Below are positions 1-64,000 of a stretch of DNA of 64,000 bases, one piece after another. The DNA lies in the NCBI RefSeq assembly GCF_011801145.1, contig NZ_CP046172.1:496001-560000 (forward strand). The letters are read 5' to 3'. Made by a program: the position numbers and the translations under genes. Source of the DNA: Nocardia arthritidis (GTDB taxonomy: Bacteria > Actinomycetota > Actinomycetes > Mycobacteriales > Mycobacteriaceae). The first letter of the stretch is position 1. Every line of letters starts with the position of its first letter. Below the pieces are notes generated by a model that made no database searches, was not told the origin of the DNA, and saw nothing but the letters and a program-made list of their open reading frames with translations.

Positions 1-30
1 TCCTCTCCGCCACGCCAGCTCGACCATCCG

Positions 31-89
31 AGCGAAGCGAGGGCCGAGCGAAGCGAGGTTCAGGCAGGTGAGCGAAGCGATCCTGCCTG
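31..89. repeat. AGCGAAGCGA direct repeats with small hairpin
   Basis: Three copies of AGCGAAGCGA lie at 31-40, 47-56 and 71-80. The third sits in the loop of a hairpin whose arms are CAGGCAGG (61-68) and CCTGCCTG (82-89). They follow the 3' end of the minus-strand gene that begins this window, so this may be a decaying intergenic repeat or part of a terminator region. Confidence 0.55.
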
Positions 90-103
90 AAGAACCAACG
101 TCT

Positions 104-154
104 GTAGCGCACGACAAAAAGCGGCGCGTCAGCGACGCTTTTGTCGTGCGCTAC
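104..154. terminator. Long hairpin at the gene 3' end
   Basis: The left arm (104-123) and right arm (136-154) form a 19-bp stem with one bulged A; the core pairing is GTAGCGCACGAC with GTCGTGCGCTAC, and the A-rich left and T-rich right arms complete it. The right arm contains the stop codon (CTA read as TAG) of the following minus-strand gene, so the stop is inside the stem. It probably terminates minus-strand transcription. Confidence 0.65.
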
Positions 155-1125
155 CCGCCATCGGGAAGTGAGCGCAGAATGCCGCGCCCGTAGCGCTGGA
201 ACTGCCCGTCGTCGACCATGCCGAGCGAATGCCGCTCGACCAACAGCTCCCATTCCGAATACAGTTGCGCCACACCGGGATCGGCCGGACCCGCGGCACC
301 GTCGGCGCTATCGCGGCGCACCGCGAAATTCACCGCACAGGTGACCCGCTCGGTATCGGCCCGATCGGTACCGGTGAAGTGGAAGGTCATATTGCCGTCG
401 TGCACATCCATGCCCGGTTCGCCGCGGACCGCGCCGATCTCACCGGGCGCGGTGGCCGGGCCCTCGGTGGTGCGCGCCCACATGACGGCGGGTACCGGCA
501 ATTCGTGCGCGTAGCGGTCCCCGGTGCCGATGGAGATGAACAGCAGCCGCCCGGTGGTCGCGGCGAGCAGACCGGGGCCGGTGCCGACCGGCGGCGTCGC
601 CACCGCGATGGCGGTTTCCAGCACGTATTCGTCCGGGGTGACGTACCGGTGCAGCGCGGCCACCGCCGATTTGGCCTCCCGGCGCGGCGCCATTCTGCGC
701 ACGGCGCGCTCCACATCCGCACGGGTCGGGCCGGTCTTACCCCACACCGGCGCGGGCGCGCTGAGATCCGGCGCCGCGACATCGATGCGCTGGGTGGCCA
801 GGATCTGCTCGTTTATCCGGTCCACCATCTCACTGGCGGCGGGCACGTCGTGCTCGGCGATGAGTACCGGCAGCGGGGTGCGGTCGGCAGGCACGCCGGT
901 CAGTACGGGCGTCGGGTAGCGAAGATAGATCTCGATGACGACGGCGTCGTCGGCACGACGATTCAGCCGGACCTTCAACAGATCCGATACCGGGACATCC
1001 AACACCCGCTCGCCGTCGCTACCCGGCCGCAGCACGACCAAACGCCCACGCCCGTGCCGCACTATCGCTGTGGGTGTCCGTAGTTCGACTATGTCCATAC
1101 CCCCTGCGCTCTGTCCGATTTTCAC
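151..1125 (-). CDS. Hypothetical protein with PH-like fold and SHOCT-like tail
   Basis: I do not recognise a named family. The 324-residue protein has a middle segment (about 195-270) with the pattern of bacterial PH-like domains, including the stretch YVTPDEYVLETA followed by GLLAATTGRLLFIS. The C-terminal ~40 residues (ELLVERHSLGMVDDGQFQRY) resemble a short SHOCT-type oligomerisation helix. There is no signal peptide or membrane segment. The GTG at 1125 is chosen because GGAG lies 7 nt upstream; an ATG at 1098 (MDIVELR...) is the alternative but has no well-spaced Shine-Dalgarno. It is divergent from ftsH and ends in a strong hairpin. Function unknown. Confidence 0.6.
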   Translation of the reverse strand: MKIGQSAGGMDIVELRTPTAIVRHGRGRLVVLRPGSDGERVLDVPVSDLLKVRLNRRADDAVVIEIYLRYPTPVLTGVPADRTPLPVLIAEHDVPAASEMVDRINEQILATQRIDVAAPDLSAPAPVWGKTGPTRADVERAVRRMAPRREAKSAVAALHRYVTPDEYVLETAIAVATPPVGTGPGLLAATTGRLLFISIGTGDRYAHELPVPAVMWARTTEGPATAPGEIGAVRGEPGMDVHDGNMTFHFTGTDRADTERVTCAVNFAVRRDSADGAAGPADPGVAQLYSEWELLVERHSLGMVDDGQFQRYGRGILRSLPDGG

Positions 1126-1532
1126 GGTGCGGCTCCGTTCGATTCGCGTGGTGCGCCCTGCCCGATCCGCGCCGTGCGCCTGCCTGGTTCGCGGTCTTCT
1201 GCTACATCGATCGTTACCCTGCGCTACTTCCTCCTGGCCGGTCGTTTGCGCCGTGGGTGTTGTGTCGTCGCTCACGATAGGCCGAACATGCCATGATTGT
1301 GACCACTTGGAGGAGACCCGACCCGGGACATCGGGAACCACCGTCGTTCTCGGGTCGTTTACCTCTTTAACTGCACCAGCAGTCGAACTGCGCGATGTAT
1401 CGACTAGACCGTACGCGGTAACGTGGCATGTCCGCATCCGAACCCCCGGCTTGGAGAACCGGACGCGCCAGACGCATCGCTTAGGCAAGAACCGGAGACA
1501 CCGGAAAGGACTGGCCGCTCGGCCGACGCTCT
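1126..1532. other. Divergent intergenic region upstream of ftsH
   Basis: About 400 bp between the PH-like gene and ftsH with no convincing gene. Open frames cross it on both strands but look like GC-driven read-through with poor amino-acid composition. The ftsH leader is long; a purine run GGAAAGGA (1503-1510) lies over 20 nt before the ATG, too far to be a normal Shine-Dalgarno. Promoters for both flanking genes must lie here but I cannot place them securely. Confidence 0.5.
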
Positions 1533-3932
1533 ATGAACCGCAAGACAGTGTTTCGCACCCTGGCCATAATCGCGGGCATCGTGCTCGTGATCATTGCGTT
1601 CAGTTATTTCAGCAATGACACGCGCGGATGGAAGAACGTCGACACGTCGGTGGCGTTGGCTCAGCTGAACGACAAGGCCAATGTCAAGAACGTCCAGATC
1701 GACGACAAAGAACAGCAGCTGCGCATCGAGCTGAAGAACGGCAACGACGCGACCAGCGGCCAGACCAAGATCGTCGCCAAGTATCCGGGCGGCAGCCAGA
1801 GCGCGGGTCAGGTCTTCGACGCCGTGAAGAACTCCGGCGCGTCCTTCAACACCGTGGTCAAGCAGGAGAGCTGGTTCAGCCAGCTGCTGCTGGTCGTGCT
1901 GCCGATGGTGGTGCTGCTCGGCCTGTTCATCTTCCTGATGGTGCGGATGCAGGGCGGTGGCCGCGGCGGCATGATGGGCTTCGGCAAATCGAAGGCCAAA
2001 CAGCTGTCCAAGGACATGCCCAAGACCACCTTCGCCGATGTCGCCGGCGCGGACGAGGCCGTCGAGGAGCTCTACGAGATCAAGGACTTCCTCCAGAATC
2101 CGGTGCGCTACCAGGCGCTCGGCGCGAAGATCCCGAAGGGCGTGCTGCTCTACGGTCCCCCCGGCACCGGTAAGACGCTGCTGGCGCGGGCCGTCGCGGG
2201 TGAGGCCGGTGTGCCGTTCTTCACCATTTCGGGTTCGGACTTCGTCGAGATGTTCGTCGGTGTCGGCGCCTCCCGGGTGCGCGACCTGTTCGAGCAGGCG
2301 AAGCAGAACAGCCCGTGCATCATCTTCGTCGACGAGATCGACGCGGTCGGCCGCCAGCGCGGCGCAGGCCTCGGCGGCGGGCACGACGAGCGCGAACAGA
2401 CGCTGAACCAGCTGCTCGTCGAGATGGACGGCTTCGGCGACCGCACCGGCATCATCCTGATCGCCGCCACCAACCGCCCCGACATCCTGGACCCGGCGCT
2501 GCTGCGCCCCGGCCGCTTCGACCGGCAGATCCCGGTCGGCAATCCGGACCTGGCCGGCCGTCGCGCCATCCTGCGGGTGCATTCGCAGGGCAAACCGATC
2601 TCGCCGGAGGCCGACCTGGACGGTCTGGCCAAGCGCACCGTCGGCATGTCCGGCGCGGATCTGGCCAACGTCATCAACGAGGCCGCGCTGCTCACCGCCC
2701 GCGAGAACGGTGCGGTGATCACCGGTGAGGCGCTGGAGGAATCGGTCGACCGGGTGATCGGCGGCCCGCGCCGCAAGAGCCGGATCATCAGCGAGCACGA
2801 GAAGAAGATCACCGCCTACCACGAGGGCGGCCACACCCTGGCCGCCTGGGCGATGCCGGATATCGAGCCGGTCTACAAGGTCACCATCCTGGCCCGCGGC
2901 CGCACCGGCGGCCACGCCATGACGGTGCCGGAGGACGACAAGGGCCTGATGACCCGCTCGGAGATGATCGCCCGCCTGGTCATGGCGATGGGTGGCCGCG
3001 CGGCCGAGGAACTGGTGTTCCACGAGCCGACCACCGGCGCGTCATCGGATATCGATCAGGCCACCAAGATCGCCCGCGCGATGGTCACCGAATACGGCAT
3101 GAGCGCGCGCCTCGGCGCGGTCCGCTACGGCCAGGACCAGGGCGATCCGTTCCTCGGACGCTCGATGGGCCAGGCGGCGGACTACTCGCACGAGGTGGCC
3201 CGCGAGATCGATGAGGAGGTGCGCAACCTGATCGAGGCCGCGCACACCGAGGCTTGGGCCATCCTCAACGAATACCGTGACGTGCTCGACGATCTGGCCA
3301 CCGCGCTGCTGGAGCGGGAGACGTTGCACCGCAAGGATCTCGAGGACATCCTGGCCTCGGTCGACAAGCGGCCGCGGATCACCGCGTTCAACGATTTCGG
3401 CGAGCGGTTGCCCTCGGATAAGCCGCCGGTGAAGACCCCGGGCGAACTGGCCGCCGAGCGCGGCGAGGTGTGGCCGCCCGAGCCGGTGCAGAAATCGCTG
3501 ACCGGCGCCGCGGCGGCACAGCGGGAATCCGGGCAGAACGGCTACCCGGCGAATCCGGGCTACCAGCAGCCGCAGTACGGCGGCGGCTACCCCGCATCCC
3601 CGGCCACCGGTTACCCGCTGCCGAACGCGCCGACCCAGGCGTACCCGCGGCAGGGTGGGCACGGTTCGCGTCCGGATTACGGCGCCCCGGCCGGCTGGTC
3701 CGCACCGGGCTGGCCGCCGCGCGACGAACCGCAGCAGCCCACCGGTCAGTCCGGTTACGGCGGTTGGTCGCAGCCGCAGCAACCGCGGCACGGCTATCCG
3801 CAGCAGCCGTGGGGTCAGCATCCGCAGGGCGGTGACAACAACGGCGGCTACGACCACGGCGGCTACGACGATCCCGGTCACGGCGGCGAGCCCGAGAACC
3901 ACGACTGGGATGGACCGAACGGTCGTCGCTGA
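1533..3932 (+). CDS. ftsH: ATP-dependent zinc metalloprotease FtsH
   Basis: Membrane-anchored AAA+ protease that degrades misfolded membrane proteins and selected cytosolic regulators. Two N-terminal membrane segments (about 8-25 and 113-136) flank a short extracytoplasmic domain. Walker A GPPGTGKT is at 208-215, Walker B IIFVDEID at about 263-270, zinc motif HEGGH at 430-434, and the third zinc ligand Asp is probably D506 (SSDIDQAT). The length of 799 residues exceeds the ~610-650 typical of FtsH because of a low-complexity Pro/Gln/Gly/Tyr-rich tail from about residue 640, as in mycobacterial FtsH. It precedes the folate operon, the order seen in mycobacteria. Confidence 0.97.
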
Positions 3933-3988
3933 GCCGATGGCGGCCTGACGCCCAGCCGAGTCCCGGCGGCGATTAGGCTCGACCATCG

Positions 3989-4014
3989 GGGTGCCGAGAA
4001 ATTGCCCGGCACCC
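3989..4014 (+). terminator. Hairpin between ftsH and folE
   Basis: An 8-bp stem GGGTGCCG (3989-3996) / CGGCACCC (4007-4014) is followed by GGGATTTT and then, within 10 nt, by the folE ribosome-binding site GGAGGT. It could be an ftsH terminator or a leader hairpin limiting read-through into the folate operon. Confidence 0.4.
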
Positions 4015-4036
4015 GGGATTTTGGAGGTGTCCTCGA

Positions 4037-4717
4037 TTGTCGGCCAACAAATACGTCAGCGATCCGGCGCTGAACGGGGCGGGCAGCGCCGAAGGAAAGG
4101 GTTTGCCCGGCACCGTTCGGGCGGAAACCGTTGCGCTGCATACCGGTAGGCCGTTCGATCAGGCTCGGGCCGAGGCCGCGATTCGGGAACTGCTGATCGC
4201 GGTCGGCGAGGATCCCGATCGCCCCGGCCTGCTCGAGACCCCGGCCCGGGTGGCGCGCGCCTATCGCGAGATGTTCGCCGGGCTCTACATCGAGCCGGAT
4301 ACGGTGCTGAACACCACCTTCGACGAGGGCCATCAGGAACTGGTGCTGGTGCGCGATATCCCGATGTACTCCACCTGCGAGCATCACCTCGTCGCCTTCC
4401 ACGGCGTCGCGCACGTCGGCTACATTCCGGGCAAACACGGCCGGGTGACCGGACTGTCCAAGCTGGCCCGGCTGGTAGACCTGTACGCCAAGCGCCCACA
4501 GGTGCAGGAGCGGCTGACCAGTCAGATCGCGGATGCCGTTATGCGCAAACTGGATCCGCGCGGCGCGATCGTGGTGATCGAGGCCGAGCACCTGTGCATG
4601 GCGATGCGCGGAATCCGCAAGCCGGGCGCGAGCACCACCACCTCGGCGGTGCGCGGCCTGCTGCAGTCCAGCGCCGTATCCCGCGCCGAGGCGCTCGACC
4701 TGATCCTGCGGAAGTGA
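4037..4717 (+). CDS. folE: GTP cyclohydrolase I FolE
   Basis: Converts GTP to 7,8-dihydroneopterin triphosphate, the first step of folate synthesis; active as a homodecamer in the cytoplasm. Zinc ligands are visible as C114 and H117 (STCEHH) and C187 (HLCMAMRG). The length of 226 residues is close to mycobacterial FolE (about 200) with a slightly longer N-terminus. The TTG start is supported by GGAGGT 8 nt upstream. It is first in the operon folE-folP-folB-folK; its stop overlaps a possible GTG start of folP, consistent with translational coupling. Confidence 0.96.
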
Positions 4718-4728
4718 GTGACGGTCCG

Positions 4729-5607
4729 ATGACCAGACCCGGGAGCGTCGGCCCGCGCGGTGGTCGTTCCTGCGTGGTCATGGGCGTCGTGAACGTCACA
4801 AGCGATTCGTTTTCCGACGGCGGCAAATACCTCGACACCGAGCTCGCCATCGCGCACGGGGTCGAGCTCTATCGCGCGGGCGCCGACATCATCGATGTCG
4901 GGGGCGAGTCGACCCGGCCCGGCGCGGTCCGGATCGATCCGGAGACCGAGGCGGCGCGGGTGGCGCCGGTGATCGCCGGGCTGGTCGCCGCGGGCGTGCC
5001 GACCAGCGTCGACACCATGCGGGCCGGGGTCGCCGAGGCGGCGCTCGCGGCGGGTGTATCGGCGGTGAACGACGTCTCCGGCGGCCGTGCCGATCCCGAT
5101 ATGGTGAAAGTCGTTGCGGCCGCGGATGTTCCGTGGATCCTCATGCATTGGCGGGCGGGCGCCGACTATCGGCACACCGGCCCGGCCGACCACTACGACG
5201 ATGTGGTCGCCGAGGTGCGTGCCGAACTGGGCGCGCAGGTGGACAAGGCCGTCGCCGCGGGTGTGGACCCGTCGCGGCTCATCCTGGATCCCGGCCTGGG
5301 TTTCGCCAAGAACGCCGAACACAATTGGGCATTGCTGGCCGCGCTGCCCGAATTCGTCGCGGGCGGCCTGCCGATCCTGATCGGCGCCTCCCGCAAACGG
5401 TTCCTCGGCACGCTGCTCGCCGACGAATCGGGTCCCCGCCCACCCGACGGCAGGGAGACCGCCACCGCGACCATCTCCGCGCTGGCCGCCCTGCACGGCG
5501 CATGGGGTGTGCGCGTGCACGATGTGCGCGCCTCGCTCGACGCCATCGCCGTCACCGACGCCTGGCAGCGCGCCGCCGGGCCGAGAACCCGAGAGGCCAT
5601 CGCATGA
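4729..5607 (+). CDS. folP: Dihydropteroate synthase FolP
   Basis: Condenses 6-hydroxymethyl-dihydropterin pyrophosphate with p-aminobenzoate to dihydropteroate; it is the sulfonamide target. The 292-residue TIM barrel shows the DHPS signature MGVVNVTSDSFSDGG, the pABA/pterin loop GGESTRPGA and the conserved SRKRF lysine region. An ATG at 4729 is chosen; GTG at 4714, overlapping the folE stop as GTGA, would add five residues and cannot be excluded. Its TGA overlaps the ATG of the mini-ORF that follows. The complete active-site motifs argue for the functional FolP1 type rather than the FolP2 paralogue. Confidence 0.95.
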   Translation: MTRPGSVGPRGGRSCVVMGVVNVTSDSFSDGGKYLDTELAIAHGVELYRAGADIIDVGGESTRPGAVRIDPETEAARVAPVIAGLVAAGVPTSVDTMRAGVAEAALAAGVSAVNDVSGGRADPDMVKVVAAADVPWILMHWRAGADYRHTGPADHYDDVVAEVRAELGAQVDKAVAAGVDPSRLILDPGLGFAKNAEHNWALLAALPEFVAGGLPILIGASRKRFLGTLLADESGPRPPDGRETATATISALAALHGAWGVRVHDVRASLDAIAVTDAWQRAAGPRTREAIA

Positions 5608-5684
5608 CCGAGTCAGGGCCCGGAGGAGGCAGCCTGCGTAACCACGGAGGGCCCCTCGGGCAGGCAAAGAAGGTAACAGCATGA
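5604..5684 (+). CDS. Linker mini-ORF between folP and folB (26 aa)
   Basis: ATG at 5604 overlaps the folP stop (ATGA) and its TGA at 5682-5684 overlaps the folB ATG at 5681. The peptide begins MTESGP, contains a ten-residue insert ([10 protein letters not shown]) and ends [10 protein letters not shown]. The same start and end sequence recurs in a 15-residue mini-ORF between ispD and ispF. The conserved sequence and double ATGA overlap suggest a mobile or duplicated translational-coupling linker rather than a functional peptide. Whether it is translated is inferred. Confidence 0.6.
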
Positions 5685-6103
5685 CCGGATCCGAAGTTTT
5701 TGTGGCACAGAGTGATCCGATGATCGAGCGGGGTGTCGACCAGATCCAGCTGCGCGGGCTGCGCGCCTTCGGCCACCACGGCTGCTTCGAACACGAGCGC
5801 CGCGACGGGCAGGAGTTCGTCGTCGACCTGAACCTGTGGGTGGATTTCGCCGCGGCCGCGGCATCCGACGATCTGGCGACCACCGTCGATTACGGTGCGC
5901 TGGCCGAGCGGGTGGTCGCGATCATCCAGGGCCCGCCGCGCAACCTCATCGAGAAGGTGGTCTCCGAGATCGCCGACGAGGTGATGACGGATCCGCGGAT
6001 CGAATTCGTCGAGGTGGTGCTGCACAAGCCGCATGCGCCGATCCCGCACCCGTTCGACGATGTTCGCGTCGTCACCACCCGGCAGCGTCGGGAGGCGGAA
6101 TGA
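5681..6103 (+). CDS. folB: Dihydroneopterin aldolase FolB
   Basis: Cleaves 7,8-dihydroneopterin to 6-hydroxymethyl-dihydropterin and glycolaldehyde. The 140-residue protein has the FolB core [17 protein letters not shown] and a C-terminal [17 protein letters not shown], which carries the conserved lysine and pterin-binding residues. The N-terminal ~18 residues extend beyond the usual start, so an internal ATG (MIERGVDQ) is possible. The annotated ATG overlaps the stop of the upstream mini-ORF, which favours it. Confidence 0.94.
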
Positions 6104-6116
6104 TTCGGGAGTCGGC

Positions 6117-6665
6117 GTGACGCGCGCCGTACTGTCGATCGGCTCGAATCTCGGTGATCGGTTGGCGCATCTGCGCGGTGTCGTCACCGGATTCGGCGCG
6201 CGGGTGGTAGCGGTGTCGCCGGTGTATTCGACCGCACCGTGGGGCGGGGTCGAGCAGGACGACTACCTGAATGCCGTTGTGCTGGTGGACGATCCGGCCG
6301 CGGACTGTTTCGATTGGCTGCGCCGCGGCCAGGAGTTGGAGCGGGCGGCCCACCGGGTGCGTGAGGTGCGTTGGGGCGCAAGGACGCTCGATGTCGACGT
6401 GGTCTGGTGCGGTGACGGCGCCGCCGCCGTGGAAAGCGCCGATCCGGAGCTGACCCTGCCGCATCCGCAGGCGCACAATCGCGCCTTCGTGCTTATTCCA
6501 TGGCTCGATGTGGAGCCGGACGCGGTATTGCCGGTCGGCGGCCGTGTCCGGCCGGTGCGCGAGTGGCTCGCGGATCTCGACCCGGCCGAGCGCGCGGGCG
6601 TGCGGCCGACCGAGCTGAGCCTGACCGCGACTTCGCCGGTGGGACAGAAGGATTCGGCATCGTGA
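6117..6665 (+). CDS. folK: HPPK, 6-hydroxymethyl-dihydropterin pyrophosphokinase FolK
   Basis: Transfers pyrophosphate from ATP to 6-hydroxymethyl-dihydropterin, giving the substrate of FolP. The 182-residue protein starts AVLSIGSNLGDR (ATP/pterin site) and carries the HPPK signature RWGARTLDVDVVW with both magnesium-binding aspartates, then LPHPQAHNRAFVLIPW. The GTG start has CGGGAG 5 nt upstream. Its TGA overlaps the next gene's GTG (GTGA). The window therefore encodes folE, P, B and K in one operon. Confidence 0.95.
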   Translation: MTRAVLSIGSNLGDRLAHLRGVVTGFGARVVAVSPVYSTAPWGGVEQDDYLNAVVLVDDPAADCFDWLRRGQELERAAHRVREVRWGARTLDVDVVWCGDGAAAVESADPELTLPHPQAHNRAFVLIPWLDVEPDAVLPVGGRVRPVREWLADLDPAERAGVRPTELSLTATSPVGQKDSAS

Positions 6666-7138
6666 AGCTACGCCCGACCCGGATCTTCGATCTTGTCGCG
6701 AATGTGTTCGTCGCCGCGGTGATCGCGTGGATCGGCACCCGGCTCGCCTATTCGAACTTCCCGCCGATCTCCATTTACGCCGGGGCCTCGCTGTATCCGG
6801 TGGCCATCATCGAAACGGTGCTCGCCTTCGTGATCCGGGCCAGGGTCAACGAGCATCGGATCGGCGACGGCCCGCATCAACTGCATCCGATCACCGCGGC
6901 GCGGGCGGTGGCGCTGGCCAAGGCCTCCGCGCAGGTCGGTTCGCTGGCCGCGGGCGTGTGGCTCGGGTTCCTGTGTTGGGTGTTCCCGCAGCGGGATACG
7001 TTGCGTGCGGCGGGCGCCGATGCGCCCGGCGCGATCGTCGGGATGCTGGCCGGGGTGGTCTTGGTTGCTGCCGCGCTGTGGTTGGAGTATTGCTGTCGGG
7101 CTCCCGAGGATCCGACTGATAATCCAGCTACCACATAG
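6662..7138 (+). CDS. DUF3180 membrane protein
   Basis: A 158-residue integral membrane protein with four predicted membrane segments (about 6-28, 33-55, 83-106, 118-142). DUF3180 proteins sit directly after folK in mycobacteria (the Rv3605c position), which is the basis for the family call. The GTG start overlaps the folK stop by 4 nt, so it is probably translated together with the folate enzymes. Role unknown; its constant linkage to folate genes suggests co-expression but not a proven function. Confidence 0.82.
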   Translation: MKLRPTRIFDLVANVFVAAVIAWIGTRLAYSNFPPISIYAGASLYPVAIIETVLAFVIRARVNEHRIGDGPHQLHPITAARAVALAKASAQVGSLAAGVWLGFLCWVFPQRDTLRAAGADAPGAIVGMLAGVVLVAAALWLEYCCRAPEDPTDNPATT

Positions 7139-7208
7139 CAACTTTCGCCGATCGAATCACCGAACGGGGTTCTGGGCGCGGACGGACATCCAAGCTACCC
7201 TGGCGTCC

Positions 7209-8201
7209 ATGGTTTCACCCTCCCGTAGCAGCACTTCCCGTCGACGGCGGGAGGACGCGGGAAAATTCGTCATCGGCGGACTGATTCTGCTCGGTCTGGT
7301 TGCCAGCGTTTTCCTGGTCTTCAGCAACAGTTTGCAGTTCGTCCGGGTCGGTCTGGTCGCCGCGCTGTGGGCCGCCGCGATCGGCGCGCTGGCGGCGACG
7401 AAGTATCGCAAGGACGCGACGGTCGACAAGGCGAAGGTGCGCGACCTGCAGACCGTGTACGAACTGCAGCTGGAGCGGGAGGTGACCGCGCGCCGCGAAT
7501 ACGAGCTCGGCGTCGAGGCGCGGGTGCGCGCCGAGGTCGGGGCCGACGCCACCGAACTCGCCGCGCTCAGAGCCGAATTGACGGTGCTCAGACAGAGCCT
7601 GCAGCGGCTGTTCGACGGTGACCTGCCCGAGGAACGGCTGGCCGTGCGCGCCGATTCGACCAGGATCCAGGAGCTGCCGAGCGCGTCGGGCGATCTGCGT
7701 GACAATAGCTCCGGGGATGCCGGTATCTGGACCGATTCAGACCAGCAGCAAACCCGCAGCAGCGCGACGCCGATATTCGAGCCGAGCCACCCGGAGCCGC
7801 CGGTTTTCGCCAGCCCATTCGACGAGCCGATCACCGCGGAGACCGCCGCGGTCAACCCGGCCGATATCCACATCGCCGCCGCGAACATCACCGATGCGCA
7901 GATCACCGACGCCGATATCGACGACTCCGGATTCATCGAACCGCTGAGCGGCCCGTCCGGCTGGGCCGATGCGTTCACCGAGGTCGGCAAGGACGAATTA
8001 GCCGAGCCGAAACCCGCCGCGGCCGTGCCCAGACAACCGGCCACCCCGCCGCGTCCGGCCGCCTCCGCGCCGACCATGGGCACCGCGAGCTCGCGCCGTC
8101 GCCGCCGCGACATCGACTCCGACGACAGTTCGACCCGTCGCCTTTCCGTCGCCGAAATCATGGCCAACCTGCAATCCGAAGAGCGCAACCGCACTGTCTG
8201 A
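7209..8201 (+). CDS. Membrane-anchored coiled-coil protein (Rv3604c-like)
   Basis: A 330-residue protein with a basic N-terminus (SRRRREDAGK), two closely spaced membrane segments (about 18-62), then a helical coiled-coil-like stretch (about 70-140, ELQLEREVTARREYELGVEA) and a long acidic, low-complexity C-terminal half ending in an RRRRRDIDSDDSSTRRLS basic patch. It occupies the Rv3604c position between the DUF3180 gene and the DUF2520 gene; I believe the family is DUF6779 but cannot check. It may be cell-envelope associated. Function unknown. Confidence 0.7.
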   Translation: MVSPSRSSTSRRRREDAGKFVIGGLILLGLVASVFLVFSNSLQFVRVGLVAALWAAAIGALAATKYRKDATVDKAKVRDLQTVYELQLEREVTARREYELGVEARVRAEVGADATELAALRAELTVLRQSLQRLFDGDLPEERLAVRADSTRIQELPSASGDLRDNSSGDAGIWTDSDQQQTRSSATPIFEPSHPEPPVFASPFDEPITAETAAVNPADIHIAAANITDAQITDADIDDSGFIEPLSGPSGWADAFTEVGKDELAEPKPAAAVPRQPATPPRPAASAPTMGTASSRRRRRDIDSDDSSTRRLSVAEIMANLQSEERNRTV

Positions 8202-8398
8202 TTCGCAACGCGGCCCGTTGCCCGTGCTGATATCGCCTTGATCGGCGGAGGGCGGCGCGGATGTGAGCCGCAAATCACGTAGCGAGCGCATGGCATCGAC
8301 AAATGCCGGGCCGATATCCTCGTTACGTACGTCTGGTACCCGCACGGCGGGACTGGAACATGATGTTCGATTTGCGGTATTCACCAGCCCCTGCGCTG

Positions 8399-8445
8399 CC
8401 GCCTCCGGGCCTGACGCTCATACCGCGACGAGAGGACAGCGTTGA
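8399..8445 (+). repeat. Degenerate start-site linker, copy before DUF2520 gene
   Basis: The segment TCCGGGCCTGACGCTCAT followed by GAGAGGACAGCGTTGAC resembles the linker before ispF (TCAGGGCCCCTCGGGCAT...AAGGACACCGCATGAC). One reading frame ends [13 protein letters not shown] with its TGA overlapping the TTG start at 8442. That frame is open back to a GTG at 8263, so a small coupled ORF is possible. Relationship to the MTESGP family is tentative. Confidence 0.35.
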
Positions 8446-9389
8446 CCTCTAGAAGTGCGACTTCTTCCGATGACGACGGCGGCTACGACCCCGCGCCCGC
8501 ACGCCTGACGGTGGGAATCGTCTCGGCGGGACGCGTCGGCTCGGCGCTCGGCGCCGCGCTGGAGCGCGCCGGACATGTGGTGTTCGGTGTGTCCGCGATC
8601 TCCGATGCCTCGGTGCGGCGGGCCGCTACCCGGCTGCCGGATTCGAAGATCCTGCCGGTCGAGGAGGTGGCCGCGCGCAGCGAACTGCTGCTGCTCGCGG
8701 TGCCGGATGCCGAATTGGCCGGGTTGGTGCGCGGTTTGGCGAGCGCGGGCGTGGTGCGTTCGGGCACGATCGTCGCGCATACGTCCGGTGCGAACGGTAT
8801 TGCCGTGCTCGCCCCGCTCACCGAGCGCGGCGCACTGCCGCTGGCCATTCATCCCGCGATGACGTTCACCGGGCACGACGAGGATCTGTCCCGGCTCGGC
8901 AACGCGTGTTTCGGCATCACGGCGGGCAGTGAGATCGGTTACGCCATCGCCCAATCGCTGGTGATCGAGATGGGTGGCGAGCCGGTGCGGGTGCCGGAGG
9001 AGCAGCGCACGCTCTATCACGCCGCGCTCGCGCACGGCAGCAACCATCTCGTCACCCTGATCGTCGACGCGGTCGCCGCGCTGCGGGTCGCGCTGTCCGG
9101 TCCCGGATTGCTCGGCCAACAGCTGGTGGACGATCAGCCGAACGGCTTGGCCGAGCGTTTGCTGGCACCGCTGGCCTCGGCGGCGCTGGACAACGCGCTG
9201 CGTCGCGGCCAGGCCGCGCTGACCGGTCCGGTCGCCCGCGGCGATGTGGAAGCCGTTGCGGCGCACCTGGATGCGCTCGAATCCGTCGACCCTCGACTGG
9301 CCGCAGGCTACCGCGCGCTCTCGCTGCGCACGGCCGAACTGGCCGAAACCAACCCTGCTCTAATAGATTTGCTGGAGGGACGCCAATGA
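8442..9389 (+). CDS. Rossmann-like DUF2520 protein, candidate ketopantoate reductase
   Basis: A 315-residue NAD(P)-binding protein: after a ~20-residue acidic N-terminus the Rossmann motif [20 protein letters not shown] is at about 23-43, and the C-terminal half (HPAMTFTG, then [15 protein letters not shown]) is the DUF2520 helical domain that resembles 6-phosphogluconate dehydrogenase-type dehydrogenases. It overlaps panC by 4 nt. The PanG ketopantoate reductase of Francisella belongs, to my knowledge, to this same family, and the position directly before panC-panD makes that activity plausible here. TTG start; no strong Shine-Dalgarno is visible. Confidence 0.8.
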
Positions 9390-10315
9390 TCGATCCGAAG
9401 CTGCGTGGCGCCTTCCGCCCCGGCCAGTTGACCGTGCAGCACGACCCGTCGGTGGTCGCCGCCATCTCGAAATCGCTGCGCGGTGTCGGCCGCACGGTCG
9501 CCCTGGTGCCGACGATGGGCGCGCTGCACGAGGGGCATCTCGAGCTGGTGCGCCGCGCCAAGCGCACCAACCAGACGGTGATCGTCTCGATCTTCGTGAA
9601 CCCCTTGCAATTCGGCGCGAACGAGGACCTGGACAAATACCCGCGCACCTTGGACGCCGACGTGGAACTGCTGCGTGCGGAGGGCGTCGAACTGGTCTTC
9701 GCGCCGAGCGCCGCCGATATGTACCCCGACGGCCCGCGTACCACGGTGCAGCCGGGGCCACTCGGTGCCGAGCTCGAAGGGGCAAGCCGCCCAACGCATT
9801 TCGCCGGCATGCTGACCGTGGTCGCCAAACTGCTGCAGATCGTGCGGCCGACCGAGGCGTTCTTCGGCGAGAAGGACTACCAGCAGCTCACGCTGATCCG
9901 CCAGCTGGTGCGCGATCTCAATTTCGACGTATCGATCGTCCCCGTGGCGACGGTGCGCGAGGCGGACGGGCTGGCCATGTCCTCGCGCAACCGCTATCTC
10001 GATGCGGCGCAACGGGAATCGGCGCTGGCCCTCTCGGCGGCGCTGGCCGCCGGCCGTCATGCGGCCGGGCACGGCGCCGCCGCGGCGCTCGCGGCGGCCC
10101 GCGCGGTGCTCGATGCCGCCGACGGCGTGACCGTCGACTACCTCGAATTGCGTTCGTCCACCCTCGGTCCGGCGCCCGCGAGCGGTAATGCGCGGCTGCT
10201 CGTCGCGGCCAGGGTCGGCTCGACCCGGCTGATCGACAACACGGCGGTAGCCCTCGGCGTCGAACTCGACGGCCACCCCGATCCCAATGCCCGGCTCGCC
10301 TCCACCCAGCGGTAG
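9386..10315 (+). CDS. panC: Pantothenate synthetase PanC
   Basis: ATP-dependent condensation of pantoate and beta-alanine to pantothenate. The 309-residue protein has the class-I-ligase-like motifs [19 protein letters not shown] (HIGH-type ATP site), [11 protein letters not shown], the [10 protein letters not shown] region and the KMSKS-like MSSRNRYL. The ATG overlaps the upstream stop (ATGA). With PanD and CoaX immediately downstream it completes pantothenate supply and its phosphorylation to phosphopantothenate. Confidence 0.96.
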
Positions 10316-10342
10316 AGCGCCTCAGAGAAAGGCAACAGCTCG

Positions 10343-10762
10343 ATGTTGCGCACCATGATGAAGTCGAAGATCCACCGCGCCACGGTGACCCACGCGGACC
10401 TGCACTACGTCGGCTCGGTGACGGTGGACCAGGACCTGCTCGACGCGGCCGATCTGCTGGAGGGCGAACAGGTCTGCATCGTCGATATCGATAATGGCGC
10501 CCGCCTGGAGACCTATGTCATCGCGGGCGAGCGCGGTTCCGGCGTCATCGGAATCAACGGCGCCGCAGCCCATCTCGTCCACCCCGGCGACCTGGTCATC
10601 CTGATCGCCTACGGCATGATGGACGAGGCCGAACTGCGCGAATACCAGCCTCGGGTGGTATTCGTCGACGAACGAAACCGCCAGGTGGAGCTTGGTTCGG
10701 ATCCGGCGCACGCGCCCGAGGGTTCCGGGCTCACCTCGCCGCGCACGCTGACCAACGCCTGA
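10343..10762 (+). CDS. panD: Aspartate 1-decarboxylase PanD
   Basis: Makes beta-alanine from L-aspartate. The 139-residue proenzyme contains the self-cleavage site Gly24-Ser25 (HYVGSVT); processing yields the pyruvoyl group from Ser25. K9, H11 and the downstream NGAAAHLV and AYGMM motifs are also conserved. A ribosome-binding site AGAAAGG precedes the ATG. Length and motifs match the mycobacterial enzyme. Confidence 0.96.
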
Positions 10763-10777
10763 TCGGGCGGTCCGAAT

Positions 10778-11575
10778 ATGCTGCTGGCCATCGACGTCCG
10801 CAACACCAGCATCGAACTGGGGCTTTTCTCCGGTAGCGGCGCCCATTCGAAATTGGTGCGGCACTGGCGCATCCACACCAATCCGCTATTGACCGCGGAC
10901 GAGTTCGCCATGCAGGTGCGCGGTCTGGTCGGTGAACAGCTCGACGAGGTGATCGGCGTTTCCGCGCTCGCGACGGTGCCGCCGGTGCTGCGTGAATTGC
11001 GGGAAATGCTGACCCGCTACTGGGGACATGTTCCGCATGTGCTGGTCGAGCCCGGTGTGCGCACCGGAATTCCGCTGCTGGTCGACAATCCGAAGGAGGT
11101 CGGTGCGGATCGGATCGTGAACTGTCTTGCCGCCTTCCAGCGCTACAACGCGCCCGCCATCGTCGTCGATTTCGGCACCGCGATCTGCGTCGACCTGGTT
11201 TCCGGAAAAGGGGAATTCCTCGGCGGCATCATCGCGCCGGGTGTCGAGATCGCGACCGAGGCGCTGGTGGAGCGCACCGCGCTACGCCGGGCCGAACTGG
11301 CGAGACCGCGTTCGGTGCTGGGTAAGAACAGTATGGAATGCATTCAGTCCGGCGCGGTCTTCGGTTTCGCCGGCTTGGTGGACGGGCTGATCGATCGGAT
11401 TCGCGACGAGTTCGACGCGTTCGCGAGCAGGGATGTCGCGGTGGTCGCGACGGGTGCGACAGCGCCGCTGATCGTCCCCGAATCGGAGACCATCGATCAT
11501 CACGAGCCGCATCTCACACTCACCGGGCTGCGCCTGGTGTATGAGCGCAATCAGCGGCGCAAGGGTTCGGTGTGA
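10778..11575 (+). CDS. coaX: Type III pantothenate kinase CoaX
   Basis: Phosphorylates pantothenate, the first step of CoA synthesis. The 265-residue protein has the ASKHA phosphate loop [17 protein letters not shown] at its N-terminus, the [16 protein letters not shown] segment, the phosphate-2 motif [12 protein letters not shown] and [15 protein letters not shown]. Type III kinases need a monovalent cation and are not inhibited by CoA. It sits 15 nt after panD in the same operon. Confidence 0.95.
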
Positions 11576-11599
11576 GTCAACCCACCGGACTTGGTGCTA

Positions 11600-11627
11600 T
11601 TGCGCGCTTCCGGCTCACTGCTACACT
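11600..11627 (+). promoter_or_regulatory. Candidate promoter of the Cys-Cys leader
   Basis: A -35-like TTGCGC (11600-11605) and -10-like TACACT (11622-11627) are separated by 16 nt. A start point 7-8 nt past the -10 would fall at or just before the GTG at 11635, implying a leaderless transcript beginning with the leader peptide. Predicted by eye only. Confidence 0.45.
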
Positions 11628-11634
11628 CGCCGAC

Positions 11635-11676
11635 GTGTATTTCCGCGTGAGCACCCAGGAGTGTTGTCGAGGCTGA
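11635..11676 (+). CDS. Cys-Cys leader peptide upstream of cysteine dioxygenase
   Basis: GTG-initiated 13-codon ORF encoding MYFRVSTQECCRG, with two adjacent TGT cysteine codons (11662-11667) near its end. An internal in-frame GTG (11647) could also start it. Short ORFs rich in Cys codons are known regulators of cysteine genes in mycobacteria, where ribosome stalling at low cysteinyl-tRNA alters downstream expression. Here the Cys codons lie inside RNA that can pair with the ribosome-binding site of the next gene, so cysteine-responsive control is a reasonable inference. Confidence 0.6.
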   Translation: MYFRVSTQECCRG

Positions 11677-11732
11677 CCTGCCTCGACCGTTCGAGGCCGA
11701 CCATCTTCCTCGACCGCTGACACAACTCCTGG
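11655..11732 (+). promoter_or_regulatory. Leader RNA structure sequestering the CDO ribosome-binding site
   Basis: CCAGGAGTGTTGTC (11655-11668) can pair with GACACAACTCCTGG (11719-11732): 8 bp, a two-base mismatch, then 4 bp. The right arm overlaps the first two bases of the Shine-Dalgarno GGAG (11731-11734). Between them are mutually exclusive small stems made from GTCGAGG (11666-11672), CCTCGAC (11681-11687), TCGAGG (11691-11696) and CCTCGA (11708-11713). This arrangement resembles an attenuator whose folding depends on the position of a ribosome on the leader peptide. Confidence 0.55.
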
Positions 11733-11742
11733 AGATTCGCGA

Positions 11743-12342
11743 ATGCGCTCCTCTGTTCTTTCCCTTTCTTCGGCACGTACCGAATATTCGGCGAACCCGC
11801 CCGTCGATCGGGCCGTCGCGCCCGCGTTGCCGACCCGGTTGCGCCCGGCCGATCTGCTCCGATTGACCGATGAGGGCGCCGAGGATGTGCTGGCCGGACG
11901 CTATGACCATTTACTTCCATCGGACGGTGGCTGGCCCGCCGACGAGCGCTGGGCGGCCCGGCTGCTTTCCGATGGCGAGGTCGATGTCTGGCTGATCAGC
12001 TGGACGCCCGGTAAGTCCACCGAATTGCACGATCACGCCGGTTCGCTCGGCGCGCTCACCGTGCTCAGCGGCGCCCTTTCCGAATTCCGTTGGAACGGCT
12101 CCGAACTGCGCAGGCGCACGCTCGGCGCGGGTGATCAGGCCTCGTTCCCGATCGGCTGGGTGCACGATGTTATGCGCGCACCAGCTATTTCGGCCGAATC
12201 GGCCGGACCGCTCGAACCGACGCTGTCGGTACACGCTTATTCGCCACCGCTCACCGCGATGTCCTATTACGAGGTCACCGGCCACGGGACCCTGCGGCGC
12301 ACCCGAACCGTCCTCACCGACCAGCCCGAAGGTGATATGTGA
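11743..12342 (+). CDS. Cysteine dioxygenase family protein
   Basis: Probable iron enzyme oxidising L-cysteine to cysteine sulfinate. In the 199-residue cupin the metal-binding HDHAG motif is seen in STELHDHAGSLGALTVLSG (about 86-104), followed by the second cupin motif IGWVHDVM and the third-ligand region TLSVHAYSPPL. The family includes 3-mercaptopropionate dioxygenases, so the exact thiol is unproven, but the Cys-Cys leader and the adjacent rhodanese support cysteine. GGAG lies 8 nt before the ATG. The CDO-rhodanese pair sits between coaX and lysS, an insertion relative to the mycobacterial order. Confidence 0.85.
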   Translation: MRSSVLSLSSARTEYSANPPVDRAVAPALPTRLRPADLLRLTDEGAEDVLAGRYDHLLPSDGGWPADERWAARLLSDGEVDVWLISWTPGKSTELHDHAGSLGALTVLSGALSEFRWNGSELRRRTLGAGDQASFPIGWVHDVMRAPAISAESAGPLEPTLSVHAYSPPLTAMSYYEVTGHGTLRRTRTVLTDQPEGDM

Positions 12343-12773
12343 TGACTCGTCTGACCATCGACCAGATGCTCGAGAACGCGCGATCCGGGTTGAACCGGAT
12401 CTATGCCTTCGAATTGCCCAAGGCCCTCGCTCGCGGCGCGATTCTGGTCGACATCCGGCCGCAGGCGCAGCGGGTGCGCGAGGGCGCGTTACCCGGTGCG
12501 CTGGTGATCGAACGGAATGTGCTGGAATGGCGGCTCGATCCGTCGAGTTCGGCGCGGTTGGCGCTGGCCGTCGATCACGATGTGGAATGGATCGTGGTGT
12601 GCTCGGAGGGCTATACCTCCAGCCTTGCCGCGTACTCGCTGCAGCAACTCGGATTGCATCGGGCAACCGATCTGGTCGGCGGTTTCCACGCGTTGAAGGC
12701 GGCCGGTCTGTTGAGTATCGGAACTCGGGCGCCGCACTTCGCGACCCAGGCGGCGGCGCTCGCCGCGGTGTAA
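12342..12773 (+). CDS. Rhodanese-like sulfurtransferase
   Basis: A single-domain 143-residue rhodanese. The segment ARGAILVDIRPQAQRVREG is the typical strand-loop of the fold and the active-site loop is CSEGYTS with the persulfide-carrying cysteine at about 90. The ATG shares its A with the cysteine dioxygenase stop; a GTG one codon upstream (12339) is also possible. It likely handles sulfane sulfur generated in cysteine catabolism together with the dioxygenase. Confidence 0.88.
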   Translation: MTRLTIDQMLENARSGLNRIYAFELPKALARGAILVDIRPQAQRVREGALPGALVIERNVLEWRLDPSSSARLALAVDHDVEWIVVCSEGYTSSLAAYSLQQLGLHRATDLVGGFHALKAAGLLSIGTRAPHFATQAAALAAV

Positions 12774-12945
12774 TCCTTTCATCTCGAAATACATAGGCGC
12801 ACAGTCGCTTTCGATTGTTGTGTGGATTCTCCGTTGCTTTCGGTGACGGGTAAATCGGCTATGGAACCGATACCTTTTCGTTACTGATCCGGATTGACCG
12901 GGCGGCTCGCAAAACGATTTCCGGTGCACGCTAGGGTTGTTGGAT

Positions 12946-14475
12946 GTGAGCACCTCCAACGACCACTCGCCCGGCCGCGATAGCGCGGAAGTCGATGTTC
13001 CGGAGCAGATGCGGATTCGCCGGGAGAAGCGCGAGCGGCTGCTCACCGAGGGACGTGAGGCATACCCGGTCGTCGTGCCGCGTACCCATACGCTCGCCGA
13101 AATTCGCGCCGCCTATCCGGACTTGGCGCCCGACACACAGACGGGTCTACAGGTCGGTGTCGCCGGACGCGTCATATTCATGCGCAATACCGGCAAGTTG
13201 TGTTTCGCGACGCTGCAGGAGGGCGACGGCACCAAGCTGCAGGCGATGATCAGCCTGAACGGTGTCGGCGCCGATGCGCTTACCGCGTGGAAGTCCGATG
13301 TGGACCTGGGCGACTTCGTATTCGTGCACGGTGAGGTCATCTCGTCGCGCACCGGGGAATTGAGCGTCATGGCCGATTCCTGGTCCATGTCGGCAAAGTC
13401 GTTGCGCCCCTTGCCGGTCGCGCACAAGGAGATGAACGAGGAGTCGCGGGTACGGCAGCGCTATGTCGACCTGATCGTGCGGCCGGAGGCGCGGGAAATG
13501 GCGCGCACCAGGGTCGCCGTCGTGCGCGCGCTGCGCAATGCGCTGGAGCGCCGCGGATTCCTGGAGGTGGAGACGCCGATGCTGCAGACGCTGCACGGCG
13601 GCGCGGCGGCCAGGCCCTTCGTCACCCATTCCAATGCGCTGGATATGGATTTGTACCTGCGTATCGCGCCGGAGTTGTTCCTGAAGCGCTGCGTGGTCGG
13701 TGGCCTGGAGAAGGTCTTCGAGATCAACAGGAACTTCCGCAACGAGGGCGCCGACTCCACGCATTCGCCCGAGTTCGCGATGTTGGAAACGTATGAGGCT
13801 TACGGCACCTACGACACCTCCGCGACGATGATCCGGGAATTGATCCAGGAGGTCGCGCAGGAGGCGTTCGGAACGCAGGTGGTGACGCTCGCCGACGGTA
13901 CGGAATACGACCTGCGCGGTGAGTGGACGACGGTTGAGATGTACCCGTCGCTGTCCGATGCGCTGGGTGTCTCGGTCACGCCGGAAACTTCCGTCGCGGA
14001 ATTGCGTGCGCTCGCCGATCGGGTCGGTCTGGAAATTCCCGATGGTAAGGGCTACGGCCACGGCAAACTGGTCGAGGAACTGTGGGAACACCAGTACGGC
14101 GACAAGCTCTACGCGCCGACTTTCGTGCGTGACTTCCCGATCGAGACATCACCGCTCACCAGACAGCACCGCAACAAGCCGGGTGTCACGGAGAAGTGGG
14201 ATCTGTATGTGCGCGGCTTCGAGTTGGCAACCGGCTATTCGGAGTTGGTGGATCCGGTGATCCAACGAGAACGTTTCATGGATCAGGCGCGGTTGGCCGC
14301 GCAGGGTGATGACGAGGCCATGCGACTCGACGAGGACTTCCTCGCCGCGATGGAGCACGGTATGCCACCGACAACCGGCACGGGTATGGGAATCGATCGG
14401 TTGTTGATGGCGTTGACGGGTTTGGGAATCCGGGAAACGATACTGTTCCCAATTGTGCGTCCGGTCACCCGCTGA
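12946..14475 (+). CDS. lysS: Lysyl-tRNA synthetase (class II)
   Basis: Charges tRNA-Lys. The protein has the N-terminal OB-fold anticodon domain ([20 protein letters not shown], about 70-90), class II motif 2 ([18 protein letters not shown]) and motif 3 ([13 protein letters not shown]) near the C-terminus. At 509 residues it matches the housekeeping LysS rather than the membrane-fused LysX. The GTG at 12946 is preferred with AGGG upstream; in-frame TTG codons at 12937 and 12940 are alternatives. It lies before lsr2 and clpC as in mycobacteria. Confidence 0.95.
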
Positions 14476-14591
14476 CCATCCGAACGCATTGTTCCCGACC
14501 GCGTCTTGGAATTTCTGGAATTCGAGGTATTCTTGCCTCGGGTAATCGGCCTAGTATGCGGGTCGCACGATTTCGAGAGGACGTTCATCTC

Positions 14592-14951
14592 ATGGCAAAG
14601 AAGGTCACCGTTAGTCTGATCGACGATGTCGACGGTGAGTCCATCGCGGACGAGACCATCGAGTTTGCGATCGATGGTGTGTCGTACGAGATCGACCTGT
14701 CGTCGGCGAATGCTACGAAGTTGCGTGACGGTCTGGAGCAGTGGGTTTCGAGTGCGCGTCGGGTCAGTGGCCGGCGTCGGGTGAAGGCTGCGGCGGGGGC
14801 GACCACCAGCCCGAAGAGCCGGGTCTCGATCGATCGTGAACAAAGCGCGGCAATTCGTGAGTGGGCGCGCCGGAATGGGCACAAGGTGTCCGCGCGGGGC
14901 CGTATCTCCGCTGACATCACCGATGCCTACAACAAGGCCGCCAAGGGATAG
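14592..14951 (+). CDS. lsr2: Nucleoid-associated protein Lsr2
   Basis: H-NS-like xenogeneic silencer that bridges AT-rich DNA. In 119 residues the N-terminal oligomerisation domain ([20 protein letters not shown]) is followed by a basic linker and the C-terminal DNA-binding domain with the AT-hook-like RGR of [16 protein letters not shown]. The ATG is preceded by GAGAGGA. It is monocistronic, followed by a strong terminator, with the usual position downstream of lysS. It could silence the AT-richer accessory islands in this window. Confidence 0.96.
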
Positions 14952-14961
14952 TTTTCTTTTT

Positions 14962-15007
14962 AACCGCCGCTCGGGCTATTCGTGCGACGCCCGGGCGGCG
15001 GTTTGTT
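14962..15007 (+). terminator. Terminator of lsr2
   Basis: A stem AACCGCCG...CGGGC (14962-14975) pairs with GCCCGGGCGGCGGTT (14989-15003) and is followed by TGTTTG; T-rich bases (TTTTCTTTTT) also lie just before it. A good intrinsic terminator for lsr2. Confidence 0.8.
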
Positions 15008-15027
15008 TGATAGAACTTCGATATAGC

Positions 15028-15076
15028 AGCAAGATCAAGAACCGATTCATACGGTTCCGCGTTACTCGATCTTGCT
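15028..15076. promoter_or_regulatory. Nested inverted repeat upstream of FHA regulator
   Basis: Outer arms AGCAAGATC (15028-15036) and GATCTTGCT (15068-15076) enclose inner arms GAACCG (15039-15044) and CGGTTC (15052-15057). The region lies about 100 bp before the FHA-HTH gene and after the lsr2 terminator. It may be an operator, a cruciform or a second terminator. Confidence 0.5.
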
Positions 15077-15119
15077 CGCGGTTCGCCGAAGCGGCACCAT
15101 GGATACCGTGCGAAGGTCA

Positions 15120-15184
15120 TTGGGGGCCGCCTCCTCGGCCCGACGCTCATGCCCCCGATGAGAGGCGAGGTAACGGCGCTGTGA
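15120..15184 (+). repeat. Degenerate start-site linker, copy before FHA gene
   Basis: The segment GCCCGACGCTCATGCC...GATGAGAGGCGAGG closely resembles that at 8407-8435 (GCCTGACGCTCATACC...GACGAGAGG). It contains an 11-residue mini-ORF (MPPMRGEVTAL, 15149-15184) whose TGA overlaps the GTG of the FHA gene, the same coupling arrangement as the MTESGP linkers. Kinship to those is tentative; kinship to the 8.4-kb copy is clearer. Confidence 0.4.
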
Positions 15185-15804
15185 CTGGATTCGTCGGATC
15201 ACTGTTGCGATTCAAGGACGACACCGGTCGGCAGCAGGAGTTCCTGCTCTCGCCGGATCGGCAACGCATCACCATCGGTCGCTCACCGCAAGCGGATCTG
15301 TCGATGCCGTGGGACGCCGAGGTATCCCGGTTGCACGCGGCGCTCGAATATCTCGGTGCGCACTGGACGATCATCGACGACGGCCTGTCTCGCAACGGCA
15401 CTTTCGTCAACGGCGAGCGGCTGGCCGGTCGGCGACGGCTGATGGCGGGGGACAGTATTCGCGTCGGCACCTCGGTGGTGCATTTTCTCGACTACGGCGG
15501 CGTCGTGGACGACATCACCCGGGTTTCCAGCGGTTCCATTCCGACGCTGCGCTCATTGACCGAAACCCAGCGGTCCGTTCTCATCGCGCTGTGCCGCCCG
15601 TACAAACACGGCGCCGGATTCGCCTCCCCCGCCTCGAATCAGCAGATCGCCGATGAGCTGTTCCTCAGCGTCGACGCGATCAAGACGCATTTGCGCGCGC
15701 TGTTCACCAAGTTCGGGGTGGAGGATCTGCCACAGAATCAGAAGCGGGTGCGGTTGGCCGGGCTGGCCATGCAGAGCGGTCTGATTTCGGATCGGGATCT
15801 CTGA
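15181..15804 (+). CDS. FHA domain protein with C-terminal helix-turn-helix
   Basis: A 207-residue protein. Residues ~20-95 form an FHA phosphothreonine-binding domain: TIGRSPQADLSMP, then EVSRLHAALEY and LSRNGTFVNGERL contain the conserved GR, S..H and NG residues. The C-terminal ~80 residues contain a winged or LuxR-like helix-turn-helix (NQQIADELFLSVDAIKTHLR). It may be a DNA-binding regulator that reads Ser/Thr kinase signalling. It probably starts with the GTG overlapping the preceding mini-ORF. Target genes unknown. Confidence 0.82.
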   Translation: MTGFVGSLLRFKDDTGRQQEFLLSPDRQRITIGRSPQADLSMPWDAEVSRLHAALEYLGAHWTIIDDGLSRNGTFVNGERLAGRRRLMAGDSIRVGTSVVHFLDYGGVVDDITRVSSGSIPTLRSLTETQRSVLIALCRPYKHGAGFASPASNQQIADELFLSVDAIKTHLRALFTKFGVEDLPQNQKRVRLAGLAMQSGLISDRDL

Positions 15805-15943
15805 GACCCGCCACCGTGCGCATTGGACGATCGCTTAGCCGGTCGAGCGTTTCGACGATGGTTGCGGCGGGGTGGTTCGCGATGAACTTGGAGTCGTGAA
15901 CGGAGCGATCGGGCTCCGCTCGATTCCCGGAGGAGCAATCGCG

Positions 15944-16570
15944 ATGTCCGCAACCCGAATCGCCGCACTGGTTTTGGCCACCCTGGCCACCGGCTTGATC
16001 GCCGGTGTCTTCTACGCGTACGCCATCTCGGTGATGCCTGCGCTCGGCCGCACCGACGATCGCACGATCGTCGACGTGATGCAGAAGATCAACGTGGTGA
16101 TCATCAACCCCTGGTTCATGCTCGGCTTCATCGGCACCATCGGTTTCACCGCACTGGCCGCCGCGCTGCATCTGGGCCGGGAGCAGCGCACCACCCTGGT
16201 GGTAATCGGAATCGCCTTGGTGCTCAACGTGATCGCGTTCGCCGTTACCTCCGGTCTGAACGTCCCGCTCAACGATCAGCTGATGGCGGCGGGGGATCCG
16301 GACCGGATCGCCGATCTGGCCAAGGTGCGCGCCGATTTCGAATCGTCCTGGGTGGCTTGGAATATCGTCCGCGCGATCCTGCACACGCTGGCCTTCCTGG
16401 TGTTGTGCGGTGCGCTGTTCCTGGCCGGTGTGCAACACGGTCGTTCCGAGCGCGTCGCGGCGCAGTCGGTCGCCACCGGGCCGGCGTTCGGTGCGCAGCA
16501 GAACTACACATCGCCGACCGGTCCGCAATATGGTGTGCCGCAGCAGAGTTCGCAGCAGCACCGGCCATAG
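15944..16570 (+). CDS. DUF1772 (anthrone oxygenase-like) membrane protein
   Basis: A 208-residue protein with four membrane segments (about 7-30, 56-78, 87-108, 143-166) and a Gln/Pro/Tyr-rich tail. The layout, with an early SVMPALGRTDD loop and KVRADFESSWVAWNIVRA before the last helix, fits DUF1772, a family including anthrone oxygenases but mostly uncharacterised. A strong GGAGGAG lies 8 nt before the ATG. It is monocistronic with a terminator behind it. Confidence 0.75.
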   Translation: MSATRIAALVLATLATGLIAGVFYAYAISVMPALGRTDDRTIVDVMQKINVVIINPWFMLGFIGTIGFTALAAALHLGREQRTTLVVIGIALVLNVIAFAVTSGLNVPLNDQLMAAGDPDRIADLAKVRADFESSWVAWNIVRAILHTLAFLVLCGALFLAGVQHGRSERVAAQSVATGPAFGAQQNYTSPTGPQYGVPQQSSQQHRP

Positions 16571-16587
16571 AAATGTCATCGGCCCTC

Positions 16588-16615
16588 GCCGCACCACCGG
16601 CTCGGGTGGTGCGGC
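16588..16615. terminator. Terminator between convergent genes
   Basis: Perfect 11-bp stem GCCGCACCACC / GGTGGTGCGGC with a 6-nt loop, between the ends of the DUF1772 gene and the convergent MAB_1171c-like gene. It likely works in both directions. Confidence 0.75.
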
Positions 16616-16626
16616 GCTTCGGCGTT

Positions 16627-17793
16627 TCAGGCCGGATGCGCCGACCAGACCGGGGATTCCGCCTCTTCGGGCGGTTTCGCTGGTATCGCGATGGCGCGGG
16701 CGAGTTCCCAATTCCGGGAGATGGCGGTGAGTTCCGCGATCTCCTCCGCCACGTCGTCCGCCGTCGAAAGCCGCGATTCCCGCCCGCCCGGCGGCGCGCC
16801 GCTCGCCTTCGCCGCGCAGGCGCGCACCAGCCGGATCGCGGTGGTCAGCGGCTGGTCCGGTGTGCTGGAAGACGTTGCGGCGTCCGATATTTCATAACGG
16901 GACAGGATCCGCAGGCAATCGCGGATCTCGACGACGGTGCGGTGCAACAGGTATCGGCTGTCACCCGGGTCGGCCGGACCGGCGTAGACGACCTCCGGGC
17001 AGGCCGCGGTGAGCGCCGTCCACAGCGGCAGCAGCCGTCGCCGCTGCCGCGACGCGTTGTCGAGGCCGAGATGTGCGGTCAACCGGTGCGCCGCCGGAAT
17101 CGTCAGCAGTGTCGTCAGCAATGCGAGCTGATAGATCACGGTGTCGCGCTCCAGGCTCACCAGTAATCGTCCGGCGGCGATATGCCTGCCGTCTATCTGG
17201 AACGCGGCCGCGATGGCCGCGCTGACGATGCCCGCGAAATGCAGCACCACGAATCCGATGGCACTGCCTGCCAATACGAGCTCGCGGGCGTCGGTTCGGC
17301 TGCGCCACTCCGCGATACCGATCCGGATCAGCATCACATCCATCCACAACACGATCGGCAGCATGCTCAGCCGGTACCCGAATGCCGCCCAGCCGGTCGC
17401 GTCCGCGAGCGAAACCCCTTCGGGGACCATCCGTGTGCCGAAGGCCAGTCCGGCCGCTCCACAAGCCACGGCGACGCCGAATACGAGCGGCGGTGAATAC
17501 GCCTGCCCCAGCACCTGACCGAATGCCAGTATCGTCAGCCCCGCCACCAATGCCATTTCGGCGGAAGACAGCTGGTAGAGCAGATTGGCCACGTGGCGCC
17601 CGCCGATCAGCGCGCCGATCCAGCGTTGAAAGGTCGGCTCGCGCAATGCGCTGCCGATGATGACCCCGGCCAGGCCGAGGTTGGCGTAGCGATCGAGCCG
17701 TGTCCGGTCGGCCCAGCGCAGCCGCAGCGCCAACAGCAGCAGCGCGCAGCCGATCAGTGACCCGGAAATCGCGGTGGGCCAAGAGGAGTGCAT
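16627..17793 (-). CDS. MAB_1171c family putative transporter (DUF6545-like)
   Basis: A 388-residue protein with about seven membrane segments in the first ~250 residues (for example SGSLIGCALLLLALRL and VAGLTILAFGQVLGQAY) and a soluble C-terminal domain rich in helices. The layout and its partner ImmA/IrrE gene match what annotation pipelines call the MAB_1171c family putative transporter with a DUF6545 C-terminus. It starts 4 nt after the metallopeptidase stop, so the two are an operon. The transport function is only putative; a sensory or toxin-immunity role is equally possible. Confidence 0.65.
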   Translation of the reverse strand: MHSSWPTAISGSLIGCALLLLALRLRWADRTRLDRYANLGLAGVIIGSALREPTFQRWIGALIGGRHVANLLYQLSSAEMALVAGLTILAFGQVLGQAYSPPLVFGVAVACGAAGLAFGTRMVPEGVSLADATGWAAFGYRLSMLPIVLWMDVMLIRIGIAEWRSRTDARELVLAGSAIGFVVLHFAGIVSAAIAAAFQIDGRHIAAGRLLVSLERDTVIYQLALLTTLLTIPAAHRLTAHLGLDNASRQRRRLLPLWTALTAACPEVVYAGPADPGDSRYLLHRTVVEIRDCLRILSRYEISDAATSSSTPDQPLTTAIRLVRACAAKASGAPPGGRESRLSTADDVAEEIAELTAISRNWELARAIAIPAKPPEEAESPVWSAHPA

Positions 17794-17796
17794 GCG

Positions 17797-18321
17797 TCAG
17801 CCGAATAACACTCGGCGCAGCGGTGAGCCCGGCGCGGTGTCGACCCGGGACATGATCAGCGAGGCGAACAGTTCGGCCTGGCGTTCGGCGGTCGTATCGT
17901 ATGCGCCGCGGTGCAATACCTGCCGGACGGTCGCCGGATCGATGCCGGGAAACAGTGACGCCAAGGTCTGCGGCAGCGTTGTGCCGAGCGTCGCGGGGCG
18001 ATTCGACGAGGGATGGTCGGGGTCCGTGAGATGGCCGAGCAGCAGATGCCCGACCTCGTGCAAGATGATGTGATCGGCGTGGTGCGCGGAACTGGTTGCG
18101 TCGTAGGCGATTATCACATCCTCGGCGCGCTCGATGACCAGTCCGCACGGCAGGCTCGCGGTGTACGCGGCGGGCAGCGGCCGTAGTCGGATCCGCTTGC
18201 CCATGGCCGCGGCCGCGCCACCGAGGAATTGTGTTCGATCCCAAGGGCGTGGCACGTCGAGCCGTTCGGCCAGTCGCCGCACCGGATCGGCGACGGGGTC
18301 GCTGCGGCGTCGGAAGATCAT
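17797..18321 (-). CDS. ImmA/IrrE-type metallopeptidase
   Basis: A 174-residue protein with the zinc motif HEVGH in IILHEVGHLLLGHL; the downstream acidic third ligand is probably in TAERQAELFASLI. ImmA/IrrE proteases usually cleave an HTH repressor in phage, ICE or stress systems, but no such repressor gene is adjacent. The ATG at 18321 (MIFRRRSDP) is chosen; an upstream in-frame ATG at 18396 would add 25 residues. It is first in a two-gene unit with the MAB_1171c-like membrane protein. Confidence 0.75.
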   Translation of the reverse strand: MIFRRRSDPVADPVRRLAERLDVPRPWDRTQFLGGAAAAMGKRIRLRPLPAAYTASLPCGLVIERAEDVIIAYDATSSAHHADHIILHEVGHLLLGHLTDPDHPSSNRPATLGTTLPQTLASLFPGIDPATVRQVLHRGAYDTTAERQAELFASLIMSRVDTAPGSPLRRVLFG

Positions 18322-18520
18322 TGCGGGCCAACGCTTTCGATACGCGGGTGCGGCGGTTTCCGGTACTCGTCGCGGCCCCTCGGGCACCTGGGGCACCGTG
18401 CGGACATACCGGGGACGGTACCCGGCCTTTGTGCGTCTCCCAATAGCTCCCCGGTTTCGGTACCGCGGGCGGCTCGCGGCGGTACCTTTCTGAAACGCGT
18501 TCCAGTTTTGGGAGGGTTAC

Positions 18521-19462
18521 ATGCGGCGATTGCCGGGTTCCGCGCTGATATTCACTCTGCTCGCCCTGCTCTGGATCGGCGCCGCGGGCGCCGCGCGGGC
18601 CGAGCGATATCCCGTCGACTACAACTTCTTCGCCGGAATACCGGGCGAACTGCTGAATCACAATGGCTCGCTGCCCGGTTCGAACGACTGGGGCTGCCGC
18701 CCCAGCGCCGCGCACCCGAATCCGGTGGTGCTGGTGCACGGGACCGGCGGCGGCGCCCAGACGAACTGGGGCGTGTACGTACCCCTACTCGCCGATGAGG
18801 GGTATTGCGTCTACTCGCTCACCTACGGCGCGTACGACCTGCCGTGGCCGATATCCGCCATCGGCGGCATGCGTCCCATCGAGGAGAGCGGACCGGAACT
18901 CGCGGCGTTCGTCGACCGGGTGCTGGCCGCGACCGGCGCCCGGCGGGTCGACCTGGTCGGGCATTCGCAGGGGAATGTGGTGAGCAACTATTACATCAAG
19001 CGGCTGGGCGGCGCGGACAAGGTGGACAAGATGGTCGCGCTCGCACCGCCGTGGCTCGGCACCAATGTGGCGGGTTTCGGCGATATCGCGCAGTTCGGCA
19101 GGGCGCTCGGCGCCGGACCCGCCATCGACGCCATCGTGTCATCGCTCTGCCACGCCTGCGGTGAGGTGCTCCGGAGTGCGCCGTTCATGGACGCGCTGAA
19201 TTCCGACGGCATCTACCAGCCGGAGGTCACGTACACCAACATCGCCACCGTGTACGACGAGGGCGTCGTCCCGTACACAGCGGGGCTGGTGCCCGCGCCC
19301 AACGCCACCGATATCGTGGTGCAAGACGGCTGCGCCCAGGACTATTCGGAACATGCGGGCATCGCGGGCAGCCCACGCGCCGCCGCATATGTCCTGAATG
19401 CGCTGGATCCTTCCCACCCGAGGGAGGCGCCATGCGAGTTCATCCCGCCGTTCACCGGCTGA
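18521..19462 (+). CDS. Secreted lipase/esterase (lipase class 2 family)
   Basis: A 313-residue exported alpha/beta hydrolase. The Sec signal peptide (about 1-27) ends AGAARAE. The oxyanion segment VVLVHGTGG and nucleophile elbow GHSQG are clear, and the late histidine is in YSEHAGIAG. Cys residues (NDWGCRP, LCHACGE, DGCAQD, APCEF) suggest disulfides outside the cell. It resembles actinobacterial triacylglycerol lipases of the EstA/LipA class. GGGAGG lies 6 nt before the ATG. Monocistronic. Confidence 0.85.
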   Translation: MRRLPGSALIFTLLALLWIGAAGAARAERYPVDYNFFAGIPGELLNHNGSLPGSNDWGCRPSAAHPNPVVLVHGTGGGAQTNWGVYVPLLADEGYCVYSLTYGAYDLPWPISAIGGMRPIEESGPELAAFVDRVLAATGARRVDLVGHSQGNVVSNYYIKRLGGADKVDKMVALAPPWLGTNVAGFGDIAQFGRALGAGPAIDAIVSSLCHACGEVLRSAPFMDALNSDGIYQPEVTYTNIATVYDEGVVPYTAGLVPAPNATDIVVQDGCAQDYSEHAGIAGSPRAAAYVLNALDPSHPREAPCEFIPPFTG

Positions 19463-19798
19463 CCACCTTTCGCGTACAGCTGAAGTAGCGCCTCTCGTCG
19501 ACCACCCGGCCACGCACGGAGCGAGTCTTACGAGCGACGTCCGTGGCCCGCGAGACTCCGACCCAATCTGTTCGCTCTAGGCAAAAACGCATCGGAAACG
19601 AAACCCGCAACGCTCACGTTATGAGTGAATGACCGTGCCGTCGCTGGTCACACATAGGGTGGACTGGAGGCGGCAAGAACCCCTGCCAACTAGAGTGGAG
19701 GCAGGGGGCCGCAACCCCCGGGCTTCATGGCAGGCTGACGCAACAGTCGAACTGAAGCGTCGGCCGCCAGAATGTCGGAGCAGGAGAGTGAGGGAGCG
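19463..19798. other. clpC upstream region
   Basis: Non-coding stretch between the lipase and clpC. Besides the ClgR-like site at 19571-19585 and the clpC ribosome-binding site AGGGAG, I see no gene, repeat or terminator. The long leader is consistent with regulated expression of a protease ATPase. Confidence 0.5.
19571..19585 (+). promoter_or_regulatory. ClgR-like operator upstream of clpC
   Basis: TTCGCTCTAGGCAAA fits 13 of 15 positions of the pattern WWCGCYNANRGCGWW that I recall for the actinobacterial ClgR activator, which controls clp genes in corynebacteria and mycobacteria. It lies about 215 bp before the clpC start. The two mismatches and the distance keep this tentative. Confidence 0.4.
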
Positions 19799-22345
19799 AT
19801 GTTCGAGAGGTTCACCGACCGCGCGAGGCGTGTCGTTGTCCTGGCCCAGGAAGAGGCCCGGATGCTCAACCACAACTACATCGGTACCGAGCACATCCTG
19901 CTGGGGCTGATTCATGAGGGTGAGGGTGTCGCGGCCAAGTCGTTGGAGTCGCTCGGCATTTCGCTGGAGGGTGTCCGCAGCCAGGTGGAGGAGATCATCG
20001 GGCAGGGTCAGCAGGCCCCGTCCGGTCATATCCCGTTCACCCCGCGCGCCAAGAAGGTGCTGGAGCTGAGCCTGCGTGAGGCGTTGCAGCTGGGCCACAA
20101 CTACATCGGCACCGAGCACATTCTGCTGGGCCTGATCCGTGAGGGTGAGGGTGTGGCGGCGCAGGTGCTGGTGAAGCTGGGTGCGGATCTGAATCGTGTG
20201 CGCCAGCAAGTCATTCAGCTGCTGTCCGGATATCAGGGCAAGGAGCCGGTCGAATCCGGCTCGCGCGGTGAGGCGGGCACCCCGTCCACCTCGCTGGTGC
20301 TCGACCAGTTCGGCCGCAACCTGACCCAGGCCGCGCTCGAGGGCAAGCTCGACCCGGTGATCGGCCGCTCGAAGGAGATCGAGCGGGTCATGCAGGTGCT
20401 CTCCCGCCGTACCAAGAACAACCCGGTGCTGATCGGTGAACCCGGTGTCGGTAAGACCGCCGTGGTGGAGGGCCTGGCCCAGCGCATCGTCAACGGTGAG
20501 GTGCCCGAGACGCTGAAGGACAAGCAGCTCTACACCCTGGATTTGGGTTCGCTGGTGGCGGGCAGCCGGTATCGCGGTGATTTCGAGGAGCGGCTGAAGA
20601 AGGTCCTCAAGGAGATCAACACCCGCGGCGACATCATCTTGTTCATCGACGAGCTGCACACGCTGGTGGGTGCGGGCGCGGCCGAGGGCGCGATCGACGC
20701 GGCCTCGATCCTGAAGCCGAAACTGGCCCGCGGCGAGCTGCAGACCATCGGCGCGACCACGCTGGATGAGTACCGCAAGTACATCGAGAAGGACGCCGCC
20801 CTGGAGCGGCGGTTCCAGCCGGTGCAGGTCGGTGAACCGACGGTGGAGCACACCATCAATATCCTCAAGGGCCTGCGCGACCGCTACGAGGCGCATCACC
20901 GGGTGTCGATCACCGATGGCGCGCTGGTGGCTGCGGCGACGCTGGCCGACCGCTACATCAACGACCGGTTCCTGCCGGACAAGGCGATCGATTTGATCGA
21001 CGAGGCGGGTGCGCGGATGCGGATCCGTCGCATGACCGCGCCGCCGGATTTGCGGGAGTTCGACGACAAGATCGCTGAGGCGCGTCGGGAGAAGGAGTCG
21101 GCGATCGACGCGCAGGACTTCGAGAAGGCTGCCCGGTTGCGGGATAAGGAAAAGCAGCTCGTCGCCAAGCGGGCCGAACGCGAAAAGCAGTGGCGCTCCG
21201 GGGATCTGGACGTGGTCGCGGAGGTCGACGACGAGCAGATCGCCGAGGTGCTGGCGAACTGGACCGGGATCCCGGTGTTCAAGCTGACCGAGGAGGAGAC
21301 CACCCGGCTGCTGCGGATGGAGGATGAGCTGCACAAGCGGATCATCGGCCAGGAGGACGCGGTCAAGGCCGTGTCCAAGGCGATCCGCCGCACCCGCGCC
21401 GGGTTGAAGGATCCGAAGCGTCCGTCGGGGTCGTTCATCTTCGCCGGTCCCTCCGGTGTCGGGAAGACCGAGCTGTCCAAGGCCCTTGCCAACTTCCTGT
21501 TCGGCGACGACGACGCGCTCATCCAGATCGATATGGGCGAGTTCCACGACCGGTTCACCGCCTCCCGGCTGTTCGGTGCCCCTCCCGGATATGTGGGGTA
21601 TGAGGAGGGCGGTCAGCTCACCGAGAAGGTGCGGCGCAAGCCGTTCTCGGTGGTGCTGTTCGACGAGATCGAAAAGGCGCATCAGGAGATCTACAACACC
21701 CTGCTGCAGGTGCTCGAGGACGGCCGCCTGACCGACGGTCAGGGCCGGACCGTGGACTTCAAGAACACGGTGCTGATCTTCACCTCGAACCTGGGCACCT
21801 CCGATATCTCCAAGGCCGTCGGCCTGGGCTTCACCCAGTCCAACAACGAGGGCTCCAACTACGAGCGGATGAAGCTGAAGGTCAACGACGAGCTGAAGAA
21901 ACACTTCCGGCCCGAGTTCCTCAACCGCATCGACGACGTGATCGTGTTCCACCAGCTCACCAACGACCAAATCGTGGAAATGGTGGATCTGATGATCGGG
22001 CGCGTCGCCACCCAGCTGAAGAACAAGGACATGGCGATCGAGCTCACCCCCAACGCCAAGAACCTGCTCGCCAAACGTGGTTTCGACCCCGTGCTCGGCG
22101 CCCGGCCACTGCGGCGCACCATCCAACGCGAGATCGAAGACCAACTCTCGGAAAAGATCCTCTTCGGCGAAATCGGCGCAGGCCAAACCATCAAGGTCGA
22201 CGTCGAAGGCTGGAACGGCGAGGGTGCGGGCGAGGACGCCAAGTTCACCTTCACCGGCAAGGCCAAGCTGACCAAGTCGGAGCCGGCCGAGGACAAGCCG
22301 GTCGCGGCGCTCGCCGGTGACGCTCCGGCGGCCGCCGGGGAGTAG
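19799..22345 (+). CDS. clpC: ATP-dependent Clp protease ATPase subunit ClpC
   Basis: Class I Hsp100 unfoldase that feeds the ClpP1P2 protease. At 848 residues it is the size of mycobacterial ClpC1. It has two N-terminal Clp_N repeats (each with [14 protein letters not shown]), AAA domain 1 with Walker A GEPGVGKT (213-220), a central UVR/coiled-coil region (about 420-455), AAA domain 2 with Walker A GPSGVGKT (550-557) and a C-terminal ClpB-D2-small domain. An acidic/Ala-rich tail follows. ATG after AGGGAGCG chosen; an in-frame ATG 9 codons upstream is unlikely. Confidence 0.97.
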
Positions 22346-22357
22346 ATCCCAGCTAGC

Positions 22358-22394
22358 CGAAATCCCCTCTTCGCATGGCGGAGAGGGGATTTCG
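22358..22394. terminator. Terminator of clpC
   Basis: Perfect 13-bp stem CGAAATCCCCTCT / AGAGGGGATTTCG with an 11-nt loop, followed by CTATTTTC. It separates clpC from the convergent hydrolase gene and may act on both. Confidence 0.85.
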
Positions 22395-22400
22395 CTATTT

Positions 22401-23219
22401 TCAGCCAGTCGGCAATCGGCGGTCGGTCTGCCGGCGGGCGAACTCGGTGATCGCCGACGCGATCGCGTCGGGGGCCTCCAGCGGCAAGAGGTGGCCGGTG
22501 TCGCGAACGACCCGCATGGTGGCCTGGGGGATAAGCGGCAGCAGGTGCGTCGCGAGCGTCGCGGGCGGTTCGACGCCGTCGTATTCGCCCGCCAGAACCG
22601 TTACGGGGACGTCGATTTGGGCCGCCTCGGTGCTGATATCGGCGGCGATGCCGTGCAGCGGCCAGGCGAGCCGGGCCGCCGGCGTCGCGGCGAGGCTGTC
22701 GGAAATCACCTGGGCGCGCTGGGTTTCGGTGAGCGGGCGGTGGGTCAGGGCGTAATCGATGGCCGCGGTGACCGTCTGCGCGCTGTCGTATGCGCGCGAA
22801 AGTGCCTGCTGCGCTTCGGGAGTCACGCTCGCGGGACGGGGCGGGCCGGGTGCGATGAGCACCGCGCCGGCTAGTCCGGCGGGGCGGCGGGCGGCCACGA
22901 GTTGGGCGACCTTGCCGCCCATCGAATGGCCGACCAGGATGTAGTCGCTGAGCTCGAGTTCGGCTATGACGCGCAGGACATCCTCGGCGAGCTGGGTGAG
23001 GTCGTACGGGCCGGGCAGTTGACGGGACGCGCCCCACCCGCGGTGGTCGAAGGTCACCGTGCCGATCTCCGGCGACAGCCGTTCGATCACCGGAGTGAAG
23101 GTGCGGTGCGAACCACCCCAGTAGTGCAGTAGTATCGCCGTAATACCTTGCCCCGCAGTGATATTCACCGGAAGAACGCCACCGTCGACCGGTATCGGCC
23201 GTATTGTCTGTTCGCGCAT
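22401..23219 (-). CDS. Alpha/beta hydrolase
   Basis: A 272-residue cytoplasmic alpha/beta-fold hydrolase: oxyanion region LLHYWGGSHRT, nucleophile elbow GHSMGG (Ser at about 98), acid in LAGEYDGVEPP and histidine in DTGHLLPLEAP. It resembles esterase/haloperoxidase-type enzymes; substrate unknown. It diverges from an AraC-family regulator whose gene starts about 70 nt away, so the regulator may control it. Confidence 0.85.
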   Translation of the reverse strand: MREQTIRPIPVDGGVLPVNITAGQGITAILLHYWGGSHRTFTPVIERLSPEIGTVTFDHRGWGASRQLPGPYDLTQLAEDVLRVIAELELSDYILVGHSMGGKVAQLVAARRPAGLAGAVLIAPGPPRPASVTPEAQQALSRAYDSAQTVTAAIDYALTHRPLTETQRAQVISDSLAATPAARLAWPLHGIAADISTEAAQIDVPVTVLAGEYDGVEPPATLATHLLPLIPQATMRVVRDTGHLLPLEAPDAIASAITEFARRQTDRRLPTG

Positions 23220-23291
23220 CGGATATTCCTTTCCTCGTCATCGACGTTAGGTGGCCTGGCCGGGCGCGACGAGGTAAGTTTCCGGTTCGCC

Positions 23292-24131
23292 ATGGTGAAA
23301 AACGGACAAGCGGGTTCGATACGCAATCTGCGCTACCAGCCTGAACACAGTGGTGCCGCCGGGGTAGAGGTGCTGAGCTTCGCCGAATTGCGCGGTATGC
23401 CAGCGGGTGCTGTGGTACCGCAATTGCAGCGGGCCGACTTTCACGTGCTCGGGATCGTGACGGCGGGTCGAGGTGCGGTAGCAGTAGATTTCGACCGGCA
23501 TCCCATAGGTGCGGGCGTCGCGGTGTGGATCCGGCCCGGCTGGCTGCACCGCTGGGACGATATCGCCGACTGCCAGGGCGTCATCGTGCTGTTCCGGCCG
23601 GAGTTGGCACCGCAGGACGTGCCGGTCGCCGGGCCGCTCGGACCCGTTCGCTGGGTGTTGGGCAACGATGCCGGACTGGTCCGGGCCGCCGCCGAACATC
23701 TGCGGCGGGAATTCGGCGCGCCACCCGGCCCGGTCAGTGGGCCGATCCTGCGTAATCTGCTAGAGGTGCTGTTGCTCCGCATCGGCGAGTCGGCTCCCGA
23801 AATACCAACTGTCGATGGAGTTTTCGCCGACTTCGCGGTGGAAGTCGAGAAATTCCACCGGCAGACGCGTGAATTGGCTTGGTATGCGGAACGTTTGGGT
23901 TACGCACCGCGAACCGTCACACGGGCGACCCAACGCGCCGTCGGTACCGGCGCCAAGCAGTACATCGACGATCGGGTGGTATTGGAGGCCAAACGGCTGC
24001 TGGCACATGCCGGTATCACGGTCGCCGAGTGCGCACGCCGGGTCGGGTTCGACGATGCGGCCAACTTCGCGAAGTTCTTCACCGCTCGGGCGGGGTGTAC
24101 GCCCGGCGCCTTTGCCGCCGGGTTCCGTTGA
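23292..24131 (+). CDS. AraC family transcriptional regulator
   Basis: A 279-residue protein with an N-terminal cupin-like sensing domain (LQRADFHVLGIVTAGRGAV, then GAGVAVWIRPGWLHRWDD) and C-terminal double HTH of the AraC type (LAWYAERLGYAPRTVTRAT and ITVAECARRVGFDDAANFAKFF). ATG at 23292 (MVKNGQAG) is chosen as the domain-consistent start. Likely regulates the divergent hydrolase. The 3' side borders a repeat island. Confidence 0.87.
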   Translation: MVKNGQAGSIRNLRYQPEHSGAAGVEVLSFAELRGMPAGAVVPQLQRADFHVLGIVTAGRGAVAVDFDRHPIGAGVAVWIRPGWLHRWDDIADCQGVIVLFRPELAPQDVPVAGPLGPVRWVLGNDAGLVRAAAEHLRREFGAPPGPVSGPILRNLLEVLLLRIGESAPEIPTVDGVFADFAVEVEKFHRQTRELAWYAERLGYAPRTVTRATQRAVGTGAKQYIDDRVVLEAKRLLAHAGITVAECARRVGFDDAANFAKFFTARAGCTPGAFAAGFR

Positions 24132-24157
24132 TGGGCGGTCGGGCGCGGACCTTCCGG

Positions 24158-24218
24158 GTGATCGGTGCGTTGGGTGAGGGGTTGCGCCGCTACGACGCAC
24201 TTGATCGCCCGAGATAGG
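24158..24218 (+). repeat. 61-bp inverted repeat, left copy
   Basis: Matches the reverse complement of 24505-24565 at about 52 of 61 positions; the best-conserved core is GGTTGCGCCGCTACGACG and CTTGATCGCCC. Similarity resumes outside in CTTCCGG (24151-24157), with about 20 bp present at the right copy and absent here. Confidence 0.8.
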
Positions 24219-24314
24219 CGCTGGGCAAGTTGGCATGCGGCAATGGCGGTTTCGCACCAAGGTGGACGCTGTACCCTCCATCCTCGCGCATGGTGACGCG
24301 GTGTCGGGGGCTGT

Positions 24315-24376
24315 CGCACCCCGGGTGTGAACCGAGCACACGATGTACGGGGTGTTCGATTCACACGGAGGGTTCG
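24315..24376. repeat. Dispersed palindrome, copy 1
   Basis: Arms GTGTGAACCGAGCAC (24325-24339) and GTGTTCGATTCACAC (24352-24366) form a 15-bp stem with two mismatches, extended outward by a few more pairs. Flank GGCTGTCGCACCCC and core GAACCRARCAC...TGTA are shared with the palindrome at 46484-46546, indicating a dispersed family. Confidence 0.6.
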
Positions 24377-24504
24377 GCCACCTCTCTTTTATCTTTGAAC
24401 ACGTAGATAACCGACGGGAGTGCGCGACCCTGGATTCGTGCCTACGCGGGACCAGCGCCACCGGTGGTGCCCAACCGCCACACCGCTGACCGACGTACCA
24501 CGTA

Positions 24505-24565
24505 CCTATCTTGGGCGATCAAGTACGTCGTAGCGGCGCAACCAAATACTCAACGCGCCGATTAC
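24505..24565 (-). repeat. 61-bp inverted repeat, right copy
   Basis: Right-hand, oppositely oriented partner of 24158-24218. It begins CCTATCTTGGGCGATC and ends next to the stop of the LLM flavoprotein gene. The two arms could pair as a very long stem in RNA or mark the ends of a small mobile element. Confidence 0.8.
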
Positions 24566-24578
24566 TCTCCGACTGATG

Positions 24579-25373
24579 TCACCGGAAGTGGTCGAGGATC
24601 GGAGCGAAGGCGGGGGATAGTTCGGCGGGGACGAGGAGTTCGTCGATGGCGTATTTGTCTCGGTGGAATTCGAGGATTTCGATGGCGTCGGCCGGGTCCG
24701 ACGGGAGTAGGCCCACCGCGCCCGCGGCGCGTAATCCGGCCGGGGTGTGGCCGAAGCGGTTGGCCGTCCAGTACGGCAGTTGGTCGCCGATGCCCACCAG
24801 TTGGCGGGTGAAGCGGATGTCGCGGTCGGTGTGGTCGCGGGCGATGCGGACCATATCGGCCAGGTTCTGTTCGGTGGCCTCGGGACCGGCGGCCAACATG
24901 ATCCGGTCGGCGACGGTCGCGGCCGCGGCCAGCATTTTCGGGCCGCTCGCCGCGATGACGACCGGTGGCGGCGGCTCGACCGACGCACGTACCGCGGCCA
25001 CCGTCTCGATCAGCAATGTCCGGCGCTCGGCGGCGGTACCCCAAGGGCGGCCCAGCTTTTCGGTCTCGGCGGCGGCATCCGGTCGGCCGACGCCGATGCC
25101 CAATTCGAAGCGGCCGGACGAAAGTAGTTGCAGGGCAGCCACTTCGCGTACGGTGCCAGCGACATTGCGGAAAGGCGCCGCAAGAACATTGGGCCGCAAT
25201 CGAATAGCGGTGGTCGCCGCTGCGGCCGCGGCGAGGCAGGGCAGCGGCGACGGGGTGTGCAGGGTGTCGGGCAGCAGAATGGTGTGATAGCCCTGGTGTT
25301 CGGCCGCCCGGGTATCGCGCACCCATTCGGGGCCGGAACGCGGGACGATGACGATGCCGAATCGCATGCTCAT
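24579..25373 (-). CDS. LLM-class flavin-dependent oxidoreductase
   Basis: A 264-residue luciferase-like monooxygenase fold. The start MSMRFGIVIVP, the GYHTILLPDT strand, the RLRPNVLAAPFRN segment and LLSSGRFELGIGVGRPD are typical of this family, which in Nocardia often uses F420. Shorter than many (about 300-340), lacking some C-terminal helices. Substrate unknown. The small SHOCT membrane protein gene lies 29 nt upstream on the same strand. Confidence 0.85.
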   Translation of the reverse strand: MSMRFGIVIVPRSGPEWVRDTRAAEHQGYHTILLPDTLHTPSPLPCLAAAAAATTAIRLRPNVLAAPFRNVAGTVREVAALQLLSSGRFELGIGVGRPDAAAETEKLGRPWGTAAERRTLLIETVAAVRASVEPPPPVVIAASGPKMLAAAATVADRIMLAAGPEATEQNLADMVRIARDHTDRDIRFTRQLVGIGDQLPYWTANRFGHTPAGLRAAGAVGLLPSDPADAIEILEFHRDKYAIDELLVPAELSPAFAPILDHFR

Positions 25374-25402
25374 GGAAATGCCTTTCGATTCCGTGCGGCC
25401 GC

Positions 25403-25657
25403 TCAGCCCTTCACCGGTCCGCGCTTTTCCCGCAGCACCGTGAGGCGGCTGCGGTATTCGTCCTCGCTGATCTCGCCGCGTGCGAAAGCCGTTCGCAGCG
25501 CGCCGATTCCGCTTGTCCGCCGGTAGAAGCGGCGGCGCAGCACGACGGCGAGGACGATGAAGGTGGTCCAGAACAGCAGCGGGAAGATCCAGAAATAGGG
25601 CCAGGGATGCCAGCCGGTCTGGTCGGCAAGGTAGGTGGCATGGTCGAAAATGTTCAT
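25403..25657 (-). CDS. SHOCT-domain small membrane protein
   Basis: An 84-residue protein with one membrane helix (about 20-43, FWIFPLLFWTTFIVLAVVL) and a C-terminal SHOCT motif (ALRTAFARGEISEDEYRSRL). Proteins of this size and design are widespread in actinobacteria and of unknown role. It lies upstream of the LLM gene on the same strand and is divergent from the VWA gene. Confidence 0.82.
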   Translation of the reverse strand: MNIFDHATYLADQTGWHPWPYFWIFPLLFWTTFIVLAVVLRRRFYRRTSGIGALRTAFARGEISEDEYRSRLTVLREKRGPVKG

Positions 25658-25781
25658 ATCTCAACCCTGCCCGCGGCGGCCGAGGCGGACATCGGCCGCG
25701 CGTCGTCGTCTCGCCTACGTCCGGACGCGTACGTTTTCCGGGGGTACGGTGGATGAGGTCAACAATCGACCGGGGGTGCGT

Positions 25782-26426
25782 ATGACAAATCCAGACCAGA
25801 CATTGATCGCCATTCTGCTCGACCGATCCGGTTCGATGCAGGAGATCAAATCCGATACCGAGGGCGGTTTCGCCGCATATATCGAACAGCAGCGCGGCGA
25901 GCCGAAAACCATCGCGGTGACGCTCGCCCAATTCGACACCGAATACGAGCTGGTATACGCGAATCGCCCGATCGCGGACGTGCCGCCGCTGAATCTACAA
26001 CCGCGCGGCATGACGGCGCTGTACGACGCGGTCGGCAAGCTGATCACCGATGTTGGCGCCGAACTCGCCGGCCGTCCGGAGCATGAGCGCCCCGGCACCG
26101 TCATCGTCGTCGTGCTCACCGACGGTCACGAGAATTCCAGCCGGGAATGGACGCACGAGGCGGTGCGCAAGCTGATCGAACAGCAGGAGCGGGACTACAA
26201 CTGGACCTTCCTGTTCCTCGGCGCGAATATGGACGCGGTCGCCATCGGCTCCCGAATGGGTTTCGCCCCCGGGCAGTCGATCACGTATGCCGCCGCGCCG
26301 AGCGGGGTACGCGCGGCATTTCGCGCCGCCTCGGCGTATTCGTCCCGCGCGCAGTCCGCGCCCGCGGGTGCGCCGCGCCCGGTGTTCACCGAAGCCGAAC
26401 GGCGCGAAGCGAATCCGGACGCCTGA
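25782..26426 (+). CDS. VWA domain-containing protein
   Basis: A 214-residue soluble von Willebrand A protein. The MIDAS motif DRSGSM is at about 13-18 and the conserved threonine is in GMTALYDAVG; the VVLTDGHENSS segment provides the final metal-binding Asp. After the domain (about 1-175) comes an Ala/Ser-rich tail. Related to TerY/YehL-like single-domain VWA proteins; partner unknown. It is convergent with the response regulator with 2 nt between stops. Confidence 0.85.
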   Translation: MTNPDQTLIAILLDRSGSMQEIKSDTEGGFAAYIEQQRGEPKTIAVTLAQFDTEYELVYANRPIADVPPLNLQPRGMTALYDAVGKLITDVGAELAGRPEHERPGTVIVVVLTDGHENSSREWTHEAVRKLIEQQERDYNWTFLFLGANMDAVAIGSRMGFAPGQSITYAAAPSGVRAAFRAASAYSSRAQSAPAGAPRPVFTEAERREANPDA

Positions 26427-26428
26427 GG

Positions 26429-27091
26429 TTATTGCCAGCCCGGCCGCACCAGCCCGGATTCATAGGCCATGACCACCAGCTGCGTGCGGTCACGGGCGTT
26501 CAACTTCATCAGGATGCGGCTGACATGGGTGCGAGCGGTAGCCGGGCTCATATAGAGCCGTTCGCCGATTTCCGCATTGGTGAGGCCCTCGGCGACGAGG
26601 GTCATCACCTCGCGCTCGCGGTCGGTGAGCTCCGAAAAGGCCGCGGGCGGCGGCTGTTTGGCGTGTGCGGAGAATTCCGCGATCAGCCTGCGGGTGACGC
26701 CGGGGGACAGCAGCGCGTCACCGGCGGCGACCACCCGGACGGCCCGCAGCAGGTCCGCGGGTTCGGTGTGTTTGACCAGGAATCCCGTTGCGCCCGAACG
26801 CATTGCCTCGAAGACGTACTCGTCCAGTTCGAAGGTGGTCAGCACGACGACCTTCACCGCGGACAGGCGCGAATCCTCGGCGATCATCCTGGTCGCGGCC
26901 AGCCCGTCCAGGATCGGCATGCGAATGTCCATCAGCACCACGTCGGGGGTGAGTTTGCGGGTGAGCCGCACGGCCTGCTCGCCGTTGTCGGCCTCGCCGA
27001 TCACCTCGATATCGTCCTGGGCGTCGAGCAGCGCGACGAATCCGCCGCGCACCAGGGCCTGGTCGTCGGCGACGAGCACTCGAATCGTCAT
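26429..27091 (-). CDS. NarL/LuxR-type response regulator
   Basis: A 220-residue protein with a receiver domain (acidic pair D9/D10, phosphoacceptor D55 in VVLMDIRMP, conserved Thr in VVLTTF and Lys in FLVKHTEP) and a LuxR HTH (LTDREREVMTLVAEGLTNAEIGE) near 155-215. It lies 22 nt after the sensor kinase gene and clearly forms a pair with it. The likely target is the divergent ABC transporter operon. Confidence 0.93.
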   Translation of the reverse strand: MTIRVLVADDQALVRGGFVALLDAQDDIEVIGEADNGEQAVRLTRKLTPDVVLMDIRMPILDGLAATRMIAEDSRLSAVKVVVLTTFELDEYVFEAMRSGATGFLVKHTEPADLLRAVRVVAAGDALLSPGVTRRLIAEFSAHAKQPPPAAFSELTDREREVMTLVAEGLTNAEIGERLYMSPATARTHVSRILMKLNARDRTQLVVMAYESGLVRPGWQ

Positions 27092-27113
27092 CGCGTTCTC
27101 CCGTATTCCGTCG

Positions 27114-28505
27114 TCAGGTGGCCGAATCATCGTGCGGCGCGGTCGTATCGGCGATGGCCGTCGCCTGCGCCGGGGCCGGATTGCCGTTGCGCTTCGGGTC
27201 ACCGGCGGGCAGCCGGGCCGCGACCCGGAATCCGCCGCTCGGGCGCGGTCCGGCGGTGAGCGCGCCGCCGAGTGCGTGTGTTCGCTCCCGCATGCCGATT
27301 ATCCCGTTGCCGCCGCCCGCGCCGGTCCGCGTCTGGGTTTCGGTCGGCCGGGTGTTGTCGACGGTGATATCGACGGATTCGGCGCCGTAGCGCACCGTCA
27401 CCGTCGCGGCCGCGCCCGGTGCGTGCCGCACCACATTGGTCAGCGATTCCTGGATGATCCGCGCCGCGGCTACATCGATGACGCTCGGCAATTTCCTCGG
27501 ATCGCCGACCACGCGGGTGTTCACCACCAGCCCGGCCGCACGGGTGCGCTGCAAAAGCGTATCGAGGTCGTGGATGCTCGGCGCGGGAGCGAGCGGCGGG
27601 GCCGGGCGCACCGGCGGATCCGGATTCGCGGCGGGCGCCGAATCCCGTTCGGCCCCGGCGGATTCCCGCCCGAACAGACTGAAGACACGCGCGCCGCGCG
27701 GTTCCTCGTTTTCCGGAACCTGTTGCGGTGGTTCGGTTTCCACACCGGGCATGGCGGCGCCGGTGCGGATGGTCTGTAGCAGCGTGTGCACCTCGGCCAG
27801 CGCTTCCTTGCTCGCCGTCTTGATCGCGGCCAGCGCCGCGGCCGCCTGCTGCGGTTTGCGGTCGAACAGTTCGAGCGCCACCGACGATTGCACGTTGATC
27901 AGCGAAAGGCTGTGCGCCAGTACATCATGCAGCTCCCGCGCGATGGCCAGCCGCTCCTCGCTGGCCCGGCGTTCGCGCTGCGCCTCGGCATCGCGGCGCG
28001 CGGCCTCGGCCCGCTGCCTGCGCGCGACGACGACCGCCGTGCGCTGCCGCAGGCCCTCGGCGATCAGGATCAGCACCGTCAACCAGGCCAGCAGCGCGGA
28101 GACCAGCCCGGCATGCGCCGGATAGCCGAACAGTTTCGGCAGCGGCCACACCAGGCATAGGAAACCGAGCGGTACGAGCGGGTAACTCCACCAACGGGAT
28201 CCGACGACGCCCGCGGTGAGGAACGAGACGACCAGGATCACGAACAGCGGACCGTATCCGTATCCGCCCATCAGGTAGGCCAGGCAGATACCGAAGGCGA
28301 AATACAGCACCGGCACCGGCTGCACGCGCCGCCACAGCAGCGAGGCCGGGCCGAGGATCAGCAGCAGGTAGCCGTACCAGTCCAGGTGGTGCACATGCGG
28401 CTGCCGGTTCGCGAAAGTGCCGCCCACCAGCACAAATACCGTGACTACCAGCGCAACACCCCAGTCCCGCGCGACCAAGTTACCCGTCAACCCTGGCACC
28501 TTCAC
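27114..28505 (-). CDS. Two-component sensor histidine kinase (HisKA_3)
   Basis: A 463-residue kinase with about five to six membrane segments in the first ~155 residues, a coiled linker (QRAEAARRDAEAQRERRASE), the HisKA_3 box with phosphoacceptor H193 (ARELHDVLAHSLS) and a C-terminal HATPase domain (IIQESLTNVVRHA, then GGGNGIIGMRER). An unusual ~75-residue Pro/Ala/Glu-rich insertion (about 250-325) separates the two catalytic parts. It belongs with the NarL-type regulator downstream. Confidence 0.92.
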   Translation of the reverse strand: MKVPGLTGNLVARDWGVALVVTVFVLVGGTFANRQPHVHHLDWYGYLLLILGPASLLWRRVQPVPVLYFAFGICLAYLMGGYGYGPLFVILVVSFLTAGVVGSRWWSYPLVPLGFLCLVWPLPKLFGYPAHAGLVSALLAWLTVLILIAEGLRQRTAVVVARRQRAEAARRDAEAQRERRASEERLAIARELHDVLAHSLSLINVQSSVALELFDRKPQQAAAALAAIKTASKEALAEVHTLLQTIRTGAAMPGVETEPPQQVPENEEPRGARVFSLFGRESAGAERDSAPAANPDPPVRPAPPLAPAPSIHDLDTLLQRTRAAGLVVNTRVVGDPRKLPSVIDVAAARIIQESLTNVVRHAPGAAATVTVRYGAESVDITVDNTRPTETQTRTGAGGGNGIIGMRERTHALGGALTAGPRPSGGFRVAARLPAGDPKRNGNPAPAQATAIADTTAPHDDSAT

Positions 28506-28614
28506 AGATGCAGCCTATTGCGCCGGACCCGTTCATGGCGTCCGCCTGGCTACGTACGTCCGACATCGCGGTGAGACGGATGTGTCCGTCGGGTATTCGC
28601 CGGATTCTCGACAC

Positions 28615-29517
28615 ATGACAGATTCCATCGTGGTCACCACCGGGTTGACCAAACGCTACGGCGCGCACACCGCCGTCGACGCGGTGCATATGCGCGTCGC
28701 GGCGGGCGAGATCTACGGCTTCCTCGGGCCGAACGGGGCCGGTAAGACGACCACCTTGCGCATGCTGGCCGGTCTGATCCGGCCGAGCGCCGGCAAGGCG
28801 ACGGTGCTCGGGCATATGCCGGGGGATCCGGCCGTGCTGCGGCGCGTCGGCGTACTCATCGAGGGGCCCGGCTTCTACCCCTACCTGTCCGGCCGGGACA
28901 ACCTGCGGGTGCTGGCGAAATACCGCGGCCTCGGCGGTGCGGATGTCGAGGCCGCACTGTCGGCGGTGCGGTTGGCCGACCGCGCGGGTGATGCGTTCCG
29001 CACCTATTCGCTCGGCATGAAGCAGCGCCTCGGCGTCGGCGCGGCTCTGCTCGGCCGTCCCGATCTGCTCATCCTGGACGAACCGACCAACGGCCTCGAC
29101 CCGGCGGGTATGGCCGAAATGCGGGAGCTGATAACGACTCTCGCTGCCGACGGTCACACGGTGCTGCTGTCCAGCCACATGCTCAGCGAGGTGCAGGAGA
29201 TCTGCGACCGGGTCGGGGTGATCTCCAACGGCCGGTTGATCGCCGAATCGACGGTCAGCGAATTACGCGGCGCCGCTTCGCTACTGCTGCGCGCCGAACC
29301 ACTCGAGGTCGCCTTTCCTGCCGTTCGTTCGGTGGTCGGAGACCATGCCGCGCTGTTGACCGCCAACGGAATTCGCATCGATGCGGGTACCGCCACCGCG
29401 CCGGCGGTGGCCAGGGCCGTCGTCGAGTCGGGCGCGGAGCTCTTCGAGCTGCGCATCGACGAAAAGTCCTTGGAAGAAGTGTTTTTCGAGATGACCCAAT
29501 TGGAGGAAGCGAAATGA
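28615..29517 (+). CDS. ABC transporter ATP-binding protein
   Basis: A 300-residue ATPase of the DrrA/CcmA export type: Walker A GPNGAGKT (38-45), signature YSLGMKQRLG, Walker B LLILDEPTNGLDP and the switch histidine in LLSSHMLSEV. The C-terminal ~80 residues form the domain typical of bacteriocin/daunorubicin-type exporters. ATG at 28615 gives the usual N-terminus. It overlaps the permease gene by 4 nt and diverges from the sensor kinase, a typical layout for a TCS-controlled peptide or antibiotic efflux pump. Confidence 0.92.
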   Translation: MTDSIVVTTGLTKRYGAHTAVDAVHMRVAAGEIYGFLGPNGAGKTTTLRMLAGLIRPSAGKATVLGHMPGDPAVLRRVGVLIEGPGFYPYLSGRDNLRVLAKYRGLGGADVEAALSAVRLADRAGDAFRTYSLGMKQRLGVGAALLGRPDLLILDEPTNGLDPAGMAEMRELITTLAADGHTVLLSSHMLSEVQEICDRVGVISNGRLIAESTVSELRGAASLLLRAEPLEVAFPAVRSVVGDHAALLTANGIRIDAGTATAPAVARAVVESGAELFELRIDEKSLEEVFFEMTQLEEAK

Positions 29518-30368
29518 ACGGGCGTGATCTGCTGGCCAGCACGCGGGCCGAACTGCTGCGGCTGCGGAAGTGGCCCGCGTTCTGGATCGTCCTCGGCGTC
29601 TGGGTGGTGTTGAACCTGGTGTTCGCCTACCTGTTCAACTACCTCGCCTACACCACGGGGCAATCCGGCCGGATGTCCAATGGTCTGCCGAAAGATCAAC
29701 TGCTGCAACAGATGTTGCCCGCCGCGGTGCCCGAGATTTTCACCCAGGGCATGGCGATGTTCGGCGGTGCGCTGATGCTGGTGCTCGGCGCGCTCGTGGT
29801 CGGCAGCGGATTCGGTTGGGGCACTTGGAAAACCGTATTCACCCAGGGCCCGTCCCGCACCTCGGCCATCGGGGCGGTGGTATTGAGCCTCGCGCTGGTC
29901 GTCGTCGGGTTGGTCTGCGTGGTTTTCCTGGTCGACACCGGGGTGGCCGCGGTCATCGGCGCGAGCCAGGGGCAGTCGCTCGCGCTGCCCGCATTGCACC
30001 GGGCATTGCTCGGGATCGGCACCGGTATCGCGATTCTCGGGATGTGGACGCTGCTCGGCGGGTTGATCGGCGCGATCGCCCGCGGGCCCGCCCTCGCGAT
30101 CGGACTCGGCCTGGTCTGGGTGTTGGTGGTGGAGAACCTGCTGCGAGGGGTGGCAGGGATCTTCACGCCGATCAAATTCCTGACCGATCACCTGCCCGGC
30201 ACGGCGGCCGGATCGCTGGCGGGCGCGATGCGCACCGTGTCCGGCCAGGGCACACCGGGTGTGCTGGATATTCTTTCGCGCACCGAATCATTGGTTGTGC
30301 TGGCGCTTTACGCGGCTGCATTCGTTATCGGCACCGTGGCACTGTTCCGGGTGCGGGATATGTCCTGA
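29514..30368 (+). CDS. ABC-2 type transporter permease
   Basis: A 284-residue permease with about six membrane segments (for example FWIVLGVWVVLNLVFAYLF and AIGAVVLSLALVVVGLVCVV). The N-terminal TRAELLRLRKWPAF motif is typical of ABC-2 subunits of export pumps. The ATG overlaps the ATPase stop (ATGA). Probably forms a dimer with two copies of the upstream ATPase. Confidence 0.88.
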   Translation: MNGRDLLASTRAELLRLRKWPAFWIVLGVWVVLNLVFAYLFNYLAYTTGQSGRMSNGLPKDQLLQQMLPAAVPEIFTQGMAMFGGALMLVLGALVVGSGFGWGTWKTVFTQGPSRTSAIGAVVLSLALVVVGLVCVVFLVDTGVAAVIGASQGQSLALPALHRALLGIGTGIAILGMWTLLGGLIGAIARGPALAIGLGLVWVLVVENLLRGVAGIFTPIKFLTDHLPGTAAGSLAGAMRTVSGQGTPGVLDILSRTESLVVLALYAAAFVIGTVALFRVRDMS

Positions 30369-30377
30369 GCCAGGTTC

Positions 30378-30413
30378 GCTGGAAACCGTTGCCGCACACT
30401 GTGGCAACGGTTT
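30378..30413. terminator. Terminator after ABC operon
   Basis: A 12-bp stem GAAACCGTTGCC / GGCAACGGTTTC, loop GCACACTGT, followed by GCCGTATT. It ends the ABC operon before the convergent TetR gene. Confidence 0.8.
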
Positions 30414-30469
30414 CGCCGTATTCGGTCCGCGCTCGTCGGGAGTCGGGATGCATTGTCGCGCTAGCCCAT

Positions 30470-31069
30470 TCAGTCACCGAGCACGGAACGGGCGATCCGG
30501 CCGAGAGCCGCGACGATCTGCTCCCGACTCAACCCCCGCGCCCGCTGCTGTTTGAAAACCTCCGCCGACAACGGCGCGAGCAGGGCGTCGACCATGGCAT
30601 CCGGCTGCCGAATCCCACCGGCCACCAAGAGGCTTCGCACATGCGCGGCCCAGAATCCGTATGCCCCGGTCGCGAAGCGCGCCCCGCCGGTTTCCGCGCC
30701 GAGCACCAGATCCGCGTGCTCGCTCAGCAATTCGACCATGGCGGCGTAGAACGCGGCCAGGCGCTCGGCGGGTGATGCGCCGGGACCGAGCGGCGGCGCA
30801 CCACCCATCAGCCGCTCCTGCAACGCGCGTTCGTGCTCGTCCAAGAGGGCGACCGCGATCGAATTCGTATCCGGATAGCGCCGGTACAGCGTGCCGCGCC
30901 CGACTCCGGCGGCCTTCGCGATGTCGTCCATCGTCACCGTGCGCGGATCCCGGGCGGCGAACAGTTCGGCTGCCGCCGCGAGCACCTTCGCCCGGTTGCG
31001 CGCCGCGTCCGCGCGCTCCGGTCGCCGGTTCGCGGGCAGGCCGGTGAGCAGGTCGGATCGGGATTCCAT
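30470..31069 (-). CDS. TetR family regulator of the azoreductase/SMR unit
   Basis: A 199-residue repressor with N-terminal TetR HTH (TVTMDDIAKAAGVGRGTLYRRYP, about 44-66) and a ligand-binding C-terminal domain. It is divergent from azoR-SMR and the intergenic region carries two similar palindromes, the first perfect, which are the obvious operators. It probably senses a quinone, azo or cationic compound that the two downstream products detoxify or export. Confidence 0.88.
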   Translation of the reverse strand: MESRSDLLTGLPANRRPERADAARNRAKVLAAAAELFAARDPRTVTMDDIAKAAGVGRGTLYRRYPDTNSIAVALLDEHERALQERLMGGAPPLGPGASPAERLAAFYAAMVELLSEHADLVLGAETGGARFATGAYGFWAAHVRSLLVAGGIRQPDAMVDALLAPLSAEVFKQQRARGLSREQIVAALGRIARSVLGD

Positions 31070-31094
31070 AGTCGCGACTCTAGCGCAGTTCGAA

Positions 31095-31160
31095 ACAAGT
31101 GGACAAGATGTCCACTTGTGTTCTATCGTCGAGTTCGCGATCAAGTGGACGCAATGTCCG
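31095..31160. promoter_or_regulatory. Tandem TetR operators
   Basis: Site 1 (31095-31119) is a perfect palindrome: ACAAGTGGAC and GTCCACTTGT around AAGAT. Site 2 (about 31142-31160) repeats the motif imperfectly: AAGTGGAC GCAAT GTCCGG. Equal 5-nt spacers (AAGAT, GCAAT) and a 46-nt centre-to-centre distance support binding of the same regulator. Site 1 is 26 nt from the TetR start, site 2 is ~20 nt before azoR. Confidence 0.75.
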
Positions 31161-31180
31161 GTTAATGGAGGTCCTGTCCG

Positions 31181-31828
31181 ATGAGCACGCTGCTGCACCT
31201 GGATGCCAGTGCCCGCCGCGAATCCATCAGCCGCGAGCTGAGCGCGGCCTTCGCCGCCGCCTGGCGCGCGGAAAATCCAAGCGGCACATATATTTACCGA
31301 GATGTAGCGGCCGATCCGGTGCCGTTCATAGGTCCGGGATGGACCGCGCTGTGCGATGCCGTGCTCGCGGCGGGACACACCGATCTCGCGAAACTTCCCG
31401 AGCTGGCCCGAACCCCGGAGCAGGCGGCGGCCTGGGCGATCGTCGAGCCATTGTTGGCAGAATTGCTGGCCGCCGATGTCATCCTGATCGGCACCCCGAT
31501 GTACAACTACTCCATCCCGGCCAGCCTCAAGGCCTGGCTCGACCAGGTGACCTTTCCGCGAATGTCGTTGGGGCACCGGCGGTTCGTCGTCGCTTCCGCC
31601 CGCGGCGGCGCGTACACGCCCGGCGCGCCCAAGGCCGCCTTCGACTATCAGGAACGCTATCTGCGCGATTTCTTCGCCGGGCATTTCGCCGTGCACGACG
31701 CCGTTTTCGTGCACGCCGAACTGGCCAATTCGCGCACCGATCCGAATCTCGCGCAGCTGCGCGACAAGCACGACGAGTCCTACGCGCTCGCGCTGGAATC
31801 GGTGCGCGGACTTGCCAAGGAGTACTGA
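31181..31828 (+). CDS. azoR: FMN-dependent NADH-azoreductase
   Basis: A 215-residue flavodoxin-fold quinone/azo reductase. The start LLHLDASARRESISRELS is the FMN phosphate loop, and GTPMYNYSIPASLKAWLDQV and SARGGAYTPGAP are characteristic of the AzoR/AcpD family. GGAGGT lies 9 nt before the ATG. It is first in an operon with the SMR exporter and controlled by the divergent TetR. Likely role: protection from quinones or electrophiles. Confidence 0.92.
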   Translation: MSTLLHLDASARRESISRELSAAFAAAWRAENPSGTYIYRDVAADPVPFIGPGWTALCDAVLAAGHTDLAKLPELARTPEQAAAWAIVEPLLAELLAADVILIGTPMYNYSIPASLKAWLDQVTFPRMSLGHRRFVVASARGGAYTPGAPKAAFDYQERYLRDFFAGHFAVHDAVFVHAELANSRTDPNLAQLRDKHDESYALALESVRGLAKEY

Positions 31829-31829
31829 G

Positions 31830-32150
31830 ATGAACTGGGTCATTCTCGGCATCGCAGGGCTGGTCGAGATCGTCTGGTCGCAGAGCATCAAGCCGACCGA
31901 GAACTTCACCCGCCCGCTGGCCACGGTTATCTGCTTCGCACTCGGCAGCCTCGCGGTCTACCTGCTCTCCAGGGCCATGCAGACCCTGCCGGTCGGCACC
32001 GCGTACGCGATCTTCACCGGTATCGGGGCCGTCGGCGCGATCGGGCTCGGCGTGATCGTCAACAAGGATCCGCTCGGCGCGGGCCGCCTGCTCGCGCTGT
32101 CGCTGATCCTCGGCGGCATCGTGCTCGCTCGGATCACCAATCCGGAATAG
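31830..32150 (+). CDS. SMR family transporter (SugE/Gdx-like)
   Basis: A 106-residue four-helix transporter. The membrane-embedded glutamate is in GIAGLVEIVW (E14), and the pattern LPVGTAYAIFTGIGAVGA is the SMR core. Overall it reads closer to E. coli SugE/Gdx (guanidinium or quaternary-ammonium export) than to EmrE. ATG follows the azoR stop by one base. The paired reductase suggests export of a modified cationic toxin or dye. Confidence 0.9.
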   Translation: MNWVILGIAGLVEIVWSQSIKPTENFTRPLATVICFALGSLAVYLLSRAMQTLPVGTAYAIFTGIGAVGAIGLGVIVNKDPLGAGRLLALSLILGGIVLARITNPE

Positions 32151-32263
32151 CCTGGTGCACAGCATCTTTCGATTCACCACGGGGTGATGAGCCGAACCTG
32201 CGCGCCAAGTCGGCCCGGCGCGGGTAGGTTCGTGCTGAATCGATCATCGGCGAAAGGACCGTG

Positions 32264-32707
32264 ATGCCAACACGTACCGCGCGTACCGCCTGGACCGGCA
32301 CCCTGCAGGAGGGCGGCGGCCAGGTCGAGCTGACCAGCTCCGGGGTCGGCAAGTACGACGTATCGTTCCCCAAGCGTGCCGCCGACAATGCCGACGGCAC
32401 CACCAGCCCGGAGGAACTGATCGCCGCGGCGCATTCCTCCTGCTACGCGATGGCGCTCTCGGCGCAGATCGGCAATGCGGGCGGCACGCCGGAGAGCCTG
32501 GACGTGACCGCCGACGTGACGCTCGGCCCGGACCCGGCGGGCGGCTTCCGGATCAGCAAGATCAAATTGACCGTGCGCGGCAAGGCATCCGGCATCGATG
32601 CCGGAAAGTTCGCCGAGGCGGCCGAGGCGGCGAAGGCCGGCTGCCCGGTGAGCAAGGCGCTGGCCGGTGTCGACGATATCGAACTCGACGCGGCATTCGA
32701 CGCCTGA
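32264..32707 (+). CDS. OsmC family peroxiredoxin
   Basis: A 147-residue organic hydroperoxide/osmotic stress protein. The two redox cysteines are in AAAHSSCYAMAL and KAGCPVSKAL, and LTSSGVGKYDV and SPEELIAAAH are typical of OsmC rather than Ohr. ATG at 32264 has AAAGGA 5 nt upstream; GTG at 32261 is a weaker alternative. Monocistronic; a perfect 17-bp hairpin follows. Confidence 0.92.
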   Translation: MPTRTARTAWTGTLQEGGGQVELTSSGVGKYDVSFPKRAADNADGTTSPEELIAAAHSSCYAMALSAQIGNAGGTPESLDVTADVTLGPDPAGGFRISKIKLTVRGKASGIDAGKFAEAAEAAKAGCPVSKALAGVDDIELDAAFDA

Positions 32708-32717
32708 TTGCGCCGCA

Positions 32718-32751
32718 CCTGTCCGGCCCACCGCGCGGTGGGCCGGACAGG
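32718..32751. terminator. Perfect bidirectional terminator hairpin
   Basis: 34-bp perfect palindrome with 17-bp arms and no loop bases; left arm CCTGTCCGGCCCACCGC. It lies between the convergent osmC and membrane-protein genes. Confidence 0.8.
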
Positions 32752-32764
32752 TACTCGAAAAGCA

Positions 32765-33268
32765 TTATTCGACAGGGCGTTTCGCCTCGATTGCGGCGAA
32801 ATAGTCGTGGGCGTCCCCGCGGTACATGGCGGGGATCGCGATCAGCACCGCGACGATGTGGATGGTCCTGAGCAGCGCGACAAGCACTGAATCCGCGGTG
32901 ATTCCACCGAACAACGCTCCGATATCGTTGGCGGACAACAGGTTCTGGATCGGCTCCACGATCAGTGAGGCCAGGCCGACCACGCCGATGCCGAAGGTCA
33001 GCGCGATCCGGGCCCACCGCGCGCCGTGCGTCATCCGCACGGCGACGAGGAAGACCACCAGATAGATCCCCAGCCGCACCGCGACACCTGCGGCCAGGCC
33101 CGGCCAGTCTGCCCCGGAGCGCATCACCTCCACCGCGATGTGCTCGATCATTTCGCCGATCCCGGCGGCCAGCGCCGCCATCAGGGCCAGAAAGGCGACC
33201 AATATCGAACGGGGCGGCGGCGGTTCGTCGGTGCGGCTGGCCGGGGCGAAGAAGGCTGTGTGCGGCAT
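32765..33268 (-). CDS. Hypothetical four-helix membrane protein
   Basis: A 167-residue protein of unknown family with four membrane segments (about 21-42, 56-80, 86-106, 126-150). The short soluble N-terminus (ASRTDEPPPPR) and C-terminus (YFAAIEAKRPVE) carry no recognisable domain. It stands alone between osmC and mhuD. Confidence 0.7.
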   Translation of the reverse strand: MPHTAFFAPASRTDEPPPPRSILVAFLALMAALAAGIGEMIEHIAVEVMRSGADWPGLAAGVAVRLGIYLVVFLVAVRMTHGARWARIALTFGIGVVGLASLIVEPIQNLLSANDIGALFGGITADSVLVALLRTIHIVAVLIAIPAMYRGDAHDYFAAIEAKRPVE

Positions 33269-33340
33269 GACACCGACACTGCCGCCGGATTCCTCGCCCG
33301 AGATCGGTCCGCGGTAGCGATCCGATCTCGTACCGGAGTA

Positions 33341-33652
33341 TCAGGCCTGCTTCGCGGCGACGTCCATGACGACCTCGAATTCCAGCAGCGATGCTCCGGT
33401 GGACACCGGCTTACGATCGCTGCCCGCATGCGCGGCCTTCGCGGGACCATCCCGCCATGCGGCGAAGGACTCTTCCGAATCCCACTGCGTGACAACGAAG
33501 TACCGGTTCTCCCCGGCGACCGGGCGGAGCAACTGGAAGCCGAGGAAGCCCGGCGAATTCTCCACCGCGTGCGCCCGGTGGGCGAACCGCTGCTCCAGCT
33601 CGGGGCCCGCGCCTTCGGGTACCTCGATCGCGTTGATCTTGACGACTGCCAT
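33341..33652 (-). CDS. mhuD: Heme-degrading monooxygenase MhuD
   Basis: A 103-residue ferredoxin-like antibiotic-biosynthesis-monooxygenase (ABM) protein almost colinear with mycobacterial MhuD: VVKINAIEVPEGAGPELEQR, then FAHRAHAVENSPGFLGFQLL and TGASLLEFEVVMDV. The family residues N7 and H75-equivalents are visible (KINAIEV and KAAHAGS). MhuD releases iron from heme to mycobilin. It is divergent from a hydrolase, as in M. tuberculosis. Confidence 0.92.
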   Translation of the reverse strand: MAVVKINAIEVPEGAGPELEQRFAHRAHAVENSPGFLGFQLLRPVAGENRYFVVTQWDSEESFAAWRDGPAKAAHAGSDRKPVSTGASLLEFEVVMDVAAKQA

Positions 33653-33712
33653 GAGCTCGACAATACGACGCGAAAACGAACCCGGATCGCCGGGCTTGGC
33701 AGAATCGGCTCG

Positions 33713-34459
33713 GTGTTGCATGACGAAGGCGGAACCGGCGTGCCCATCCTGCTGCTGCACGGGCTGATGGGCAGCGCCCGAACCTGGCGTGATCAGCTCG
33801 GCTGGCTGCGCGGATACGGCCACGTGCACACCTTCGACGCGGCCGGGCACGGCAGGCCGGCGCCGGCGGAACTCACCACCGAGGCCTTCGTTGCCGATTT
33901 GGCAACGGCCACCGCGGCCATCGCCGAACCCATGGTGATCATCGGGCATTCGATGGGCGCGCTGCACGGATGGGTATTCGCGGCGCACCATCCGGAGCGG
34001 GTGCGCGCCCTGGTGATCGAGGACATCGCACCCGATTTCCGCGGCCGCACCGCCGCGGGCTGGGCGGCCATGATCGAGGCGTGGCCGCAACCCTTCCCCG
34101 ATGACGCCGCGGTGCTGGCGCATTTCGGCCCGGTGGCGGGCCGCTATTTCCTGAATTCGTTCGAGCGCGGGCCGGATGGCTACCGGCTGCACGGTTCGGT
34201 GGCCACCTTCCGGGACATTTCGGAGGAGTGGGGCGGACGCGACTTCTGGTCCGAGTGGAAATCGCTGCGCGTTCCGGCGCTGCTGCTGGAGGGGGAGCAC
34301 GGCATCACGCCGCCGGGTCAGATGCGGGAGATGGCGCGGGTGCATCCTGACGCCGAATACGTGTTCGTACCGGGCGCCGCGCATCTGGTGCACGATGACC
34401 GGCCCGAGCGGTACCGCGCCGAGGTCGAGCGGTTCCTCGGCCGCGTACTCGGCGGTTGA
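33713..34459 (+). CDS. Alpha/beta hydrolase (Rv3591c-like)
   Basis: A 248-residue hydrolase: LLLHGLMGSARTW, nucleophile elbow GHSMGA (about 80), acid region LLEGEHGITPP and histidine in GAAHLVHDDRP. It lies divergent to mhuD, the Rv3591c position in mycobacteria. GTG at 33713 chosen; the following TTG is possible. Substrate unknown. Its conserved linkage to mhuD might point to heme or lipid metabolism, but that is inference. Confidence 0.85.
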   Translation: MLHDEGGTGVPILLLHGLMGSARTWRDQLGWLRGYGHVHTFDAAGHGRPAPAELTTEAFVADLATATAAIAEPMVIIGHSMGALHGWVFAAHHPERVRALVIEDIAPDFRGRTAAGWAAMIEAWPQPFPDDAAVLAHFGPVAGRYFLNSFERGPDGYRLHGSVATFRDISEEWGGRDFWSEWKSLRVPALLLEGEHGITPPGQMREMARVHPDAEYVFVPGAAHLVHDDRPERYRAEVERFLGRVLGG

Positions 34460-34501
34460 CGAGCGCCGCTGGGTGAAGCCGGAAGGCTATGCGGGAGTAG
34501 G

Positions 34502-35383
34502 TTATTCGGCTCGACCAGCCTCGCCCGCGAGCGCGAACAGCCCATCGGCGGTCTGCTCGATCAACCCGTCGACGAGCAGCGAGTCCAGTGCCCGGTCGCG
34601 CTGGCCCGGATCGCGAGTCCAGGCCAGGTCCAAGCGGATTCGCTCGACCGGGCCGGTCGCCGCGCGCAGCACATCGAGCAGGCGGCCGCGCGCCTGACGG
34701 TCTGTTCCTTCGTATTTCTGTGTGCGCCTTGTGCTTTCGGTTACCGGACGACCGGCGGCGACCCAGGCGCAGCGGGGCAGTGGACAGCTCGTGCAATCGG
34801 GGGTGCGCGCGGTGCAGACCAGCGCGCCGAGCTCCATCAACGCGGCCGAAAACCTGGCCGCGCGGGAAACTGGTTGCGGCAGTAGCGCTTCGGTCTCCAC
34901 GAGATCCCGGGCCGACGGATTTCCCGCATCGGCGCGCCCGTGCACGGCCCGCGCGACCACCCGGCGAACATTGGTGTCCACCACCGGAACTCGCTGACCG
35001 TAGGCGAAACAGGCGACGGCGCGGGCGGTGTACGCACCGATCCCGGGCAGCCCGAGCAGCACCTCGACATCGGCGGGCACCTCGTCGCCGTGCCGCTCGG
35101 CGAGCACCCGCGCGCACTCGTGCAACCGCAGCGCCCGGCGCGGATAGCCGAGTTTGCCCCAGGCGCGCAGCACCTCGCCCTGCGCGGACGCGGCCATCGC
35201 CGATGGCACCGGCCAGCGCGCCACCCACTCCCGCCACACCGGCTCCACCCGGACCACCGGAGTTTGCTGCAACATGATTTCGCTCATCAGGATCTGCCAT
35301 GCCGTGACGCCTGGGCGGCGCCACGGCAGATCACGTGCGGTCGCGCCGTACCAGTCGAGCAGCGCATCCGCATCGATCGTCAC
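34502..35383 (-). CDS. mutY: A/G-specific adenine glycosylase MutY
   Basis: Removes adenine mispaired with 8-oxoguanine. In 293 residues it has the HhH-GPD fold: catalytic Glu in LMSEIMLQQTPV, hairpin LPGIGAYTARAV and catalytic Asp in VPVVDTNVRRVV. The iron-sulfur cysteines are CTARTPDCTSCPLPRC, i.e. C-x6-C-x2-C-x4-C, one residue shorter than the classical x5. The length indicates that the C-terminal MutT-like domain is short, as in mycobacteria. GTG at 35383 has AGGAG 9 nt upstream. Divergent from the carbonic anhydrase. Confidence 0.94.
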   Translation of the reverse strand: MTIDADALLDWYGATARDLPWRRPGVTAWQILMSEIMLQQTPVVRVEPVWREWVARWPVPSAMAASAQGEVLRAWGKLGYPRRALRLHECARVLAERHGDEVPADVEVLLGLPGIGAYTARAVACFAYGQRVPVVDTNVRRVVARAVHGRADAGNPSARDLVETEALLPQPVSRAARFSAALMELGALVCTARTPDCTSCPLPRCAWVAAGRPVTESTRRTQKYEGTDRQARGRLLDVLRAATGPVERIRLDLAWTRDPGQRDRALDSLLVDGLIEQTADGLFALAGEAGRAE

Positions 35384-35471
35384 GTTCACCGTCTCCTTCG
35401 TCTGCCTGCCAGCGACTGGTAGCCGACCCGTAACCGTTCGAACTCGCTGGTAACCCGATGGGCTGTGCACA

Positions 35472-36104
35472 ATGGACGATATGTCGCAGTCCAATCCGAT
35501 CTCGGCCTGGAAGTCCCTGAGGGAAGGCAACGAGCGCTTCGTCAGCGGTGCACTGCTGCATCCTAGTCAAGGCGCGGCCGACAGGGCGAAGCTCGTCAGC
35601 GGTCAATCCCCGTCCGCGGTGCTGTTCGGCTGCGGTGACTCCCGCGTCGCCGCCGAGCTGATCTTCGATCAGGGCCTCGGCGATATGTTCGTCGTGCGCA
35701 CCGCGGGCCACGTGGTGGACAGTTCGGTGCTCGGCTCGATCGAATACGGCGTCCAGGTGCTCAACGTGCCGCTGATCGTGGTGCTCGGCCACGATAGCTG
35801 CGGCGCGGTCAAGGCGACGCTGGACGCGTTGGACGGCGGCGAGGTGCCCGGCGGGTTCATCCGCAGTGTCGTCGAGCGGGTGACGCCGTCGATCCTGGTC
35901 GGCAGGCGCGAGGGGCTTTCCACCGTCGACGAGCTGGAGGCCAGGCATGTCGTCGAGACCAGCAGGCTGCTCATGCAGCGGTCGATGATCATCTCGCAGC
36001 GGGTGGCCACCGGCGAATGCGCGATCGCCTGTGTCACTTACAAACTCGCCGAGGGCAAGGTCCAGCTGCACCGCGTTGTCGGCAATATCGGCGAACTCGC
36101 CTGA
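35472..36104 (+). CDS. Beta-class carbonic anhydrase
   Basis: A 210-residue zinc enzyme interconverting CO2 and bicarbonate. Zinc ligands are visible in FGCGDSRV (Cys, Asp dyad with Arg) and GHDSCGA (His, Cys). It matches the Rv3588c (CanB/Mtca2) position between mutY and the membrane-anchored Rv3587c homologue. ATG at 35472 or the internal ATG at 35481 (MSQSNPIS) are both possible starts. Confidence 0.94.
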   Translation: MDDMSQSNPISAWKSLREGNERFVSGALLHPSQGAADRAKLVSGQSPSAVLFGCGDSRVAAELIFDQGLGDMFVVRTAGHVVDSSVLGSIEYGVQVLNVPLIVVLGHDSCGAVKATLDALDGGEVPGGFIRSVVERVTPSILVGRREGLSTVDELEARHVVETSRLLMQRSMIISQRVATGECAIACVTYKLAEGKVQLHRVVGNIGELA

Positions 36105-36222
36105 GCTGGACGGGATTTCCCCAGCGTGCGGGCCGCAATGTACCCGCAACGCCACGGTTTTCCTCCCCCGACACGCCGGGCCCCTGAGTGGCTCCACCCG
36201 ATCGTGCCCTTACCGTTGAGTC

Positions 36223-36933
36223 GTGCTGGAACCCACTGGACCGCTGCCTCCGGAGATCTACTGGCGTCGTCGCGTTTTCGCGATCGCCGCGTTGGTGGTC
36301 GCGCTCGCGCTGGTGATCTGGTTGGCTCTGCTGGTCTCGCGCGGCGGATCATCGGGCGATTCGAAGGGCGCGGCCGCCTCGTCGTCGACGACGGCCAAGG
36401 CCGCCGATGCGAGCAAGGCGGGCGAGCCCGCCAACAAATCCGCCGACGCCCCCTCCGGAAAACCCTCCGCCAGCGGCGATTCGAGCACGCCCAAGCCCTC
36501 CGGCAGCAGCGCGTCCGCCACCGCGAGTTCGGCGCCGCCCGCACAGTGCCCCGACCAATCGCTCGCGGTGAAGGTGTCGGTCGAGCAGCCCACCTACAAG
36601 GTGGGTGAACAGCCGGTGTTCGTCATCGTCATCACCAATATCTCGTCGGTGACCTGCTCCCGCGATATGGGTTCGGGCCTGCAGCAGGTTTCGGTGCAGA
36701 CCCTCGACGGCGCGCGCAGGCTGTGGTCGAGCACCGACTGCTATCCGGACGGTCAAGCGGATGTGCGCACGCTGAACCGCGGCGAGCAGGCGGCGTTCAC
36801 CGTCACCTGGTCCGGCTCCACCTCGCAGCCCAATTGTGCGGGTGAGCGCGTCCCGGTGCCGCCGGGTGCGTATGCCGTTGTCGCGCAACTGGGTTCGGTG
36901 CGCAGCTCGGCGGAGCCGTTCAATATCGCCTAG
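36223..36933 (+). CDS. Membrane-anchored exported protein (Rv3587c-like)
   Basis: A 236-residue protein with one N-terminal membrane helix (about 19-41), a ~65-residue Ser/Ala/Lys/Pro-rich linker and an extracytoplasmic domain (about 105-236) with a beta-sandwich-like pattern ([20 protein letters not shown]) similar to BsuPI-type domains. Four Cys (CPDQ, VTCSRD, TDCYP, NCAGE) suggest disulfides. It follows the carbonic anhydrase. Its stop overlaps the convergent radA stop by 4 bp. Function unknown. Confidence 0.78.
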
Positions 36934-38564
36934 AAATCGGGGTCTTCGAGCAGTTCGCGGAAATTGTCCTCGACCTGTTCGCGGCGGTTCCTGCGCATCT
37001 TGTGTGCCGAGAACTCGTCGATCGGGCCCTCGACCGCCAGGCTCGGATCGTCCGGATCCACCTCGTCGACGAAACCCTCGGGAAGCTTCGGCGGGCGCGG
37101 GTTCAGGATTTCCTTCGTGCGCAGTGTCTCGTGCTGTTGGCGAATTCGCTTGGCCAGCAGGCTGCCCGGTTGCGGCGGCTCGGGGTCCCTGCCCTTCTTG
37201 CCGAGCCCGGCCATGCGCAGCGCCGCCTGCACATCGCCGACCTCGTGCACCTTCATCGATATGCCCTTGCGCTCACAGCCCGGCGGCACCAAAGCCGTTG
37301 TGAAACCCAGCCTTTCGGCCTCCGCCAGGCGGCGCGAAATTCCGGTCACCCGGCGTACCTCACCCGCGAGCCCGACCTCGCCGAGCACCACCCAGCCTGC
37401 GGGCAGTGCCCGCTCGCGCGCCGCACTTGCCACGGCGAGCGCGACGGCGAGGTCCGCGGCGGGTTCGGTGAGCCGCATGCCGCCGACCGTCGCCGCGTAC
37501 ACATCGTGCTTGCCGAGAAATACCCGGCAACGGCTCTGCAGCACCGCCAGCACCATGGCGACCCGGTTGTAGTCGAGTCCGCTCACCGCGCGGCGCGGCG
37601 AGGGTATCTCGGTGTGCACCGTCAACCCCTGTACCTCGGCCACCAGCGGTCGTTTACCGTCCATCGCGACCGTGACCGCGGTGCCGGGCACCGATTCGGT
37701 GCGGTGATGCAGGAACAGCCCCGACGGATCGGCGACGCCCTGGATGCCGTCGTCGTGCAGTTCGAAACAGCCGACCTCATCGGCGCTGCCGAAGCGGTTC
37801 TTGATGCCGCGCACCATGCGCAGCGTCGAATTCTTGTCGCCCTCGAACTGCAGCACCACGTCCACCAGGTGTTCCAGTGTGCGCGGGCCCGCGATGGCAC
37901 CGTCCTTGGTGACGTGCCCGACCAGCAGCACGGCGATCCCACTCGCCTTGGCCAGCGCGGTGAGCGCGGCCGTCACCGCGCGCACCTGGGTGACACCGCC
38001 GATCACGCCGTCGACCTCCGGGGCCAGCATGGTCTGCACCGAATCGACGACCAGCAGCGTCGGCCGCACCTGCTCGACATGGCCGAGCACGATCGACAGA
38101 TCGGATTCCGCTGCGAGATAGACCCTTTCGTGCACCGCGCCGGTCCGGTCGGCGCGCAGCCGCACCTGCCCGGCCGACTCCTCCGCCGTCACGTAGAGCG
38201 AGATCTCCTCGCGCTGTTTCGCCCAGCGGTGGGCCACCTCCAGCAGCAGCGTCGATTTTCCGACACCCGGCTCGCCGGACAGCAACACCACCGATCCGGG
38301 CACGACGCCGCCGCCGAGCACCCGGTCGAGTTCCTCGACACCGGTCGCCCTCGCCTTGGTGACCTGCGAATCGATCCGCGAGATCGGTGCGGCGGCGGTA
38401 CTCGGCAGCATCGCCTTACGGCCGCCGGTACCGGCGACCGCCGTGGCCGAGACGGCGACCTCCTCCACGGTGCCCCACGCCCCGCAGTCGGGGCACTTGC
38501 CCACCCATTTGGCCACCTCGTGCCGACAGGCGGAGCAGCGAAAGATCTGCTTGGTCTTAGCCAC
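36930..38564 (-). CDS. radA: DNA repair protein RadA
   Basis: RecA-like branch-migration ATPase. In 544 residues it shows the N-terminal C4 zinc finger (CSAC...CPDC, 10-27), Walker [10 protein letters not shown] (about 97), the RadA-specific KNRFG motif (about 256) and a C-terminal Lon-protease-like domain (about 320-450). A further ~75 residues (from about 470, rich in charged residues) extend beyond the usual RadA length. In mycobacteria disA follows radA on the same strand; here the next gene on that side is convergent and no disA is present. Confidence 0.96.
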
Positions 38565-38616
38565 AGGCGCACCTTACGCACGGATACCGACAGTTTCGGT
38601 GCGGTGGTGCAAAAGA

Positions 38617-38646
38617 AAACGGCTGCCGCATGTGCGACAGCCGTTT
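38617..38646. terminator. Terminator between lpqE and radA
   Basis: Stem AAACGGCTG / CAGCCGTTT with a 12-nt loop, between the lpqE stop and the radA start on the minus strand. It would separate their transcription. Confidence 0.7.
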
Positions 38647-38657
38647 CGGAGTTCGGG

Positions 38658-39362
38658 TCAGTGTCCGCTCTTGTGTTCGCCGGTCTCGGCGGCGGCCTTG
38701 TCCGACGTGTCGCCCTGGCGGGCGGACAGCGGGCCCGCGTCGACCGGGACCTGGACGTTGACGGTGCCGTTCTGCTTGAAGTTGAACGTCACCTGGTAGG
38801 TGAGACCCGGGGTGATATCCCTGGTCAGCCCGGTGATCTCGATCAGCGCCGGGTTCGCGGCCGGGTCGTCGGCGGGCTTTTCCGACGCGGCCGAATGCGG
38901 GGTGGTGCTCGGGGCGGCCGGAGTGGTCGCGGGGGCGGTGTGCGCCATCGCCTTGTTCGCGGCCACGAGGGTGTGCTGCGGTCCGATCTCGACGCCGGAC
39001 TTACCGGCGGGCGGGGTCAGCTTCACCTCGCCGAGGTCGGTTTTGACGCTGATCAGTTCGTCGCCGACGGATTCGCTGTTGTTGACGATGGACAGCGCGA
39101 TGAGCGCCTTGCCGCCCTTGACGTTGGTGTAGTCGGGGCCGGACGGGTACACGATGTGCACGTTGCGCAGGGCGATCTTGCCGATGTTGGCGGTGTTGCC
39201 GTTGATCGCGGAAACCTGATCGGCGGTCTGTGAGATCTGGCCCGCACCACAGCCGGACAGTGCGAGAGCGGCGCCGGCGGCGAGCGCGGCAACCGGCACC
39301 ATGCGACGCCACTTCGACGTCCGCGCCCCCGAAGAGGCGGTCACAGCATTCAGGGCAGTCAC
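38658..39362 (-). CDS. lpqE: Lipoprotein LpqE-like
   Basis: A 234-residue exported lipoprotein: basic n-region and hydrophobic segment (MVPVAALAAGAALALSGC) with the lipobox LSGC (Cys at about 38), then a soluble domain with NVHIVYPSGPDY and VNNSESVGDELISV. It resembles LpqE and sits beside radA and carD as in mycobacteria. Middle Ala/Pro/Thr-rich stretch (about 140-165). Role in the envelope unknown. Confidence 0.85.
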   Translation of the reverse strand: MTALNAVTASSGARTSKWRRMVPVAALAAGAALALSGCGAGQISQTADQVSAINGNTANIGKIALRNVHIVYPSGPDYTNVKGGKALIALSIVNNSESVGDELISVKTDLGEVKLTPPAGKSGVEIGPQHTLVAANKAMAHTAPATTPAAPSTTPHSAASEKPADDPAANPALIEITGLTRDITPGLTYQVTFNFKQNGTVNVQVPVDAGPLSARQGDTSDKAAAETGEHKSGH

Positions 39363-40256
<894 letters not shown>

Positions 40257-40258
40257 CC

Positions 40259-40957
40259 GTGAACGGTTCTGACAGCGACGATCTCGTCGTTGCACTGGTA
40301 CCTGCCGCCGGCCGCGGCGTTCGCCTGGGTGGAGCCGCACCCAAAGCGTTCGTCGCCGTCGGCGGCACGCCTATGGTCCGGCTGGCCGTCGACGGGCTGA
40401 TCGCCTCCGGCGCGGTCGACCGGATCATCGTGATGGTTCCCCCCGAATTCGTATCGAGTGCGGTTGCCCTGCTGCCCGAGACGAATTCGGTAGACGTGGT
40501 GGTCGGCGGGGCCGAGCGCACCGATTCGGTGCGCGCCGGTATCGCCGCCGCGCCCGAAGCCGCGTACTTCCTGGTCCACGATGCCGCCCGCGCCCTGACG
40601 CCGCCCGACCTCATCGCCAGGGTGGCGGCCGAATTGCGTGCGGGTCGTCCGGCCGTCGTGCCCGCGCTGCCGGTGGTCGACACCATCAAATCGGTCGACG
40701 AGTTCGGCGCGGTGACCGGCACCCCGGATCGTTCCGGGCTGCGCGCCATTCAGACCCCGCAGGGCTTCGCGGCCGAGCTGCTGCGTTCCGCGTACGCGAC
40801 CGATACCAACGCCACCGATGACGCGGGACTGGTCGAGCGGCTCGGCGCCCGGGTGCACACCATCCCCGGCGACCCGATGGCTTTCAAGATCACCACGCCG
40901 CTCGACCTCCGGCTCGCGCACGCGCTGCTCGACGAGCGAACGGCGGGCCTGGCATGA
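40259..40957 (+). CDS. ispD: 2-C-methyl-D-erythritol 4-phosphate cytidylyltransferase IspD
   Basis: Third MEP-pathway enzyme, making CDP-methylerythritol. The 232-residue Rossmann-like protein has [18 protein letters not shown] (CTP site), [11 protein letters not shown] and the C-terminal [19 protein letters not shown] 2 nt after the carD stop. Its TGA overlaps the ATG of a 15-residue linker ORF that leads to ispF. Confidence 0.95.
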
Positions 40958-41001
40958 CCGAGTCAGGGCCCCTCGGGCATGCCGAGAAGGACACCGCATG
41001 A
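40954..41001 (+). CDS. Linker mini-ORF between ispD and ispF (15 aa)
   Basis: Encodes [15 protein letters not shown]. Its ATG overlaps the ispD stop (ATGA) and its TGA overlaps the ispF ATG. Apart from lacking the ten-residue insert, it is nearly the same as the 26-residue linker between folP and folB, including DNA identity over ATGACCGAGTCAGGGCCC and CCCCTCGGGCA. An IspDF fusion is known in other bacteria; here the linker may instead couple their translation. Confidence 0.6.
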
Positions 41002-41480
41002 CCGCGGCGGATATGCGGGTCGGCATCGGCAGCGACGTGCACCCGATCGAATCCGGCCGTCCCTGCTGGATGGCCGGGCTGCTGTTCGACGGTGACGACG
41101 GCTGCGCGGGCCACTCCGACGGCGATGTCGCCGCGCACGCGCTGTGCGACGCGCTTCTGTCGGCCGCCGGACTCGGCGATGTCGGCGCGGTATTCGGCAC
41201 CGGACGGCCGGAGTGGGCGGGCGTCTCCGGCGCCGCGATGCTCAAAGAGGTGCGAAGGCTGCTGGAGGAGGCGGGCTTCGGCATCGTCAATGCCGCGGTG
41301 CAGGTCATCGGCAATCGGCCGAAGATAGGGCCGCGTCGAGCCGAGGCGCAGCAGGTGTTGGGCGAACTGCTCGGCGCGCCCGTCTCGGTTTCCGGAACGA
41401 CCACCGACGGACTCGGGCTGACCGGTCGCGGGGAGGGCGTCGCCGCCGTCGCCACCGCGCTGCTGCACTCCTGTCGCTGA
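40998..41480 (+). CDS. ispF: 2-C-methyl-D-erythritol 2,4-cyclodiphosphate synthase IspF
   Basis: Forms MEcPP in the MEP isoprenoid pathway. The 160-residue trimeric enzyme shows the metal ligands D and H in GIGSDVHPI and H in CAGHSDGD, plus the C-terminal [15 protein letters not shown]. The ATG overlaps the stop of the linker mini-ORF. Confidence 0.96.
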
Positions 41481-41574
41481 ACATCTGTCGCCCGGCATTC
41501 CCGCCGGTCGCGGCCCACCCGGACTATTCAGCCGATCAGTTGACGAACATTCCCACCAGCTAGGATGAACCCCC

Positions 41575-42978
41575 GTGACTCTGCGCCTGTTTGACACCGA
41601 CACGCGGACCTTGCGCGATTTCGCGCCGCTGGTCCCCGGCCGTGCATCGGTGTATCTGTGTGGCGCAACGGTTCAGGGGGAACCGCATATCGGTCATGTG
41701 CGCAGCGGGGTCGCCTTCGACGTATTGCGCCGGTGGCTGCTCGTGCACGACTACGACGTGTGGTTCATCCGCAATGTCACCGATATCGAGGACAAGGTCC
41801 TGTCCAAGTCGGCCGAGGCGGGCCGGCCGTGGTGGGAGTGGGCGGCCACCTATGAGCGCGCCTTCGACAACGCGTACGACACGCTCGGTGTGTTGCCACC
41901 GTCGGTGGAACCCCGCGCGACCGGCCACATCACCCAGATGATCGATTTGATGCAACGGCTCATCGAGCGCGGGCACGCATACGCCTCCGAGGGCAATGTC
42001 TATTTCGACGTGCTCAGCTATCCGGATTACGGCAAGCTTTCCGGCTTCAAGATCGATGACGTCGCCCAGGGCGAGAGCGAGGGCAAAGGTAAGCGCGATC
42101 CGCGCGACTTCACCCTCTGGAAGGCCGCCAAGCCCGGCGAGCCCACCTGGCCCTCGCCGTGGGGTCCCGGCCGCCCCGGCTGGCATCTGGAATGCTCCGC
42201 GATGGCCGAGTTCTATCTCGGCGCGGAATTCGACATCCATTGCGGCGGAATGGATTTGGTATTCCCGCACCATGAGAACGAGATCGCCCAGTCCAAGGCG
42301 GCCGGTGACGGGTTCGCCCGGTACTGGCTGCACAACGGCTGGGTGACGCTGGGCGGGGAGAAGATGTCCAAATCGCTCGGCAATGTGCTCTCGGTGCCGA
42401 ATGTGCTCAAACGTGTTCGGGCCGTTGAACTCCGGTACTACCTGGGCAGTGCGCACTACCGCTCGATGCTGGAGTACTCGGACAAGGCGCTGCACGACGC
42501 GGCGCAGTCCTATCAGCGGATCGAGGCCTTCGTGCATCGCGTGCACGAGCGCGCGGGCGACGTCCCGGTCGGTAAATGGACCGACGCGTTCGCCGAACAT
42601 CTCGACAACGATCTGGCAATCCCCAAGGCGCTCGCGGAAATTCACAACCTGGTGACCGAGGGCAACAAGGCGCTCGACGCGGGCGCCGCCGAAAGCGCCC
42701 GCGGTATCGCCGGACAGGTGCGGGCCATGCTCGGCATCCTCGGCGTGGACCCGCTGGACCCGCATTGGCATCAGCCACAAGACAATTCGGCCGCGCTCGA
42801 GGCACTCGACGTGCTGGTCCGCGCCGAACTCGACCGCCGTCAGCAGGCCCGCGCCGAAAAGGATTGGGCCAGTGCGGATGCGGCGCGCGACCGGCTGCAG
42901 GCCGCCGGCATCGAGGTGACCGATACGCCGAACGGCCCCGAGTGGTCGCTGGGCACCCCACCCGGAAAGGCGAACTGA
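41575..42978 (+). CDS. cysS: Cysteinyl-tRNA synthetase
   Basis: A 467-residue class I synthetase. HIGH motif [14 protein letters not shown] motif [11 protein letters not shown], and zinc ligands in YLCGATV, HLECSAM and FPHHENE. GTG start. At the C-terminus the DALR-type helical domain is intact. It shares the ispDF-cysS-rlmB order of mycobacteria; the mycothiol ligase MshC is a paralogue but this gene has the full anticodon-binding region expected for CysS. Confidence 0.95.
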
Positions 42979-43952
42979 TGGCAGGCAATTCACAGCGACG
43001 CGGCGCGGTCCGCAAGGGCAACTCGAAGAAGGGCGCGGTCGTCGGCTCCGGCGGCAAGCGCAGGCGCGGGCTGGAGGGCCGGGGCGCGACCCCGCCCGCC
43101 GAGATGCGCACCAAACATCCCGCCGCCAAGCGCGCCGCCGCGAAAGCCAAAGCGGCACAGGGGCGTCCGACGGGCAAGGCGGCGCCGCGCGCGGCGGGTC
43201 GCCGGTCCGACGACGGCCCGGAGATCGTGCTCGGCCGCAATCCGGTGGTCGAATGCCTGCGCGCCGGTGTGCCCGCGACGGCGCTGTACGTCGCGGTCGG
43301 CACCGAGAACGACGACCGGCTCACCGAGAGCGTCAAGATCGCCGCCGACACCGGGATCTCGATTCTGGAGGTGCCGCGCACCGATCTGGATCGGTTGAGC
43401 AACAACGGATTACATCAGGGCCTCGCGCTGCAGGTGCCGCCGTACCGGTACGCCCACCCCGACGATCTGCTGGACCGGGTGCGCGGTACGCAGGAGCCCG
43501 CGCTGCTCGTCGCGCTGGACAATATCTCCGATCCGCGCAATCTCGGCGCGGTGATCCGTTCGGTGGCCGCGTTCGGTGGTCAGGGTGTGGTGATTCCGCA
43601 GCGGCGCAGCGCCAGCGTCACGGCCGTCGCCTGGCGCACCAGCGCGGGCGCCGCGGCTCGGCTGCCCGTCGCGCGGGCCACGAATCTGACTCGCACGCTC
43701 AAGGATTGGGCCGCCAACGGTATCCAGGTGATCGGGTTGGACGCGGGCGGTGACACCACCCTCGACGAATTCGACGGCACGGGGCCGACCGTGATCGTCG
43801 TCGGCTCGGAGGGCAAGGGCCTGTCCCGGTTGGTGCGAGAGAACTGCGACCAGATCCTCGGCATCCCGATGGCGGGTCCGGTCGAATCGCTAAACGCCTC
43901 CGTCGCCGCCGGTGTGGTGCTCGCCGAAATCGCCCGCCAGCGCCGGGTCTGA
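42978..43952 (+). CDS. rlmB: 23S rRNA (guanosine-2'-O-)-methyltransferase RlmB
   Basis: SpoU-family SAM-dependent 2'-O-methyltransferase. The N-terminal ~75 residues are basic low-complexity (Lys/Arg/Ala/Gly), followed by a substrate-binding domain ([15 protein letters not shown]) and the knotted catalytic domain with [31 protein letters not shown] and [16 protein letters not shown] overlaps the cysS stop by one base. 324 residues. Confidence 0.94.
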
Positions 43953-43993
43953 GCTACGCACCAAATCAGCTACCGCCCCGTAGAATTCGGCTG

Positions 43994-44272
43994 GTGGCGA
44001 TACCCAACCAGATACCCGGCCAGCCGATCGAGCATCCGCACGCGATGCTCGTGCTGTTCCTCGGTATAGGCGGCATCCTGTGCTGCGGGGTACTGGGGCC
44101 GGTGGCCTGGGCGATGGGTAAGCGCTCGCTGGATCAGATCGAGGAATCGGGCGGCGCGTACGGTGGCCGGGCGCAGGTGCTGGTCGGGTACATCCTCGGG
44201 ATCATCACCACGGTTTTCATGATCATCCTGGCGCTGGTGTTCTTGCTGATGCTGATCGGCGGCAACGCCTGA
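43994..44272 (+). CDS. DUF4190 small membrane protein
   Basis: A 92-residue protein with two membrane helices (about 18-40 and 64-88) separated by a KRSLDQIEESGG loop, the arrangement of the DUF4190 domain, common in actinobacteria and often attached to secreted-protein machinery. GTG start. Function unknown. Confidence 0.8.
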   Translation: MAIPNQIPGQPIEHPHAMLVLFLGIGGILCCGVLGPVAWAMGKRSLDQIEESGGAYGGRAQVLVGYILGIITTVFMIILALVFLLMLIGGNA

Positions 44273-44281
44273 GCGCACTCC

Positions 44282-45088
44282 TCAGTCGAGGCTGGGCCGG
44301 TCCTCGGACCTGGTATCCCAGGCCGGCCACTCCTCGTTGACGCTGCCGGACCAGTTGGGCTGGCGGCGGTCGCGGAACGCCGCCATCGCCTCGCCGCCGT
44401 CGATGCTCTTGGCGGCGTGCTGGTTCAGATCGCTTTCCAACTGCCCCACCATATTCGGGGTCATCCCGAGACCCTCCCAGAGCAGTCGCTTGGACAGCGC
44501 AACCGGCAGCGGCGCCGAACCGCTCGCCAGATCGTGCGCGACGGCCAGCGCGGTCGGCAGCACCTCACCGGCGGCCAGACAGCCGTTCGCCAGGCCGAGC
44601 GCCTTGGCCTCCTCGCCGTCGAAGGTGCGGCCGGTGAGCATGATGTCGGCGGCATTGGCCATGCCGACCAGCCGCGGCAGCGTCCAGTGCGCGTATCCGT
44701 CGGCGAGCACGCCGCGCCGAACCTGGTTGAGCCCGTACACCGCATCGCGCGCCATGTATCGCAGATCGCACTGGAGTGCCAGCGCCAGCCCGATGCCGAC
44801 GGCATGCCCATTGACGGCGGCGATCACCGGTTTGCGCACCCGCCACGGCGGCGGGTCGATGGTCGCGCTCACCTCGCCGACCCGGTTCGACAGGTCGGCC
44901 CCCGCACAGAACGCCGGGGCGGTGCCGGTGATGACGACGGCGCGCACCGCGTCCTCGGCGTCGCAACGCTGTAGCGCGGCACTCAACTCGGCCGCCATCG
45001 CCGGGGTGACGGCATTCTGCTGGGCGGGCCGATTGAGCGTGAGCACGGCGATGCCCGCTGAGACATCGACGAGCAATTCCGAACTCAT
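44282..45088 (-). CDS. Enoyl-CoA hydratase/isomerase family protein
   Basis: A 268-residue crotonase: LNRPAQQNAVTPAMAAEL, oxyanion-hole segments AFCAGADLS and AAVNGHAVGIGLALALQCD. The second catalytic Glu position is in RRGVLADGYAHW, where Asp/Gly rather than Glu is seen, so the reaction (hydratase, isomerase or other) is uncertain. It lies downstream of an acyl-CoA dehydrogenase on the same strand with 99 nt between. Confidence 0.85.
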   Translation of the reverse strand: MSSELLVDVSAGIAVLTLNRPAQQNAVTPAMAAELSAALQRCDAEDAVRAVVITGTAPAFCAGADLSNRVGEVSATIDPPPWRVRKPVIAAVNGHAVGIGLALALQCDLRYMARDAVYGLNQVRRGVLADGYAHWTLPRLVGMANAADIMLTGRTFDGEEAKALGLANGCLAAGEVLPTALAVAHDLASGSAPLPVALSKRLLWEGLGMTPNMVGQLESDLNQHAAKSIDGGEAMAAFRDRRQPNWSGSVNEEWPAWDTRSEDRPSLD

Positions 45089-45187
45089 GCCACGGATGTT
45101 AGGCCCACCCGTCACCCGACCACCACCCCCCATCGAATCGCTGCGCGCTGCTGGGCCTCATGCGGCGGCGTTCACCATGTCCGGGAT

Positions 45188-46357
45188 TCAACGCAGAATT
45201 CGGCGACCGATCGCGTATTTGTGCACCTCGGTCGGACCGTCGTAGAGCCGGAACGCGCGCATATCGCGGAAGATCATCTCCACCACGGTCTCATCGCTGA
45301 TGCCAATGCCGCCGAGCACCTGCACGCAGCGGTCGGTCACCTTGAACAGCTCCTCGGAGACGAAGGCCTTCGCGACCGAGCTTTCATGCCTTGCCTTCTC
45401 GCCCTGATCCATCAGCCAGCAGGCGTGCCAGATGGTGAGGCGGCACTGGTGCAGTGCGATCTCGTTGTCCGCCAACATGAATGACACACCCTGGTGCTCG
45501 CCGATCGGCTTGCCGAATGCGGTGCGGGTCTGCGCGTGCCGAACCGCGATGTGCTGTGCGCGCTCGGCGGCGCCGAGCCAGCGCATGCAGTGGGTGAGCC
45601 GTGCGGGGGCCAGGCGCAGCTGGGCGTAGCGCAATGCCTGCCCCGGCTCGCCGAGCAGTGCCGACTTCGGCAGCACCAGGTTGTCGAAGCGGACGACGCC
45701 GTGGCCCCCGACGTAGTTGCGGTCCATCGTGTTCATGGTGCGTTCGATGACGATGCCGGGTTGGCCGCCGTCGGTGAGGAAAAGGGTCGGCCCCGCGGGC
45801 AGGTGCGGATTATCCGCGAGGCGGGCCATGATGATCCAGGTCTTCGCGCCGTTCGCGCCGGTGATCAACCATTTGCGGCCGTTGACGGTGAAGTTCTCGC
45901 CGTCGAAGGTCGCGGTGCTGGCCAACTGGTCCGGATCCGAGCCCGCGCCATCGGGTTCGGTCATCGCGAAAACCGAGCGCTGGTGTCCGTCGATCACCGG
46001 CATCAGGTAGCGCTCGATCTGCTCCGGATTCGCGACCTTGGACAGCAGGTACATATTGCCCTCGTCGGGCGCGGCGCAGTTCATCGCGACCGGGCCGAGG
46101 GTCGACCAACCCGCGGCCTCGTACAGCACCGCCTGCTCGACATGGGTGAGCCCGCGTCCGCCCAGCTCGACCGGCGCCTGGATGGTGAGCAGTTTCTCGG
46201 CGCGGGCCAGTTCGACCAGTTCCTGCCGCAGTTCGTCGGTGGGCCCGTGCGTGGTCAATCGCGGATCGCGCTCGTAGGGAACGATCTTGTCGATGACGAA
46301 CCGGCGCACGCGATCGCGTTCGGCGGCGAGGTCGGCGGGAATCGAGAAGTCGATCAT
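45188..46357 (-). CDS. Acyl-CoA dehydrogenase
   Basis: A 389-residue FAD enzyme with the three ACAD domains: FAMTEPDGAGSDP (FAD/substrate loop), WLITGANGAKTWIIMAR, RTAFGKPIGEHQGVSFMLAD and the C-terminal QVLGGIGISDETVVEMIFRD. The C-terminus RLYDGPTEVHKYAIGRRIL places the catalytic base region as in long-chain dehydrogenases. Substrate unknown; perhaps degradation with the neighbouring crotonase. Confidence 0.9.
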   Translation of the reverse strand: MIDFSIPADLAAERDRVRRFVIDKIVPYERDPRLTTHGPTDELRQELVELARAEKLLTIQAPVELGGRGLTHVEQAVLYEAAGWSTLGPVAMNCAAPDEGNMYLLSKVANPEQIERYLMPVIDGHQRSVFAMTEPDGAGSDPDQLASTATFDGENFTVNGRKWLITGANGAKTWIIMARLADNPHLPAGPTLFLTDGGQPGIVIERTMNTMDRNYVGGHGVVRFDNLVLPKSALLGEPGQALRYAQLRLAPARLTHCMRWLGAAERAQHIAVRHAQTRTAFGKPIGEHQGVSFMLADNEIALHQCRLTIWHACWLMDQGEKARHESSVAKAFVSEELFKVTDRCVQVLGGIGISDETVVEMIFRDMRAFRLYDGPTEVHKYAIGRRILR

Positions 46358-46483
46358 CGTTGGTCACCTTCGTAGTCGGGCGCGTGGCCCGAGCATACGG
46401 AACGTAGCCGAACCTAGTGAAGGCACCCGCCCTCAGTGCCTGGTGACGCCAATTACCTGCGCGTTCAAAGCTAGCTGGGAGGC

Positions 46484-46546
46484 TGTCGCACCCCCGTCTT
46501 CGAACCAAACACTTGCTGTATCGAATGTTTGGTTCGAAGACGGGGT
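46484..46546. repeat. Dispersed palindrome, copy 2
   Basis: A 24-bp stem with one bulged C: left arm CGCACCCCCGTCTTCGAACC(AAACA), right arm (TGTTT)GGTTCGAAGACGGGGTGCG, loop of about 14 nt. It shares flank GGCTGTCGCACCCC and core with the element at 24315-24376. It lies between the permease gene 3' end and the acyl-CoA dehydrogenase 5' end, both minus strand, and can act as a terminator of the ABC operon. Confidence 0.7.
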
Positions 46547-46562
46547 GCGGGAGTTGGATGAC

Positions 46563-47441
46563 CTATGCGGGAACCGAGGCCCGGGCGCGCTGTCGTCGCC
46601 GAGGGCCGACCGCCCGGCAGACGAGATAGATGCCGAAGGAGATGGCGGTGACGAAGGTGGAGACCGGAACACCCGGTGCCAGGGAGAGCAGAATTCCGCC
46701 CACCGCGGCGGTTTCCGCGAACAGCACCGCGAGCACCGTCGCACGCACCGGATTCGCGGTGAGCTGGGCGGCGGATGCGGCCGGGGTGATCAGCAACGCC
46801 AACACCAGTAGCGCGCCGACGATTTGGACGCCGAAGGCCGCGGTGATGCCCAGCATGACCGCGAAGATCACCGAAAGCGCGCGCACCGGAACCCCGCGTG
46901 CCAGTGCGACTTCCGGATCGGAGCTGGCGAAAAGCAGTGGGCGGTAGACGATCGCGAGCACCGCGAGCACCGCGACGGTGCAGCCGATCAGCAGGGTGAG
47001 GCCGCCGTTGCCGACGTTCACCACCTGACCGGTGAGCAGCGTGAATTTCGAACCGGCCCGCTCCGGACTCAGCCACAGGAAAAGCACCGACAGCCCGAGC
47101 CCGAAGGAGAGCACCACGGCGATCACCGAATCACGTTCCCGCGCACGGGTTCCCAGCACGCCGAAGAGTACGGCCGCGACCACCGATCCGGCGATCGCGC
47201 CGAAGCCGACGCCGATACCGGCCAGCAATGCCGCGGCGGCGCCGGTGAGCGAGAGCTCGCTGGTGCCGTGCACCGCGAACGACATCTGCCTGCTGATGAT
47301 CAACGGCCCGATCGCCCCGGAGAGCAGGCCGAGCAGCGCGGCGGCCAGCACGGCCTGCTGCACGAAATCGTGCGAGAGCAGATGTGCGGTGGTGTGGAAG
47401 TCGAGCATTTTCGACAGGACTCCGGACAGCTTGTCGATCAC
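46563..47441 (-). CDS. Zinc-type ABC transporter permease (ZnuB-like)
   Basis: A 292-residue permease of the metal ABC-3 family with about eight membrane segments; FVQQAVLAAALLGLLSGAIG and [19 protein letters not shown] are typical. It overlaps the ATPase gene by 4 nt. Histidines near the N-terminus (FHTTAHLLSHDF) may help metal entry. Metal identity (zinc versus manganese) is inferred from the operon and Zur-like site. Confidence 0.88.
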   Translation of the reverse strand: MIDKLSGVLSKMLDFHTTAHLLSHDFVQQAVLAAALLGLLSGAIGPLIISRQMSFAVHGTSELSLTGAAAALLAGIGVGFGAIAGSVVAAVLFGVLGTRARERDSVIAVVLSFGLGLSVLFLWLSPERAGSKFTLLTGQVVNVGNGGLTLLIGCTVAVLAVLAIVYRPLLFASSDPEVALARGVPVRALSVIFAVMLGITAAFGVQIVGALLVLALLITPAASAAQLTANPVRATVLAVLFAETAAVGGILLSLAPGVPVSTFVTAISFGIYLVCRAVGPRRRQRARASVPA

Positions 47442-48373
47442 GAGCGCACCTCTTCGCGCGGCACAGTGCGATTCGCGTCGTCGGTGCCGAGTTCATCTGT
47501 CGCTGCCGACAATTCGGCCGGGACCAGCAGGCATTCGTCATCGTTCGCGCACGAGTCGGTCCGGCCGTGATGTCCGCCGAGCGCGTCCATCGTGTCCCCG
47601 GTGCCGACGACGACGAGCCGTCCGCGCACCCGTAGCACGTCGACCTGAGTGCGGTAGAGCTCGGAGAGCACCTCGGAGGTCATCACCTCGTCCGGCGTGC
47701 CGATCCGGAAGGCTCCGTCCACCAGGTACAGCACCCGATCGACAAGGGGCAGAATGGGATTGATCTCGTGGGTGACGAAGAGCACCGCGGTGTCGTGCGT
47801 GCGCCTTCGCCTATCGATCAGCTCGGCGACCAGACGCTGATTCGCCAGGTCCAGGCTCAGCAGCGGTTCGTCGCACAGCAATACCTTGGGATCGCCGACC
47901 AGCGCCTGTGCGACGCGTAGGCGCTGCTGCTCGCCGCCGGACATGGATTCCAGTGGGGCATAAGCGAATTTCTCCGCGCCGACGGCCGCGACCGCCGCCG
48001 CGATCTTGCGCTGCCGCTCCTTGCGCCGCCGCAGCCCCAACCCCCAGCGGTGTCCGTCGACGCCGAGGCCGACCAGATCCACCCCGCGCAGCTGCACGCC
48101 GGCATCGATCGTCTTCTGTTGCGGCACATAGCCGATATCCGGATTGCCGACCCGCGCGGGCAGGCCGTGGATCCGCGCGGTGCCCGAGCTCAGCCGGTGC
48201 TGCCCGAGCAGCACCTTCAGCAGTGAGGTCTTACCGGTGCCGTTCGGGCCGAGGACGGCGATGAATTCACCGGGCGCGACGTCGAGATCCAGTCCCTGCC
48301 AAAGGGTTCGGTCGCCGAATGACAGCCGGGCGGCATCGAGCCGGACCGCGGGCTCGTCGAAGGGTCTGCTCAC
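47438..48373 (-). CDS. Metal ABC transporter ATP-binding protein (ZnuC-like)
   Basis: A 311-residue ATPase: Walker A GPNGTGKT (about 43-50), signature MSGGEQQRLRVA, Walker B VLLCDEPLLSLD, and H in FVTHEINPIL. A C-terminal extension (about 240-311) carries GHHGRTDSCANDDECL, a possible metal-binding His/Cys segment, beyond the usual ABC domain. It is 7 nt downstream of the binding-protein gene. Confidence 0.88.
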   Translation of the reverse strand: MSRPFDEPAVRLDAARLSFGDRTLWQGLDLDVAPGEFIAVLGPNGTGKTSLLKVLLGQHRLSSGTARIHGLPARVGNPDIGYVPQQKTIDAGVQLRGVDLVGLGVDGHRWGLGLRRRKERQRKIAAAVAAVGAEKFAYAPLESMSGGEQQRLRVAQALVGDPKVLLCDEPLLSLDLANQRLVAELIDRRRRTHDTAVLFVTHEINPILPLVDRVLYLVDGAFRIGTPDEVMTSEVLSELYRTQVDVLRVRGRLVVVGTGDTMDALGGHHGRTDSCANDDECLLVPAELSAATDELGTDDANRTVPREEVRS

Positions 48374-48380
48374 GTTCTCC

Positions 48381-49265
48381 TCAGCTCAGTGCGGTGGCGA
48401 GCGCCTGCGCGTTCTTGATCTGCCATTGAACGTAATCCGTGCCGCTCGGCAGGGTTTCGGTCACCTCCACCACCGGGACGCCTGCGGACCGCGCGATATC
48501 GCGCAGCCCCTCGGTGGTCTTGTCCTCGGTCTGCACGTTGTAGATCAGGGCGCGAACCTGCTTGCCGGTCAACAGCTCCCGGACCGCGGCGACCGCGGCG
48601 GGCGCCGGATCGGTCTCCTGTTCGATCGCGTTCTGGAATTCGCGCGGGGTCCGGTCCTCGGCCGCGGCGGTGCGCAGCAGGTAGTGCGCGATCGGTTCGG
48701 TTTGCAGCACCGGGGTTTTCGGATGGTCGGCGGCGATCTTGCCCGCGATCGCGGTGATCGCGCCGAGGCGGGCGCGGAAGGCGGCGGCCCGGTCGGCGTA
48801 TGCCGCGGCGTTGGCGGTGTCGATCTCGCCGAGCGCGGCGGCGATTCGGTCGGCGACCGCGCCGACGGTGGTCACGTCGTACCAGACGTGCTCGTTCTGG
48901 TCGGCTCGGTCGGTGCGCGATTCGAAGGCCTGCACGGTCTTCTTGTTTCGGCCGCCGATGGCCTTCGCGGCGAATTCGTCGTAGCCGCCGCCGTTGTAGA
49001 CGACCAGGCTCGCGTCGGCGAACTTCGCCGAATCGGTCGCGGTGGTCTCATAGGAGTGCGGGTCGATATTCGGATCGCCGATGATCGCGGACACCGTCGC
49101 GTCGGGTCCGGCGATCTGCGCCGCGATATCGCCCCAGACATTGGTGGACGCGACGATCGTCGGTTTACCGGAATGCTCGGTGTCGCTGCCGCATGCGGTG
49201 AGTGCGATGGCGGTGGCCAAACCCGCGACGACGCCGGCGATTCGGATGGCTGATCGTGACTTCAA
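48381..49265 (-). CDS. Metal-binding lipoprotein of zinc ABC importer (ZnuA-like)
   Basis: A 294-residue cluster 9 solute-binding lipoprotein: lipobox LTAC (about 22-25), metal ligands His in NIDPHSYETT, His in NEHVWYDVTT and His in TEPIAHYLL, and the acidic ligand probably in NVQTEDKTTEGL. The TTG at 49265 is chosen because AGGAG lies 8 nt upstream; a GTG at 49274 abuts the Shine-Dalgarno. First gene of the znuACB-like operon. Confidence 0.86.
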   Translation of the reverse strand: MKSRSAIRIAGVVAGLATAIALTACGSDTEHSGKPTIVASTNVWGDIAAQIAGPDATVSAIIGDPNIDPHSYETTATDSAKFADASLVVYNGGGYDEFAAKAIGGRNKKTVQAFESRTDRADQNEHVWYDVTTVGAVADRIAAALGEIDTANAAAYADRAAAFRARLGAITAIAGKIAADHPKTPVLQTEPIAHYLLRTAAAEDRTPREFQNAIEQETDPAPAAVAAVRELLTGKQVRALIYNVQTEDKTTEGLRDIARSAGVPVVEVTETLPSGTDYVQWQIKNAQALATALS

Positions 49266-49298
49266 GCGGGGCACTCCTGATGACGCGGCAGAGCATAA

Positions 49299-49313
49299 TG
49301 GAAACCGTTTCCG
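49299..49313. promoter_or_regulatory. Zur-like operator upstream of metal importer
   Basis: TGGAAACCGTTTCCG contains a perfect 6+1+6 palindrome (GGAAAC C GTTTCC) about 35 nt upstream of the binding-protein start. It resembles the actinobacterial Zur box TGAAAATnATTTTCA in outline, though with G/C in place of some A/T. Zinc-dependent repression is inferred. Confidence 0.4.
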
Positions 49314-49410
49314 TTTCACTTTAGCAGCAGCCCACAACCGCGCAAAAAGCCGGGCAAACGCGTCGAGCCCGCGAACATGCGGTTCGCGGGCTCGATCTAC
49401 CAGGGCGAAT

Positions 49411-51981
49411 TCAGACGAGCGCCTCGACGGGCTGGCTCAGCAACTGTGCGCAGCGCAACAGGCCCAAATGGCTGTACGCCTGCGGATGATTGCCGAGCGA
49501 GCGTTCGGCCACCGGGTCGTACTCCTCGCTGAGCAGGCCGGTCGGCCCCGCCGCGTCCACCAACTGGGCGAACAGCGCCTCGGCGTCGGAGCGCTTGCCG
49601 ATGAGCAGATACGCCTCGATCAGCCAGGCCGCGCACAGGTGGAACCCGCCCTCGCCGCCGGGCAGACCGTCGTCGTGGTGGTAGCGGTAAACCGTTGCAC
49701 CGCTGCGCAGTTCGGCCTCGGTCGCGACGACCGTCGCGGCGAAGCGCGGATCGGACGGGTCGATCAAGCCGCTCAGCCCGATATGCAGCGTCGCGGCGTC
49801 CAGATCGGTGCCGTCGTATGCGGCGGTGTACGACTTGACCTCGTCGTTCCAGCCCTGGGTCTTCACCTCGTCGGCGATGGTCTCGCGCAACAGCTCCCAG
49901 CTCGGATCGACCGGCCGCTCGAATTTGCGGGCCAGCATCAGCGCGCGGTCGACCGTGAGCCAGCCCATCACCTTCGAGTACACGTGGTGGCGCGGGTTGC
50001 CGCGGATCTCCCAGATGCCATGGTCGGGTTCCTGCCAGCGGCGCTGCACCGCGGAGACCATGGCGTGCACCAGTTCCCAATCGGCATCGGGCAGCGCCTT
50101 GGCCGGATCGGTGATGCCCTTGCGCTCGCGTCCCTGCGCCAGGCTCGCGATCAGATCGACGATCGGGCCGAAGACGTCGAGCTGCACCTGCATATTCGCC
50201 GCGTTGCCGACGCGCACCGGTCGCGAACCCGCGTAACCGGGCAGCTGGTCGATCGATGCCTCGGGCGGCAGGGTTTCGCCGTAGATGGTGTACAGCGGGT
50301 GCAGCCGTTCCGGGCCCTGCAGCGTCTCCAGCACCCGATGCACCCAGTCCAGGAATTCCTCCGCCTCGGTGAGCGAGCCGAGCGAGACCAGGGCCTGTGC
50401 GGTGAGTGAGGCGTCGCGCAGCCAGCAGTAGCGGTAGTCCCAATTGCGCACGCCGCCAATGTCTTCCGGCAGCGAGGTGGTGGCGGCGGCCAGAATGGAG
50501 CCGGACGGCCGGTGCACGAGACCGCGCAGGGTCAGCGCCGAGCGCTTCATCAGGTCGGGCTTGAGCGGCGGCAGTTCGAGCCCGGCGGACCAGGCGTACC
50601 AGTAGGTCTCCGCCTCCCGCCTGCGCTCCGGCTCGCTGGTCATGGCCGGTGCGAGATCGGCCGTGCCGCAGCGCATCTCCAGAACCACCGGGCCGTTGGA
50701 CGGATCGATCACCGCGCGCGCCGAATGGTGCACGCCGTCATCGATGATCTCCCACTCGACGCCGGGGGAGCGCAGCACCATCGGATCGTTGGTGCCCTGC
50801 ACCCGCAGGCCGGTCGGGCCCGCCTTGATGGTCACCGGCACCTGCCCGAACTCCGGTCGCGGCGCGAAGGTGACGACCGCCCGCGCATCGCCGGTGATCA
50901 CCCTGGTCAGATCGGTGCGGTCCGGCGCGACGTCGTGCGGCAGATAATCGACGACCTGCAAACTGGCCCAACGCGTTTCGACGGTCATGGTGCCGTCGAC
51001 ATAGCGCTGCGAGAGCGGCAGCCCCGGCCGCTCCGGCGCGATGCTGAAGTGTCCGGCCTGCGGCCCGCCGAGCAGATGTGCGAACACCGCGGCGGAATCC
51101 GGTTCGGGATGGCAGAACCAGGTGACGGTGGCATCGGGGGTGAGCAGTGCGACCGAACGCGGGCTGGCCAACATGGTCAGCCGCTCGATTCGGGGGGCGC
51201 TGGCACCCGCCAGCCAGGTGCGCCGCTCCTCCAACAGGAAGGCCAGCGCGCAGGACACGTCCTCCGTGCTGTCGACGCGGAACTTGGCCAGGGTCTCGCC
51301 CTCGCCGACCTTGATGCCGACATCCGGGCCGGACAGCACCCGGAACGCCTTCTCGTCGGTGACGTCGTCGCCGAAGAAGACCGCCGCCGACGCGGCCGCC
51401 TCATGCCGAACGGTGTCCAGCGCGGTGCCCTTGTCGGTGGGCACCACCGCGAGTTCGATCACCGCCTTGCCCTCGGTCACCTGCACGCCGACCCAACTCG
51501 CCGGGCCCTGCCTGGCCTGGGTCAGCGCGCGGCGGCCGATCTCCGGACTCGCATTGCGCACGTGCAGTGCGATACTCGCCGGTTTGGTTTCCACGCTGAC
51601 GCCCGGATTCTCCTCGGCGATCTGGGTCAGGGCCGTAGTCACCTCGTGCAGTAGATGTTTGGCGTCGTTATCGATGGCGTGCACGAAGCCGACATCGAAT
51701 TCCGAACCGTGACTGCCGATCAGTTGCACCTCGACCGGAAGCCGGGACAGCGCGGCCAGATCGCGCAGCGCCCGGCCGGAGATCACGGCGGCGGTGGTGC
51801 CGGTCAGACCGGCGAGCGCTCGTAGCGCGTTCACCGATTCTCGATGCGGATAAGCCTTGGCGGGATCGGACACGATGGGCGCGATAGTCCCGTCGTAATC
51901 CGATGCGACCAAGAGCCGTGGCACGCGCGCGACCGTCGACAATGCACGGCGAAGTTCCAGTGGCAGATCCTGTGCGCTCAC
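49411..51981 (-). CDS. Trehalose-6-phosphate phosphatase / GH15 hydrolase fusion
   Basis: An 856-residue two-domain protein. Residues 1-~255 form an HAD phosphatase of the OtsB family (D28/D30 in ASDYDGT, GSHGSEF, FFGDDVTDEKAF). Residues ~265-850 form a GH15 glucoamylase/trehalase: NWDYRYCWLRDAS, VGNAANMQVQLDVFG, and the catalytic Glu region LLSEEYDPVAERSLGNHPQAYSHLGL. It therefore could make trehalose from trehalose-6-phosphate and hydrolyse an alpha-glucoside such as trehalose in one chain. Mycobacteria have the two activities in separate genes. No OtsA is adjacent. Confidence 0.9.
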   Translation of the reverse strand: MSAQDLPLELRRALSTVARVPRLLVASDYDGTIAPIVSDPAKAYPHRESVNALRALAGLTGTTAAVISGRALRDLAALSRLPVEVQLIGSHGSEFDVGFVHAIDNDAKHLLHEVTTALTQIAEENPGVSVETKPASIALHVRNASPEIGRRALTQARQGPASWVGVQVTEGKAVIELAVVPTDKGTALDTVRHEAAASAAVFFGDDVTDEKAFRVLSGPDVGIKVGEGETLAKFRVDSTEDVSCALAFLLEERRTWLAGASAPRIERLTMLASPRSVALLTPDATVTWFCHPEPDSAAVFAHLLGGPQAGHFSIAPERPGLPLSQRYVDGTMTVETRWASLQVVDYLPHDVAPDRTDLTRVITGDARAVVTFAPRPEFGQVPVTIKAGPTGLRVQGTNDPMVLRSPGVEWEIIDDGVHHSARAVIDPSNGPVVLEMRCGTADLAPAMTSEPERRREAETYWYAWSAGLELPPLKPDLMKRSALTLRGLVHRPSGSILAAATTSLPEDIGGVRNWDYRYCWLRDASLTAQALVSLGSLTEAEEFLDWVHRVLETLQGPERLHPLYTIYGETLPPEASIDQLPGYAGSRPVRVGNAANMQVQLDVFGPIVDLIASLAQGRERKGITDPAKALPDADWELVHAMVSAVQRRWQEPDHGIWEIRGNPRHHVYSKVMGWLTVDRALMLARKFERPVDPSWELLRETIADEVKTQGWNDEVKSYTAAYDGTDLDAATLHIGLSGLIDPSDPRFAATVVATEAELRSGATVYRYHHDDGLPGGEGGFHLCAAWLIEAYLLIGKRSDAEALFAQLVDAAGPTGLLSEEYDPVAERSLGNHPQAYSHLGLLRCAQLLSQPVEALV

Positions 51982-52258
51982 GCATCCAACCTAGTGATCG
52001 GAGGAGTTTTTTCAGGGGCGGGCAAAACAATACTGTGTTGAATTTGCCGCACCGTGCCGCGCCGGTATGCGTGCGCAAGGTGGCGACGCGCGCAGACCAT
52101 CGCTGCGCGCGATCTTCCCTGGTTGTGCCCTCCGGTACAAGACCAGCGTGGCCCGGCTCGCATTCGGCGCCGCGGGTGGTCCAGGTCTCCCCAGCGGTGG
52201 GATTTGCCCGCCGTCGGCTGGTGATGTGGCCGCCGGATTGCTGCCGGGCCGTCCGCGG

Positions 52259-52903
52259 TTAAGAGCGCTCGCCGAGGAGGAGGTCGACCGTCAGTTCCAG
52301 TCGCTCGGTGACGTCGGTCGCCGAGGCCCGGCGGGTAAGCCACGCAACGAGATTGGATAACCACACATCACTGATTACCCGGGCGATGGCCAGTTGACGC
52401 TCGGTCGGTTCGCCGTCGTTCATGGCGCGCGCGAAAACCCGGTCCATCACCTTGCCGACCCGGTCCACCTCGGCGGCGGCCGAGGCGTCGGCGAACATGA
52501 ATGCCCTGGTCATGGCCTCGGTGAGCAGCGGATCGCGCTGCATCATCCTGGTGATCTGGGTGAGCAGCAGATGCATGCGCTCCTGTGGCGTCGAGCCGGC
52601 AAGCGGTCTGCGTTTGCCCTCGATCTGCTCGAATTCCCGGGACAGTGCCGAAACGAGCAGGTGCACCTTCGACGGGAAGTAGCGGTAGAGCGTGCCGACC
52701 GCGACATCGGCCCGCTCGGCGACCGCGCGCATCTGGACCGCGTCGTATCCGCCCTTGGATGCCAATGCCAGCGTGGCGTCGAGGATGCGCTTGCGCCGTT
52801 CCCGTTGCGCGGCCGAACTCAGCTCGTCCTCGCTGAGCGTGGTGACCGTCGTCGGCGCCGACCCGTTCGAGTCGGCTCCCTGCGATCGGGAGGGACTGGC
52901 CAT
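52259..52903 (-). CDS. kstR: Cholesterol catabolism repressor KstR
   Basis: TetR-family repressor of steroid catabolism released by 3-oxo-cholestenoyl-CoA-type ligands. The 214-residue protein is highly similar to M. tuberculosis KstR: QRERRKRILDAT, GGYDAVQMRAVAERADVAV (HTH), LYRYFPSKVHLLVSAL, MMQRDPLLTEAMTRAF and ARVISDVWLSNLVAWLTRRA. The N-terminus is ~22 residues longer. It diverges from fadE34 across a perfect KstR palindrome and is probably autoregulated. Confidence 0.95.
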   Translation of the reverse strand: MASPSRSQGADSNGSAPTTVTTLSEDELSSAAQRERRKRILDATLALASKGGYDAVQMRAVAERADVAVGTLYRYFPSKVHLLVSALSREFEQIEGKRRPLAGSTPQERMHLLLTQITRMMQRDPLLTEAMTRAFMFADASAAAEVDRVGKVMDRVFARAMNDGEPTERQLAIARVISDVWLSNLVAWLTRRASATDVTERLELTVDLLLGERS

Positions 52904-52990
52904 TTGCTGAAAGTCCTTTCCTGAAACGTCGTTTCGTCGGCTGGCTTGACATTCGTGCGGTGTCTCTTGACTTACTCCCGACGATGATAT

Positions 52991-53004
52991 TAGAACATGT
53001 TCTA
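52991..53004. promoter_or_regulatory. KstR operator
   Basis: TAGAACATGTTCTA, a perfect 14-bp palindrome identical to the canonical KstR box core (TAGAACnTGTTCTA). Placed between kstR and fadE34, so it can control both the repressor and the steroid operon. Confidence 0.9.
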
Positions 53005-53039
53005 GGTGTGGGAGTCACGCCGGAAAGGCGGTATGGAGT

Positions 53040-55214
53040 GTGACCATCGCCACCACTGACGAGCATAAAGCCGTTCAGGAGTCGATGCGCGGGTGGGCGG
53101 GATCGGTGCGCCCAATTGCAACAATGCGGGAGCAGACCGCCGATTTCTGGCGCGCGTATTGGCCCGGGCTGGCCGGGCTCGGAATATTCCGGGTCGCGGT
53201 GTGCGAGGCGAACGGCGGCGCCGGTGGGACCGTCGCCGACCTCGCGGTGCTCGTCGAGCAGGCCGCGCACGACCTCGTCGGCGGGCCGGTGCTGGCGACG
53301 GCGGTGGCCAACCTGGTCACCGCGGGTGCGCTGGACGAGGAACTGCCGTGCGGTATCGCGCTCGACAACGCTGTCGGCTCCGCTGAGAGCGTACCCGCGG
53401 GCACCGCCGGCATCGAACCGGCATCCGGCGCCGTGTTGCTCGATGGTGTCTGGGATCTGGTGCTCGGCGCGGCGCCGGGCACCGCGGTGCTACTGCCCGC
53501 CCGGACGCCGAATGGCTTGCGCTGGTGCCTGATTCCGCCGGATACCACCGGGTTGCGGGTGGAGCCGCTCGCACCGGTTGACCCAAGTGCGCCACTGGCG
53601 CGAGTGCACTGCGACGCCGTGTCGGTGCCCGACGCGCGGGTGTTCACCGCACCGCACGATGTCGCGGATCTGGTTGCCGCGCTTGCCACCGCGGAACTGG
53701 CGGGCATCGCGGGCTGGTGTCTGGAGACCGCGGTCCAGTACGCCAAGGTACGCGAACAATTCGGGCGCAAGATCGGATCTTTCCAAGCGGTCAAACACAT
53801 TTGCGCCTGGATGCTGTGCCGGACCGAGCTGATCCGCGCGCTGGCCGCCGATGTCGCGGCCGCCGTGGACGAGGGCGGTGCGGAGTTGCCGATCGCGGCT
53901 GCCATCGCCGCGGCGGTCGCGCTGGACGCCGCGGTGGAAACCGCCAAGGACTGCATCCAGGTACTCGGCGGCATCGGCTTCACCTGGGAGCACGACGCCC
54001 ACTTCTACCTGCGCCGGGCTACCGCGCTGCGCCAGCTGCTCGGTGGCGGCGCGCATTGGCGGGCCAGGGTCACCGAGCTGACCCGCTCCGGCGCCCGCCG
54101 GACCACCGGCGCCGACCGGGTGCTCGCCGCCGAAGACATTGCCGCCATTCCGGATTCGTGGCATCGCGAGCTGGTCGCGCAGATCGCCGAGATCGCGGCG
54201 CTGCCCGCCGAGCGGCAGCGGGCCGCGCTCGTCGACGCCGGGCTGGTGATGCCGCACTGGCCGCCGCCCTACGGCCGCGACGCGAATGCCACCGCGGGAC
54301 TTGTCATCTCGGAGGAATTGCGGCGGGCCGGGGTGGCGGTGCCCGATATCGTGATCGGCGGCTGGGCGATTCCGACGCTGCTGCGCCACGGAACCCAGGA
54401 TCAGATCGATCGGTTCGCGCTGCCGACGTTGCGCGGCGAGATCATCTGGTGCCAGCTGTTCAGCGAGCCGGAGGCGGGTTCGGATCTGGCGGCGCTGCGC
54501 ACCACGGCGAAGCGGGTCGAGGGCGGTTGGCGCCTGCGCGGGCAGAAGATCTGGACTTCCGAAGCCACCAGGGCGGATTGGGCGATCTGCCTGGCGCGCA
54601 CCGATGCCGCCGCGCCGAAACACCGTGGCATCAGCTACTTCCTGGTCGATATGCGCACCGGCGGCATCGAGGTGCGGCCGCTGGTGCAGATCACCGGACA
54701 GGCCAGGTTCAGCGAGGTATTCCTCGACGACGTATTCGTGCCGGACGACTGCCTGGTCGGCGCGCTGAACGATGGATGGCGGATCGCCAGATCCACCCTG
54801 TCGCACGAGCGGATCGCCATGAGCGGCAACGGAATCGGCGCCGAGCTGGAGGAACTGCTGGCGCGGCTGCCCGCCACCGGCCCGGGTGCGGAACTGCGCA
54901 ACGACCGGCTGGGCGGACTTGTCGCCGAGGCGGTTTCGGGTCTGCTGCTGGAGCAGCGGGCCGCCGCGACCACCATCGCGGGCGGTGACGCGGGCGCGCA
55001 GAGCAGCGTCCGCAAGCTGGTCGGCGTGCGGCACCGTCAGGCGGTGGCGGAATTCGCGGTCGAGACGGCGGGGCCCGCCGGGGCGCAGGAGAACGCGGCG
55101 GTCACCGAATTTCTGCAAACCCGTTGCCTTTCCATCGCGGGCGGCACCGAACAGATCCTGTTGACGGTGGCCGGGGAACGCATCCTCGGACTGCCGCGCG
55201 ACGCGGACGGTTAA
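53040..55214 (+). CDS. fadE34: Acyl-CoA dehydrogenase FadE34-like (two fused ACAD halves)
   Basis: A 724-residue protein made of two acyl-CoA dehydrogenase-like halves (about 1-350 and 375-724), as in M. tuberculosis FadE34 (ChsE3), which acts on bile-acid-type steroid side chains. The C-terminal half has FSEPEAGSDLAALRTTAKR, WTSEATRADWAICLAR and the late SIAGGTEQILLTVAGERILG. The N-terminal half is degenerate in the FAD loop but keeps REQFGRKIGSFQAVKHI. GTG start; the first KstR-controlled gene. Confidence 0.9.
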   Translation: MTIATTDEHKAVQESMRGWAGSVRPIATMREQTADFWRAYWPGLAGLGIFRVAVCEANGGAGGTVADLAVLVEQAAHDLVGGPVLATAVANLVTAGALDEELPCGIALDNAVGSAESVPAGTAGIEPASGAVLLDGVWDLVLGAAPGTAVLLPARTPNGLRWCLIPPDTTGLRVEPLAPVDPSAPLARVHCDAVSVPDARVFTAPHDVADLVAALATAELAGIAGWCLETAVQYAKVREQFGRKIGSFQAVKHICAWMLCRTELIRALAADVAAAVDEGGAELPIAAAIAAAVALDAAVETAKDCIQVLGGIGFTWEHDAHFYLRRATALRQLLGGGAHWRARVTELTRSGARRTTGADRVLAAEDIAAIPDSWHRELVAQIAEIAALPAERQRAALVDAGLVMPHWPPPYGRDANATAGLVISEELRRAGVAVPDIVIGGWAIPTLLRHGTQDQIDRFALPTLRGEIIWCQLFSEPEAGSDLAALRTTAKRVEGGWRLRGQKIWTSEATRADWAICLARTDAAAPKHRGISYFLVDMRTGGIEVRPLVQITGQARFSEVFLDDVFVPDDCLVGALNDGWRIARSTLSHERIAMSGNGIGAELEELLARLPATGPGAELRNDRLGGLVAEAVSGLLLEQRAAATTIAGGDAGAQSSVRKLVGVRHRQAVAEFAVETAGPAGAQENAAVTEFLQTRCLSIAGGTEQILLTVAGERILGLPRDADG

Positions 55215-55234
55215 ACGAGAACCGGGAGATGAGC

Positions 55235-56299
55235 GTGGACTTCACCAGGGACGAGGGTCAGGACGCGGTGGCCGAGGTCGTCGTCGGATTGCTGGAGCGC
55301 GAGCCCGCGCGCGATATCGGGCTGTGGCCGAGCCTGGTCGAGACCGGGCTGCTCTCGGTCGCGCTGCCGGAGCGATTCGGCGGCGACGGCCTCGGCCTGC
55401 CCGAAATATCGGTGCTGCTCACCGAATTGGCGACCGACGCGGTGGCGGTGCCCGCGCTGCCGACCCTCGGCTTCGGGCTGCTCGCGCTGTTGCCGGTATT
55501 GCCGGACCGGGTCGCGCAGCGGGTGTATCCGGAGATCGCGCAGGGTGCGGTGGTCACGGCGGCGCTCAACGAGCCCGCCGCACCGTTCGCGGTGAAGCCG
55601 GAAACCCATGCGGTCTCCGACGGCAGCACCGTGCGGATCACCGGACACAAGGTGGCCGTGCCATATGCGGAGCAGGCCCGCTGGCTGCTGATACCCACCG
55701 ATTCCGGTGTAGCTCTTGTTGATTCGGACGCTCAGGGACTGACCAAGACCCCGTCACCGGTCTCCGGCGGCATGCCGGAGTGCACGGTGCTGCTGGATCA
55801 GGTGGTGATACCCACCGAACAGCTGCTGCCCGGTGCGCTCGGCCGACTACATCGGCTGGCGCTGGCCTCGATCGGTTCGGTGGCCGACGGACTGCTGAAG
55901 GGCGCGATCACGCTCACCGCCGAACATCTGCGCACCCGAAGGCAATTCGGCCGTCCGCTGGCGGAATTCCAGGCGGTGGCGCAGCAGATCGCCGACCTGT
56001 ACGTCATCTCGCGCACCCTGCACGCCGCCGCGGTATCCGCTAATTGGGCGCTCGCACAGGATGATTCGAGCCAGGCCCATCAGGACCGGATCGATGACGA
56101 CCTGGAGATCCTGGCCTACAGCGTCGCCGCCGACCTGCCGCGCGCCATGCAGAAGTGTCATCACCTGCACGGCGGCCTCGGCGTCGATATCACCCATCCG
56201 ATGCACCGCTACTACTCACAGGCCAAGGACATCGCCCGCTGGCTCGGCGGCGCATCCTTCCGGCTCGACCGTCTGGGGGCGAGATGTTCGTCGATCTGA
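55235..56299 (+). CDS. fadE28: Acyl-CoA dehydrogenase FadE28-like (ChsE1)
   Basis: Alpha subunit of the heteromeric ChsE1-ChsE2 dehydrogenase that oxidises the C3 side chain (3-OPC-CoA) of cholesterol intermediates. The 354-residue protein starts MDFTRDEGQDAVAEVV like mycobacterial FadE28 and has RRQFGRPLAEFQAVAQQIADLY and CHHLHGGLGVDITHPMHRYY. GTG at 55235 has GGGAG 6 nt upstream; an ATG two codons earlier sits directly on the Shine-Dalgarno. It overlaps fadE29 by 16 nt. Confidence 0.88.
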   Translation: MDFTRDEGQDAVAEVVVGLLEREPARDIGLWPSLVETGLLSVALPERFGGDGLGLPEISVLLTELATDAVAVPALPTLGFGLLALLPVLPDRVAQRVYPEIAQGAVVTAALNEPAAPFAVKPETHAVSDGSTVRITGHKVAVPYAEQARWLLIPTDSGVALVDSDAQGLTKTPSPVSGGMPECTVLLDQVVIPTEQLLPGALGRLHRLALASIGSVADGLLKGAITLTAEHLRTRRQFGRPLAEFQAVAQQIADLYVISRTLHAAAVSANWALAQDDSSQAHQDRIDDDLEILAYSVAADLPRAMQKCHHLHGGLGVDITHPMHRYYSQAKDIARWLGGASFRLDRLGARCSSI

Positions 56300-57441
56300 C
56301 CACCGAACAGCGCGAGCTGCGCGCCGAATTACGTTCCTACTTCGCCGGTCTCGTCACGCCCGAAGAGGAAGCCGAGATGGCGATCAACCGGCACGGCGAT
56401 GCCTACCGCGCGGTGGTCCGGCGCATGGGTCGCGACGGCTGGCTCGGTGTCGGCTGGCCGATCGAATACGGCGGCCAGGGATTCGGACCGGTCGAACAGC
56501 AGATCTTCTTCAATGAGGCGGTGCGGGCGGATGTTCCGCTGCCGCTGGTCACGCTGCTCACGGTCGGCCCGACGCTGCAGCAGTTCGGCACCGATGCCCA
56601 GAAGCAGCGTTTCCTGCCCGGAATCCTGTCCGGCGAAATCCATTTCGCCATCGGCTACTCCGAACCGGAGGCGGGTACCGACCTGGCGGCGCTGCGGACC
56701 AGCGCCGTGCGCGACGCGTCCGGCGACTGGATCGTGAACGGGCAGAAGTTCTTCACCACCGGCGCGCACGAGGCCGATTACATCTGGCTGGCCTGTCGCA
56801 CCGGAACGGCGGAATCGCGCCACCGCGGCATCACCATCCTCATCGTCGATACCACCGATCCCGGCTATTCGTGGACGCCGATCATCACCTGCGACGGCGC
56901 ACACCACACCAACGCAACATATTTCGACGATGTCCGGGTGCCCGCCGACATGCTGGTCGGCGCGGAGAACGGCGGATGGAAGCTCATCACGACCCAGCTC
57001 AACCACGAGCGGGTCAGCCTCGGGCCATCCGGCAAGATCGAACAGCTCTACGACCGGGTCCGGGAGTGGGCACAGCCGCGCGGTGTGCTCGCCGAGGGCG
57101 AGGTGCGGCGCACGCTCGGCCGCATCCACGCCATGGTGCGGCTCAACGAACTGCTGAACTGGCAGGTCGCCGCCACCCACGGCGATCAGGCCACCGTCAT
57201 CGCGGATGCCTCGGCCACCAAGGTGTTTTCGACGGAATCGCTGCAGGAGGCGGGTCGGCTGGCGGAGGAGGTGGTCGGGCACTACGGCGATCCGGCCGAT
57301 CCGGCCACCGCCGAACTCCTCACCTGGCTGGACCGCCGGACCAAACAGAACCTGGTGGTGACCTTCGGCGGCGGCATCAACGAGATCATGCGCGAGCTGG
57401 TCGCCACCGCGGGCCTCGGCCTGCCACGAGTACCGCGCTGA
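56284..57441 (+). CDS. fadE29: Acyl-CoA dehydrogenase FadE29-like (ChsE2)
   Basis: A 385-residue beta subunit partner of FadE28. FAIGYSEPEAGTDLAALRTSA forms the FAD/substrate loop and FFTTGAHEADYIWLACRTG the FAD domain; TFGGGINEIMRELVATAGLGLPR ends the protein as in FadE29. The start overlaps fadE28, consistent with a 1:1 complex. Role: alpha,beta-desaturation of the steroid C3 side chain. Confidence 0.89.
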   Translation: MFVDLTTEQRELRAELRSYFAGLVTPEEEAEMAINRHGDAYRAVVRRMGRDGWLGVGWPIEYGGQGFGPVEQQIFFNEAVRADVPLPLVTLLTVGPTLQQFGTDAQKQRFLPGILSGEIHFAIGYSEPEAGTDLAALRTSAVRDASGDWIVNGQKFFTTGAHEADYIWLACRTGTAESRHRGITILIVDTTDPGYSWTPIITCDGAHHTNATYFDDVRVPADMLVGAENGGWKLITTQLNHERVSLGPSGKIEQLYDRVREWAQPRGVLAEGEVRRTLGRIHAMVRLNELLNWQVAATHGDQATVIADASATKVFSTESLQEAGRLAEEVVGHYGDPADPATAELLTWLDRRTKQNLVVTFGGGINEIMRELVATAGLGLPRVPR

Positions 57442-57458
57442 GAACCAAGGAGACGCGC

Positions 57459-58388
57459 ATGCCGGAAACCCTTGCCCCGGAAGCGATTATGAAGGCCGCC
57501 GGGGCCATCATGGCCGACGGCGACTGCCCGCCGCGGCTCGGTCGCGATCCGGTCAATCAGCCGATGATCAACAACTGGGTCGAGGCCATCGGCGATACCA
57601 ACCCGATCTACGTCGACGAGGCCGCCGCCCGCGCGGCCGGGCACCCGGGAATCGTCGCACCACCCGCCATGGCTCAGGTGTGGACCATGCCGGGACTCAA
57701 TCGCTCGCGGCCGGAGAGCGATCCGATGGACCAGACCTTCCGGCTGCTGGACAGCGCCGGTTACACCTCGGTGGTCGCCACCGACTATCAGCAGACATAT
57801 CACCGGTATCTGCAAGTGGGGGAGCAGGTTTCGGTGGTCAACCGGCTGTCGGACATTCGTGGGCCGAAGCGGACCGCGCTGGGCGAGGGCTGGTTCATCA
57901 CCTTCCAGATGTCATGGAAGGTCGGCGATGAGGTCGTCGTCGAAATGCTGTTCCGGATGCTGAAATTCGCGCCGGGCACCGCACAGGCGCCATCCGGCGA
58001 ACGGGTCAAGCCGCTCGTCTCGCTGGACACCGAATTCTTCTGGGAGGGGACCAAACTCGGCGAGTTGCGGATACAGCGGCTACCCGATGGTTCGCTGCGC
58101 CATCCGCCGATTCCGGCGCTGTGGCTGGACAAGTCGGAGACCACCGACTATCTGGTCGCGTCCGGGCGCGGGACGGTATTCAGCTACGTCGTGCACCATG
58201 CGCCGAAAGTGCCTGGGCGGCAGCTGCCGTTCGTGGTCGCGCTGGTCGAACTGGAGGAGGGCGTGCGGATGCTCGGCGAGTTGCGCGGTGTCGATCCGGG
58301 CGCGGTGGAGATCGGTCTGCCGGTGCGGGTGGTATTCGAGAAGTTGGATGACACAGGCGCTTTGCCCTACTGGGTGGTGGAGAAATGA
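57459..58388 (+). CDS. chsH2: ChsH2: MaoC-like hydratase/DUF35 subunit
   Basis: A 309-residue protein with a MaoC hotdog domain (about 25-175; INNWVEAIGDTNPIYVDEAA) and a C-terminal DUF35/OB-fold domain (about 190-309; LVSLDTEFFWEGTKLGELRIQ) that in M. tuberculosis binds the Ltp2 aldolase. With ChsH1 it hydrates the unsaturated C3 side chain. AAGGAG lies before the ATG. The DUF35 zinc-finger cysteines seen in some relatives are absent, so this part is the OB-fold type. Confidence 0.9.
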   Translation: MPETLAPEAIMKAAGAIMADGDCPPRLGRDPVNQPMINNWVEAIGDTNPIYVDEAAARAAGHPGIVAPPAMAQVWTMPGLNRSRPESDPMDQTFRLLDSAGYTSVVATDYQQTYHRYLQVGEQVSVVNRLSDIRGPKRTALGEGWFITFQMSWKVGDEVVVEMLFRMLKFAPGTAQAPSGERVKPLVSLDTEFFWEGTKLGELRIQRLPDGSLRHPPIPALWLDKSETTDYLVASGRGTVFSYVVHHAPKVPGRQLPFVVALVELEEGVRMLGELRGVDPGAVEIGLPVRVVFEKLDDTGALPYWVVEK

Positions 58389-58825
58389 CTACAGCATCGC
58401 GTACCGGTGCGCCGATGACAGCGGAGCCGACCGTCGAGATCGGTACCGTACTGCCGGAACTCGTTATCGAGGCCGATCCCACCTTCATCATCGGTACGGC
58501 CTTGGCCACCAGGGATTTCCAGGATGTCCACCACGACAGGGACAAGGCGGTCGCCCGCGGTTCCAAGGACATCTTCGTCAATATCCTCACCGATGCCGGG
58601 CTGGTGCAGCGATTCGTCACCGACTGGGCCGGGCCGCGCGCCATCGTCAAATCGATCGCCTTGCGCCTGGGCGTGCCGCTGTACGCGGGTGACGCCCTGA
58701 CCCTCACGGGAACGGTCACCGCGATCGAGGCGGGCGATATCCACATCGACGTCGTCGGGCGGGACAGCCTCGGCGATCACATCACGGCGAAAGCCGTTAT
58801 CGCCTATCGGAGTTCGCATGACTGA
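58385..58825 (+). CDS. chsH1: ChsH1: MaoC-like enoyl-CoA hydratase subunit
   Basis: A 146-residue hotdog protein whose hydratase motif is in TRDFQDVHHDRDKAVARGSK, with catalytic His/Asp preserved. It forms a heterotetramer with ChsH2. The ATG overlaps the chsH2 stop (ATGA); an internal ATG (MTAEPTVE) would remove ten residues and give a length closer to the mycobacterial 129. Confidence 0.88.
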   Translation: MTTASRTGAPMTAEPTVEIGTVLPELVIEADPTFIIGTALATRDFQDVHHDRDKAVARGSKDIFVNILTDAGLVQRFVTDWAGPRAIVKSIALRLGVPLYAGDALTLTGTVTAIEAGDIHIDVVGRDSLGDHITAKAVIAYRSSHD

Positions 58826-59996
58826 CCAGGGCATCTCGGGCCGTGCCGCGATCGTCGGCATCGGCGCGACCGACTTCTCGAAGGACTCCGGACGCAGCGA
58901 GTTGCGGTTGGCGGCGGAGGCGGTGGGCGCGGCGCTGACCGACGCCGGTCTGACACCTGCGGATGTCGACGGGCTCACCACCTTCACGATGGATACCAAC
59001 ACCCAGGCCGCCGTCGCGCGCGCGGTCGGCATTCCGCGGCTGAAGTTCTTCAGCCACATCGGATACGGCGGTGGCGCCGCCTGCGCGACCATCCAGCAGG
59101 CCGCCATGGCGGTAGCCACCGGCATCGCCGATGTGGTTGTCGCCTATCGCGCGTTCAACGAGCGTTCGGTCTCCCGCTTCGGTCAATTCTCGACGGCTTT
59201 GGCCGCGGCGCCCACCTCGTCCGGCATCGACGCGGGCTGGTCCTATCCGCAGGGCCTCGGCACCCCTGCCGCTCAAGTCGCCATGGTCGCCCGCCGGTAT
59301 ATGCATGTATACGGCGCTACGAGTGCGGATTTCGGTCGCGTCGCGGTGGCCGACCGCAAACACGCCGCCGTAAACCCGGCCGCCTTCTTCTACGGCAGGC
59401 CGATAACCCTGGAGGAGCACCAGAATTCGCGCTGGATCGCCGAACCGCTGCACCTGCTCGACTGCTGCCAGGAATCCGACGGCGGCGTCGCGATCGTGGT
59501 CACCAGCGTCGAACGCGCCCGCGACCTGCCGCAGCGCCCGGCCGTAATCGCCGCCGCCGCACAGGGTTCCGGCGCCGACCAGTACGTGATGACCAGCTAC
59601 TACCGCGACGCGCTCACCGGACTTCCGGAAATGGGGCTGGTCAGCGAACAACTATGGGCCCAAAGCGGTTTGCGTCCCAGCGATATGCAGGCCGCCATCC
59701 TTTACGACCACTTCACGCCCTTCGTCCTCATGCAGCTGGAGGAACTCGGCTTCTGTGGCCGGGGTGAGGCCAGGGATTTCATCGCCGACGGCGCGATCGA
59801 ACTCGGCGGCCGCCTGCCGCTCAACACCCACGGCGGCCAACTCGGCGAGGCCTACATCCACGGCATGAACGGCATCGCCGAGGCCGTCCGCCAGATCCGC
59901 GGCACCTCGGTGAACCAGGTCCCCGATCCGCAGAATGTCATCGTCACCGCGGGCACCGGTGTCCCCACCTCCGGTCTGATCCTCAGCGCCAACTGA
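58818..59996 (+). CDS. ltp2: Ltp2: thiolase-like steroid side-chain aldolase
   Basis: A 392-residue SCP2-thiolase-like protein acting as the retro-aldolase that releases propionyl-CoA and androst-4-ene-3,17-dione type product. GIGATDFSKDSGRSELRLAAEAV, IGYGGGAACATIQQAAMAV, DCCQESDGG and THGGQLGEAYIHGMNGI match Ltp2. The classical thiolase nucleophile Cys is not required; the Tyr-based aldol chemistry is from established work on the ChsH2-DUF35/Ltp2 complex. The start overlaps chsH1. Confidence 0.92.
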   Translation: MTDQGISGRAAIVGIGATDFSKDSGRSELRLAAEAVGAALTDAGLTPADVDGLTTFTMDTNTQAAVARAVGIPRLKFFSHIGYGGGAACATIQQAAMAVATGIADVVVAYRAFNERSVSRFGQFSTALAAAPTSSGIDAGWSYPQGLGTPAAQVAMVARRYMHVYGATSADFGRVAVADRKHAAVNPAAFFYGRPITLEEHQNSRWIAEPLHLLDCCQESDGGVAIVVTSVERARDLPQRPAVIAAAAQGSGADQYVMTSYYRDALTGLPEMGLVSEQLWAQSGLRPSDMQAAILYDHFTPFVLMQLEELGFCGRGEARDFIADGAIELGGRLPLNTHGGQLGEAYIHGMNGIAEAVRQIRGTSVNQVPDPQNVIVTAGTGVPTSGLILSAN

Positions 59997-60015
59997 ACGG
60001 AGCCGACTGTTCGGG

Positions 60016-60471
60016 TCAGCCGGTCGGCGCGGCAGGTTGGTCTCCGGTGCGGCTGCGGCGGGCCAGGCCCTGGATCACCAATGTGTACAGCGCGATGATG
60101 AGGATCGGGGCGGCGATGGGGGCCCAGGCCAGGTTCAACGGGAGGAATGCGGACAGTGCGGCGGCGGCCGCGAAGGTGATGGCGCCGGCGACGGAGGGGA
60201 TGGTCGTCGGGACGACACCGGCGGGCGCGGTGACGGTCGCGGTATTGAGCAGGTAGGTGGTGCACACCAAACCCGTTGCGGCAGCGGATAGTACGCCGGT
60301 GTCGGCGATGGCGAGCGCCGCGATGGCGAGCAGTACCGCGGCGACCGCGGCGGGGCGGAACCACCAGCCGGCGACCACCAGGACGGCGGCCGGAATGGTG
60401 AGCACGGGCGCCATGATGCCGACGGCCGTGACGAGGAGCGCACCGGCGAGCACCGCGAGGAATCTGGTCAT
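60016..60471 (-). CDS. Hypothetical membrane protein of MoxR cluster
   Basis: A 151-residue protein with four to five membrane segments (for example FLAVLAGALLVTAVGIMAPVL and AAVAAVLLAIAALAIADTGVL) and a basic C-terminal tail. Last gene of the MoxR-DUF58 operon; its ATG overlaps the DUF58 stop (ATGA). Family not recognised. Confidence 0.72.
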   Translation of the reverse strand: MTRFLAVLAGALLVTAVGIMAPVLTIPAAVLVVAGWWFRPAAVAAVLLAIAALAIADTGVLSAAATGLVCTTYLLNTATVTAPAGVVPTTIPSVAGAITFAAAAALSAFLPLNLAWAPIAAPILIIALYTLVIQGLARRSRTGDQPAAPTG

Positions 60472-61742
60472 CGGTGCACCCGAACGGTGCGGCGATGCTC
60501 CGGGAGTACACGCATCGCCTGGTCGAGCCGGGCCTCCTCCGGCCAGGCGACGATATCGACACCGACGGTGCCCATATCGCGGTACATCGCGGTGCGCTCC
60601 AGCTGCCACATCTTGGCCAGCGTCGGTTCGAGGCCGTCGTTGAAAGGGTTGCCGCGCAAGACATCCACGGCCACCACCACATGCCCGCGCTTGCGCAGAT
60701 CGATCAGCGCCAGCGCGAACTGGGTGTCGAGCAGCGTCGAGAACGCCACCACGATGGCCCCGAGCGGCACCGCCGCATGCGGTGCGAGCGTGCCGGTGGT
60801 CGGGATGTGCTCGTCGCCGACGTCGAGCACGGTGTCGACGATCCGATAGAACTGGCGGCGGCCGATATCCGGGCGCAGCCACCGCGGCGACCGGCCGAGA
60901 CAGACGACGGCCGTCCGATCGCCCGCCTGCAGCGTCGACTGCACCACCTGGGCCGCGCCGCGCACCGACAGTTCGAGCGAGTCGCTGGCCGGACCGGGCG
61001 CCTGCTGCGAAGTATCCACCAGCACAACGACATCGGCGGACCGATTGGTGAGCCGTTCGGTGACGTAGAGCCTGCCGCGGCGCGCGCTCACCGGCCAATT
61101 GATGGTGCGCAGCTGATCGCCGGGCGCATAGGCGCGAATATCGGCGTACTCCACCCCCGGACCGTGCTTGCGGGTGAGGTGGGTGCCGATTCGTTCCGGA
61201 AGTTCGGTGCGCGGCAACCGGATTCGCTGTGGGTCGGCAATCGGGTAGACGAACAATTGTCCGGCGGGCAGTATCGCGGTGGCCACCGCGAGCCCGGCCG
61301 GATTCAGCGCGGAAACCCGCACGAATATGGGATACCGGCCCCAGCGCCGCGTCGAGAGCGCGAGCCGCAGCCCGGCCGGTGTCTGCCCGGAATCGACCGC
61401 TTCCTCGACCTGAATATCCAGTCCGGCAACCTTTTCCGGTTTGCAGCGAAGCAGCGCGTGCCCGTGCTCGACGAACGCGGCGATGGTCAGCACCACCTCC
61501 TCGGTTTCGAAGCACCGCAGCGTTCCGCCGCCGTCGACCTGAATTCTGGTGGTGGACAGCTGAAGTGGCGCGGTGGCGAGCACGCCGAGCAGCGGTGCGG
61601 CGAACACCACCAGCTGCCATTTGCCGAGTGCGATCGCCGAGACCAGTGCGACCGCCGCACATCCGGCCAGCATGTACACCAGTGGCGCCGGGCGCCAAGA
61701 CAATTCGGCGTCTACGGCGGTGCTCGCGTCGCGATGCCTCAT
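60468..61742 (-). CDS. DUF58 domain-containing protein
   Basis: A 424-residue protein with two N-terminal membrane segments (about 18-60), a beta-rich region and the DUF58/VWA-like part that begins KHGPGVEYADIRAYAPGDQLRTINW, with VLVDTS the likely metal site. DUF58 proteins are the usual partners of MoxR AAA+ ATPases in assembling or activating complexes. ATG overlaps the moxR stop (ATGA). Confidence 0.88.
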   Translation of the reverse strand: MRHRDASTAVDAELSWRPAPLVYMLAGCAAVALVSAIALGKWQLVVFAAPLLGVLATAPLQLSTTRIQVDGGGTLRCFETEEVVLTIAAFVEHGHALLRCKPEKVAGLDIQVEEAVDSGQTPAGLRLALSTRRWGRYPIFVRVSALNPAGLAVATAILPAGQLFVYPIADPQRIRLPRTELPERIGTHLTRKHGPGVEYADIRAYAPGDQLRTINWPVSARRGRLYVTERLTNRSADVVVLVDTSQQAPGPASDSLELSVRGAAQVVQSTLQAGDRTAVVCLGRSPRWLRPDIGRRQFYRIVDTVLDVGDEHIPTTGTLAPHAAVPLGAIVVAFSTLLDTQFALALIDLRKRGHVVVAVDVLRGNPFNDGLEPTLAKMWQLERTAMYRDMGTVGVDIVAWPEEARLDQAMRVLPEHRRTVRVHR

Positions 61743-62701
61743 GTCACGGTGGCGCGCGGCACGGGCAGGCGGCGCAGGAGTTCGGCGATCACGTCCTCGC
61801 CGCGGATCCGGCGCACCCACATCTCCGGCCGCAGCGTGATCCGGTGCGCCATCGCGGGCACGGCCAGCGCCTTGACGTCCTCCGGGATCACGTAGTCGCG
61901 CCCGAGCAGCAGCGCCCTGGCCCGCGACATCTGCACCAGATCGAGTTCGGCACGCGGGCTGGCGCCGACCTCGACCTGCGGATGACTGCGGGTGGCCGCC
62001 GCGAGGGCGACGACATACCCGACCACGTCCGGATGCACCGTGACGTATTCGACCGCCTGCCGCATCTCCAGCAACCCCGTGGCGTCCACCACGGTGCCGA
62101 CGACGGGGGGTGTCGCGCCGCGCTCCAGCCTGCGCCGGATCATCTGCGTCTCATCCTGTTCGGACAGATATCCGAGCCGCAGTTGGATGGCGAACCGGTC
62201 CAGCTGCGCCTCCGGCAGCGGATAGGTGCCCTCGTACTCGATCGGGTTGTCGGTGGCCAGCACGATGAAAGGTTGTGGCAGCGGGTAGGTTTCGCCGTCG
62301 ATGCTGACCTGCCCCTCGGCCATCGCCTCCAGCAGGGCCGCCTGCGTCTTGGGCGGGGTGCGGTTCACCTCGTCGGCGAGCAGCACATTGGTGAAGACCG
62401 GTCCACGGCGGAAAGTGAAACGGCCCGAGGACATGTCGTAGATGGTGGAGCCGAGCAGATCGGCGGGCAACAGATCGGGCGTGAACTGCACCCGGGTGAA
62501 CTGCAGGCCGAGCGCGGCCGAAAACGACCGGGCTATCAGGGTTTTCCCGAGCCCGGGTAGATCCTCGATCAGAATATGCCCGCCCGAAAGCACGGCGATC
62601 ATGATGAGCTGTAGCTCATCCTGTTTGCCGACGACGACGCGGCCGATCTCGCGCAGAACGGCCTCGCTGCGCTGCACGGTGGCTTCCATCGGCATCGTCA
62701 T
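61739..62701 (-). CDS. MoxR family AAA+ ATPase
   Basis: A 320-residue ATPase: Walker A LIEDLPGLGKTLIAR (about 45-60), sensor/loop FTPDLLPADLLGS, Walker B VLLADEVNRTPPKTQAALLEAMAE and ATDNPIEYEGTYPLPEAQLDRF. Typical MoxR size. ATG at 62701 chosen; ATG at 62695 possible. It is followed by the DUF58 gene. Chaperone-like role in metal insertion or envelope complex maturation is known for the family. Confidence 0.92.
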   Translation of the reverse strand: MTMPMEATVQRSEAVLREIGRVVVGKQDELQLIMIAVLSGGHILIEDLPGLGKTLIARSFSAALGLQFTRVQFTPDLLPADLLGSTIYDMSSGRFTFRRGPVFTNVLLADEVNRTPPKTQAALLEAMAEGQVSIDGETYPLPQPFIVLATDNPIEYEGTYPLPEAQLDRFAIQLRLGYLSEQDETQMIRRRLERGATPPVVGTVVDATGLLEMRQAVEYVTVHPDVVGYVVALAAATRSHPQVEVGASPRAELDLVQMSRARALLLGRDYVIPEDVKALAVPAMAHRITLRPEMWVRRIRGEDVIAELLRRLPVPRATVT

Positions 62702-62729
62702 ATGGCTACTCGCAGTCGGTTCAACCTGT

Positions 62730-63227
62730 TCACATCCTTTGCAGACGCTGGAGGATTTCGTCGAGGGCGGCCCGGCCCGGTGCGCGGCCGCGTTCGTCGC
62801 GGGGTGTGGCGGCGGCCGGGTCGACCCAGCGCCACAGCTCCGGACCGAACCGCAGCAGGCCCGCGGCCTCGGTGGCCTTGCGGTTCTTGGTAATTCGCAG
62901 CCCGGTGGACAGCTCGAATTCCTTGGCGAGCATCGGCCGCAGGTGGCGGTCCCAGTCGGCGCGGCTGCCGTCGGCGCGTTCGGCGAGTATTTCGGCCCTG
63001 GCCTGCCAGCGGCGCAGCATCTCGGCCGGGCCGTTCTCGATTTCGTCGAGCTCCGGTGCGGGCGGGCGGGGTTGTCGTTCGAACAGTGACAGCAGCAGTT
63101 GAGCGCAGACCAGCGCGACGAGTATCGCGGCGGCGAACAGCATTGCGCCACGGGCAGTCCGGAAGGTGGCCGCGTATATCACCAGCAGCGCGAGCGCGGC
63201 GGCGATGGCGATTCCCCAGCGGGTCAT
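62730..63227 (-). CDS. Hypothetical membrane protein of MoxR cluster
   Basis: A 165-residue protein with two membrane segments (about 3-20 and 28-49) and a soluble C-terminal half with LRRWQARAEILAERADGSR and ELSTGLRITKNRKATEAAG. It stands between the DUF4129 and moxR genes, overlapping the DUF4129 stop by 4 nt. Such an accessory protein is commonly present in actinobacterial MoxR loci; no name known to me. Confidence 0.72.
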   Translation of the reverse strand: MTRWGIAIAAALALLVIYAATFRTARGAMLFAAAILVALVCAQLLLSLFERQPRPPAPELDEIENGPAEMLRRWQARAEILAERADGSRADWDRHLRPMLAKEFELSTGLRITKNRKATEAAGLLRFGPELWRWVDPAAATPRDERGRAPGRAALDEILQRLQRM

Positions 63228-64000
63228 ACCTTTTCCCCCTGCAGGTCGGCGAGCACGATGCGCAGCAGCTGTTCGGCACGCATGCGCTGCCATTCGAGCA
63301 TGGCGTGCGGGCTGAACCTGGCCTCCTCGAACAGCGCGACCAGCTCGCGCGCGGACGCGTCGTGCAGCGCGCCGCGTTCGAAGGCGCGGGCCAGCACCTC
63401 CATCGGGGTGTCCGAAACCAATGGCGCCGCGGCGCGATCGATCGACAATCCGCGTTCCATCGCGACATAGCAGGCGATGATCGCGGTGCGCGGATCCTGT
63501 CCCGGTGCGCTGACCGCGGCCAGACCCATCTCGGCCGCCCTGGTGAGCGAATCCATCGTGGTCGGCGCCGGTTCGGGTTCGAGCGGCGGGGCCGGATCGG
63601 TGTGGTGCCTGGTCGATACGGCGACGGCGATGAGGCCGATCAGCGCGACGGCGATGAGCCCGATCGCGCCGACCGCGACGAAAAGTACCGGCGCGCCGGA
63701 TAATCCGGATGGCTCGCCGGAATTGGTTGCCGTGGAGACAGTTTCGCTGGTAGAAGGCTCGGGGGACGGTACGGCGGTCGAGCGGGTCTCCGGGCTGCGG
63801 GTGCCGATTCCGATCAGCGCGACCGCGGCGACCAGCGCCGCGGCGACGCCCAGCGCGATGAGCGCACCGAGCAGCGGCAGGCCGATCCCGCCTGGTCGGC
63901 GCCTGCGCTCGATTTCCGGCAGTGCCAGCGGCAGCCGGTGCTGGCCGACGATCACGCCGGCGGCCAGGATCACCATCGAAACGGTGAGCAACACCGGCAT
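63224..64000 (-). CDS. DUF4129 domain membrane protein (5' end may lie outside)
   Basis: At least 258 residues. Three membrane segments (about 3-19, 38-66, 101-128) with a Ser/Thr/Pro-rich loop between, then the DUF4129 domain (about 150-250; AIIACYVAMERGLSIDRAA and FERGALHDASARELVALFEEARFS). An ATG lies at the very edge of the window but a true start further upstream cannot be excluded. DUF4129 proteins, some with transglutaminase domains, accompany MoxR/DUF58. Confidence 0.8.
   Translation of the reverse strand: MPVLLTVSMVILAAGVIVGQHRLPLALPEIERRRRPGGIGLPLLGALIALGVAAALVAAVALIGIGTRSPETRSTAVPSPEPSTSETVSTATNSGEPSGLSGAPVLFVAVGAIGLIAVALIGLIAVAVSTRHHTDPAPPLEPEPAPTTMDSLTRAAEMGLAAVSAPGQDPRTAIIACYVAMERGLSIDRAAAPLVSDTPMEVLARAFERGALHDASARELVALFEEARFSPHAMLEWQRMRAEQLLRIVLADLQGEKV

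Follow-up and report, generated by a model that had tools for sequence, protein, structure and literature searches.

The closest described counterparts of the repeat analyzed here are the MIRUs of mycobacteria, an architecture of this kind for which an excerpted review cites Supply 1997 (PMC12548453). According to the same excerpts, MIRUs are inserted at start codons and contain an internal ORF that is coupled to the next gene at a spacing of −4 nt (PMC12548453). Parts of several papers describe them as scattered, often tandem and apparently mobile (PMC12548453; PMC4213456; PMC3914561), with sizes of 46 to 101 bp, and of 77 and 53 bp at senX3-regX3 (PMC4213456; PMC3914561). Their range is given as confined to M. 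leprae and the M. tuberculosis complex in one excerpt (PMC4213456) and as many mycobacteria in that of a review (PMC12548453). Also from excerpts, the length of a repeat before fpg1 is linked to fpg1 expression in M. tuberculosis (PMC2734929), and ribosomes may be handed to a gene by a short ORF before it, with a stop that overlaps the start of this gene (PMC12548453). MIRUs are used for the typing of mycobacteria; their movement and their effect on translation are largely inferred in the parts of the literature compared.

The Nocardia repeat shares most of this architecture. Its units measure 74 to 78 bp, which is within the MIRU range of 46 to 101 bp, and are scattered over many loci per genome. 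They form tandem arrays, with a copy number differing between genomes at cysH-cysD, and are located at start codons, where their internal ORF shares 4 nt with each neighbouring gene; shortened forms also occur. The genus is a different one, and the two are likened by architecture as described, not by sequence. A scan with one putative MIRU typing primer gave no match. A hairpin matched to its flank and a rule connecting phase and Shine-Dalgarno sequence are seen in the Nocardia repeat and are absent from the MIRU descriptions compared, as far as these were excerpted.

Two further systems are similar in single traits. REP/BIME elements with their RAYT transposases are likewise dispersed hairpin-forming repeats, but most of the 17 genomes surveyed are without a Y1 transposase match, and both stop and start codons are overlapped by the Nocardia units. 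Short coupling ORFs, in the excerpts compared, also have a stop overlapping the next start and possibly deliver ribosomes, whereas the ORF in Nocardia belongs to a dispersed repeat and is found again and again in operons unrelated to one another. Among the matches listed from openly licensed PMC papers, no report of such a repeat family in Nocardia was found. The kind is already known from mycobacterial MIRUs, and the Nocardia family appears to be new as far as searched. Of the original prediction, a duplicated or mobile translational-coupling cassette not described before, the dispersed, mobile-looking character and the position at start codons were retained, whereas the kind as such was already described. 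With up to 112 matches per genome, several phases and many empty sites, the family makes both questions left by the MIRUs, movement and translational effect, testable, and its variable arrays could serve as typing markers for Nocardia.

Two Copies of One Repeat at folP-folB and ispD-ispF

The window, i.e., the whole stretch of 64,000 nt of Nocardia arthritidis DNA analyzed here, contains two mini-ORFs at the positions predicted for them, one of 26 codons plus stop between folP and folB (5604–5684) and one of 15 codons plus stop between ispD and ispF (40954–41001). The predicted ATGA overlaps with the upstream stop and the downstream start are present at all four junctions. The features of both sites are:

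4729..5607, plus strand: folP, upstream gene, start putative (TIGR01496, 295.7 bits)
5604..5680, plus strand: full 77-bp unit at folP-folB (E = 3.8e-24, model R1)
5667..5680, plus strand: element-borne Shine-Dalgarno-like AAGG stretch with spacer, 5′ of the folB start (sequence reading)
5681..6103, plus strand: folB, downstream gene (TIGR00525, 117.3 bits)
40259..40957, plus strand: ispD, upstream gene (TIGR00453, 213.4 bits)
40954..40997, plus strand: 44-bp unit at ispD-ispF (E = 8.8e-8, model R1)
40984..40997, plus strand: element-borne Shine-Dalgarno-like AAGG stretch with spacer, 5′ of the ispF start (sequence reading)
40998..41480, plus strand: ispF, downstream gene (TIGR00151, 166.4 bits)

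The folP stop is the TGA at 5605–5607, inside the 5′ ATGA (5604–5607) of the element, and the folB start at 5681 is inside its 3′ ATGA (5681–5684). Correspondingly, the ispD stop (TGA, 40955–40957) is found inside the ATGA at 40954–40957 and the ispF start (40998) inside that at 40998–41001. Both units have a length of 2 mod 3 and carry AAGG.

The shared origin assumed in the original prediction was borne out by BLAST with E-values of 6.5e-6 and 0.0033 for two pieces of the folP copy; after these, the next match of the ispD copy in its own genome (10.0 Mb) had an E-value of 0.52. Exact copies of the 18-base block ATGACCGAGTCAGGGCCC are present in this genome only at the folP-folB and ispD-ispF sites. 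The ispD unit (44 bp) corresponds to the folP unit (77 bp) except for 33 bp that the latter has between direct GGGCCC repeats, and the 44-bp form is also present at a different site in another genome (L088). Both mini-ORFs were confirmed by sequence comparison as copies of one repeat.

A Repeat Family in the Genus Nocardia

Further copies in related genomes, proposed as a check of the original prediction, were found when the ispD copy was used for BLAST, with matches at E ≤ 0.02 in 75 out of 148 genomes of the genus. The copies are many and are located at start codons, where a lack of other copies or random positions had been named as evidence to the contrary. A sequence-only model was derived from an alignment of the folP copy with 29 others from the BLAST loci (30 sequences in all). 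With at most 150 candidates scored per genome, it matched 112, 56, 29, 22, 18 (own genome) and 10 times in six whole genomes (E ≤ 0.01). The two window copies are the only close ones in the own genome, where the other matches inspected are partial or diverged. The exact core pattern was found at 24 loci in named genomes, all 24 labelled Nocardia.

Among 401 genomes of the taxonomic family, 54 match at E ≤ 0.001, of which 51 belong to the own genus (own genome included). The remaining three are from other genera, and two of these genomes are 66% and 75% complete. Among the genomes listed, G063 is a same-genus genome without a match. The plasmid search gave a single 28-base match (E = 0.6, Streptomyces) and the phage search for the repeat no match; spread by plasmid or phage was rejected on these results. 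A large Nocardia family of short (74–78 bp), mobile-looking, MIRU-like repeats is well supported by these sequence matches. Eleven matches (best E = 6.0e-9) were observed in G161, a 66% complete genome of another genus, and may represent transfer, contamination or a wider range of the repeat.

Unit Structure, Arrays and Shortened Forms

The 5′ part of the unit reads NNN-[ATGA]-NCGAG or NCGG, followed by TCAGGGCCC, GGAGGAGGCAGC, NN, GCGTAACCACG, NA and GGGCCC. The GGGCCC is followed by an arm complementary to the 5′ start region, which ends in [T/G]CAT-NNN, and the 3′ end consists of a short spacer, often AAAGGA, then CACAGC and [ATGA]. Most units have periods of 74, 75, 77 or 78 bp. Tandem arrays of 2 to 5 units with periods of 71 to 78 bp are common; the number of units at cysH-cysD varies between genomes, and some arrays have length series of 75-75-74 or 78-77, others of 77-77 or 74-74.

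Six shortened forms, chosen by eye, are 44, 44, 45, 18, 18 and 30 bp long, and none is 1 mod 3. At cysH-cysD, two loci (L344, L345) have 18-bp remnants, ATGACCGAAGGGCACAGC and ATGACCCGGAGACACAGC, in which both unit ends are kept and which may be footprints of deletion or excision. At what is apparently the same junction before an RluA-type gene (L142, L143, L159, L164, L262), the 77-bp subtype is found in some genomes and another subtype in G110, which looks like repeated insertion or replacement.

A conserved peptide as the purpose of the mini-ORF is not supported: units of 0 mod 3 exist alongside those of 2 mod 3, and there are forms of 18, 30, 44 and 45 bp. The core GTCAGGCCCGGAGG-GGCAGC looks similar to the SRP apical loop. 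SRP RNA or another known RNA was rejected, as Rfam gave nothing for this core. At gathering scores, Rfam had no match in the window, and a search of 14 loci at E ≤ 10 gave two matches, both below the gathering score and away from the element.

Insertion Sites and Their Empty Counterparts

In a loose set of 102 non-redundant sites, the 5′ end is NTGA in 85 cases, 75 of them ATGA. Among 94 parsed units, 84 have no stop for at least 95 codons in the frame of the terminal NTG, compared to 0 and 57 for the other two frames. For a set of 77 non-redundant first units, in which flanks sharing at least 24 of 40 bases were collapsed and a few may be inner units with an unparsed predecessor, 60 units show 100 or more open codons in the frame that the 5′ TGA closes (other frames, 41 and 10). 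Taken alone, this open-frame test is weak.

The downstream products were named with NCBIfam for ten proteins chosen from a longer list. Nine score above the NCBIfam cut-off and the tenth, ClpP-like, just below. They comprise CysD, HemC, HemA, the acetolactate synthase small subunit, a TIGR00730/LOG family protein, 3-hydroxyisobutyryl-CoA hydrolase, 4-hydroxy-2-oxovalerate aldolase, homoserine dehydrogenase and an RluA family protein. Given this diversity, the operons carrying the repeat are unrelated.

For individual sites, the loci kept by the search were surveyed, with 30 at most per search out of 148 genomes. The folP-folB element was found in the own genome only, among 27 readable of 28 listed loci (L284–L311; L307 unreadable; 30 fetched), and the same was true for ispD-ispF (30 of 30 loci). 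G009 has a plain ATGA overlap at each of the two junctions, and each overlap fits the frame of the stop before it and that of the start after it. Of 29 readable among 30 cysH-cysD loci, 6 are occupied, 1 has an 18-bp remnant and 22 are empty. The empty locus L372 and the occupied locus L373 have ATGACGG and the sequence beyond it in common; the 3′ ATGA is therefore that of the host. The site following a gene that ends in ..RFDEALG* is occupied in 2 and empty in 18 of 20 readable loci, leaving out, from 30, seven without the pattern at the place examined, two with other genes and one that was cut. Empty sites, with an ATGA overlap and no element, are present in relatives. A compensatory change within one cysH insertion (L270 vs. 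L137/L373) was considered and rejected; because these units differ at many other positions, separate cysH insertions are possible.

The Hairpin Arm Matches the Upstream Flank

In the 77 first units, the inner arm is complementary to the flank bases −1, −2 and −3 in 99, 97 and 83%, respectively, compared to 82, 92 and 46% when the arms were shuffled among sites. The observed values were reached in 0, 1 and 0 of 5,000 shuffles. At positions −4 to −6, complementarity is at chance. In 52 inner tandem copies, the own flank is matched at −3 in 42%. The looser set of 102 sites agreed with this at −1 to −3; the folP copy has a mismatched arm at −3. The pairing of the inner arm with the three bases 5′ of the ATGA, apparent from this covariation between sites, is a new feature.

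Two sites allow a comparison with empty orthologues. At the ..RFDEALG* site, GG precedes the ATGA in 18 of 18 empty orthologues, and the flank therefore predates the insertion. Eight occupied copies of this site from other loci have an arm starting with CC (7) or TC (1), where GC is usual; one of the eight (L113) is unpaired at −3. The occupied loci of the site survey have GGG vs. CCC (L391) and CGG vs. CCG (L375). At cysH-cysD, the empty flanks end in TC (22 of 22) and the occupied ones in GC or AC, so that the flank differs between empty and occupied sites whereas the arm does not.

With RNAalifold, the covariation term for 30 copies was +0.14, which gives the hairpin no net support. In single-copy folding, the window copies were no better than shuffled sequences (z = −0.98 and −0.10), and three other copies were better (z = −2.24, −2.17 and −3.61). 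For the 77-bp subtype, RNAalifold drew a switch with the inner CATGC pairing alternatively with one start or the other; this was rejected because the covariation at −3 tracks the upstream flank and not the inner copy's own flank. An asymmetry of wobble pairs was likewise set aside as proof of RNA-level selection and is suggestive only, with GT+TG at 36 vs. AC+CA at 22; counts of 35 vs. 9 are obtained only when two positions, chosen after viewing the data, are dropped. Template switching can perfect stems of this type, as stated in the excerpted literature (PMC8794818; PMC7202029). RNA-level selection would have the same effect, and either cause may lie behind the perfection of the stem.

Unit Length, Reading Frame and Shine-Dalgarno Sequence

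For the analysis of unit lengths, 160 units with a 5′ NTGA were parsed from fetched loci, which comprised the best matches and hand-picked genomes and left out the folB and ispF loci. The parsing demanded a 5′ NTGA and, in effect, a 3′ [ATG]TGA; nine units without an [ATG]TGA boundary within 40 bases were excluded, resulting in 151 units. The length is 2 mod 3 in 98, 0 mod 3 in 52 and 1 mod 3 in 1 of these. The near absence of 1-mod-3 lengths (1/151) is a new observation. Internal stops interrupt the ATG frame in 2 of 151 units, compared to 151 and 82 of 151 for the other two frames. In 0-mod-3 units, the mini-ORF runs in frame through the next start. Of the units that end an array, 23 of 28 are 2 mod 3, compared to 23 of the 56 inner units (Fisher p = 4.3e-4; sampled units come from chosen loci and share descent, and the p-values of this section overstate their independence).

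Among the 2-mod-3 units, 86 of 98 have a Shine-Dalgarno 4-mer (AAGG, AGGA, GGAG or GAGG at −16 to −4); among the 0-mod-3 units, 12 of 52 do, and the single 1-mod-3 unit does not (2 vs. 0 mod 3, Fisher p = 2.3e-15). Neither this p-value nor that for length is to be taken literally, because the units share ancestry and a single change can affect unit length and Shine-Dalgarno sequence at once. By subtype, the ratios for 2 mod 3 vs. 0 mod 3 are 29/30 vs. 2/27 and 14/15 vs. 4/16; in these subtypes other than 77 bp, a single change in the Shine-Dalgarno region may alter both properties together. For the 77-bp subtype the rule is weak (39/47 vs. 5/7). A Shine-Dalgarno sequence is thus usual in units that stop at the next ATGA and unusual in units that are read through in frame, which is also new.

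Proposed Mechanism and Alternative Explanations

The explanation that fits these data best, to which we assign a probability of roughly 0.8, is that of MIRU-like Nocardia insertions with a sequence constrained in such a way that ribosomes pass on to the next gene, the coupling role being deduced from phase and Shine-Dalgarno pattern. The repeat would insert where a stop and a start overlap (NTGA) or at a gene's start codon, after which NTGA would stand at both ends. A ribosome finishing the upstream gene at the first ATGA would restart on the ATG of the element, open the hairpin and then translate about 25 codons. In units of 74, 77 and 44 bp (2 mod 3), it would stop at the next ATGA and restart on the gene via the Shine-Dalgarno sequence of the element, whereas in units of 75 and 78 bp (0 mod 3) it would pass through the next ATG in frame, where this sequence is unneeded. 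With these two modes, an insertion would be nearly transparent to translation of the operon, and such transparency is strongly suggested by the unit sequences. The inner arm would stay complementary to the upstream flank via RNA-level selection or via template-switch repair of the quasi-palindrome. Should an unbiased sample confirm the rules on phase and Shine-Dalgarno sequence, they would be natural evidence that restart at ATGA overlaps matters, and it would then matter in many operons.

A selfish DNA repeat without bearing on translation, with position and phase reflecting merely where insertions are tolerated, is possible, if clearly less probable, and differs from the preferred explanation mainly in emphasis. 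No benefit of the repeat is demonstrated and empty sites are common, and tolerance alone predicts the avoidance of 1-mod-3 lengths and of internal stops; it does not obviously explain why the Shine-Dalgarno sequence is lost in in-frame units and retained in the last unit of arrays. The arm could also have a part in targeting. It is rather unlikely that the arm selects, or is rewritten from, the target flank within a two-state grammar that makes insertions translationally silent. The strongest form of this reading, in which the arm (TCAT-NNN) is a guide that pairs with the NNN-ATGA of the target strand at insertion and complementarity precedes insertion, appears equally doubtful. IS200/IS605 elements choose their targets by base-pairing guide sequences, arm and flank covary across sites, and at the ..RFDEALG* site the flank GG predates the insertion (18 of 18 empty), with arms there of CC or TC where GC is usual. 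The occupied cysH-cysD flanks (ACAGC, ACCGC, ACCAC), however, are unlike all 22 empty ones (..TC), which points to a change at or after insertion, and an IS200-type Y1 transposase is absent from 14 of 17 genomes, including one with 56 matches.

The same transposase survey bears on REP-like palindromes moved by a RAYT (Y1) transposase. The units are short, dispersed and hairpin-forming as such palindromes are, but PF01797 was detected in 3 of 17 genomes only. It is absent from the own genome and from G061 (56 matches) and present in G063, for which no repeat match is listed, and many copies overlap start codons instead of being located extragenically. RAYT/Y1 mobilization was rejected as very improbable on the absence of PF01797 from 14 of 17 genomes, where a divergent Y1 could escape the profile. 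A one-off duplication in this chromosome, or chance similarity, would be in line with just two close copies in the own genome and is refuted by dozens of copies at other junctions and in other Nocardia genomes. The preferred explanation remains that of translationally constrained, MIRU-like insertions.

Minus-Strand Relatives and Type-B Hairpins

Two weaker relatives named in the original prediction (8399–8445 and 15120–15184) are no additional mini-ORFs of the folP and ispD type and turned out to be misread, as the family match is on the opposite strand:

8391..8427, minus strand: truncated type-B relative, at the predicted 8399–8445 (36 of 37 bases shared with a type-B sequence)
15106..15153, minus strand: weak type-B relative, at the predicted 15120–15184 (local score 43)

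The local score of 8391–8427 is 70, compared to at most 64 in 300 random window stretches, which possibly contain true repeats. That of 15106–15153 is 43, compared to at most 34 in 300 random stretches, and this match is the weaker one. Both relatives are located just 5′ of gene starts on the plus strand.

Type-B sequences have a similar core within a longer hairpin (GCGGCRTGAGCGTCAGGCCC...GGGCCCGCGAAYGCCGC). Further type-B relatives are present in the own genome (L118, L120, L122–L124, L126, L127); several copies are located directly at the stop codon of a gene, and most are without the 3′ portion with Shine-Dalgarno sequence and ATGA. A direct repeat of 147 nt with 71% identity (19810–19956 and 20035–20181 of the window) was observed inside an ORF of 857 aa (19772–22345) and is probably a repeated protein domain.
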